Shown here in pieces: positions 1 through 35,129 of a DNA stretch of 35,129 nt. Within the stretch, counting starts at the first letter, position 1; each line of letters begins with the position of its first letter. The notes below the pieces were generated by a model. That model was not told where the DNA came from and ran no database searches. It worked only from the letters and a program-made list of their open reading frames with translations. The stretch comes from Microcaldota archaeon (GTDB taxonomy: Archaea; Micrarchaeota; Micrarchaeia; Micrarchaeales; CABMGC01), in the NCBI GenBank assembly GCA_027366155.1, contig DAHXKV010000002.1, forward strand, positions 1 to 35,129. The letters run 5' to 3'. The position numbers and the translations under genes were made by a program.

Positions 1-1
1 A

Positions 2-2443
2 TTCAACAACTACTGGAACTTCGCAGGAACAAGCCTTCCTACGGGCTGGACCTCGGCAACAACGCCAGGCTCAGGAAACACGGTAACAGTCAGCAACGGC
101 CTGCAGTTATATGTCTCCGGAGGTCCATCAAGCGGCGGAAGTCAGCAACCGGCATACGCCTATACTATGTACACAACTCCAATATCCAACTCAAACACCA
201 TGGTGGAAGAAGCCTCTGGATACCTGAACAACGACTATGTTCCAGGATACGACTATGTTGTCTTCTCTCCAACAGGATACTTCACCGAAACAACCGGAAT
301 CACTACAAGCAATCCCCTCTCCGTATTTGACCAGTACAAAGGACTAACCCTTCAGGAGGTGAGCGGTGGACAGAACTTCTACATGCAGGACAACAGCGGA
401 ACAGTTACTTACCTTTCTGCACCACCATGGATATCCAATCAGAACCCCCCTCTCTCAGTCTATTCAACCGTAATCGAGAACAGCTCGATAACGGGAAGCA
501 GCAGCGACTTTGCATACCTCAATTATACCGAAATCGGCAGCATATCCGCAAGCACGCCAAGCAGCAGCTATGTAGGAACCGGGCTAACCTTGGATTTCGA
601 TAACGGCCCCGCGCAGGAAAACCTTTACTGGATACGCACCAGGGACCTTCCCCCTAACGGCGTGATGCCTGTTGTTATCATAGGCTCCCAGTCTCAAGCC
701 TCAGACGTATTCGACCTAAGCGGACATAATTACACCGGTACTGGAACCTACGTTTCTCTAACTGCAAATCCAAACTCATCAATTTATTTTGGAGGTATTT
801 CAAAGCCGAGCAACAGCGGGAACCAGATCACCTTGAAGCTTCCTACCGGAATATCTTATTTTGTCCCAGTAAACATAATAAACTCCCAATCAATAAGCTC
901 GTCGAATAACTTCCAGCAGATGGTTACTGTCGACAGCGCAGCATACTCGTCGTACGAAGCTTCAAACCTCCAGAACATTGAGTTCTTCTACGCAAACGGC
1001 ATCATAATAAACTCATGGCTCGAGAGCGGCAACTCTAACGCCGCAACCAATACAATATACTGGCTGAAGATAGGCCCGCAGATACCTGCCTCGAACCGCC
1101 TCACAGTATACATGGGCTTCGCCTCTCAGTCAACAAACCTCTTCAACACTGCAACCACCGGCGAAGCACCGGAGCTGACCTGTTCCAACCCCTATGTTAC
1201 GGCAAAATGCTCCAACTATGCAGAGTACGACAACGGAGCAAACGTTTTCAATTTCTACACCAACTTCGCCGGTTCAAGCCTCCCATCCAACTGGAAAGAC
1301 ATCAATGGTGTGCAATACGTTGTAGCCAACGGCATCCAGATTACTGGCTATCCGAATGGCAATTCATACATAAACGCAACAATACCTGCATTCCAGCAGG
1401 GCAATGTAATCGATGCTTTAACTATCTTCTCGCCTTCTTATGATGAAAACTTTGAATTCGGAGGCATAGGCAACGGGGGCATTCAAGGCGGCAACGTGCT
1501 CGGGCTTTACGGGTTTGGCGCAACCGGCGAAGGCTACGAGCCGTTGTTCGCTTCTAGCTCCGCATCTGTTGGAACTAACTATCCATATCCCCCAACTGCA
1601 AATGCCCCACAGGTCTTTTCGGTCGTCTACAATGCAAGCATTGTCAATGACGGCATATACGACACAGTCTCTCTATGGAACTATACGAATCCGTATCCGT
1701 ACCCGGGCCAATATGGAGCCTCATATCTCTATCCTTCCGGAAATCCGATGTTTCCTGCTGTGGCTGGAACCTACTACGGGGCGCAAAATCCAACAGACCA
1801 GAATACTACATGGATAAGGGTGAGGACAAACCCTCCAAAAGGAGTCATGCCCTCTGTCACATTCGGGCCGGTGAGTTCCTACAAGACACTGTCCCTATAT
1901 TCCCTTTCGGGATCTGTCATTTCGCTACCGTCAAACAGCTTTTCCTCCAACTCCATATTCATAGAGCCGCAGAACACTGGCATGACTGCCTCATTGAACT
2001 TCATGATGTCCGAACAGCAGTCCTCCGAGGCTTCAGCAAATGCAGTCATCCTCTCGACAAACAGCAATGCCCTCTGCGGCTACGCGCTCACCATCGCATC
2101 CTCCAATTCGATTGACATGTCGGACAACTGCGGCGATTCCTACATTGGGACATACTCGTTCAAGCCGGATACATGGTACAACCTTGCGGTAACTATCTCT
2201 CCGGGCAGCAATGAACTCGAAACGTATTACGTTGACGGAACCGAGGTCAGCCAGGGGGCAAGCCCCTCATGGAACTCGGGAAACCTCTGGACAACCCTCT
2301 TCATCGGCGGGAACTTTGTCGGAGACATATACGGCATGCAGCTTTACAACTCAAGCCTCTCTCCGCAGCAGGTCTACCAACTGTATTCAGACACTCCGCA
2401 GTCGTACACTATTCAGACTGCCCAGCTCTCAAATGCGCCTTGA
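2..2443 (+). CDS. Large modular surface protein, 5' end outside window (DUF2341 module + LamG-like C-terminus)
   Basis: The listed ORF starts at 167, but the same frame is open to base 2 and encodes the motif NYWNFAGTSLPTGW, which also occurs inside the surface gene at 33.6 kb. The window therefore cuts into this gene. Visible order: a variable beta-rich domain ending in PPNGVMPVV, a short linker domain, a DUF2341 domain (about bases 850-1170), a second variable domain ending in PPKGVMPSVTFG (near 1860), and a concanavalin A/LamG-like domain (about 1880-2430, with WYNLAVTISPG and a YVDG turn). It is rich in Ser, Asn, Tyr and Thr with many N-glycosylation sequons and few Cys, as expected for an exported archaeal envelope protein. 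DUF2341 and LamG domains are often found in carbohydrate-binding or adhesive proteins; that role is inferred here. The signal peptide and any anchor lie outside the window or are absent. Confidence 0.85.
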   Translation, partial: FNNYWNFAGTSLPTGWTSATTPGSGNTVTVSNGLQLYVSGGPSSGGSQQPAYAYTMYTTPISNSNTMVEEASGYLNNDYVPGYDYVVFSPTGYFTETTGITTSNPLSVFDQYKGLTLQEVSGGQNFYMQDNSGTVTYLSAPPWISNQNPPLSVYSTVIENSSITGSSSDFAYLNYTEIGSISASTPSSSYVGTGLTLDFDNGPAQENLYWIRTRDLPPNGVMPVVIIGSQSQASDVFDLSGHNYTGTGTYVSLTANPNSSIYFGGISKPSNSGNQITLKLPTGISYFVPVNIINSQSISSSNNFQQMVTVDSAAYSSYEASNLQNIEFFYANGIIINSWLESGNSNAATNTIYWLKIGPQIPASNRLTVYMGFASQSTNLFNTATTGEAPELTCSNPYVTAKCSNYAEYDNGANVFNFYTNFAGSSLPSNWKDINGVQYVVANGIQITGYPNGNSYINATIPAFQQGNVIDALTIFSPSYDENFEFGGIGNGGIQGGNVLGLYGFGATGEGYEPLFASSSASVGTNYPYPPTANAPQVFSVVYNASIVNDGIYDTVSLWNYTNPYPYPGQYGASYLYPSGNPMFPAVAGTYYGAQNPTDQNTTWIRVRTNPPKGVMPSVTFGPVSSYKTLSLYSLSGSVISLPSNSFSSNSIFIEPQNTGMTASLNFMMSEQQSSEASANAVILSTNSNALCGYALTIASSNSIDMSDNCGDSYIGTYSFKPDTWYNLAVTISPGSNELETYYVDGTEVSQGASPSWNSGNLWTTLFIGGNFVGDIYGMQLYNSSLSPQQVYQLYSDTPQSYTIQTAQLSNAP
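908..1167 (+). repeat. DUF2341 DNA cassette, copy A
   Basis: This 260-bp segment is repeated without insertions or deletions at 31546-31805 (direct) and 34282-34541 (inverted). All three copies share identical blocks such as tcgtcgtacgaagcttcaaa and catgggcttcgcctctcagt. By eye copy A is the most divergent. It encodes the conserved half of the DUF2341 module, while the adjoining downstream coding sequence is unrelated at DNA level. Confidence 0.9.
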
Positions 2444-2451
2444 GCCACTGC

Positions 2452-3333
2452 CTAACTTTTTGGGAGAACAAAGGCGTATCCCAGTGCCATGAATATGAGC
2501 TTGGCAACAAGGTAGTTCGGTGCAACAATCCCTCCAATGGGCAGGAGCTCGGTGAAATCCATGCCTATTGTTTCCTTACGGCTCAGCACCCCTCTCAGTA
2601 TGGAGGTTAGCTCTCCAAAGCGCAGGCCGTCAGGCTCCGGGGTCCCTGTGCTCGGCATCTCGCTTGGGTCCAGCACATCTAAGTCTATTGTAAGGTATAT
2701 TCTATCGCGCGTGTTCCTGCAGATTCTCTCGACTATCTCATCGGTATTCATCGCGCGCATATCCTTCCTGAAGAGCATTCTCCCGCCGAGATTCCTCGCA
2801 TCCTCCATGCTCACGCTTCTGACACCTACGCTGTATACGCTGCCGCAGATCTCCATTGACCTGGCGGTAACGCACGCATGCGAATACCTGCTTCCCATGT
2901 ACTCGTTCCTGGAGTCGGAATGGGCATCGAAATGCAAAACGCTGAACTCCCTTGACTTTTCGGCAAGCGCCATCTGCGCGCCAACTGTTACGGAATGCTC
3001 GCCGCCGATGAGCAGGGGTATTTTCTTGTCGGCAACTATGTTGGAAACCTCCTTCTTTATCCTCAGGATAGTCTCTTCTGCAGAATTTACGTTTGGCTCG
3101 AGCTCGTCGAGCGTGTATATGCCCAGCTCCGTCACGTCGGCGTCAAGCTCCTCGCTGTAGAACTCCATGTTCCTGCTTGCCTCTATGACTGCATGCGGCC
3201 CCTCCCTCGCGCCTGCACGGTAGCATGTGGTGGAATCATAAGGCACAGGCAGCACTGCGACCCGTGCATCCTTGTAATCAAGCCCGCGCACGCCAAAAAG
3301 CGTGTATGGCGGCATTGCATTCAGTATCTCCAT
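2452..3333 (-). CDS. speB: Agmatinase/arginase-family ureohydrolase
   Basis: A ureohydrolase of the arginase/agmatinase/formiminoglutamase family; agmatinase splits agmatine to putrescine and urea at a dinuclear Mn centre. The metal-binding signatures are present in order: GGEHSVT, LHFDAHSDSRNEY, and TIDLDVLDPSEMPSTGTPEP. Together these supply the usual His and Asp ligands. I place the start at the ATG at 3333 (MEILNAMPPY) because an AT box (tctaaaaagc, near 3366) lies about 33 bases upstream on this strand; the longer ORF start at 3393 would run through that box. The length of about 293 residues is normal. It converges on the surface gene with 8 bases between stops. Substrate preference cannot be read from sequence; archaeal homologues are usually agmatinases feeding polyamine synthesis. 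Confidence 0.9.
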   Translation of the reverse strand: MEILNAMPPYTLFGVRGLDYKDARVAVLPVPYDSTTCYRAGAREGPHAVIEASRNMEFYSEELDADVTELGIYTLDELEPNVNSAEETILRIKKEVSNIVADKKIPLLIGGEHSVTVGAQMALAEKSREFSVLHFDAHSDSRNEYMGSRYSHACVTARSMEICGSVYSVGVRSVSMEDARNLGGRMLFRKDMRAMNTDEIVERICRNTRDRIYLTIDLDVLDPSEMPSTGTPEPDGLRFGELTSILRGVLSRKETIGMDFTELLPIGGIVAPNYLVAKLIFMALGYAFVLPKS

Positions 3334-3443
3334 TAAAACGATATTATATTGCCGGTCAAGGTCTAAAAAGCTAATGCAGCATCCACGAGCCAATGTTTAT
3401 AATTATGAAGCGCCATAGGATAATCTGTGAATGGGGCATCTCC

Positions 3444-4559
3444 ATGAACGGGAACAACTGCCAACGCAGAAGCATCACGCCAAACAGGCACGGCGCACTC
3501 ATATTCCTAATACTGTCAGTGCTCGTGCTGCCGCTGGCATACGCGCAGGCGGCCACAGCAATACAGTCCCAGATATGCGGCATAATCTCGATAATAAGCT
3601 CGGTAGTAGGCATACTGGCCATATTCCTCTTCGTAGTCGGCGCCCTCCTCTACTCATTAGCGCACATCTTCCCTGCCGCAGGCAACCTCAAGGGCAGCGC
3701 ACAGGGCTGGGGCATCGGTATGATAATAGGCGGGATAATCGGCATAGTCCTATACATACTCTCCTCATTCATAATCTACAGGCTTGCTTCATTCAGTGGC
3801 AACAGCAGCATACCTGCAATCACCCAGGTTGACTGCAACTCGCAGGCAACGACCACTGCCGCATCGTCTGCCCAACAGCCTCCTCCGGTATCGGTACTCT
3901 CTCAAACAAATTCCACCTCAAAGGCCGCCCGGTCTGGTGCTGGGGGCCTATATGCAATAAACAGCAAGAGCACCTCTGCGCCTCTCCAGTCTGCCAGCAT
4001 GCCACGATGCCAATACTACGGCTCCCAGGTAATAAACGGCGACTTCGGCTACGGAAATTATTCGGGATGGACCGAATCGGGCACTGGCTTCGGCTCCTCT
4101 CCTGTTAACCTGAGCGTTGCGGATTCTGAAGGAAATTACTACCTGGGGAAATGGTCCGGATATTCGGGGGCTTACTTTGCGACTACCTTCTCTAAAACGG
4201 CTTCTGAGTCGCCGGCCAGCCTGACTTCAGAGCCCTTCCTTGTGACTGCCCCATACCTCAACTTCAAGATAATCTCCCCGTACAATCTGGGGATATACCT
4301 GGAGGTTCTATCCTCAAACTCCGTCCTGCTCACCATTCACTACAACACGACAAATGGCCAGGGTTCGTATCCTCCTGGCACGTTTGCCAACGCAAGCATA
4401 TACCTGGGATCACTGATGTGCAGAAATGCAAGCATATCCATAGTCTCACAGTCAGCCGGAAGCCCAGGAGGCAGCCAGTTCATAGCCGTTGGCGACTTCC
4501 ATCTGAGCAACTATTCCGACTCAACGCCGGGCATACTCGAAAACAGCACTGTATCATAG
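3444..4559 (+). CDS. Signal-peptide membrane protein, VirB2/TrbC-pilin-like N-terminus with extracellular beta domain
   Basis: Not confidently assigned to a family. From the ATG at 3444 the protein (371 aa) has a signal peptide (residues 1-37, ending near LAYAQA), then two hydrophobic helices (about 45-72 and 91-114) joined by a short loop with NLKGSAQGW. That plan and the Gly-rich helices resemble VirB2/TrbC-type pilins. A Ser/Gln/Pro linker follows, then a secreted beta-rich domain (about 190-365) opening with VINGDFGYGNYSGWT, a start typical of carbohydrate-binding-type jelly rolls. The ORF track starts at 3393, but that codon lies in a TATA-like stretch (gtttataatt, 3395-3404), so the later start is favoured. 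True pilins lack such a large C-terminal domain, so this may be a membrane-anchored adhesin or a pseudopilin fusion. Confidence 0.7.
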   Translation: MNGNNCQRRSITPNRHGALIFLILSVLVLPLAYAQAATAIQSQICGIISIISSVVGILAIFLFVVGALLYSLAHIFPAAGNLKGSAQGWGIGMIIGGIIGIVLYILSSFIIYRLASFSGNSSIPAITQVDCNSQATTTAASSAQQPPPVSVLSQTNSTSKAARSGAGGLYAINSKSTSAPLQSASMPRCQYYGSQVINGDFGYGNYSGWTESGTGFGSSPVNLSVADSEGNYYLGKWSGYSGAYFATTFSKTASESPASLTSEPFLVTAPYLNFKIISPYNLGIYLEVLSSNSVLLTIHYNTTNGQGSYPPGTFANASIYLGSLMCRNASISIVSQSAGSPGGSQFIAVGDFHLSNYSDSTPGILENSTVS

Positions 4560-4663
4560 GCAGACGTGCTGCATTCGCATCAAAGCATATGCATGCTTCC
4601 TGCAGATGCCCCGGCTGGCCTACAGGCTTAATGCTTTAAAACCTTACATGCCCTATATAACGC

Positions 4664-5308
4664 ATGGACCTGCTCTCGAAATCTATAATAGCCGCAGCAT
4701 TCATAGTGGCGCTAATCTTCGCAGGCTATTATGTAATAGGTCATGTCTCATTCAGCAGGCAGGTCACAGAGCAGCAGGCAGTCTCACTGGTGATGCACGA
4801 CTTGCAGAACTCCTATCCAAACGCGCTGATAAACATCACAAACGTAACTCCTTCAGAATACCCCGGCAGCTGGCATCTTCTCGCATCAATAATCTTCAAT
4901 TCCACCTCGCCGTGCCCCTCGTACTACATCTATTCATTCGACTATCCAAAATACGGGTTTGTCTCAAGGATGGAAAACACTTATACCTCGGGATGCGAGG
5001 TGCTCGGAAGCTCCGGCGGCGGAAATGCGATCGGATCATACCCTGCCGCGATAACAGTCTCCTACGAGCACAGGAACTACACTGTACTGGGTCCGTTCAT
5101 AGAGAAGTATGGATTTGCCAACGTGACTGCGCACGCCACCTACTACCGATTCATCGATATACCTGGATGGAGCTGCGCAATAAGCGACTGCAACAACGTC
5201 TGGGTGGTGAATTACACTGCAGCAGGCCCTCCACAGCACAGCGTTGAGATATTCCTCTCGCAGGTAAACGGCTCAGTCCTCGCGCAGCTTCCCTCAAACT
5301 CTACCTGA
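4664..5308 (+). CDS. Small anchored extracellular protein, unknown function
   Basis: A 214-aa protein with one N-terminal hydrophobic helix (residues about 7-27) and no clear cleavage site, followed by a soluble domain with several sequons (NIT, NVT, NST, NYT) and Cys residues that could form disulfides (CPSYY, SGCEV, WSCAISDC). This fits an outward-facing protein held by a signal anchor. A TATA-like box (gctttaaaacc, centred near 4638) lies 26 bases before the ATG, giving a leaderless transcript. I do not recognise the fold. It follows the pilin-like gene on the same strand by about 100 bases but has its own promoter signal. Confidence 0.7.
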   Translation: MDLLSKSIIAAAFIVALIFAGYYVIGHVSFSRQVTEQQAVSLVMHDLQNSYPNALINITNVTPSEYPGSWHLLASIIFNSTSPCPSYYIYSFDYPKYGFVSRMENTYTSGCEVLGSSGGGNAIGSYPAAITVSYEHRNYTVLGPFIEKYGFANVTAHATYYRFIDIPGWSCAISDCNNVWVVNYTAAGPPQHSVEIFLSQVNGSVLAQLPSNST

Positions 5309-5312
5309 ATCC

Positions 5313-5789
5313 TCAGGCGACAATCCGCCTGTGCATGCGCACCTGCCCGTCTCCCGCGGCTCCCTTCCTTTCCAAGACCTTGAAGCCTTTCCTGTAGAAA
5401 AAAGCCGCGGCACCGGCATTCGAGTCCATGACCTCTGCATAAGCCTCATCAACGCCCATTTTAATTGCCTCTTCGAGAGAGGCCATGAGCAGCATGCTGC
5501 CAATGCCTTTTCTCCTCTCCCCACGCGCAACCAGTATGCCCACAATCCCTCCCGCGGCTCCCTCCTTCACTATCTCGCACTCGCCGATTATCCTGCCGCT
5601 CTCTTCAGCGACAAGATCGACCATCTCTCCAGCCATGATGCCTACCAGCTTTGCCTTGAAAATTTCAGAGAAGCTCTTCCTGTCCTTTATCCTTCCCGGC
5701 ACCAGCGCATCGGGTCTTTCTCCCATCATCTCCTTTACAAGAGAAAAAATACCGTCAGCGTCACCGAAGTCAAGCCTCCGTATCTCCAT
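5313..5789 (-). CDS. GNAT-family N-acetyltransferase
   Basis: A 158-aa single-domain GNAT acetyltransferase that would transfer an acetyl group from acetyl-CoA to an amine. Motif A, the acetyl-CoA pyrophosphate loop, is VGILVARGERRKGIGSMLL (residues about 83-101), matching the R/Q-x-x-G-x-G/A pattern. Motif B is NAGAAAFFYRKGFKV (about 124-138), the usual Y-x-x-x-G-F ending. The N-terminus (IRRLDFGDADGIFSL) is typical of the first strand and helix of the fold. The substrate cannot be predicted. It is divergent from the histone gene; an AT stretch at 5819-5835 lies at promoter distance from both starts. Confidence 0.85.
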   Translation of the reverse strand: MEIRRLDFGDADGIFSLVKEMMGERPDALVPGRIKDRKSFSEIFKAKLVGIMAGEMVDLVAEESGRIIGECEIVKEGAAGGIVGILVARGERRKGIGSMLLMASLEEAIKMGVDEAYAEVMDSNAGAAAFFYRKGFKVLERKGAAGDGQVRMHRRIVA

Positions 5790-5818
5790 CTTACCAGTTC
5801 AGATGATCCAAGACAAGT

Positions 5819-5835
5819 CTTTTAATCTTATTATT
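5819..5835. promoter_or_regulatory. Shared AT box between GNAT and histone genes
   Basis: The 59-base intergenic space holds one AT-rich box (cttttaatcttattatt). Its centre is about 24 bases from the histone ATG at 5849 and about 36 from the acetyltransferase ATG at 5789, so it could serve as an archaeal TATA box in both directions. This is inference from spacing. Confidence 0.5.
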
Positions 5836-5848
5836 CCTATGCTTCTTC

Positions 5849-6043
5849 ATGGCAATGAATGCCCTGGCTGCAAAGCGTATGCTTAAGGATTCCGGCGCGA
5901 AGAGGGTAAGCGCAGATGCCGCCGAAGAGCTGGCCGAGGCAGTAAACAAGTACGCCTATTCCATAGCTAAAAAGGCGGTGAGCCTCTCTGCACATGCAAA
6001 GCGGCGCACGGTGAAGAAGGCTGACATTGAGCTTGCAAAATAA
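5849..6043 (+). CDS. Archaeal histone (HMf-like)
   Basis: A 64-aa single histone fold with almost no tails. It aligns across its length with HMf-type histones: [20 protein letters not shown] (helix 1 and loop L1), a long central helix ([19 protein letters not shown]), then [17 protein letters not shown], matching the family's H-A-x-R-K-T-I-x-x-x-D-I-E-L-A ending. The RVS and RTVK loops are the DNA-contacting parts. These proteins dimerise and wrap DNA into nucleosome-like hypernucleosomes. The transcript is probably leaderless. The protein ends directly after helix 3, slightly shorter than HMfB. Confidence 0.95.
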
Positions 6044-6047
6044 GCAG

Positions 6048-6332
6048 CTAAGCTGCAAGCATGCCCATGGCCTTGAGGATGGCCATCGTTCCAACTGCAG
6101 GAAGGCCGAATATCGCCGTTGCTATTATGACTGGAAGTACCAGCGGTATTGCAATGCCGAAGAAATAGTTCAGGGCGAAAATGGCAATGAAGCCCAGTAT
6201 GCTGTTTATGACTATGCCGAAGACCCACTTCAGTATTCCCTTGCCTATCTTGAGTATAAAGTATATGAGCCCTAAGATGACCAGCGCGACAATCGCATAG
6301 GCGACGAGGCTCATCATGCTGGGCAATGCCAT
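6048..6332 (-). CDS. BofA-like small integral membrane protein
   Basis: A 94-aa hydrophobic protein with about three membrane helices. The segment KIGKGILKWVFGIVINSILG followed by FALNYFFGIAIPL and IFGLPAVGTM matches the pattern of the BofA/SigmaK-processing inhibitor family (conserved N in the middle helix and a terminal GLPG-like motif). In Bacillus, BofA controls the intramembrane metalloprotease SpoIVFB; archaeal members have no known role. The start is supported by an AT box (gttattaatcg, centred about 34 bases upstream at 6361-6371). It converges on the histone gene with 4 bases between stops and diverges from the RNase P RNA. Confidence 0.7.
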   Translation of the reverse strand: MALPSMMSLVAYAIVALVILGLIYFILKIGKGILKWVFGIVINSILGFIAIFALNYFFGIAIPLVLPVIIATAIFGLPAVGTMAILKAMGMLAA

Positions 6333-6341
6333 TACATCACA

Positions 6342-6371
6342 AGTATTAAATAGCTGGAAACGATTAATAAC
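6342..6371. promoter_or_regulatory. Interlocked divergent TATA boxes (bofA-like / rnpB)
   Basis: Two AT boxes sit in the 41-base gap: agtattaaata (6342-6352), 26 bases upstream of the RNase P RNA 5' end at 6374, and cgattaataac (6361-6371), read on the minus strand about 34 bases before the BofA-like ATG. Each promoter therefore lies inside the other's initial region. Assignment rests on spacing only. Confidence 0.5.
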
Positions 6372-6373
6372 CC

Positions 6374-6610
6374 TGTGGTGTGCGGATGGCTTACGGTCAA
6401 CATGACTGAGGAAGCTCTCTCCATGCTAAGGTCGCGAGGCCCAAGGCCCCATTCGGAGCAGAAACGAACCGCTGCGGCAAAACGGCTATGACAATACGAG
6501 CCGCCGGTGCGGATGAAACGTGCCGATGCGCGCCCGATGTGCATGCAAGGCAAAACGCCGCTTAGTCGAATGCCATCTAAAACAGAAGAGGGGCTACGGC
6601 ACACCACACA
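6374..6610 (+). ncRNA. rnpB: RNase P RNA (archaeal type)
   Basis: The ends form a perfect 10-bp P1 helix: tgtggtgtgc (6374-6383) pairs with gcacaccaca (6599-6608). The conserved 5' region is gaggaagctctct (near 6409-6420) and the conserved 3' region is aaaacagaagaggggctac (near 6580-6597), equivalent to ACAGAA...GGCUUA. These pair as helix P4 (agc-cucuc with gagag-like gaggggcu) with the expected single bulged U. Between them are the specificity-domain signatures gcagaaacgaaccgc and gcggatgaaacg, and then gcatgcaaggcaaaacgccgctta. At about 237 nt it is compact. It is the catalytic RNA that removes tRNA 5' leaders. No ORF in the track covers this strand here, and the antisense ORF 6332-6619 is a shadow. 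Confidence 0.9.
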
Positions 6611-6736
6611 ATTCCGCATCTTCTCCTAGCACTGCATAAGAGCACCAGCAGGCAGCCAATGCCACTAACGCTTAATAACTTTCTCATGGAAATCAATACC
6701 AGCAAGGGCCCTGCACGGGCCTGAAAAGATGATTGT

Positions 6737-7156
6737 ATGGGTTTTGGAGGGATTGGGAGTTTGTTCGAAGAAATAAGCGGTGACGTCCAGCAGGGAAAAT
6801 CGATGCTTGGCGGTGCAGTTCCGGGGGCGAACACTGCCCAATACATGCAGCAGTCCTCGCAGCAGGCATCTTCCCAGCAGAGCGGCTCGGCTTCAACAGA
6901 CCAGCTCATGTTCGCCGCACTAACCGGAGACATAAAGACGATAAAGACCTTCCTTATCAGCAACCCGGACATAAATACAAAGGACAAGTCGGGACGCACA
7001 GCGCTCATATATGCTGCAATAGGCGCGAGCTCCGAGGCAATCTCATTCCTGCTGCAGAACAAGGCAGACCCTTCACTTATGGACAACTATGGGAAGACTG
7101 CGAAGGAGTATGTGCAGTTTATAGTGCCAAACCTGGTCAAGCTCTTTCCTGCCTAG
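6737..7156 (+). CDS. Small ankyrin-repeat protein
   Basis: A 139-aa protein. Residues 1-55 are Gly/Gln/Ser-rich and low in complexity (YMQQSSQQASSQQSG). Residues about 58-130 form two to three ankyrin repeats: LMFAALTGDIKTIKTFLIS, then DKSGRTALIYAAIGASSEAI with SFLLQNKADPSLMDNYGKTA, which shows the classic G-x-T-A-L-x-x-A-A and A-D-P-x-x-x-D-x-x-G-x-T-A pattern. It probably mediates protein-protein contacts; partners are unknown. A TATA-like cttaataactt lies at 6670-6680, leaving a leader of roughly 35-40 bases, so a slightly different start is possible. It converges on korB with 3 bases between stops. Confidence 0.85.
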   Translation: MGFGGIGSLFEEISGDVQQGKSMLGGAVPGANTAQYMQQSSQQASSQQSGSASTDQLMFAALTGDIKTIKTFLISNPDINTKDKSGRTALIYAAIGASSEAISFLLQNKADPSLMDNYGKTAKEYVQFIVPNLVKLFPA

Positions 7157-7159
7157 CCT

Positions 7160-8044
7160 CTACCTGTTCTCCTCCAGCATTCCGAGTATCTGTTCCTTGG
7201 TCGGGTTCCCCTGCTTAACCAGAGGCCCGTTCTTAAGCGTTATGTCCAGCTCCTCGTAAGAAGGCCTGTTGTTCTGGTAGAAAAGCCCTATCGGTATCTT
7301 CTCCCAGTTAGTCTGGAAGTCCTCCACTGCCTTTCCAAGCGCCTTTCCCAGGTCTGAAGGATCATGATTCGACTGGTCAAGCTTGTATATCCTGGGGCGG
7401 AACCAATCGTATGTATTGTCATGGTTGAATGTAACGCATGGGCTGAAAACATCAACCAGCGCAAAGCCCTTGTGCATTATTGCACCCTTTATCATCTCTG
7501 CAAGGTGGACTGTGTCTCCAGAGAAGCCCCTGGCAACGTACGTTGCGCCTGCGCTTATGGCAAGGGCAAGCGGATTGACTGGCATCTCTATGGCGCCGAA
7601 AGGCGTCGACTTGGTCTTGTGGCCCATCATCGCCGTAGGCGAGGTCTGCCCTGTAGTGAGTCCGTACGTCTCGTTATCCATCACTATGTATGTGAGGTTT
7701 ATGTTCCTCCTGGCCGTGTGCACCAGATGGCCTACGCCTATGCCATATCCGTCGCCGTCTCCGCCTGTGCCTATTACTGTGAGGTCATGGTTAGCAAGCT
7801 TCGCGCCGCTTGCTACAGGGAGCAGCCTTCCGTGAAGGCTGTGCATTCCGTATGTGCTGAAAGGCTGCGGCATAGAAGAACTGCACCCTATTCCCGAGAC
7901 TATCATCGCGTTGCTCTTGTCTACCTTAAGGTCCGTAAGGGCCTTCGTTATTGCGGCATATACTCCAAAGTCACCGCATCCCGGGCACCAGATAGGCTTT
8001 ACTCCTGATGAATACACCTGTTTTGTAGTCGCTTCTATTACCAT
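7160..8044 (-). CDS. korB: 2-oxoacid:ferredoxin oxidoreductase, beta subunit
   Basis: The thiamine-diphosphate-binding beta subunit of a 2-oxoacid:ferredoxin oxidoreductase, which oxidatively decarboxylates a 2-oxoacid to acyl-CoA while reducing ferredoxin. Residues 19-27 are WCPGCGDFG; GDGDGYGIGVGH (95-106) is the ThDP/Mg motif; NETYGLTTGQTSPT (124-137) is the conserved segment that follows. Cysteines 20, 23, 54 and one in SPCVTF (near 208) match the four ligands of the single 4Fe-4S cluster in the Sulfolobus-type enzyme. The gene lies 4 bases after korA on the same strand, so the two are an operon. The two-subunit ab form usually has broad 2-oxoacid specificity, so the choice of 2-oxoglutarate over pyruvate is not certain. 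Confidence 0.93.
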   Translation of the reverse strand: MVIEATTKQVYSSGVKPIWCPGCGDFGVYAAITKALTDLKVDKSNAMIVSGIGCSSSMPQPFSTYGMHSLHGRLLPVASGAKLANHDLTVIGTGGDGDGYGIGVGHLVHTARRNINLTYIVMDNETYGLTTGQTSPTAMMGHKTKSTPFGAIEMPVNPLALAISAGATYVARGFSGDTVHLAEMIKGAIMHKGFALVDVFSPCVTFNHDNTYDWFRPRIYKLDQSNHDPSDLGKALGKAVEDFQTNWEKIPIGLFYQNNRPSYEELDITLKNGPLVKQGNPTKEQILGMLEENR

Positions 8045-8048
8045 TGCA

Positions 8049-9791
8049 TCACTTCCTGCTTACCAGCGGCACGACGCCATCGGCGATCTCCTTCCCGGTA
8101 AGCGCCTCTCCATCGTACTTCAATATCCTGTCCTTTATCTCTATGCCAGTATTCATCATTATCACCTGCGATAGCTGCGCGGTGTAATTAACCTCTACGT
8201 CTATCAGTTTCCTGCCCTTAAGCATCTCGGCAGTCTTCTCCCTGTCAAGAGGCATGAGGTAGCTGAATGAGATGACACCCGCATTGAATCCCATGCCCTT
8301 CAGTATCTCCACCGCTTCCATTGCGGGCTCAGTGGTTGAGCCGAAAGTGACAAGGAAAAAGTCCGCGCCCTCATTGTATATTCCGGGTGCGAACACCTTC
8401 TCGTTCTTGAGCATTGTGTCTATCTTATCCATTCTCTTCTTCATCATCTTCCTCCTTACCTCGACGTACTTGTCTATTCCTGACAGCGCGTCGCTAACAA
8501 GGTCCCCATACTCATCATGCTCGTCGCTAGGCGCAACGTGCTCGGTGCCCGGAGTCCCGGGAAAAGCCCTCGGCGAGATGCCGTCCGCAGAGTAAAGGTA
8601 TCTCTTGAACCTACCCTGCTCTGGGTTAGACGCCACTACCTTGCCCCTGTCTATAGTTATTGAATTGGTGTCAAAGCCTTCTATGGTCTCCACGTGCTCT
8701 GATATGTAAAGGTCCATCATTATGATGACGGGGCACTGGTACCTGTCGGCCAGATTCAGCGCCTCTGCGGCTATGTAAAAGGATTCCTCAACGCTTCTCG
8801 GCGCTACGACGATCCTGGGGAATTCGCCCTGGGAGGCATGCATGACGAAAAGGAGGTCTCCCTGTTCTGTCTTTGTGGGAAGCCCGGTGCTGGGCCCTGT
8901 CCTCTGCGATTCTACTACCACCAGCGGCGTCTCGAGCATTCCGGCAAGCCCGAGCCCCTCAACCATCAGCGAAAAGCCGCCTCCGCTGGTGCCGCACATT
9001 GCCCTCACCCCGGTATTCGAGGCGCCTATCGCCATGTTTATCGCTGCAATCTCGTCCTCTGTCTGCTTGAAGAAGACGCCGCGGTCCGCATGCGCCGCAA
9101 ACCAGTGGAGAATGCTGCTTGCAGGAGTCATCGGATACGCAGAGTAGAACTTGCAGCCTCCTGCATACGCGCCTATCGCAAGCGCGGTGTTGCCGTCAAG
9201 CACATACCTTGATCTGCCGTCCCCCTTTATCTGGTGTATGGTGCCCAGCCCCTCGATTCCGTATCCCTGCGCCGCTGCCATCACGTTGCTATTGACTACC
9301 TTCTCTCCCTTCCTGGAGAACATGCTTTTTATGACCTCTTCGAATACCTTCATCTCTATTCCGAGCAGTCTGAGCGTGGCGCCTATTGCAACTGTGTTTC
9401 GCATTATCGGATCTCCGCTGACCTGCATTGCTATGTCGAGCATTGGTACTGGGGCAAGCCTGTACTTCGAAGCGTCAAGCGAATCAACCTTTATCTTTGT
9501 AGGGTCGTATATGACCGAGGCGCCCTGCCTGAGGTGCGGTGCCTGGTTTGTTATTGCATCCTGGTTAAGCGCGATAAGCACGTCTATCTGGTCTCCGTGG
9601 CTGTGCAGCTTGTTCTCAGCATCGCTGACCCGCACCTGAAACCAGACATGCCCGCCACGTATTATCGACTGGTAGCCGCGATAGCCGAATGCCTGCATGC
9701 CGTTCTTGGCAGCGACCTTCATTAGCAGTGCACCGCTCGACTCGACTCCGTCCCCATTTGCGCCCGCGATTCTTACAGTAACGTCTGGCAT
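8049..9791 (-). CDS. korA: 2-oxoacid:ferredoxin oxidoreductase, fused gamma-alpha subunit
   Basis: A 580-aa fusion of the gamma domain (residues about 1-185; IAGANGDGVESSG and GYQSIIRGGHVWFQVRV) and the alpha domain (about 195-580). The alpha domain carries YPMTPAS (219-225), the family's Y-P-I-T-P-S-S motif contributing to CoA/substrate binding, then QTEDEIAAINMAIGAS and MCGTSGGGFSLM. This domain order matches the Sulfolobus/crenarchaeal-type two-subunit enzyme. With the beta subunit just downstream it forms the complete oxidoreductase; ferredoxin is external. The Ile-to-Met and Ser-to-Ala changes in the motif are mild and may influence substrate range. A TATA-like ttaatcttatg on the minus strand (about 9813-9823) lies about 26 bases before the ATG. 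Confidence 0.93.
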   Translation of the reverse strand: MPDVTVRIAGANGDGVESSGALLMKVAAKNGMQAFGYRGYQSIIRGGHVWFQVRVSDAENKLHSHGDQIDVLIALNQDAITNQAPHLRQGASVIYDPTKIKVDSLDASKYRLAPVPMLDIAMQVSGDPIMRNTVAIGATLRLLGIEMKVFEEVIKSMFSRKGEKVVNSNVMAAAQGYGIEGLGTIHQIKGDGRSRYVLDGNTALAIGAYAGGCKFYSAYPMTPASSILHWFAAHADRGVFFKQTEDEIAAINMAIGASNTGVRAMCGTSGGGFSLMVEGLGLAGMLETPLVVVESQRTGPSTGLPTKTEQGDLLFVMHASQGEFPRIVVAPRSVEESFYIAAEALNLADRYQCPVIIMMDLYISEHVETIEGFDTNSITIDRGKVVASNPEQGRFKRYLYSADGISPRAFPGTPGTEHVAPSDEHDEYGDLVSDALSGIDKYVEVRRKMMKKRMDKIDTMLKNEKVFAPGIYNEGADFFLVTFGSTTEPAMEAVEILKGMGFNAGVISFSYLMPLDREKTAEMLKGRKLIDVEVNYTAQLSQVIMMNTGIEIKDRILKYDGEALTGKEIADGVVPLVSRK

Positions 9792-10069
9792 TTAATTTAC
9801 CTACTGGCTAAGCATAAGATTAAGTGGTTAGGTTTATAGCCTTATTTATCTGGTTCTGCGTTTGTCGTTTCTCTACATCTGCTGTTTCCCGCAAGTGGCA
9901 TACTTTATTATTTCCCATCCCATCCGCGCTTCATTGACTGCCACTCGAAAGGATGCATGGAGCAGCGCCGCCGCCAAACTGCACCAATTGCGTTTTGTTT
10001 TATTCTGAGTGACGGGCTTGCAGCTAGTATTTAAATACCTGTTGCACTGTTACTCTTTTCGGTGGATTT
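9792..10069. other. Intergenic region between divergent korA and HTH-like gene
   Basis: A 278-base space with the korA promoter at its left end and a perfect palindrome gtatttaaatac (10027-10038) at its right, 32-43 bases before the ATG at 10070 and probably that gene's TATA box. The middle (about 9840-10010) has no ORF, tRNA or strong hairpin that I can see. Confidence 0.5.
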
Positions 10070-10579
10070 ATGGGGATGATGCAGACGATTGGGAGGGAAA
10101 GGGATTCGGCTGGAAGCGTAAGGCGTTCTAACCGATTCACGCCCGAATTAAGGGAATCCTTGTGCGCAGAAGCGAGAGAGATGCTGGATTCTGGGGTACC
10201 AAGGGCCAATGTAGTAAGGCGGCTTGTCGACCAGCACGACATCTCCATCTCCGCAGCATACAGGGCAACTTCTCCAGATGGCTTTTCCAAAAAGCCCATC
10301 ATTCCGAGAAGGGCCATAATACACAGGCATGCCGAACCTGGGCATGCAGAGATGCAGGTTCCTTCTCTGACTAAAGATCAGCAGCGCCTTGTTTCGGAGT
10401 TTAGGATCATGGCTCCAGGCCTGGTTATTGAAACGCTTAGGTTATGCTATGGCAGCGTTGGATCTGCAAGGGCGACTCTCGAAAGGCTTCGCCACGGGGG
10501 CGGAGCCATGAGTATGCAAGTTAAAGACTGGGCGACTGCAGCGTTAAGGGGCTCCGGCGAGCACAGCCCAAAGAGATGA
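10070..10579 (+). CDS. Putative HTH DNA-binding protein, unknown family
   Basis: A 169-aa basic protein. Residues about 24-66 (FTPELRESLCAEAREMLDSG, then VPRANVVRRLVDQHDISISA AYRAT in outline) read as a helix-turn-helix: the segment GVPRANVVRRLVDQHDIS resembles the Hin/transposase-type HTH where a recognition helix follows VS/IS-x-x-x-AYR. The rest has two predicted helices (KDQQRLVSEFRIM, VGSARATLERLRHGG) and no recognised catalytic motif. No sensor domain is visible. The palindromic AT box at 10027-10038 may double as an autoregulatory operator, which is a guess. No close family is recognised. Confidence 0.6.
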   Translation: MGMMQTIGRERDSAGSVRRSNRFTPELRESLCAEAREMLDSGVPRANVVRRLVDQHDISISAAYRATSPDGFSKKPIIPRRAIIHRHAEPGHAEMQVPSLTKDQQRLVSEFRIMAPGLVIETLRLCYGSVGSARATLERLRHGGGAMSMQVKDWATAALRGSGEHSPKR

Positions 10580-10637
10580 GTGCCAAGGCGCGCAGCCACA
10601 TCCATGCACCATGGCTTATGTCTTGTGCTGTCAACAA

Positions 10638-10647
10638 GTTTATAATG
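10638..10647 (+). promoter_or_regulatory. TATA box of HMG-CoA reductase gene
   Basis: The sequence gtttataatg is centred about 31 bases before the ATG at 10674, consistent with a nearly leaderless archaeal transcript, and supports that start over the internal ATG at MHRLEEHF. Confidence 0.5.
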
Positions 10648-10673
10648 TTTCCTGGCATTAGATTCATGATGGC

Positions 10674-11930
10674 ATGGCCCACTCACCTAAATCTGCAAGA
10701 AGCGGCAGGGAAAGGAAACCTGCGGATGAAACTCCCGGAAGCATTCCGATGCACAGGCTGGAGGAACACTTCTCTCCGGGGGAAGCGGCAGCAAAGAGAC
10801 GGTCAATGATAGAAAAGCTGACGGGTTCCAGCCTAAAATCGGTAGGCTCGTCAGGACTTGATTATTCGGGCATAGTGAACAAGAACGCCGAAAACGTGAT
10901 AGGCTTCATGCAGATGCCTCTGGGGATTGCAGGTCCGATATCCGTCAGGGGCTCATATACGAATGGCGAGTTTTACGTGCCAATGGCCACTACTGAAGGT
11001 GCGCTGATAGCGAGCATAAACCGCGGCATGAAGGCCATAACCCTTTCCGGAGGGGCATACTCTGTTGTCACAAAAGACCTGATGACAAGGGCTCCACTCT
11101 TCGAGTTCAAGAGCGCCGGAGACGCTGTCGAGTTTGTCGCATGGGCAGAAAGTAACTGGAAAGGCATAACTGCAGCCGCAGAATCAACGACAACGCACGG
11201 CAGGCTGAAGGAGATGCTGCCATTTATCATGGGCAACAACGTCTGGCTCCGCCTCGGTTTCAGCACCGGCGATGCGATGGGCATGAACATGGCGACCATG
11301 GCGAGCGAGGCTGCATGCTCCTTCATAGAAGAAAACTTCCCGAAAGGGCATATGGTAACCGTAAGCGGAAACATGTGCTCCGACAAGAAGGAATCAGGAG
11401 TCAACAGCCTCCTGGGCAGGGGCAAGACTGTCATCTCCGAGGCCCTCATAACCGAAAGCGTGCTCGGCAACGTGCTCAAATCCAACGCCCAGGGCCTCCA
11501 CAACCTCAACATGAAGAAGAACTTCCTAGGCAGCGCCAGGGCCCTGAGTGGCAAGTTCAGCGGCCATTCCGCAAATGCGATTGCGGCAATCTTCGCGGCT
11601 ACGGGCCAGGACATAGCCCAGGTTGTCGAGAGCAGCGGATGCTTCACGCTCACCGAGCCGCGCGGCAGTGACCTTTACATCTCCGTGACACTACCCTCTC
11701 TCGAGATTGGAACTGTCGGAGGTGGATCATCGCTTCCGACACAGCGCGAGGCGCTCTCAATAATGGGCGTAAGCGGCGGAGGAAACCCTGCCGGATCAAA
11801 TGCCTCCAAATTCGCAGAGATAATAAGTGCAGCCGTACTTGCCGGAGAGCTTAACCTCCTTGCAGCGCAGTTCTCCAGGGATCTGGGAAAGGCGCACGGG
11901 AGGCTCGGCAGAAATTCAGGAGCGCGCTGA
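10674..11930 (+). CDS. hmgA: HMG-CoA reductase, class I
   Basis: Reduces HMG-CoA to mevalonate with NADPH, the committed step to the isoprenoid chains of archaeal lipids. Visible signatures: [16 protein letters not shown] (residues 73-88, dimer/substrate loop), [13 protein letters not shown] (106-118, with the catalytic Glu), DAMGMNMAT (200-208, NADP binding), [14 protein letters not shown] (231-244, catalytic Lys and Asp), [12 protein letters not shown], and a C-terminal KAHGRLGR carrying the catalytic His. The 418-aa length is normal for archaea. The residues after DKK are ESGVN where the family usually has PAAIN or PSAxN, an unusual Pro-to-Glu change beside the active-site Lys. The first 30 residues are polar and probably disordered. 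A G/C hairpin follows the stop. Confidence 0.96.
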
Positions 11931-11949
11931 GTCAAAAATGTTATTTGTA

Positions 11950-11975
11950 GGGGGCAGCCATGCCGCCCCCCTTTC
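11950..11975 (+). terminator. Possible hairpin terminator after hmgA
   Basis: The stem gggggc/gccccc (11950-11955 with 11965-11970) encloses a 9-base loop and is followed by ctttct. It lies 20 bases past the hmgA stop. Archaeal termination mostly needs only T-runs, so the hairpin role is tentative. Confidence 0.4.
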
Positions 11976-12013
11976 TGGGTGTGCCAAGCCACTCTCGGCT
12001 CTAAATAATTACC

Positions 12014-12087
12014 TATACTAATATATAATCTTTTCTATCTCAGTATCTAATTGTATAGTAAAGTATAAATACTTATACTAAAGTATA
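12014..12087 (+). promoter_or_regulatory. AT-rich promoter with repeated tatacta / taaagtata elements
   Basis: The segment holds tatacta at 12014-12020 and 12074-12080 (60 bases apart) and taaagtata at 12059-12067 and 12079-12087 (exactly 20 bases apart), around a TATA-like aagtataaatactta. The even helical spacing suggests same-face protein binding. It lies just before the ORF at 12091. Confidence 0.45.
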
Positions 12088-12090
12088 TGA

Positions 12091-12660
12091 TTGCAGAAAA
12101 GCGTTGCCGACGCTATACAAGACGGCAGGGCAGAACAGCCCCTTTTCTGGGTGGTAGGAATGGAAGGAAAACAAAGAGGTGAGCCGAAGGAGGAAATGTT
12201 ATGGGAGGACCTGGAGAACGCACTGCTGCGGGCAGACAGGAGGAAAGCGGCCTACGGCCTGCGCGTGCACAGGAGCATGAAAAAAAGCATCTTCTTGCTT
12301 CTGGAAGCCGCGGGCATGGAGCCTACGCACAAGCTTGCGGAGGATCTCATTGGCTGCGTGTACCTACGGGCAGGGCTGATTCGGGACAGCAGGTATTGGC
12401 AGGAAGGTTTCGGAATAGACAAGGAGTACGAGACCATCGACTATACTGGGAAGGAAGGCATAAGGCTTTCGCAATCCTCAACAAACGAGGCGGTTGTCTC
12501 CCGCCGCCTCGCGGCCCCTCCTTGCGCCGTGCTCTTGGCAAACTCGGGCCCCATTTCCCCCCACCACACACGCCTCAGTGCCTGCCATATGGCACCCTCA
12601 TTATTTATATATCTGGCAAGTGCAATAATAATCAGTCTAAAGCGGCCAGACGTGAGATAG
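12091..12660 (+). CDS. Hypothetical helical protein
   Basis: The ORF opens with a TTG at 12091; an ATG at 12160 (MEGKQRG), preceded by ggtagg, is the likelier start. Residues from there to about KEGIRLSQ look like a genuine helical, charged protein (WEDLENALLRADRRKAAYGL, KKSIFLLLEAAGMEPTHKLAED). The last 55 residues (AAPPCAVLLANSGPISPHH onward) look like non-coding sequence read through, and the DNA there has an 8-bp hairpin (cgaggcgg/ccgcctcg, about 12486-12511), so the gene may have lost its original stop or be degraded at the 3' end. No family is recognised. Confidence 0.5.
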   Translation: MQKSVADAIQDGRAEQPLFWVVGMEGKQRGEPKEEMLWEDLENALLRADRRKAAYGLRVHRSMKKSIFLLLEAAGMEPTHKLAEDLIGCVYLRAGLIRDSRYWQEGFGIDKEYETIDYTGKEGIRLSQSSTNEAVVSRRLAAPPCAVLLANSGPISPHHTRLSACHMAPSLFIYLASAIIISLKRPDVR

Positions 12661-12675
12661 ACGCGAGATTTTCAA

Positions 12676-13341
12676 ATGACAAAACAAACCACCTCAAGCA
12701 TGCGGGTTGCAGGGGAGCTTACTGAGGCAATCAGGACAATAGACAGACTTATGCGCGAAAACAATGAGCTTCACAAAGAAAACAATGAGCTTCGCAGGCA
12801 TGCCCATGAGGACGCGCTTACCGGCATCGGAAACAAGAGGGCATTCCTTATCGAGTTTGAAGGGGCAGTGCACGCCTACCGCAGGGATTATCCCGGAACT
12901 GTTCCATTCTCGGTTGTGGTAATAGACGCGAACAACCTCAAGATAATCAACGACGCGCTGGGGCATGCGGCAGGCGACGACCTGCTAAGGGCCATAGCAA
13001 AAGGCATAGTCTCCACAACAAGGACCGGAAAAGACTTCTCCGCAAGGATAGGCGGCGACGAATTTGTGGTGCTGATCAAAGGGCCTGCAGACGCGTTCTC
13101 GATAAGGATACATAAGGTACTCGAGGCCATAGCTGCCAAAAACGGGCTCGGATTCCCCGTAAGCATCTCGTTGGGCAGCGTCTCGATAAATGAGATAGAC
13201 ACTGAAGAAAGGCTCTCATCTCCTACTGAAAAAATCATCAAATCAATGCTTGACATTGCGGATTCGAGGATGTACGAACACAAAGCACGCTCGAAGAACG
13301 GCAGAAATCCAGCTGCGATTGCAAGCGCAATCAGGCCGTAA
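12676..13341 (+). CDS. GGDEF-domain protein (putative diguanylate cyclase)
   Basis: A 221-aa soluble protein. Residues 12-45 form a short coiled coil (RLMRENNELHKENNELRRHA). A full GGDEF domain follows: DALTGIGNKRAF (47-58), the Mg/GTP-binding VVIDANNLKIIND (81-93), GHAAGDDLLRAIA, and the signature ARIGGDEFVVLI (123-134). The catalytic GGDEF pentapeptide (126-130) and the Asp of the first metal site are intact, so c-di-GMP or a related nucleotide could be made from two GTP. The allosteric RxxD I-site is TGKD, so product inhibition at that site is probably lost. There is no membrane or sensor domain; the coiled coil may dimerise it. GGDEF proteins are uncommon in archaea, and no EAL or HD-GYP partner is in the window. 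Confidence 0.9.
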   Translation: MTKQTTSSMRVAGELTEAIRTIDRLMRENNELHKENNELRRHAHEDALTGIGNKRAFLIEFEGAVHAYRRDYPGTVPFSVVVIDANNLKIINDALGHAAGDDLLRAIAKGIVSTTRTGKDFSARIGGDEFVVLIKGPADAFSIRIHKVLEAIAAKNGLGFPVSISLGSVSINEIDTEERLSSPTEKIIKSMLDIADSRMYEHKARSKNGRNPAAIASAIRP

Positions 13342-13966
13342 GCTTCGTGCTGCCTGCAAGGCAAAAGGCCTCAGCAACTATATCCTCAAAGAAATAATGT
13401 ATCTTCTCCTCCTCCAGTAGGGCAAAGCCGAGCCGTTCCGCAAAGCTGTTCAGCTTTTCCAAGCTGCTTAGCGAGCTTGCAACCAGGATCGCGACCCCTG
13501 TCCCGGAGAGGTGTACCAATGCCTCCTCGAGGAACCTCATGCTGGTCTCTATGCCTTCATCGCCTCCAGACCACATTGCGTCATCAGTCTCGCCGCCTGA
13601 CCTCAGGTAAGGGGCATTGAAAATGATTATGTCATAAACCTCACCTGCCCCCACCCCTGAGAACAGATCTGTCTGGATGAAGCTGAGGCCTGCAGGCAGC
13701 GAGTGGCAGTTGGCCAAGGCGTTTTTCCTTGCAAGTCCGACTGCATCTGGATTCATGTCGGCAAACGTCACCTCTGAAGCCAGTCCGCTGCACGCGGCGA
13801 ATATCCCCAGTATGCCTGTTGCGGTGCCCATGTCGAGAACCTTGAGCTTCTTGGATGCGCCAAGCCTCTTCAGGTACCTCCCCAGCATTCCTGCCGCGAG
13901 CTCAGAGTCTTCCGAAGGGGCGTATACCCCGTCCCTATTCTCGATGCGTATTGCAGAGTATTCCAT
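13331..13966 (-). CDS. HemK/Mtq2-like class I SAM-dependent methyltransferase
   Basis: A 211-aa Rossmann-fold methyltransferase. The N-terminal VYAPSEDSELAAGML matches the V-Y-x-P-x-E-D-S/T motif of the archaeal/eukaryotic HemK2/Mtq2 branch, which methylates the Gln of the GGQ loop in class I release factor. The SAM-binding motif is VLDMGTATGILGIFA (residues about 43-57), with ADMNPDAVGLARKNA after it. The catalytic NPPY motif reads NAPY here (IIFNAPYLRSGGE). In family members the N and Y contact the substrate amide, so Pro-to-Ala may be tolerated, but it is atypical. It overlaps the GGDEF gene's 3' end by 11 bases (convergent). A shared AT box lies upstream. Confidence 0.85.
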   Translation of the reverse strand: MEYSAIRIENRDGVYAPSEDSELAAGMLGRYLKRLGASKKLKVLDMGTATGILGIFAACSGLASEVTFADMNPDAVGLARKNALANCHSLPAGLSFIQTDLFSGVGAGEVYDIIIFNAPYLRSGGETDDAMWSGGDEGIETSMRFLEEALVHLSGTGVAILVASSLSSLEKLNSFAERLGFALLEEEKIHYFFEDIVAEAFCLAGSTKLTA

Positions 13967-13988
13967 CGCGCTCCGATAATCAATTCCC

Positions 13989-14003
13989 TAGATATATATA
14001 ATG
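13989..14003. promoter_or_regulatory. Symmetric TATA box shared by divergent genes
   Basis: The box agatatatataatg is centred near 13996, about 30 bases from the methyltransferase ATG (13966) and 27 from the ATG at 14023. It is the only AT box in the 56-base gap and would give leaderless transcripts in both directions. Confidence 0.55.
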
Positions 14004-14022
14004 TATTTGCAATATTCCTGGC

Positions 14023-14586
14023 ATGGAAGAGATGCCTGCCTGGATGGAATGCGAAGACATCCTCTCAAGGGTTGAGGCAGAGCTCATGTCAGAAGCCTTG
14101 GAGCTGCTGCGGAAGGAGATGGATGCCGGCAGGATAAAGGTAGAAGGGAATGTTGCGGCATCATCCGAACTGACTGCGCAGGCCGAACGCGACCTTTTCA
14201 TAATGGAGAAGCTACTCGCCGACGAGCAAAACATGCGATACAGGTATGAAAACCTGGTCAATGCGGTTGAAGAGGGCCGCGAGACAAACCCGGAGATAGT
14301 ATCAAGGACGGAAGAGGTAAAGAGGTTCCTGCTTGTTGTCTCGCAGATATCCATAACCGTAAAGTATGCAAAGGTATTCTCCCTCTGGTTTCCCGAAGCC
14401 GGGAAGATGATGAAGGGCGGCAGCGCAAAGGAGATACTGCTTGAAACTGCAAGACAGGACAGTGAGCGCCCTGAGGCCGTATCCTTCATACTGAGCAACA
14501 AGGAGTTCAGAAAAAGCGAGGTGCTCGATGCCAGGGAGATTGAGATGCTTGCCGAGATATATAAAAGGTGCACAAATGGTAACTAA
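14023..14586 (+). CDS. Helical cytoplasmic protein, unknown function (nfo operon)
   Basis: A 187-aa acidic protein predicted to be almost all helix (EDILSRVEAELMSEALELLR, KRFLLVVSQISITVKYAKVF). I see no catalytic motif, membrane segment or known domain. The antisense ORF 13980-14573 is a shadow of its codons. Its 3' end overlaps the preferred start of endonuclease IV by 11 bases (ATG at 14576, stop at 14584-14586), so the two are co-transcribed and translationally coupled. A role linked to DNA repair is possible by association only. Confidence 0.75.
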   Translation: MEEMPAWMECEDILSRVEAELMSEALELLRKEMDAGRIKVEGNVAASSELTAQAERDLFIMEKLLADEQNMRYRYENLVNAVEEGRETNPEIVSRTEEVKRFLLVVSQISITVKYAKVFSLWFPEAGKMMKGGSAKEILLETARQDSERPEAVSFILSNKEFRKSEVLDAREIEMLAEIYKRCTNGN

Positions 14587-15421
14587 CGTGGAAAAGGCAG
14601 GCCAAAGGCTGAGACTCGGATATCATGTCTCGGTAGCCGGAGGCATCTTCAATGCATTCGAGAGGGCTGAGTCATTGGGCTGCAACTCGATGCAGATCTT
14701 TCTGAGCAACCCGCGCGGATGGGATGTAGGCCATCTGCCTCCTGAAGAAATAAGCAGATTTGCGGGGATGCGTGCCAGGCACCCCATAGACCCGGTAGTG
14801 GCGCATATGCCATACCTTCCAAACTTATCCACTTCCGACAGAGCCAAAATGAAAAAGTCAGTAGAATCCCTATCCCGCACCCTCTCACTGGCCGGGTCAC
14901 TCGGGGTAGACTATGTCGTGGCGCATCTGGGAAGCCATGGCGGCGCGGGCACGGAGAAGGGAATCGTGAACGTGATATCTGCAATAAACGCAGTGGAAAT
15001 ACCCGACAATGTGGCACTGCTCCTTGAAAACACTGCCGGAGGAACCAACAGCGTAGGCTCCTCGCTGGAAGAACTCGCGAGGATAAGGGAGGGTGCAGCA
15101 GACCAAAAAAAGATAAGATTCTGCTTAGACACCTGCCACCTCTACGCGGCGGGTTATGACATTGCAGATGCCGCGGTGGCCAACAACATCAAGAAAAAAC
15201 TGGGTCCTGACAGTATAGGCATCATCCATCTCAACGACGCAAAGTTTGAGCTTGACTCAAAGAAAGACCGCCATGCAAACATAGGCCAGGGGTACATAGG
15301 CGAGTCGGGCTTCAGGAAATTCCTTGGAAACGGTTGGGTAAGGTCAATCCCGCTGATACTCGAAACCCCGGAAAACACGCCCGAAGAGATATTGCTTGTC
15401 AGGAGGCTTGCTGGCGGGTAA
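14576..15421 (+). CDS. nfo: Endonuclease IV (AP endonuclease)
   Basis: A class II AP endonuclease that cuts 5' of abasic sites in base-excision repair using three Zn ions in a TIM barrel. The metal-ligand motifs are all present: VAHMPYLPNL (His), VAHLGSHGG (His), LLLENTAGG (Glu), CLDTCHLYAAGYD (Asp, His), IHLNDAK (His), DRHANIGQGYIG (Asp, His) and LILETP (Glu). I choose the ATG at 14576 (MVTNVEK), giving 281 aa, the family's usual length, rather than 14528, which adds 16 residues unlike the family. It overlaps the preceding gene by 11 bases. Confidence 0.95.
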   Translation: MVTNVEKAGQRLRLGYHVSVAGGIFNAFERAESLGCNSMQIFLSNPRGWDVGHLPPEEISRFAGMRARHPIDPVVAHMPYLPNLSTSDRAKMKKSVESLSRTLSLAGSLGVDYVVAHLGSHGGAGTEKGIVNVISAINAVEIPDNVALLLENTAGGTNSVGSSLEELARIREGAADQKKIRFCLDTCHLYAAGYDIADAAVANNIKKKLGPDSIGIIHLNDAKFELDSKKDRHANIGQGYIGESGFRKFLGNGWVRSIPLILETPENTPEEILLVRRLAGG

Positions 15422-15446
15422 GCATGCATGGCAATATGCCTGCGGT

Positions 15447-16199
15447 TTATTTTCTTTTGGCACTTTTTACACTGAACCAACGTGACCTCTCAAAAGCGTA
15501 GGATTTTAGCCTGTCTGCAAGCTTGCTCAGGCTAAGCTGGCCGTTTCTGGAAATGATAAGTTCTAACAGCCTTGAGCCTTCCTCATGCAGGACCTCTGCA
15601 TCTGTGCCAAGACTCTTCGCTATTGCATCCACGCGCGAATCGAGGAATCTTTCTGGAACATTTCCGTGCTCAAGCAGTGTTATATAATTCTCGCTTACTC
15701 CCGTGGCGAGTGAAAACCTGTGCCTTGTCATTTTAGGGATCCTCTCGCGCCTCAGTCTGGCAGCAATGCCTACCATGACTGCTTTCCTGTAGTTTTCCGG
15801 GGAATTTTCCATGTCCCTGCATAGAGTTTCTACAAGAAACCCGAAACTTCTTCTGGACGCAGGCTCGGAGATCTTGCCTGTGGTTTCTGCCCGTCCGCCT
15901 ATCCTGAAAAGCTCTTTTGCATCAGTTCTTAGCAGCTCGGCAATTCTTTCAAGGTGGCCTGGATTAGTATCTCCAATGAAAAAGAGCCCCACGCGGATGT
16001 AGTTCATTTCCTTCTCGCCGATTCTTGCCATTGAAGCCAGCTTGTGCGAATCTATCCCCAGAAACTCCATCCTGAACTGGATTTCAGCTGAAATAGCAAG
16101 CTCTGCCGGTCTTCTTGTGAAGTATGTCATGAAGAGTCTCTCCACGGAACTCAGCCTCTCCGCTCCATTATGCTGCATTGCAATGCTCGCTCCCATTCT
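15447..16199 (-). CDS. Double XRE-type HTH transcriptional regulator
   Basis: The ORF track begins at 16478, but its first 93 residues overlap the divergent gene and its promoter. The start at 16199 (MGASIAMQHNG, 250 aa) fits a TATA-like box 25-35 bases upstream. Two Cro/C1-like HTH units can be seen: residues about 44-95 (GIDSHKLASMARIGEKEMNYI, then PGHLERIAELLRTDAKELF) and about 155-205 (RHRFSLATGVSENYITLLEHGNV, then VDAIAKSLGTDAEVL). The second is a textbook XRE unit. The C-terminus (LSLSKLADRL) may hold a third, weaker helical segment. It is divergent from the HerA-type ATPase gene with a 70-base gap, so it probably controls that gene and itself; this is inferred. Confidence 0.75.
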   Translation of the reverse strand, partial: RMGASIAMQHNGAERLSSVERLFMTYFTRRPAELAISAEIQFRMEFLGIDSHKLASMARIGEKEMNYIRVGLFFIGDTNPGHLERIAELLRTDAKELFRIGGRAETTGKISEPASRRSFGFLVETLCRDMENSPENYRKAVMVGIAARLRRERIPKMTRHRFSLATGVSENYITLLEHGNVPERFLDSRVDAIAKSLGTDAEVLHEEGSRLLELIISRNGQLSLSKLADRLKSYAFERSRWFSVKSAKRK

Positions 16200-16223
16200 A
16201 TCAAATACCCCTGATTCTCCCTG

Positions 16224-16234
16224 ATATTTAAATT
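16224..16234. promoter_or_regulatory. Shared AT box, XRE regulator / HerA-type ATPase
   Basis: The near-palindrome atatttaaatt is the only AT box in the 70-base gap, about 30 bases from the regulator ATG and 41 from the ATPase ATG. A regulator bound here would affect both genes. Confidence 0.5.
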
Positions 16235-16269
16235 CATGCGTAAAGTGCGCATCTGACCAGGCGAAACAA

Positions 16270-17868
16270 ATGGAATACAAAAATAAAAAAACAGGATCAA
16301 GAGGAACAGCGTATGTCACATCAAGGCTTGTGCTCAAGTCGCCGTTTTTATCCCTTCCGGCATGGCGCTTCCGCAAGCATTTCCTAAAGAGGAGATTCCG
16401 GTTTGGGAAAGGAATGAACCGACATGCCCTGATTGTCGGCGAGAGTGGCAGTGGCAAGTCCAACGCCTGCCTCTCCATTATTTCCTACCTTCATTCCGAA
16501 GGCTGCAGGATCATGGCCCTGGATCCCAATGGCGATTATCTTTCCATCGCGGACATTATTGGTGCAGACGTGTATGACGCGTCAAGGAGGCCTATAAACA
16601 TAATGGAGACATGGGCCGAAGGCCGGCAGGCCGAAGACGAGATATCCTTGATGCTCTCCAAGCGGCTGAGGTTGGGCTATATCCAATCCTCGCTACTCAG
16701 GCGGTGCATAGGGTATTGCTACTGGGCAGGACGCATGCGTGGAAGAAAGCCCACGTTTGACGACCTCATAGCAACGGCGAATGCATTCCGGAAAAAAGCA
16801 CCGCAAGGCGAGTCCAGGATCCTTGATACTATATTGGGAAGGCTCTACCTGATCTCGTCTGGAAGCCAAGCCTGGGCAGTCGACTTCCAGAAAGCTGTCT
16901 CAAGAAACAGCATCTTCGTGCTATCCGAACTGCGGTCTGAGGAGTCGCAGTCGGTATACATGGAAGGGATATTGCGCAAGCTCTATGCCGCAATGCTCTC
17001 CGGCAGGCTGCACAGGCCCACCTGCCTCGTCATAGACGAAGCGAGGAAGGTTGCAGGCAGTCCCGCACTGGGAAGGCTTTTTGCAGAAGGCAGGAAGTAC
17101 GGGCTCGGAATAATAACAGTCTCACAGAGGGCAAGCAATCTCGACGAGAACGTACTAAGCAACTCCTCTCTGCTTCTCGCATTCTACCAGCGCGAGCCGC
17201 GCGAGATGGAATACATCTCGAGATACATCTCCGGAGGCAGCGAGATGGGCAGGATTGCAGAGGTGCGCAGGAGAATAAGGAACCTGCGAAAAGGCGAGGC
17301 TGTAGCCCTGGACTCCCAAGCCGGAGAGCCGTTCACGCTAATGTTCTCCAGGTTCAACGGAAACGCGACGAGCTTGGAGCATCTTATAGGAAAGGTTTCA
17401 CTGTCAGGTTCCACCGAGCCATCCATATACAATCATGCATTAAGGGCAGGTTTCAGTCATGCAGAAACCAAAGCCAGACTGGAATGCCTGCTTGCGGAGG
17501 GAAGAATCGGCAAGCATGAAATAAGATCCGGGAGGCTGAGAGGCACATGGTACGTCTCATACTTCAGAAACAGCCCGGAGCACGATCTTTTCGTGCGCCT
17601 AATAAGCAAAAAACTCACGCTCCTCGGGATAGAGAATGAGGTAGGAAACGGAAGCCGTGGGCCTGATGTGATAGCCAACATCTCCGGAAAGAGCGTAGCC
17701 ATCGAGTATGAGACGGGAAGCAAGAACCCCGAAGACACGATAAGAATGATAGAATCGAGGGTGCGGAGCTATGGTACTGTCATAGTGGTTGCGCCAGAAG
17801 CCGTTCTTGGCAGGTACAAATCCATAAATGGGGTTTCATGCATCTCAGACGCTGAGGCCTTTGAGTAA
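16270..17868 (+). CDS. HerA/VirB4-type ATPase fused to winged helix and PD-(D/E)xK-like domain
   Basis: A 532-aa protein. A basic N-terminus is followed by a HerA/FtsK-superfamily P-loop ATPase: Walker A GESGSGKS (57-64), the LDPNGDY segment (84-90), and Walker B CLVIDEARK (252-260), then ITVSQRASNL (282-291), a sensor-like Q motif. Residues about 383-432 look like a winged helix (AGFSHAETKARLECLLAEGR). Residues about 440-520 (ENEVGNGSRGPDVIA, then KSVAIEYETGSKNPEDTIRM) resemble a PD-(D/E)xK-type nuclease or the equivalent domain of relaxase/coupling proteins, but the usual final Lys is replaced (E-Y-E-T), so cleavage is uncertain. It probably pumps DNA in a hexameric ring. The domain combination and the divergent XRE regulator suggest a mobile-element or defence function; this is inference. 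Confidence 0.8.
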   Translation: MEYKNKKTGSRGTAYVTSRLVLKSPFLSLPAWRFRKHFLKRRFRFGKGMNRHALIVGESGSGKSNACLSIISYLHSEGCRIMALDPNGDYLSIADIIGADVYDASRRPINIMETWAEGRQAEDEISLMLSKRLRLGYIQSSLLRRCIGYCYWAGRMRGRKPTFDDLIATANAFRKKAPQGESRILDTILGRLYLISSGSQAWAVDFQKAVSRNSIFVLSELRSEESQSVYMEGILRKLYAAMLSGRLHRPTCLVIDEARKVAGSPALGRLFAEGRKYGLGIITVSQRASNLDENVLSNSSLLLAFYQREPREMEYISRYISGGSEMGRIAEVRRRIRNLRKGEAVALDSQAGEPFTLMFSRFNGNATSLEHLIGKVSLSGSTEPSIYNHALRAGFSHAETKARLECLLAEGRIGKHEIRSGRLRGTWYVSYFRNSPEHDLFVRLISKKLTLLGIENEVGNGSRGPDVIANISGKSVAIEYETGSKNPEDTIRMIESRVRSYGTVIVVAPEAVLGRYKSINGVSCISDAEAFE

Positions 17869-17870
17869 GC

Positions 17871-18353
17871 TCAATGCCCAGGAGGCCTGCCTTTTGCTAT
17901 GTGTGTGAGCCTAACCTCATTCACCTTCTCCATCCTTGCGTCATATACAAATTCCATGCTGAACCTGTATCCCAGGAGGAGAAGCGGGAGCCAATACTTG
18001 TCGTCGTCCCACATCCTCTCGTAAGGAATCTTCTCGTATTGGAACCACCGTACCTCCCCCTCCTCCCCCGAGCTCGGCACGCCACTGAATTTATCAACTA
18101 CAAAAAGATACGCGTCTCCAAACTTCCGTGCCCTGCTCCCCCTGTAAAAGTCTATCCTGCCCCATCTCTCTATGCCGCTCGGCACTATTCCCGATTCCTC
18201 CTTCACTTCCCTAACTGCACTCTCCTCCGGACTCTCGCCCTTCTCTATCTTACCGCCCAAACCATTCCATTTTCCGATGCTTATGCCCCTAGTGGCCAAT
18301 TTCAGGAGCAGCCTCCTACCGGAAACAACCTCGCACAAAGTCCAGAGCACCAT
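17871..18353 (-). CDS. MTH1/NUDT1-like Nudix hydrolase
   Basis: The Nudix box GKIEKGESPEESAVREVKEESGI (residues 34-56 from the ATG at 18353) matches G-x5-E-x7-R-E-U-x-E-E-x-G-U exactly. Outside it the protein closely follows the MTH1 (NUDT1) pattern: KWNGLGGK before the box, DAYLFVVDKFSG, then EVRWFQYEKIPYERMW DDDKYWLPLLL in outline, where MTH1 binds the oxidised purine with the W/D-D region. It probably hydrolyses 8-oxo-dGTP or related oxidised nucleotides to the monophosphate. The 160-aa length equals MTH1. The longer ORF start (18395) is a TTG lying in an AT box and is rejected. It ends 2 bases from the ATPase stop (convergent). Confidence 0.88.
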   Translation of the reverse strand: MVLWTLCEVVSGRRLLLKLATRGISIGKWNGLGGKIEKGESPEESAVREVKEESGIVPSGIERWGRIDFYRGSRARKFGDAYLFVVDKFSGVPSSGEEGEVRWFQYEKIPYERMWDDDKYWLPLLLLGYRFSMEFVYDARMEKVNEVRLTHIAKGRPPGH

Positions 18354-18381
18354 GCAATTACGATATCCCGAAGAAGGCAGA

Positions 18382-18393
18382 TTTTTTATTACC
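18382..18393. promoter_or_regulatory. Shared AT box, Nudix / aldo-keto reductase
   Basis: The box ttttttattacc is centred about 24 bases from the aldo/keto reductase ATG at 18412 and about 35 from the Nudix ATG at 18353; it is the only AT box in the 58-base gap. Confidence 0.5.
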
Positions 18394-18411
18394 AATGCAC
18401 TACATCAATAC

Positions 18412-19215
18412 ATGGAATACATGGGGCTTGGGAAAACAGGCGAAAAAATACCAGTAATAGGTATGGGCACATGGAAACTGGCAGGCGGAAAGGAATGCAT
18501 CGAAGCACTCAGAAGGGGTACAGAACTGGGCGGAAATTTCATAGACACTGCAGAAATGTACGGCACTGAAAGCACTGTCGCCCTCGCGCTAAAAGATGGT
18601 GCTGATGCATTTGTGGCTACGAAAGTCTCTCCAAACCATCTCCGCCATGACGAAGTCATAAAGGCCTGCGACCGCAGCCTAAAGGCCCTCGGCATAAAGA
18701 CCATAGACCTTTACCAGATCCACTGGCCCAACCCCAGCATACCCATAAGGGAGACCATCTCGGCAATGGAAACGCTTGTGGCTGCCGGCAAGATACGCCA
18801 CATTGGCGTAAGCAACTTTTCGAGGGAGGAGCTGGCAGAGGCACAGTCGGCCGCAAAGCGCAATGAGATCGTCTCAAACCAAATAGAGTACAGCGTCTTC
18901 GAGAGAAATCCTGAAAAATCCCTTTTTGCCTATTGCAGAAAGGAGAAAATAAGCATTATAGCATACAGTCCTCTGGGCCAGGGACTGCTCTACTCCCAGA
19001 GAAGCAGCGGCGCACTGGAAGCGCTTGCCGAAATAGGCCGGAACCATGGGAAATCGGCAGGGCAGGTCGCGCTCAACTGGCTTATCGGAAAGGGCAACGT
19101 CTTGGCCATACCAAAGTCTGGCAGCAGAGCACACGTCGAAGAGAACATGGGCTCTGCCGGATGGAGGCTCTCCGAGAGCGAGGTAGCTGCGGTTGATCGC
19201 ATATCACAATATTAA
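18412..19215 (+). CDS. Aldo/keto reductase
   Basis: An NAD(P)H-dependent aldo/keto reductase (TIM barrel, 267 aa from the ATG at 18412). The catalytic tetrad is visible: Asp in FIDTAEMYG, Tyr in the same motif, Lys in ATKVSP and His in YQIHWPN. Further markers are IGVSNFSREEL, QIEYSVFER, the AYSPLGQGLL segment and IPKSGSRAHVEEN, which matches the I-P-K-S/G-x-x-x-x-x-x-x-E-N cofactor motif. The longer ORF start (18172) overlaps the Nudix gene and is not used. The substrate is unknown; small aldehydes are usual. Pairing with the Nudix gene could reflect a joint oxidative-stress role, by shared promoter only. Confidence 0.92.
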   Translation: MEYMGLGKTGEKIPVIGMGTWKLAGGKECIEALRRGTELGGNFIDTAEMYGTESTVALALKDGADAFVATKVSPNHLRHDEVIKACDRSLKALGIKTIDLYQIHWPNPSIPIRETISAMETLVAAGKIRHIGVSNFSREELAEAQSAAKRNEIVSNQIEYSVFERNPEKSLFAYCRKEKISIIAYSPLGQGLLYSQRSSGALEALAEIGRNHGKSAGQVALNWLIGKGNVLAIPKSGSRAHVEENMGSAGWRLSESEVAAVDRISQY

Positions 19216-19314
19216 TTGGTGCAGGGACTCACCAGGTACCCCGGCAGCCGCACCGCGCCGCATGCAATCTTTTATAATAATGCTAGTCCAAATAAGTCCA
19301 GAATCTGTGTAAAT

Positions 19315-20070
19315 ATGGCTTCACTCAAACTAAACATACTCGTATACCTGACACTCATTCTCGTCGTGCTTGCCGGAGGCACGATAGGTACCTACTTTAT
19401 CGGCAAATACTACAACGGGTTCAATGTCCCCATACGCACGCCACTCGAGGCCGCATACTTCACTGTGATAACCGTAACCACTGTAGGCTACGGCGACATA
19501 GTTCCCGTATCTAACTCGGCAAGGATATTCGTCATGGCTCTAATACTCTCTGGAATCGGAGTGCTAATCAGCGCCGTAACGCTGATATCCAACGAGTTTG
19601 TCAACGCGAGGGTTGCAAGGATAACCGGAAGCCTGAACCCTTTTGAGAAGCGGATGCTTAAGAACCACATAGTGCTCGTGGGCACCGACTCAGTAAACAT
19701 GTCGCTGATGGTGAAGCTGAAGGAAAAGAATGCAAGGTTCATCGCGCTGAGCTCAAACCAGGAATTTGTCAGCGAGCTCAGGGAATCAGGCATAAAGGCA
19801 TTTTACGTAGACGAGACGAACGAGGAGCAGATGAAGTCGTTTGAGCTTTCCAAGGCCAAATCCATAATAATCGACATGCGCGACAAGTCGCACATGGTCT
19901 ATGCGATACTTCTCATAAGGACGCTTGCAGAGAAATCGAAGATGGTCGTCATAGCACACAACAAGGAGGAAGAGACGCATATGAGGAGCATGGGCGCCGG
20001 GATAGGCATACTCAATCCCTTCGAGATGGCCTCCAACGTGCTCATGCAGAAGCTCGAAGAACTGAAGTAA
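19315..20070 (+). CDS. Two-helix potassium channel with RCK/TrkA-N domain
   Basis: A 251-aa ion channel (MthK/Kch-like) from the ATG at 19315. Helix TM1 is LNILVYLTLILVVLAGGTIG, a pore helix follows, and the selectivity filter is TVTTVGYGDIVPVS, the strict K+ signature. TM2 is FVMALILSGIGVLISAVTLI. The cytosolic part (about 110-250) is an RCK (TrkA-N) fold: NHIVLVGTDSVNMSLM, then ELRESGIKAFYVDET and AKSIIIDMRDKSHM. The first loop is GTDSVN rather than GxGxxG, so nucleotide binding at the RCK domain is probably weakened. The box ttttataataa (19270-19280) supports this start over 19216. Confidence 0.92.
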   Translation: MASLKLNILVYLTLILVVLAGGTIGTYFIGKYYNGFNVPIRTPLEAAYFTVITVTTVGYGDIVPVSNSARIFVMALILSGIGVLISAVTLISNEFVNARVARITGSLNPFEKRMLKNHIVLVGTDSVNMSLMVKLKEKNARFIALSSNQEFVSELRESGIKAFYVDETNEEQMKSFELSKAKSIIIDMRDKSHMVYAILLIRTLAEKSKMVVIAHNKEEETHMRSMGAGIGILNPFEMASNVLMQKLEELK

Positions 20071-20094
20071 TTCTCAGGCCAGTTAGATGTATAA

Positions 20095-21195
20095 ATGTCT
20101 GTGATAATGCTAAATGTAAATCCAAACCGCCCCGACTTATCAAAGATAAGGCTGGCCGCTAAGGCGATAAAAAGCGGAAAGCTGGTTGTCTTTCCTACTG
20201 AAACCGTTTATGGCATAGGTGCAAACGCGCTTGACGGAAAGGCCTGCATGAAGATATTTCGAGTCAAGGGCAGGCCGCAGGACAACCCACTGATAGTCCA
20301 TGTCTCAAGCATGGAGATGGCCGAGAGGATTGCGGAGATACCTCCAAAGTACAGAAAACAAATAATGGCTTTATGGCCAGGTCCACTTACCCTAATCCTC
20401 AAGGCGAAGGCCGGAATACCTAAAGAAGTCACCGCAGGCCTGCCTACTGTTGCGGTGCGGTTCCCCAGCAACCTCGTCGCGCTTGCACTCATCAAGGCAG
20501 CTGGCGTACCGATAGCCGCACCAAGCGCAAACGTCTCGAAAAGGCCCTCGGCGACCGAGGCTTCCCATGCAGCATCTTACTTCCGCAAGGGTGTTGCCTA
20601 CATAATCGACTCAGGCATCTCCTCGTTCGGCATAGAATCCACGATTCTCGACCTCTCGGGCTTTAGGATACTGCGCCCTGGCGCAATGACTGTTGAGCAG
20701 ATTTCCTCCGCATTCATGAAAAGGCCTATCCTCTCTCCTGAAGCCACCGCGAAGGGCGTTAAAGGAAAGCCGATAAGCCCCGGAATGAAATACCTCCACT
20801 ACTCCCCTGAAAAGCCTCTTTTGCTCTTCACTGGAAACCGTGCTGAGCTTGCCAAGATATTCAAAAGGCACGGCAACGATGCCGCCTTCATTGGCAGTGA
20901 GGAATCCTGCATGGCACTGGGAGACCTCGTGAAAAACAAGCTCGTCCTTGGAAGAAGAAACGACCAGCGAATGGCAGCCAGGAACCTTTTCAGGTACCTG
21001 ATAAAGCTGGACAGCCTGGATGTCAATTTTGGGATAGCCGAAGCCGTGCCGGAGAATGGCCTTGGAACTGCAGTAATGAACAGGCTCAGAAAAGCCTCCG
21101 GCAACAGGGAGTGCGCAAGTGCATATGAGGCGGAAAGGTTCATCCAAAAAATCAAGGCGCCCAAAATGCGTCACAAAGCGAAGTCCAGCCATTGA
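20095..21195 (+). CDS. sua5: Sua5/YrdC threonylcarbamoyl-AMP synthase
   Basis: Makes threonylcarbamoyl-AMP from Thr, bicarbonate and ATP, the first step of the universal t6A37 tRNA modification. The N-terminal YrdC domain (residues about 15-205) has FPTETVYGIGANA, KIFRVKGRPQDNPLIVHV, ALWPGPLT and PSANVSKRPSAT, with the Lys-Arg and Ser-Asn ligands in place. The linker GMKYLHYSPEKPL is the conserved Sua5 loop, and residues about 235-350 form the Sua5 C-terminal domain (LFRYLIKLDSL, AVPENGLGTAVMNRLRKAS). At 366 aa it is the long form. It follows the K+ channel by 24 bases, so co-transcription is possible. A second start, ATG at 20107, is possible because the first ATG lies within a TATA-like sequence. 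Confidence 0.94.
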   Translation: MSVIMLNVNPNRPDLSKIRLAAKAIKSGKLVVFPTETVYGIGANALDGKACMKIFRVKGRPQDNPLIVHVSSMEMAERIAEIPPKYRKQIMALWPGPLTLILKAKAGIPKEVTAGLPTVAVRFPSNLVALALIKAAGVPIAAPSANVSKRPSATEASHAASYFRKGVAYIIDSGISSFGIESTILDLSGFRILRPGAMTVEQISSAFMKRPILSPEATAKGVKGKPISPGMKYLHYSPEKPLLLFTGNRAELAKIFKRHGNDAAFIGSEESCMALGDLVKNKLVLGRRNDQRMAARNLFRYLIKLDSLDVNFGIAEAVPENGLGTAVMNRLRKASGNRECASAYEAERFIQKIKAPKMRHKAKSSH

Positions 21196-21203
21196 ATATA
21201 AAC
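21194..21203 (+). promoter_or_regulatory. TATA box of aminotransferase gene
   Basis: The box gaatataaac, overlapping the Sua5 stop, is centred about 31 bases before the ATG at 21230 and supports that start over the ORF-track start at 21119. Confidence 0.5.
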
Positions 21204-21229
21204 TCTCGCTTCCCTATCCTCTCGATTTC

Positions 21230-22462
21230 ATGCTCTCGTTTACCAAGAGGAGCGAATACGTAAAAAACCCCATACTGGAGATGGACGCACTTGCGGCGGA
21301 GCTCTCCAGAAAAGGCAGGGACGTGATAAAGCTCAACCGAGGAGACCCTCCATTATACTTCAAGACACCCACTTACATGATAGAGGCATACATAGAGGCG
21401 CTCAAGGAAAACATGACCAATTATTCCAGCGCCTCGGGCACCGCCGAACTCAAGGAAGCAGTCTCCAGGCGCTACAAGCGGATGTACGGCGTAAGCGTCG
21501 ACCATGCAGGCGTAATAGCGACTGCCGGGGTTACGGAGGCCCTCTCATTCATAAACCACTCGATGATAGAAAAAGGCGACTCTGCAATACTCTTCAGGCC
21601 GCACTACCCGCAATACCTGCCCAGGCTCATGTCTGAAAACGGCACACCTGTCTACTGCGACCAGCTGATGGGGCAGGACTGGGACGTGCATCTGGAAGGT
21701 TTCGAACTGAAGATCGCTTCGCTTAAGCGTAGCGGGAGGATAAAGCATGTGAAGTACGTGATTGTAACAAACCCCTGCAATCCCACTGGCAAGACCATTC
21801 CGCGCAAGACGCTTGCGCGCATCGCCGAACTCTCCAACGAGAACAACCTGCTCATAATAAGCGATGAGATATACGACGAGATTGTATACCACGGGGCAAA
21901 GTTCACAAGCATGTCCGAAGCTGCCGTAGGAATACCACACATCCTGCTCAATGGGAGCTCAAAGAACTATGACTCTACTGGTTTCAGGGTAGGCTTTATC
22001 GTCATTCCCGGTGACGACAAAACCTCAATGAGCCTAAAGGAGAAATTCACCGACTACGCCCTTACGCGGCTCTCGATAAACACACCTGCGCAGCATGCGG
22101 TCGCCGAGGGCATAAACAACGTGAAGGAGCACAGGAAAGCAATGAAGGCGATGGTGAAAGGAATGCAGGAGCGCGCCGAAACGACGGTCAGGGCAATACG
22201 CGGGAACAGGCACCTTGACGTGGTCATGCCCGACAGCACCTTCTATGTATTTCCGAGGATCAGGCTCTCCGGGCTGGACTTCAGGACCGGGGACGAGTTC
22301 GTCAAATCCGCGCTTCTCGAGGAAGGGGTGCAGCTGACCCGCGGATCAGCGTTCGGTGCGCCATCCAACTTCCGTATAGTCGCGCTGCCCGGCAAGGAAG
22401 TCCTCGAAGAAGCCATGTCAAGGATAAACCGCATGTGCGCCAGGCACTCCAGAACGCCTTAA
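21230..22462 (+). CDS. Class I/II PLP-dependent aminotransferase
   Basis: A 410-aa fold-type I aminotransferase of the AspC/AlaT type, which moves an amino group between an amino acid and a 2-oxoacid on PLP. Motifs in order: LNRGDPPLYF (substrate-binding start), TAGVTEALSF, VTNPCNPTGK (PLP ring), SDEIYDEIVY (Asp and Tyr to PLP), NGSSKNYDSTGFRVGF (the Schiff-base Lys) and SNFRIVAL (Arg for the substrate carboxylate). The start at 21230 (MLSFTKRSEYV) is chosen because a TATA-like box precedes it and the N-terminal extension of the listed ORF reads as codons of the Sua5 gene. Substrate cannot be assigned; Ala and Asp are the commonest. Confidence 0.92.
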   Translation: MLSFTKRSEYVKNPILEMDALAAELSRKGRDVIKLNRGDPPLYFKTPTYMIEAYIEALKENMTNYSSASGTAELKEAVSRRYKRMYGVSVDHAGVIATAGVTEALSFINHSMIEKGDSAILFRPHYPQYLPRLMSENGTPVYCDQLMGQDWDVHLEGFELKIASLKRSGRIKHVKYVIVTNPCNPTGKTIPRKTLARIAELSNENNLLIISDEIYDEIVYHGAKFTSMSEAAVGIPHILLNGSSKNYDSTGFRVGFIVIPGDDKTSMSLKEKFTDYALTRLSINTPAQHAVAEGINNVKEHRKAMKAMVKGMQERAETTVRAIRGNRHLDVVMPDSTFYVFPRIRLSGLDFRTGDEFVKSALLEEGVQLTRGSAFGAPSNFRIVALPGKEVLEEAMSRINRMCARHSRTP

Positions 22463-22526
22463 CTGCCTCCGGAGGCCACTTATCCAAATTAATATATATC
22501 TGGAAAGGGCCAGTAAAGCTGATAAT

Positions 22527-23516
22527 ATGCCTATTTCCAAAACTCGGAGCGCATCTATTGCTTCCGCTGCAGCAGTTTCTGGATTCCTTCTGATGCATTC
22601 CGAACAGGCAAGGGCAATACCCTGGAACCTCCCCGAACAAGCTGGGTATTTTCAGGCATACAAAAAAATCAAGCCGCTCGAAAGGGACATGCAGAAAAAC
22701 AATTCTACAAAACTAGGCAACCTCGCAAGGCAAAAGGGCTGGCAGAGCATAACACTGGAAATAACGCTGAAGCCAAAGTCCCCTCCATTCTATCCTTACA
22801 ATCTCATAGAAAGGGACATAACTGCAGTAAATGCGCATGGCAAAACGGTAGACGTCAATTATCCCGGGCTGGTATACGACAGAACAACGCCCCTGCTTCC
22901 AAAGGGGTACAGGCTTCCAAAAGCCTCGGGGAGCATAATTGACGCAAGGATATACAAGACATACTGTGCTACTGAAAACAATTACATTATCACGTTGGCC
23001 GCAAGGCTTCCAAAAGACACAAACATGACGGTGCTGGGCATAACTCCTCTGGGAAAGCTTCCAGGAGGCTACACTGCGCTAAGCCCTGGAAACTTCACCA
23101 ATCTCTTTGGCGCAGCTGCCTACAACTACATGCTGCATGCAGACAGTCCGAACGTAGGGCCAAACGGCCTCGGACGGATTCCTGCAGGAGCCAAGTTCTC
23201 CGCAGAAAGATGTGGCGCACCAGAGAAAGCCCAGCCACTCGCAACGCCTATCGTGGAAAGCCATGGCATCGTATCCATTCCTCTTCCTCCAACACAATCA
23301 TCTCCAATCGGCATAGCGCCACCGGCCCCATTGCTCCCGCAGCCGATAAACGGGGCTACGGTGCACAACGAGCAGCTTCCGACGCCGCTGTTCATAACCC
23401 CAATGGAGACGCCCGCACTGCCTTCAACTCCCTCTCCGGTAAACAGGGATCCTTCCAAGGTCGGGCATGCGGTGGACGAAAGGCTTAACTCCATTCTCAA
23501 GGGGCTGGCAAGGTAA
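22527..23516 (+). CDS. Secreted proline-rich protein, unknown function
   Basis: A 329-aa protein with an N-terminal hydrophobic segment (SIASAAAVSGFLLM) and likely cleavage after SEQARA, so it is probably exported. A mixed domain (about 35-240) contains a few Cys and Tyr-rich strands (FYPYNLIERDITA, YKTYCATENNYIITLAARLP). From about 245 to 315 it is a Pro-rich, low-complexity tail (LPPTQSSPIGIAPPAPLLP). No family is recognised. A strong AT box (aattaatatatatc, 22487-22500) lies about 30 bases before the ATG. It converges on the intramembrane protease gene with 19 bases between stops. Confidence 0.75.
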   Translation: MPISKTRSASIASAAAVSGFLLMHSEQARAIPWNLPEQAGYFQAYKKIKPLERDMQKNNSTKLGNLARQKGWQSITLEITLKPKSPPFYPYNLIERDITAVNAHGKTVDVNYPGLVYDRTTPLLPKGYRLPKASGSIIDARIYKTYCATENNYIITLAARLPKDTNMTVLGITPLGKLPGGYTALSPGNFTNLFGAAAYNYMLHADSPNVGPNGLGRIPAGAKFSAERCGAPEKAQPLATPIVESHGIVSIPLPPTQSSPIGIAPPAPLLPQPINGATVHNEQLPTPLFITPMETPALPSTPSPVNRDPSKVGHAVDERLNSILKGLAR

Positions 23517-23535
23517 TTTAAAGAAGAGTGGTGTA

Positions 23536-24702
23536 TCAGGCCTTCCTGCTTCTCATCAGCAACCATGTCCTTTTCTCAGCCTTCTTTCCTGCGTAAGCCT
23601 CGCTCAGGAGCGCCCTGAACGTAAGATACAATATAATCGCGGCAAAGGCTACGAAGGCAAGTGAGACCTGCCCTATCCCCATTCCCGTTACCAGATAGCC
23701 GATTCCGCCTGCAATGCTTATGAAAGCGAAGAGCGGAGGTATGGCCGGCAGCGGCTTCTTGTATATCTTGAGAAGGAGCATTGTCAGCACTATCCCTAGT
23801 ACTCCCCCAAGGATTATTATCCATGCAAACGTATAATTCGTATAAGTGTAATAGGCGCTTATCGCGGCCATGAGGGGCAGGCTCAGGTCTCCTTCGCCAA
23901 GTGAGACCTGTGAGACCACAGGCAGCTTTCCCTCCTTTATTATCCTGTTGAATTCAGGTTTCTCGGCTTCGTGAGACCTTATAAGGTATTCCTCATAGCT
24001 GTCCTCCTCCTTCTTCCCAAAATAGCCTCGTGGTATGGCCTCTATGTCCGCAACGCTTATCAGAAAGGCTATGTTCATGGAGATGAGCGCCTTGTCGAAG
24101 CTTACTATTACCTTGGTCATGAAAATGCTTATGTAATCGTAAACTGCAACTATGGCAAGTATGGCCATGGCATACAGGAAAGGAAAGCTTATTCCGAGGA
24201 GTATGCCCACGCCTATGCTGGACATCATCGTTGCCAGATCCTTTGCCCGCGGATGCAGTTCCTTGAACGCCATGAGGAATATGGCAGATATTATCGAGAA
24301 TGCATAGACTAGATCTGCGCCTGGAGTCACGGGCAGCGAGATTGCATACCCGACCTTTCCCGGAAGGGAGATCACGCCACCGACGTTTCCCGGTATTATC
24401 AGGTTATAAAACACAAGGAAGACGAAAAACGAGGTGAATCCTACGACGATAAATTCGAGTATCCTGAAGAATACGGTCTTGCTATGGTGCCTCCGCAGTG
24501 CAATCATGAGGAGCGTGCCAAATATCGCCAAATCTATTATATATGCAAAATCGGTAAACTGCGGGCTGAGCAGGCTGCTGTTTATTATGGATACCTTTGA
24601 GGTTACTATTGCCCCATAAGCCATGGAAAATCCGACGCCCATGACTATGCAGAACAGGAGTATTATTTCCGCTATTCCCCTGGTGCTTACTATCTTTATC
24701 AT
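23536..24702 (-). CDS. Presenilin/signal peptide peptidase-family intramembrane aspartyl protease
   Basis: A 388-aa polytopic membrane protein with about nine helices. The two catalytic motifs are present: YDY in VAVYDYISIF (residues 188-190, Asp189) and GEGD in VSLGEGDLSLPL (269-272, Asp272), plus the PAL-type motif LPAIPPL (318-324), all in order. This is the GxGD-protease architecture of archaeal presenilin/SPP homologues, which cut type II membrane segments within the bilayer. A charged loop (FGKKEEDSYEEYLIRSHEAEKPE) separates the catalytic helices, as in presenilin. Substrates are unknown; nearby signal-anchored proteins (for example 26517-26858) are candidates only by location. A TATA-like gtttataaaac lies about 42 bases upstream on this strand. 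Confidence 0.9.
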   Translation of the reverse strand: MIKIVSTRGIAEIILLFCIVMGVGFSMAYGAIVTSKVSIINSSLLSPQFTDFAYIIDLAIFGTLLMIALRRHHSKTVFFRILEFIVVGFTSFFVFLVFYNLIIPGNVGGVISLPGKVGYAISLPVTPGADLVYAFSIISAIFLMAFKELHPRAKDLATMMSSIGVGILLGISFPFLYAMAILAIVAVYDYISIFMTKVIVSFDKALISMNIAFLISVADIEAIPRGYFGKKEEDSYEEYLIRSHEAEKPEFNRIIKEGKLPVVSQVSLGEGDLSLPLMAAISAYYTYTNYTFAWIIILGGVLGIVLTMLLLKIYKKPLPAIPPLFAFISIAGGIGYLVTGMGIGQVSLAFVAFAAIILYLTFRALLSEAYAGKKAEKRTWLLMRSRKA

Positions 24703-24773
24703 AGCAAATCCTTCTGCCGCCGATACCTATAGGTTAGCAATGTTTTATAAACTTATATTGTGAGATATAACGC

Positions 24774-24815
24774 AAATGTATCTTTACAAATGCATCTTTA
24801 CAAATGTATTTTTAC
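24774..24815. repeat. Three tandem 14-bp repeats upstream of divergent genes
   Basis: The unit aaatgtatctttac occurs at 24774-24787, 24788-24801 (aaatgcatctttac) and 24802-24815 (aaatgtatttttac), end to end with one or two changes. It lies between the divergent protease gene and the secreted-protein gene at 24857, 30-70 bases from either likely promoter, and is a candidate operator. Confidence 0.7.
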
Positions 24816-24856
24816 ATTTCACGTTGCCAATTAATTGTATGAAATAACGGGATTGA

Positions 24857-26509
24857 ATGAATATGAACTTTCGCGTATTGTTTGGAATAGCAATTGTCTC
24901 CGCAGTCATGGTGCCCGGACTCATGGCCTCTTCAAATGCAAGTGTGCTCAGTTCAGCATACGCATATGCAGACTGCAAGGCTGTGTTTGCAACAGGCTAC
25001 GCCTCATACGCTGCTTCTCTGGGGGGCAATCTTTCCACCATCGGAAAAGAAGGCGCCTTCTTGGGGTCAGATGCCTCAGAGCTGGGCAGCATAGCATCAA
25101 GCGGAAATTCATCTGCTTTCTCCGCATACCTTCATGGCAGCTTCGATCCAGAACTCAATTCATTATCCCATAACCTAACTTCTACTGTAAGGTCATCAGA
25201 TCTTAACGCCACGGAGATGGCAAAGCTGCGCGCATACTACAATTCAAGCCTGACTGCATATGCAGCATGTGCATCCAATGCCACAGAAGCATTCGGCTCA
25301 AGGATACTCCTGCGTTACAACAAATCGATAAGCGAGATGTCTGACACCATATCCGCGCTCAATTCAAAGGGGATAAACACAACAAACTTGACTGTTCTGG
25401 TACAGGGTGCAAAGACAGAGATAATTGCGCCTCTCTCTTCCGGCCTTGCCTCTGCCAAAAACCTCTCGCAGGCAAAGACGGTTGTCTCAGAATACTGCCT
25501 CTTCAATGGCTGCGCCAACGGCACAAACATGCACCTGGCCGCAAGGTTCACCCTAGAGAAACTAACGCTGGAGCTCTCATACCTTGAGTCCAAGTCAAAC
25601 TCAAGCTCCACAAACACCGGATTCGCCGAGGCAAGCTCAAACCTCACGATAGCATCACAGGTCCTCGCAAGCGTGGGCACTGCTGCATATTCCGGAAATC
25701 AGAGCGCAGAAATATGGTCAAGCCTAAACCGGGCATCAGCAAGAATGCGCTTCGGAGAGACACGCGAAGCGGCAGAGGTAAAAATCTCGGAAATAGACCA
25801 GAACCTGCACGCATACCACGGAATTGAAGAGTCCCTTGCGGCAAGGGGGCTAAACACCACGCAGATAAATTCCACGCTTGCCGGTGCAGAATCCGAAGTC
25901 ATCGGCCCGCTCTCAGCCACGGTCAATGCCTCCGCCAACGCAAGCCAGATACGCTCTGCATTTGGATCATACTGTATAAGCGACGGATGCCCTGACGGAA
26001 TAAACTTCCACATAACCACAAGGCTGGAGGCTGAAGCCATCAATGCGACGTTTGCAAGGTATATATCAAGGGCCAATTTAAGCGCCATTAATCAGAGCCT
26101 TATTACGTCATTCCATAATTACTATTCTACGGCAGAATCGGAGATAGCCGATGCCGGAACCTCCCAGATACAGGCAAACGAGACAGTCGCAATAAGCGCC
26201 TACCTGAAGAATGCATCCAATGATCTTACCCGGATACAGCATGAGCATGAAGGAAGGGACACCCACACTAACGAGTCTGCAACGGCAGTCAAGCACGAAA
26301 ACGAGTCTGCAACAAATCAGGGCAACGCATCTGCTGTTGGCCCCTCTGCGGTGGCCCATTCAAGCGCCAGACAAAATACGGAAGGGCAGAATGCCAGCAT
26401 TTCTTCAAACTCTAATATCGGGGTAAATACTTCTGTGGTTGGAACAGGAGGCTCGAGCTCGATCTCTGTGGACGGAGAAGCAAAGACCTCGGCCCACAAT
26501 GGCTCTTAA
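24857..26509 (+). CDS. Secreted sequon-rich protein with internal duplication
   Basis: A 550-aa exported protein with a signal peptide (MNMNFRVLFGIAIVSAVMVP, cleavage near MASSNA). It has many Asn-x-Ser/Thr sequons and mostly helical Ala/Ser-rich sequence. Two units of about 90 aa are homologous: residues 155-243 and 316-405, both containing (I/L)NTT...(A)E(I/V)I(A/G)PLS, an S-(E/S)-Y-C-x4-G-C pair, and a helix that ends in LE or EA. The first shows EYCLFNGCANGTNMHL and the second SYCISDGCPDGINFHI. The paired Cys probably form disulfides. The C-terminus (about 450-550) is disordered and Ser/Asn-rich. Function unknown; a cell-envelope stalk or adhesin fits. The small anchored protein at 26517 follows by 7 bases. 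Confidence 0.8.
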   Translation: MNMNFRVLFGIAIVSAVMVPGLMASSNASVLSSAYAYADCKAVFATGYASYAASLGGNLSTIGKEGAFLGSDASELGSIASSGNSSAFSAYLHGSFDPELNSLSHNLTSTVRSSDLNATEMAKLRAYYNSSLTAYAACASNATEAFGSRILLRYNKSISEMSDTISALNSKGINTTNLTVLVQGAKTEIIAPLSSGLASAKNLSQAKTVVSEYCLFNGCANGTNMHLAARFTLEKLTLELSYLESKSNSSSTNTGFAEASSNLTIASQVLASVGTAAYSGNQSAEIWSSLNRASARMRFGETREAAEVKISEIDQNLHAYHGIEESLAARGLNTTQINSTLAGAESEVIGPLSATVNASANASQIRSAFGSYCISDGCPDGINFHITTRLEAEAINATFARYISRANLSAINQSLITSFHNYYSTAESEIADAGTSQIQANETVAISAYLKNASNDLTRIQHEHEGRDTHTNESATAVKHENESATNQGNASAVGPSAVAHSSARQNTEGQNASISSNSNIGVNTSVVGTGGSSSISVDGEAKTSAHNGS

Positions 26510-26516
26510 TGGTGTA

Positions 26517-26858
26517 ATGATGAACAAGACGATAATCGCGATAATAATCGTTCTGGCAGTAGCTGCAGTTGCGGCTATATTTGCATTTGGAATAAAACCT
26601 GCTTCACACCAGGTTCCTCCTGCCAATGCAAATAACACCGGGCAGGCAACCACCGTCCCGATAAATTCGGGCTCAACTAAAAATGCAACCCCAGCACAGC
26701 AGAACTACACTTCTCCGGCAAACCAGACATTTAATTCAACATTCAACTCAATATCCAACTCAACGCTTCCAAACCCGCGGTTTAACGGAACACCTGTGGA
26801 GCCTCCTGCACAGAATGCGAGCCTTCTCAGCAATGGAAAAATTCCTGCGCAGCCGTAA
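26517..26858 (+). CDS. Small signal-anchored Asn/Thr-rich exoprotein
   Basis: From the ATG at 26517 (MMNKTIIAI) the protein is 113 aa: one N-terminal helix (IIAIIIVLAVAAVAAIFAFG) followed by a disordered extracellular tail rich in Asn, Thr, Pro and Gln, with many sequons (NNT, NAT, NYT, NQT, NST, NGT, NAS). The listed start at 26439 would overlap the preceding gene. It begins 7 bases after that gene's stop, so the pair is an operon. The single helix with an N-in/C-out topology is like known substrates of GxGD proteases; the protease gene is 2 kb upstream. This link is only suggestive. Confidence 0.7.
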   Translation: MMNKTIIAIIIVLAVAAVAAIFAFGIKPASHQVPPANANNTGQATTVPINSGSTKNATPAQQNYTSPANQTFNSTFNSISNSTLPNPRFNGTPVEPPAQNASLLSNGKIPAQP

Positions 26859-26982
26859 TTCTGCGCAACACACGCAGGTCTGTAGTCCTTCTCTTTCAGC
26901 TGCAGGCAACACGCCGCCAGATCCTGCAACATGCGGCAGATGGTAAAAGAAGAGATAAAAGGCTTGGCTACAATCTAATAGT

Positions 26983-28299
26983 ATGCTCATCTTCAGGATA
27001 AACTACTTCCTGCTCCCAACAGAGATATGGATAGTTGTCACCACTACAATAGTGATATGGATAACGCGCATATATCTAAATTCATTCCTCGCGCTAAGGA
27101 AGGGCAAAGTGAAAGAGCGCAAGCCTTCAACCGCCGTGCTCCACGGCTCGGAGCCCCTTGTAAGCATAATACTCCCCACGTACAACGAGTCCAGGGTGAT
27201 AGGCAGGCTCCTCTCGGCAGTCACCAAAATAGACTACAGGAACTTCGAGGTTATAGTCGCTGACGACTCTACCGATGGAAAGACAATGGAGGTCCTCGGC
27301 CAATGGCAGGAAAAAGGAATCAGGGTAATACACAGGGACTCGAGGAAGGGCTTCAAGGCAGGCGCGCTGAACAACGCAATGCTCCACATCTCACCCAAAT
27401 CCGAATACATCCTCATATTCGATGCCGACTACGTGCCCCAAAAGGAGATCATCTGGCAGATGCTTGGAGATTTCTCCTCAAAAGAGATAGCTGCGGTACA
27501 GGGCTACACCAAGCACACGCTCAACGCCTCCAAAAACATCTGGACGAAGGCTGTCTCGATAGGCTTCTCGGCATATTCGCTGGTAGACATACCAATACGC
27601 AAGAAGCTAAATGGCTTCATCCCTCTCTTCGGGAGCGTCACCATGGTCTCTCGGCAGGCACTTTCAGAGGTTAACGGCTTCTCCGAGGACTCTATAACAG
27701 AGGATTACGAGCTCGCCTGCAAGCTGGAGGCATGCGGCTACAGTATCATGTTCGATGAAGGCATAGCCGTACCTGCAGAGTGCCCTGACTCGTTCAGGGT
27801 ATTGCTAAAACAGCAGATGCGCTGGGCAGAGGGAATAACACGCGACACTAAGAACCACCTGCGCAGGCTGCTCTCCAGCAAAAAACTCAACCTGATGAAA
27901 AAATTTGACTATGTTTATTACGGATTCAGCTCTCTCAACGGAATAATAGGTACGGCGGCATACTCGCTGACCGCATTTGTCTTCATGGTCCAGCACCACC
28001 TGATACTGCATTCACTAGGGGTAGACAGCACATTCGTCACGGCTCTCGGCCCCTATGGCAACTTCCTGCTCAACGTTGCGCCAGGATATGTTGCGTTGGG
28101 CCTGATATCCATGGTAATTGTGGGTCTGTATCGCGAAGGCAGGCTGCACGATGTGCTCTGGGTTGCATACTTTTATCTTGTAACGCTCCTGCTGGCGCCG
28201 TTTATAGCGATAAGCGGTATACGCGGCCTCCTTCTGAAGAAGGGTTCCTGGTCGCGCACAAAGAAAACCGGGGAAGTCATTCGCGAAGTGCACCCTTAG
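26983..28299 (+). CDS. Membrane family 2 glycosyltransferase (BcsA/hyaluronan synthase-like)
   Basis: A 438-aa processive-type beta-glycosyltransferase in the membrane. An N-terminal helix (about 12-32) precedes a GT-A domain with all catalytic motifs: VADDSTDG (92-99, UDP-sugar binding), FDADY (146-150, DxD metal site), ITEDYELA (238-245, catalytic base TED) and QQMRWAEG (277-284, the Q-x-x-R-W motif of processive synthases). About four C-terminal helices follow (from YVYYGFSSLNG on). The set matches cellulose/hyaluronan/poly-N-acetylglucosamine synthases, so it probably polymerises and exports a polysaccharide. No PilZ domain is present. A leaderless start is supported by agataaaagg 26 bases upstream. 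Its 3' end overlaps the convergent gene by 23 bases. Confidence 0.92.
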   Translation: MLIFRINYFLLPTEIWIVVTTTIVIWITRIYLNSFLALRKGKVKERKPSTAVLHGSEPLVSIILPTYNESRVIGRLLSAVTKIDYRNFEVIVADDSTDGKTMEVLGQWQEKGIRVIHRDSRKGFKAGALNNAMLHISPKSEYILIFDADYVPQKEIIWQMLGDFSSKEIAAVQGYTKHTLNASKNIWTKAVSIGFSAYSLVDIPIRKKLNGFIPLFGSVTMVSRQALSEVNGFSEDSITEDYELACKLEACGYSIMFDEGIAVPAECPDSFRVLLKQQMRWAEGITRDTKNHLRRLLSSKKLNLMKKFDYVYYGFSSLNGIIGTAAYSLTAFVFMVQHHLILHSLGVDSTFVTALGPYGNFLLNVAPGYVALGLISMVIVGLYREGRLHDVLWVAYFYLVTLLLAPFIAISGIRGLLLKKGSWSRTKKTGEVIREVHP

Positions 28300-29533
28300 C
28301 CGGATGTCTATTCTGTAAAACCTTCCTTCCAAGCATCGGATAAGCGCTTCTTAGAAGCGCGCCTGTCATCGTCTGATCTACTAAAAAACCAAGCCCGTGT
28401 ATCCTGAAATCCTCTTCGGATACCTTTGATATCCTATTCAGATCCCTAGCGCTTATGCCGAGTTCCGATTCAACAAGCCACCTGGTGGCGCTTCTTGCAA
28501 TCTCAGGGTTTTTGCGGGCGAATTCACTTATCTCCTTCAATTCCCACGGCAGTATGCGGTGCTCCGGAAACGCATCGTTCAGTGCAAGGAAAACGTTCCC
28601 TCCATAATATTCTGAAAACATATCCGCCAAGCACCCTCTGGACAGGTCACTGCTTGATATCCCGAGGACTGACCTCCTATCCGAGACGTCAACCCCGGAG
28701 ACCTCCGCTGCCCATCTTATTGCGCGTCCCCTCTTCTCCTTGGGCTCGAAGAATTCACTGCTTAGGTGCTTCATCTCCCATTCCATTATCTTATATTCGG
28801 GATAGGAAGCATTGACTGCTTCATAAACATTACCACCAAAAAACCGGTATAGCAGTATCCTGTGCCAGCGCCTGAAATGCCTCTCATGCACTGAGAGCAG
28901 TCCTTCTCTTTTCTGCTTCTCTCCGAGTACATATTTGGCCAGCATAAGCCTTATTTCTTTCACAGCATTTTTCCTTTCTTCCAGCACATCCGGCTGGGCA
29001 AGATATTCCTTGACTGTTTCTGGGCTTGCGCTTTCAGTGTCCAAACTCCTTCCTGCGCCTTCTGCATCTGTATTTTCTGCTCCTGCGCTCTTGCTGCCCC
29101 GCAGCGCTGCGTGCATCCTAGCATAATACTCTGCGCTGGCCGGAACAGATTTTCCTCCCTGCGCGGTTGCCATCCTTGAAAACAGCCTGACCATGCTCTT
29201 AGCCGTCTCCATTGGGGACTTCCTTGATTCGCCTTTTATGTTTGTGTGCGCGCCAAAACCCACTGCGAGCTCTAGCATTCCTATCAGCTGCTCTGTCTGC
29301 GGCAGTGTAATCAGGAAGTTTACAAGCTGGAGGTTCTCGTTTTCCCCAAATTTACCATACTTCGCAAGCCATCTATCCTTGCTGAGAATATCTGCAAAGG
29401 CTGCCACATCTTTCCTTCTGGCAGCTTCCTCCACAAGCGCTGCAACAGGGTTCCTGCCTCTAATCCCCTGCCCTGCATTTGCATTTTCGGCTACAATGCC
29501 ACCCATACGATCAAAATTCAATATATCTGCCAT
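28277..29533 (-). CDS. Ankyrin-like and GGNV-repeat protein
   Basis: A 418-aa soluble protein. Residues about 28-115 resemble ankyrin-type helical hairpins (YGKFGENENLQLVNFL, then LELAVGFGAHTNIKG), matching a segment of the divergent gene. Residues 115-190 are a low-complexity link (Ser/Ala/Glu). From about 225 there is a repeat of about 80 residues: FFGGNVYEAVNASYPEYKIM EWEMK in outline (232-255), YYGGNVFLALNDAFPEHRIL PWELK in outline (309-333), and a degraded third (LVDQTMTGALLRSAYPML, 384-401). The consensus is GGNVxxAxNxx(Y/F)PE(Y/H)(K/R)IxxWE(M/L)K. I do not recognise the repeat's function; the pattern resembles short helical modules of DNA-binding phage-type proteins. It shares an AT box with the divergent gene. 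Confidence 0.7.
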   Translation of the reverse strand: MADILNFDRMGGIVAENANAGQGIRGRNPVAALVEEAARRKDVAAFADILSKDRWLAKYGKFGENENLQLVNFLITLPQTEQLIGMLELAVGFGAHTNIKGESRKSPMETAKSMVRLFSRMATAQGGKSVPASAEYYARMHAALRGSKSAGAENTDAEGAGRSLDTESASPETVKEYLAQPDVLEERKNAVKEIRLMLAKYVLGEKQKREGLLSVHERHFRRWHRILLYRFFGGNVYEAVNASYPEYKIMEWEMKHLSSEFFEPKEKRGRAIRWAAEVSGVDVSDRRSVLGISSSDLSRGCLADMFSEYYGGNVFLALNDAFPEHRILPWELKEISEFARKNPEIARSATRWLVESELGISARDLNRISKVSEEDFRIHGLGFLVDQTMTGALLRSAYPMLGRKVLQNRHPAKGALRE

Positions 29534-29565
29534 GGTATTTAGACATTGGGCTTTTAGGGCATCTA

Positions 29566-29575
29566 CTTAAAAATA
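29566..29575. promoter_or_regulatory. AT box between divergent module-sharing genes
   Basis: The box cttaaaaata is centred about 38 bases from the ATG at 29533 (minus) and 42 from the ATG at 29613 (plus); a second box, cctaaatatg, sits at 29662-29671. Either could drive the plus-strand gene, which leaves its start open. Confidence 0.4.
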
Positions 29576-29612
29576 CAACTGCAATCCCCGGCCTGCAACG
29601 GATTTGTTGAAT

Positions 29613-30560
29613 ATGTGTCTTTTTGAGCTATCTTATCTAACAGACTCGCCTGCAACAAAACTCCTAAATATGAGCAATACAAAACAATCCTATTGTAATG
29701 ATGGTCATTGCATGAAGCTAACCACAATATCTACATGGTCGAGTATTCGGGCTTCAGGAAGCGTAAGCAATCCAGAGCCAAAAGACATAGTAAGAATGAT
29801 AGCCACTGGCGACACAGACTCGCTCAGGTCTCTCGGCCCAGAAATGCTTGGGCACAATTATTCTAAATTTGGTTACGGGAATTCCCTGCTAAAGGTTATA
29901 ATCAGGATATCGCCCCCAGGGTCCATGAATGAAGCTTTGCAGATAGCACTAAAGGCAGGCGCAGAACCTTCCACCGAAGAGATAGTCGCGCTCAATAAGA
30001 AGATTGCATACTTTAGGTCCAAGCGAATTGTGCACACTGCCAAAAACATAGACAGAGAAGGCAATCTGGCAGACAGCGTGCTGGCGCTTAAGCGCGCGAT
30101 GGCAAGCAAACAGTCTGCGGATGCCATCGCCGCAGGAAGCCAGATGCCTGCAACACACACCGAAACGGCCAGAGGAAGCTATGAATCGGCCTCAGGCCTG
30201 CGTATATCCGCAATAAGAAGGGCACTTGACAATGCTGATGTCCAGGGACTATCCCGGGCGCTCTCCACACTCTCCAAGTCAACCGGCACCACAGGCCCAC
30301 TTTCTGCGGATTATGGCGACGGGATGCAAAAAGCCTCCCTGCTAAGCAGGATAGTCGACCTGCACTTCAGAAATGGGCTTGATCCAAGTCCGACAATCAA
30401 ACTTGTTGAGCTGGCGCTGAGCCGTGGAGCAGTTCCTGACTACGACCTCCTCCGCAGAGTGGCTGCAATGAATAACGCCGCGGTCAATTTCAAAGAAGGG
30501 GATCCGGCAAAGATTTTCCCTGAAACCCTTTTCACGGTTCTCCTTCCGATGCGCAAATAA
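29613..30560 (+). CDS. Ankyrin-like helical repeat protein, partner of the divergent gene
   Basis: A protein of about 315 aa; starts at 29613, 29670 and 29712 are all possible, and only the region after MKLTTISTW looks structured. Residues from there form paired helices: YSKFGYGNSLLKVIIRISPP, then EALQIALKAGAEPSTEEIV, which match YGKFGENENLQLVNFL and ELAVGFGAHTN of the divergent protein. A second similar unit is near the C-terminus (LVELALSRGAVPDYDLLRRV). The centre has a low-complexity linker. No catalytic motif or membrane segment is present. The two genes appear to be diverged relatives facing apart; the function is unknown. Confidence 0.7.
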   Translation: MCLFELSYLTDSPATKLLNMSNTKQSYCNDGHCMKLTTISTWSSIRASGSVSNPEPKDIVRMIATGDTDSLRSLGPEMLGHNYSKFGYGNSLLKVIIRISPPGSMNEALQIALKAGAEPSTEEIVALNKKIAYFRSKRIVHTAKNIDREGNLADSVLALKRAMASKQSADAIAAGSQMPATHTETARGSYESASGLRISAIRRALDNADVQGLSRALSTLSKSTGTTGPLSADYGDGMQKASLLSRIVDLHFRNGLDPSPTIKLVELALSRGAVPDYDLLRRVAAMNNAAVNFKEGDPAKIFPETLFTVLLPMRK

Positions 30561-30613
30561 TGCCATTTAATATATCTGAACAGGCGCAATATAAGAATTG
30601 AAAGAGTGTTGTA

Positions 30614-31141
30614 ATGCAAACCACAAGAACCAGATCTCCTGAAATGCAGCATGTACCATCGGCTACGGGTTCATTAACCTCAGGCAACCAGTTGACTTCC
30701 AGAAAGCTTCCTTCCTTCATGCTTGTAGGCATGGCTGTTGCAGGGCTTTCACTCAACGGATGCGCACAAAATCTCGGAAACACGACCAAGGTAGATATAG
30801 GCCGGAAAACGATGTACGTGCGTGTACAGAATCCCAGCTACGGGGGCATGAGCTCTTTAAACTTCCACCGGTTTCATTACGAGGTAACTGCAAAACGATT
30901 TGGCTCAACCTGTATCACATACGCCGCTGATTTGGATGCAACTTTCCCCCCAAACCTCGGAGGCAGGGTGCCGTTTGCAATGCCTGAATTCTACTACCCG
31001 AAGGAACTGCGCCGTGCGATAATTGACAATACCGACCAGACAATCGGGATAATCAGCAGGGCATGCAACCTCGGCCAAATATCAGCGCATGTCAAGATTA
31101 CCGGATATCCTGCTGAGCTAATAGGCTTCAAGAGGAACTAG
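30614..31141 (+). CDS. Small lipoprotein-like exported protein
   Basis: A 175-aa protein with a polar N-terminus of about 32 residues, a hydrophobic stretch (SFMLVGMAVAGLSLNGCAQ) and a lipobox-like LSLNGC, suggesting lipid attachment at the Cys. The mature part (about 50-175) has strands and a few Cys (GSTCITYAADLD, SRACNLGQI) and no recognised domain. The n-region is unusually long for a signal peptide, so a different start or plain secretion is possible. AT boxes tttaatatatc (30566-30576) and gcaatataag (30587-30596) precede it. Confidence 0.65.
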   Translation: MQTTRTRSPEMQHVPSATGSLTSGNQLTSRKLPSFMLVGMAVAGLSLNGCAQNLGNTTKVDIGRKTMYVRVQNPSYGGMSSLNFHRFHYEVTAKRFGSTCITYAADLDATFPPNLGGRVPFAMPEFYYPKELRRAIIDNTDQTIGIISRACNLGQISAHVKITGYPAELIGFKRN

Positions 31142-31395
31142 TATCCTCAAGCGTCGCCATGCGGTCTCTGGCCTTGCCTCTGTACTGCCATACGCAAGCC
31201 ATACGTTTTAAGGCGCAATGCCTTTTTACTGCTTTTCCGAAAGCGGAGCCAGGGTTTCATGGAAACCGGAAAGCTTTATTAATCTTTCTAACCACTACCG
31301 CAAAGGTTTAAATACCTTGCACGAACAACCTTCTTGTTTGTGTGGTTCTGCATGGTTGGAGGCCTTGCAGTGTAGCCCGCAAGCAATGTGATATA
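31142..31395 (+). promoter_or_regulatory. Intergenic region with two hairpins and a TATA box
   Basis: This 254-base space has gcttttccgaaagc (5-bp stem, 31231-31244), ggtttcatggaaacc (6-bp stem, 31253-31267), and a TATA-like gtttaaatacc (31306-31316). Transcription would start near 31338, giving a leader of about 58 bases to the ATG at 31396. The hairpins lie upstream of the box, so they may end the preceding transcript. No RNA gene is evident. Confidence 0.4.
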
Positions 31396-32427
31396 ATGGG
31401 AAATAGGTCCTACGTTATAGTGTTACTTGGTATGTTGCTGGCACTGATGCCTGTCCTGAACGCAGCAGGAGCGATCGCTCCCTCTGGAATACTCAAGTAC
31501 GTTCCAATCACCATATCCAATGCGCAGTCCTCAGCCACGCCTCTGAACTTCCAGCAGATGGTTACTGTTGACAGCGCAACATACTCGTCGTACGAAGCTT
31601 CAAACCTCCAGAACATTGAGTTCTTCTACGCAAACGGCATTATAATAAACTCATGGCTCGAGAGCGGCAACTCTAACGCCGCCTCAAGTACCTTATATTG
31701 GCTGAACATAGGCCCGCAGATACCTGCCTCAGGCAGCCTTACAGTATACATGGGCTTCGCCTCTCAGTCAACAAACCTCTTCAACACTGCAACCACCGGC
31801 GAGGCCCCGCAGCTCTCGCCCAGCTACGCCGAGTACGACAACGGCGCAGGCGTATTCAATTTCTACGATGACTTTGCAGGGACGACCCTAAGCTCCAAAT
31901 GGACGCCGTCTTCCCAATTATCCTATTATGTGGACAACGGAATAACGGTAAACGGGCAATCCACTACCTTCCCGTCGGGAATAACTACAAATACCCTAAC
32001 AAACCCCTACACATTCAATGCACCTGGCATAGTTGAGTTCTATGGATATGTAGGAATAGACACATATGGGGAGTCGGAAGGTTTTGCAGGGTCACCAACA
32101 GCCTCTATCTTTACATACGAATATGGTGGCGATCAGTGGTATGCCTGCAACACTTCCACCTGTGCGGGCTTCGGCTCTTTTGGAAATGGGGAAGGCTTAT
32201 ACGGGGCTGAAGTAGAAAGCAATGGCAATGTCTTTTATTACGAGAACTACAACACATACACAGCTACCGAGACCTCATACAACGCCGCGCTATCTCCATT
32301 ATGGTTAACGATCGTCGGAGGCGCCGGCAATGGTGGCAACAATGCCGGACCAGTATACTATATGCGCGAGCGTGCATACCCGCCCAACGGCGTCATGCCT
32401 TCGGTCTCATTCGGATCAATCCAATGA
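31396..32427 (+). CDS. DUF2341 surface protein (single module)
   Basis: A 343-aa exported protein with a clear signal peptide (MGNRSYVIVLLGMLLALMPVLNA). A DUF2341 domain follows (about residues 35-150: YVPITISNAQSSATPLNFQ, then LYWLNIGPQIPASGSLTVYM), then a variable domain opening with FYDDFAGTTLSSKWT and ending in YPPNGVMPSVSFG at the C-terminus. The arrangement is one module of the type found twice in the 1-2443 gene, without a visible anchor. The ORF-track GTG at 31342 fits a leaderless transcript from the TATA box, so a longer form with 18 more residues cannot be excluded; I prefer the ATG because it begins a standard signal peptide. It faces the similar gene at 33618 with pelA between them. 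Confidence 0.88.
   Translation: MGNRSYVIVLLGMLLALMPVLNAAGAIAPSGILKYVPITISNAQSSATPLNFQQMVTVDSATYSSYEASNLQNIEFFYANGIIINSWLESGNSNAASSTLYWLNIGPQIPASGSLTVYMGFASQSTNLFNTATTGEAPQLSPSYAEYDNGAGVFNFYDDFAGTTLSSKWTPSSQLSYYVDNGITVNGQSTTFPSGITTNTLTNPYTFNAPGIVEFYGYVGIDTYGESEGFAGSPTASIFTYEYGGDQWYACNTSTCAGFGSFGNGEGLYGAEVESNGNVFYYENYNTYTATETSYNAALSPLWLTIVGGAGNGGNNAGPVYYMRERAYPPNGVMPSVSFGSIQ
31546..31805 (+). repeat. DUF2341 DNA cassette, copy B
   Basis: Aligns without gaps with copy C (34282-34541, inverted); I count about 11 mismatches in 260 bases, mostly at third codon positions. The B-C identity continues about 50 bases further, into codons for PSYAEYDNGA, then stops. Confidence 0.9.
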
Positions 32428-32455
32428 ATATCAGGGACACCTTCCCTCAGGCGCG

Positions 32456-33493
32456 TCATTTGTACATTCCCGCAATCCCTCCGAAGGACTCCAGCTGCTT
32501 TCCGGCTTCATCTTCAGAATTGAATATCTCTATCGCTACTCCGTGCCTGTCCGCATCATTCAGAATTTTTTTTATTTCCTCTGTGTTGAGTTTCGAGTCG
32601 TTTACGAGAATCATCTCTATCTTGTAATCGTTCAGATGCTCGCGTATCTTCTCGACGCCGAGGAGCGCTGACCCACTGCGCATGCCCCTGAAAAGTGCAT
32701 CAAGGAGCTCGAACTCCCTTCTGACGTGCTCTGTTTCAAGCATCTTCGAGACTTCATGGCTGCGCACAGCTTCTCTTATGCCCGACCGCTCCGCATCGCC
32801 CACTGGCACATAGACAAGCCTCTTCCCTGTCTCAATCCCTTTGTATTCTACGTATTTCCTTATATCATCCTTGGTGAACCCCGGCCCTGCAATTATGACG
32901 AGTTCGACGTCCATCCTCTTCACTGAATCTATGATGTCTTTGAAATACTTCTCGCGCTGCGCTTCGAAATCCTTCTCCTTCATCCTTTTGCTCAGGTGTG
33001 AAAACAGCTCTCCGGAGAGGTCTATTCCATATCCCCGTATGTATGCCAAGGTTGCCTTTTCGTCATCCACTGCGATGACTCCCAGCCTCGGCCGTTTGGA
33101 ATCAAGAACTGCCTGTCTTATCCTCCTTATTATGAAATCTCCCCAGCCCTCTGGCTTCTCTATCTCAATCTCGTCCAAAGGCCCGACAGTGAGGGTGTGG
33201 TAGCTGTTTACCTGTATATATTCCTCAGGATGGCCCGAGACTATCTTCCCTATTATGCGTAGCCTTCCTGCCCCTCTGTCAAGTTCAGTTTTTTCAACAA
33301 CCAGCCTTACGAACACCTCCTTCTGCTCGCCTTTGTCTGTCTCGCTGGCCTTGAACCTGCGGTAGCTCTTGGAGGAGACATAATTGTCTTTAGATACCAC
33401 CATTGCAAGAAGGTAAAGATCCTCGAATGACTCAGGGACTAGCTTTACTGTGTTTGTTGAATCATAAAACTTTACTGACTTCATGGCACTCAC
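32456..33493 (-). CDS. pelA: Pelota (Dom34) ribosome-rescue factor
   Basis: Archaeal Pelota, an aRF1 paralogue that, with aEF1A or aABCE1, binds stalled ribosomes and frees them. It has an N-terminal Sm-like domain (residues about 1-130: SYRRFKASETDKGEQKEVFV, LRIIGKIVSGHPEEYIQV and NSYHTLTVGPLDEIEIEK), a central domain (about 135-265, ELVIIAGPGFTKDD) and a C-terminal eRF1_3-type domain (about 270-345, GSALLGVEKIREHLNDYKIE). It lacks the GGQ loop as expected. The length of 345 aa is normal. M1 is a GTG and the ATG at 33484 is an alternative; the TATA-like atatttaag (33519-33527) lies 26-34 bases before the GTG. It sits between two inverted surface-gene cassettes. Confidence 0.95.
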   Translation of the reverse strand: MSAMKSVKFYDSTNTVKLVPESFEDLYLLAMVVSKDNYVSSKSYRRFKASETDKGEQKEVFVRLVVEKTELDRGAGRLRIIGKIVSGHPEEYIQVNSYHTLTVGPLDEIEIEKPEGWGDFIIRRIRQAVLDSKRPRLGVIAVDDEKATLAYIRGYGIDLSGELFSHLSKRMKEKDFEAQREKYFKDIIDSVKRMDVELVIIAGPGFTKDDIRKYVEYKGIETGKRLVYVPVGDAERSGIREAVRSHEVSKMLETEHVRREFELLDALFRGMRSGSALLGVEKIREHLNDYKIEMILVNDSKLNTEEIKKILNDADRHGVAIEIFNSEDEAGKQLESFGGIAGMYK

Positions 33494-33617
33494 GCGCTGA
33501 AACTGATGCGTTATGGGGATATTTAAGGGATTGCCATTTAGCCTTTTTATCTGGCGTTCGGTGGCTTGAACGGCCAGATGGCGCGGCTATCCTCCGTGAA
33601 AGTATTATACTATAAAC

Positions 33618-35129
33618 TTATCCTATGGCTCCAAACGTGACAGAGGGCATTACGCCATTGGGAGGGTAGGCACGGGTGCGGAGCCATTGAAGATTTGCCG
33701 GATACGGATATGTATATGCCTCAGCATAAGCCCCTGATTCAAATATTGCAGGGTAAAGCGGAAGCGATACGGAAGGCGAGGTGAGAGTGCTCCCCAGCTT
33801 TGCATAGTTTGAATAGTAAGCAGAGCTTGAGGCAGAGATGAATGCCACCGACCATATCTGGTTTGCATTTTGGGCTTGGGTGTCGCCGGTGATGCTGTAT
33901 GCAGTACTCTCTGTCTGCGTGCCTTGGAAGTACCCTCCTGGATAAAAACCAGAGCTACTAAACCCTGTGGACAGTGTCATGCCCTGGTAACCGGCTTGAT
34001 TAACTACCGGAACGGTCATCACTCCTATCCCTGTCCAATATATTGATGACGTTTCGTAGAGATTGCCGTAGCCTTCAATCACATTTCCAGGCTGCAAGGC
34101 TGTGCCATACGAGATGTACCCACTGGCTGCCGTTTTTGTAGCGGTAATTCCGTTGTTCACTGTATATGTTATGCCTGTGTTTGTCCATCCGCTCGGCAGG
34201 CTTGCCCCTGCAAAGTTCCAGTAGTTGCTGAATACGTCTGCGCCGTTGTCGTATTCGGCGTAGCTGGGAGAGAGCTGCGGGGCTTCGCCGGTGGTTGCAG
34301 TGTTGAAGAGGTTTGTTGACTGAGAGGCGAAGCCCATGTATACTGTGAGGCTGCTTGAGGCAGGAATCTGCGGGCCTATGTTCAGCCAGTATAAGGTACT
34401 CGAGGCGGCGTTAGAGTTGCCGCTCTCGAGCCATGAGTTTATTATGATGCCATTTGCGTAGAAGAACTCAATGTTCTGGAGGTTTGAAGCTTCGTACGAC
34501 GAGTATGTTGCACTGTCAACAGTGACCATCTGCTGGAAGTCTGAAGGCGTGTTTGAGGACTGGGAGTTCGTGATTGTTATCGGAACGTATGCGGCGATTC
34601 CGGATGGTGTGTTGATGCTGACCTGAATTATGCTGTTTGAGGTGGTTGTAATCAGCGCTGGCGTTTCCGAGTCTATGACGTTTGCATAGAAAGTGTAATT
34701 GCCAAGGGCAGTCTGTTGGTTAGTGTTTAGGAGATAGTTTGAGGAGGAGGCGCCGGATATCTGGGAGAAGGAGTTAGCGCCGGGCGCCTCCTCGTACCAC
34801 TGGTAGGTGTAGGGCGGCAGACCGCCGGTGCTTCCGAGGTAGATTTCCTGCGTCTGGCCCGATTTTATGGAGGAGAATACGGGAAAGATGTTCGAATTGA
34901 GTGGGACGGGCTTGAATGTAACGGTTTCTGAGGAAGTGCATGAGCCGAAAACCGCAATTATGTTTGCGGATCCCGGAGTATTTGAAGAAGCCGAAGAGAG
35001 GGAATTGCCTGCATAGTTTGAATTGGAGTAGAGGCTCTGGAATTCCACATGTGGATCGTTTGAGGAGAACGCGACAGTGGCGCCCGCGATACTCGTCCCG
35101 AGGATGGATACCTGCGCGGCCAGCGGGTC
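33618..35129 (-). CDS. Large DUF2341 surface protein, 5' end outside window
   Basis: The listed ORF begins with a GTG at 35048, but the frame stays open to the window edge, encoding AQVSILGTSIAGATVAFSSN, so the gene is longer upstream. Order from the N-terminal side: an Ig-like start, an Ig/PKD-like domain with GGLPPYTYQWY, a DUF2341 domain (about 34600-34230), then a variable domain starting NYWNFAGASLPSGWT and ending YPPNGVMPSVTFG. Many sequons and Ser/Asn/Tyr/Thr richness fit an exported envelope protein. No C-terminal anchor is visible: the protein ends directly after the PPNGVMPSVTFG motif. It converges on nothing; pelA reads in the same direction 124 bases downstream. Confidence 0.87.
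   Translation of the reverse strand, partial: DPLAAQVSILGTSIAGATVAFSSNDPHVEFQSLYSNSNYAGNSLSSASSNTPGSANIIAVFGSCTSSETVTFKPVPLNSNIFPVFSSIKSGQTQEIYLGSTGGLPPYTYQWYEEAPGANSFSQISGASSSNYLLNTNQQTALGNYTFYANVIDSETPALITTTSNSIIQVSINTPSGIAAYVPITITNSQSSNTPSDFQQMVTVDSATYSSYEASNLQNIEFFYANGIIINSWLESGNSNAASSTLYWLNIGPQIPASSSLTVYMGFASQSTNLFNTATTGEAPQLSPSYAEYDNGADVFSNYWNFAGASLPSGWTNTGITYTVNNGITATKTAASGYISYGTALQPGNVIEGYGNLYETSSIYWTGIGVMTVPVVNQAGYQGMTLSTGFSSSGFYPGGYFQGTQTESTAYSITGDTQAQNANQIWSVAFISASSSAYYSNYAKLGSTLTSPSVSLPLYPAIFESGAYAEAYTYPYPANLQWLRTRAYPPNGVMPSVTFGAIG
34282..34541 (-). repeat. DUF2341 DNA cassette, copy C
   Basis: The inverted partner of copy B, 2.5 kb away. Same length with no gaps. Recombination between B and C would invert the pelA region and exchange the 3' halves of the two surface genes. 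Confidence 0.9.

Follow-up and report, generated by a model that had tools for sequence, protein, structure and literature searches.

How have two otherwise different surface genes come to share a nearly identical tract, placed in opposite orientations on either side of a housekeeping gene? The question is raised by a 35,129-nt stretch of DNA from a Microcaldota archaeon (hereafter the window), which is the entire contig C52 of a draft genome assembled into 61 contigs (778 kb, 78% complete). Micrarchaeota are tiny archaea, and at least some of them are described in passages of the report on the micrarchaeon Mia14 as dependent on contact with other archaea (PMC5498576). The original prediction took the two tracts for the arms of a homology-driven, shufflon-like switch, whose inversion would exchange the C-terminal parts of two surface proteins.

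Genes and modules of the locus

The window holds three surface genes of interest, named A, B, and C, and pelA.

1..141, no strand: assembly join with contig C61, exact 141-bp overlap
1..2443, + strand: 3′ part of gene A (1411 aa; start at −1792, on contig C61)
908..1247, + strand: DUF2341 core of module A2, the window's third copy (93% identical to B over 269 bp)
31396..32427, + strand: gene B, a 343-aa secreted one-module DUF2341 protein (open reading frame, PF10102 match, translation)
31548..31858, + strand: homogenised DUF2341 core of B (95.8% identical to the C core)
31859..32427, + strand: variable C-terminal half of B with the conserved tail RxRAYPPNGVMP (by comparison with the C-terminal half of C)
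32456..33493, − strand: pelA (archaeal Pelota), between both cassettes (eRF1_1, eRF1_2, and eRF1_3 all above cut-off)
33618..35129, − strand, on to 35759 on contig C4: gene C, 713 aa, pilin-type N-terminus, one DUF2341 module
33618..34228, − strand: variable C-terminal half of C with the conserved tail (by comparison with the C-terminal half of B)
34229..34539, − strand: homogenised DUF2341 core of C, inverted relative to B (nucleotide and codon alignments)
34989..35129, no strand: assembly join with contig C4, exact 141-bp overlap

The reading frame of B is open from 31342, with an ATG at 31396, and its product belongs to the DUF2341 family by profile score (PF10102, 31.8 bits against a cut-off of 23.4). 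Taken alone, C (14.7) and A (23.3) score below that cut-off, yet their cores are 82–96% identical in DNA to B or to each other. The leaders, classified by sequence inspection, are pilin-type (class III) in A and C and Sec-type in B. End overlaps of 141 bp chain the contigs as C61 (reverse complement)–C52–C4, and gene C, which leaves the window at its end, reaches its full 713 aa (33618–35759, −) only after the join with C4; the Ig-like part of its earlier description as a large Ig-like protein is weak (Big_1, 19.5 bits against a cut-off of 34.9). The whole of gene A, with contigs joined, encodes a pair of DUF2341 modules followed by a LamG-like end; the window includes the end of module A1, the complete module A2 with a 30-nt insertion near the end of its core, and the LamG-like C-terminus. 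Six DUF2341 modules were found in the draft genome (A1, A2, B, C, and two diverged ones on contig C17), and the C-terminal halves inside this genome show no relatedness to each other. The variable parts of the B and C halves are 29% (amino acid) and 40% (nucleotide) identical, and their tails are 84% identical in amino acids, yet 74% in nucleotides.

Silent-site identity of the B and C cores

The inverted arms span 31480–31889 and 34198–34607 (410 nt, 89% complementary, gap-free) and are 2308 nt apart. The 260-bp copies of about 96% identity reported originally were recovered within them (31546–31805 against its inverted copy, 11 mismatches, 95.8%, gap-free), each placed, as had also been stated, 5′ of a variable C-terminal half. 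Over the whole core, B (31548–31858) and C (34539–34229) differ by 13 mismatches in 311 bp, with longest exact tracts of 62, 59, and 44 bp. Identity drops to an unrelated level just past both core edges (near 31548 and 31858), with a weak likeness (68% nucleotide) continuing upstream of the core.

In the codon alignment, four-fold silent sites are identical between B and C at 45 of 49 positions in the core, 6 of 10 before it, 6 of 23 in the C-terminal half, and 6 of 11 in the tail; pooled, 45/49 in the core stands against 18/44 outside (Fisher p = 1.2e-7). Duplication of a whole gene would give uniform silent divergence, and a step at the core edges needs either recombination or a core-only copy. 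The cores of A1 and A2 come next in likeness (82–90% nucleotide identity), B and C being the most alike pair of the four. Mean four-fold identity of the core is 0.29 between genomes and 0.35 within genomes overall, versus 0.92 for B and C. Copies within a genome are more alike than they are to orthologues, silent sites included, as concerted evolution by gene conversion would give.

Cores and C-terminal halves across related genomes

The relatives sampled gave 105 modules from 20 genomes, with 100 modules in the comparison of C-terminal halves; the basis was one genome per species, in draft assemblies whose contig ends are enriched in DUF2341 genes. The best nucleotide match of the core lay in its own genome for 68 of the 105 modules (label shuffles gave a mean of 7 and a maximum of 15), and that of the C-terminal half lay in its own genome for 20/100 and in other genomes for 80/100. 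At the protein level, 34 modules combined an own-genome core with a foreign C-terminal half and 2 showed the reverse (McNemar p = 2e-8), the C-terminal comparison being the noisier one because this half is more diverged. Among 26 within-genome pairs with a core identity of at least 0.79, 24 were only 0.36–0.51 alike over the next 100 codons (background 0.39 ± 0.04), and in 8 of these 24 (from G017, G026, and G032) the 100 codons upstream were 0.87–0.97 alike, so the genes of these pairs differ only from the 3′ border of the core onward. Identity confined to the core, or to the N-terminus plus core, recurs in G017, G026, G032, and G037. Several C-terminal halves that are 54–85% alike between genomes follow different N-termini, as in G025 and G001, where a 76% identical half comes after unrelated N-termini and cores only 45% alike. 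Recent copies of a C-terminal half within one genome were absent among the modules compared, except in G027 and on contig C36 of G037.

A scan of named genomes placed related cores in metagenome-assembled genomes mostly labelled Micrarchaeota or Parvarchaeota, at no more than 79% protein identity, and these were left out of the locus comparisons; a viral scan gave a single 22-codon match. At least 14 of about 150 matches listed start less than 500 bp from a contig start, where roughly 3 would be expected. Homogenised cores would explain the frequent breaks of this lineage's assemblies in DUF2341 genes, so copy numbers from drafts are probably underestimates.

Gene order around pelA and a C-terminal half replaced in sister species

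In six relatives (G001, G002, G003, G004, G005, and G015), pelA and the conserved genes on its 5′ side (J_35837, not found in G003, and the J_36464–J_38312 block) are oriented to each other as in the window, so the present gene order is taken as ancestral. Gene C has been added between pelA and J_35837, where the relatives lack it, and 3′ of pelA the relatives often have a convergent gene of surface or pilin-like type (G001, G003, G015, and G017). The B/C pair was absent from the relatives, the genus consisting of six genomes only.

One replacement of a C-terminal half was resolved between the sister species G002 and G004, which carry an orthologous gene at the same locus (contigs C4 and C3, respectively), with flanks 87% and 78% identical in nucleotides and a core 82% identical in amino acids. 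Identity falls to 44–54% from the core end (position 3867 of locus L162) to the tail (about 4396) and then recovers. The G002 half is 57–62% identical in amino acids to C-terminal halves of other genes, including that of module A2 in the window, and about 40% to its orthologue. The change amounts to a two-sided replacement of the kind left by gene conversion or a double crossover, not to an inversion; the flanks are unmoved around the replaced half, for which neither donor nor direction was identified.

Proposed mechanism and alternative explanations

We consider core homogenisation by gene conversion between paralogues, together with occasional replacement of the C-terminal half, the best reading of these data, with a probability of roughly 70%. 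B and C would belong to a family of surface adhesin modules within the genome, probably associated with pili. Every module has a conserved DUF2341 core, then a C-terminal half open to exchange, and last a short conserved tail. The cores of B and C would be nearly identical through concerted evolution, in which homologous recombination, mainly gene conversion, copies the core among paralogues, and conversion tracts would stop where the core does, the flanks being non-homologous. In the longer term, replacement of the entire C-terminal half between core and tail would bring different outer halves onto different N-terminal anchors. The sequence comparisons establish core homogenisation, the discordance of core and C-terminal half, and one C-terminal replacement at an orthologous locus, from which we infer that gene conversion is the main route; RadA may be the enzyme, and the C-terminal half may bind a ligand or a host cell. 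Several points run counter to this reading: for any single pair, a recent core-only duplication could give the same picture; exchange of C-terminal halves was not caught in action, recent copies within a genome being few; the C-terminal comparison is the noisier one; and RadA was not found in the window's own 78%-complete genome.

RadA gave a strong match in 36 of 40 genomes. A search for tyrosine-type recombinases found none intact in that genome, its sole integrase-like open reading frame being truncated (196 aa), below the cut-off, outside the B/C locus, and without a tRNA found beside it; the original prediction had seen no recombinase gene in the window. Tyrosine recombinases are scattered among the relatives, and two genomes with homogenised cores, G036 and G037, gave no integrase matches. 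Homologous recombination is the likeliest agent given the spread of RadA, this scattered occurrence of tyrosine recombinases, and the lack of a reverse transcriptase. A diversity-generating retroelement was rejected as a candidate, RVT_1 being absent from the window's genome (G000) and from 37 of the 40 genomes in all.

The original prediction has a live phase switch in which recombination between the B and C cores inverts about 2.4–2.7 kb, pelA included, and swaps the C-terminal halves of a secreted and an anchored protein. The arms are indeed inverted, in frame, and 2.3 kb apart, no other pair among the four close copies is as alike, and in-silico recombinants remain open and in frame (357 and 682 aa), as the products of an inverton should; pelA would keep its promoter on flipping, as was foreseen, with a TATA-like box (33608–33616) inside the segment. 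Precedent exists in the C-terminal swaps of pneumococcal hsdS through inverted repeats (PMC4948785). Against this, a search for tyrosine-type enzymes found neither the nearby dedicated site-specific recombinase that marks an inverton nor an intact copy elsewhere in the 78%-complete genome, and the exchange between G002 and G004 left both flanks in place. Arms in frequent exchange tend to be identical, whereas these diverge by 4% and share no exact tract longer than 62 bp. The contig runs through both arms, though it is broken at other branch points, and an assembler using a k of about 141 could be expected to have split the contig at an arm had the recombinant been common. Orientation in relatives had been named beforehand as part of a refuting test, and pelA lies the same way in six of them; since these six lack the B/C pair, the ancestral order is compatible with reversible switching. 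We regard the switch as improbable, and an inversion driven by RadA in a micrarchaeon, with pelA flipping inside the segment, as a similarly doubtful proposition. With one isomer in the assembly, diverged arms, an unbroken contig, and pelA in ancestral orientation, the inversion itself is not upheld, but the core as a platform that apparently recombines by homology and not through a dedicated recombinase, next to an exchangeable C-terminal half, is retained from the prediction, on the evidence of silent-site homogenisation, discordance over 100 modules, and the replacement at an orthologous locus.

A one-off origin, in which a recent duplication or insertion carrying the B core placed C next to pelA (or the reverse) and conversion is not ongoing, would suit the addition of gene C between pelA and its usual neighbour and the weak B/C likeness upstream of the core; however, it must have been a core-only duplication, the flanks and tail being far diverged at silent sites, and recurrence of the same pattern in G017, G026, G032, and G037 makes it unlikely. 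Strong purifying selection on the core, at the DNA or RNA level, could keep copies alike without recombination, and no part of the protein is better conserved across genera than the core, but its silent sites vary freely (the means of 0.29 and 0.35 against 0.92 for B and C), and constraint on them is contradicted by the between-species four-fold data, which leaves this explanation very unlikely. Least probable is an assembly artefact, with one of the cassettes copied from the other by a mis-join: the genome is a short-read draft with breaks inside the DUF2341 gene family, but the cassettes differ at 13 positions, their longest exact tract (62 bp) is far under the 141-bp contig overlap, and both B and C are open throughout. 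Assembly breaks were also considered as a sign of isomers and then discounted; the left break begins at the border of core and C-terminal half in module A1, but the copies all agree at the base just before it, and recombination in the core would therefore create no branch at that point. Silent-cassette variation of the pilS or vls type, in which promoterless donor copies almost identical to the variants expressed feed a single expressed gene, was set aside, the modules lying in long open frames, and no near-identical spare C-terminal half was present in the module-bearing regions examined of the window's genome.

Comparison with known systems

The shufflon of the R64-type PilV adhesin has a dedicated recombinase, short sites, and spare segments without their own start. 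It resembles B and C in joining a constant N-terminal part to an exchangeable C-terminal adhesin part and differs in that B and C are both complete genes. In pneumococcal hsdS, C-terminal parts swap through inverted repeats of 15, 85, and 298 bp, and inversions at the two longer repeats took place without a need for PsrA or RecA (PMC4948785). Both loci have intragenic inverted repeats that adjoin exchangeable C-terminal coding parts, but isomers are observed and a recombinase gene is present at hsdS, whereas the B/C locus has one isomer in the assembly, no recombinase found, and a housekeeping gene inside. Concerted evolution by gene conversion is known for rRNA, tuf, and nifH genes (PMC8223754), in which, as in B and C, paralogous tracts of a few hundred bp are kept alike between divergent flanks; in B and C, unlike these, one domain of mosaic surface proteins is homogenised while the adjoining half is diverse and exchanged. 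No description of core homogenisation combined with reassortment of C-terminal halves was found in the literature searched, in which subscription journals were thinly covered.

DUF2341 proteins of methanogen type IV pilus loci have been proposed as PilY-like tip adhesins in sections of one study (PMC4858521), and passages on Mia14 describe a host-dependent organism with many secreted contact proteins (PMC5498576); on these two grounds, an adhesin role for the modules studied here is likely. The pilus-locus proteins share the Pfam domain, and A and C have pilin-type N-termini, but no pilus locus was identified in the window and those sections do not describe recombination. Mia14, like the present archaeon, has large lineage-specific secreted surface and LamG proteins tied to host contact, and the passages concerned make no mention of homogenised cassettes. 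Homogenisation of cores within each genome and reassortment of outer halves across species and anchors would be a route to diversify contact proteins that needs neither a dedicated recombinase nor a retroelement; a live B/C inversion, if true, would make contact proteins phase-variable in a DPANN archaeon. A PDB fold search with the predicted structure of B gave nothing significant, and no PDB sequence matched. The AlphaFold model is fairly confident and beta-rich over the core (mature residues ~1–108, pLDDT mostly 66–90) and mostly below a pLDDT of 50 in the C-terminal half.

Further DUF2341 gene pairs and family members in this and related genomes

A second close inverted pair, of 159 bp and 98.7% identity, was found in a related genome (G015, contig C26, region L109; 1-159 and 6656-6814), where it sits in two DUF2341 genes that converge on each other across a distance of about 6.5 kb; one of these genes lies at the contig end. 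For testing inversion, this pair is perhaps a better candidate than the inverted genes B and C of the window. In G017, inverted genes occupy both ends of a single 186-kb contig (C13, regions L118 and L119; 1327-2202 and 185547-186422) and are 95.5% alike across the N-terminus and core, with unrelated C-halves. Direct orientation is seen in G037, where two genes 9 kb apart (C36, L104; 2206-4292 and 11193-13269) have identical cores and C-halves that diverge from directly after the cores (77%), and this pair may perhaps represent a recent duplication.

The genome carrying the window (G000) also encodes a more diverged member:

Contig C17, about 10077-12044 (L076): protein of 1649 aa that carries two diverged DUF2341 modules

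In G025 and G034, multi-module proteins match the C-halves of these two modules. The protein is an older, apparently stable member of the family. DUF2341 cores are enriched at contig ends in many relatives, and draft genomes therefore probably under-record the family. A viral-collection contig (IMGVR_UViG_3300027896_000033, L183; 10001-10066), which may be host DNA, also matches the end of the core over 22 codons.

Mobile-element, integrase-like and other open reading frames

An IS200/IS605-type insertion sequence lies 5' of gene A, the two-module gene that enters the window from contig C61 (L074; about window -5434 to -3613), and contains a TnpB-like ORF with an HTH_OrfB_IS605 match, adjoined by a 132-aa ORF resembling TnpA. 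Two other ORFs were recorded:

G000 contig C11, 1165-1755 of L041: truncated integrase-like ORF, 196 aa, scoring below the Pfam cut-off
Window 23536-24702, minus strand: presenilin/signal-peptide-peptidase-like membrane protease (PF06550, 36.4 bits)
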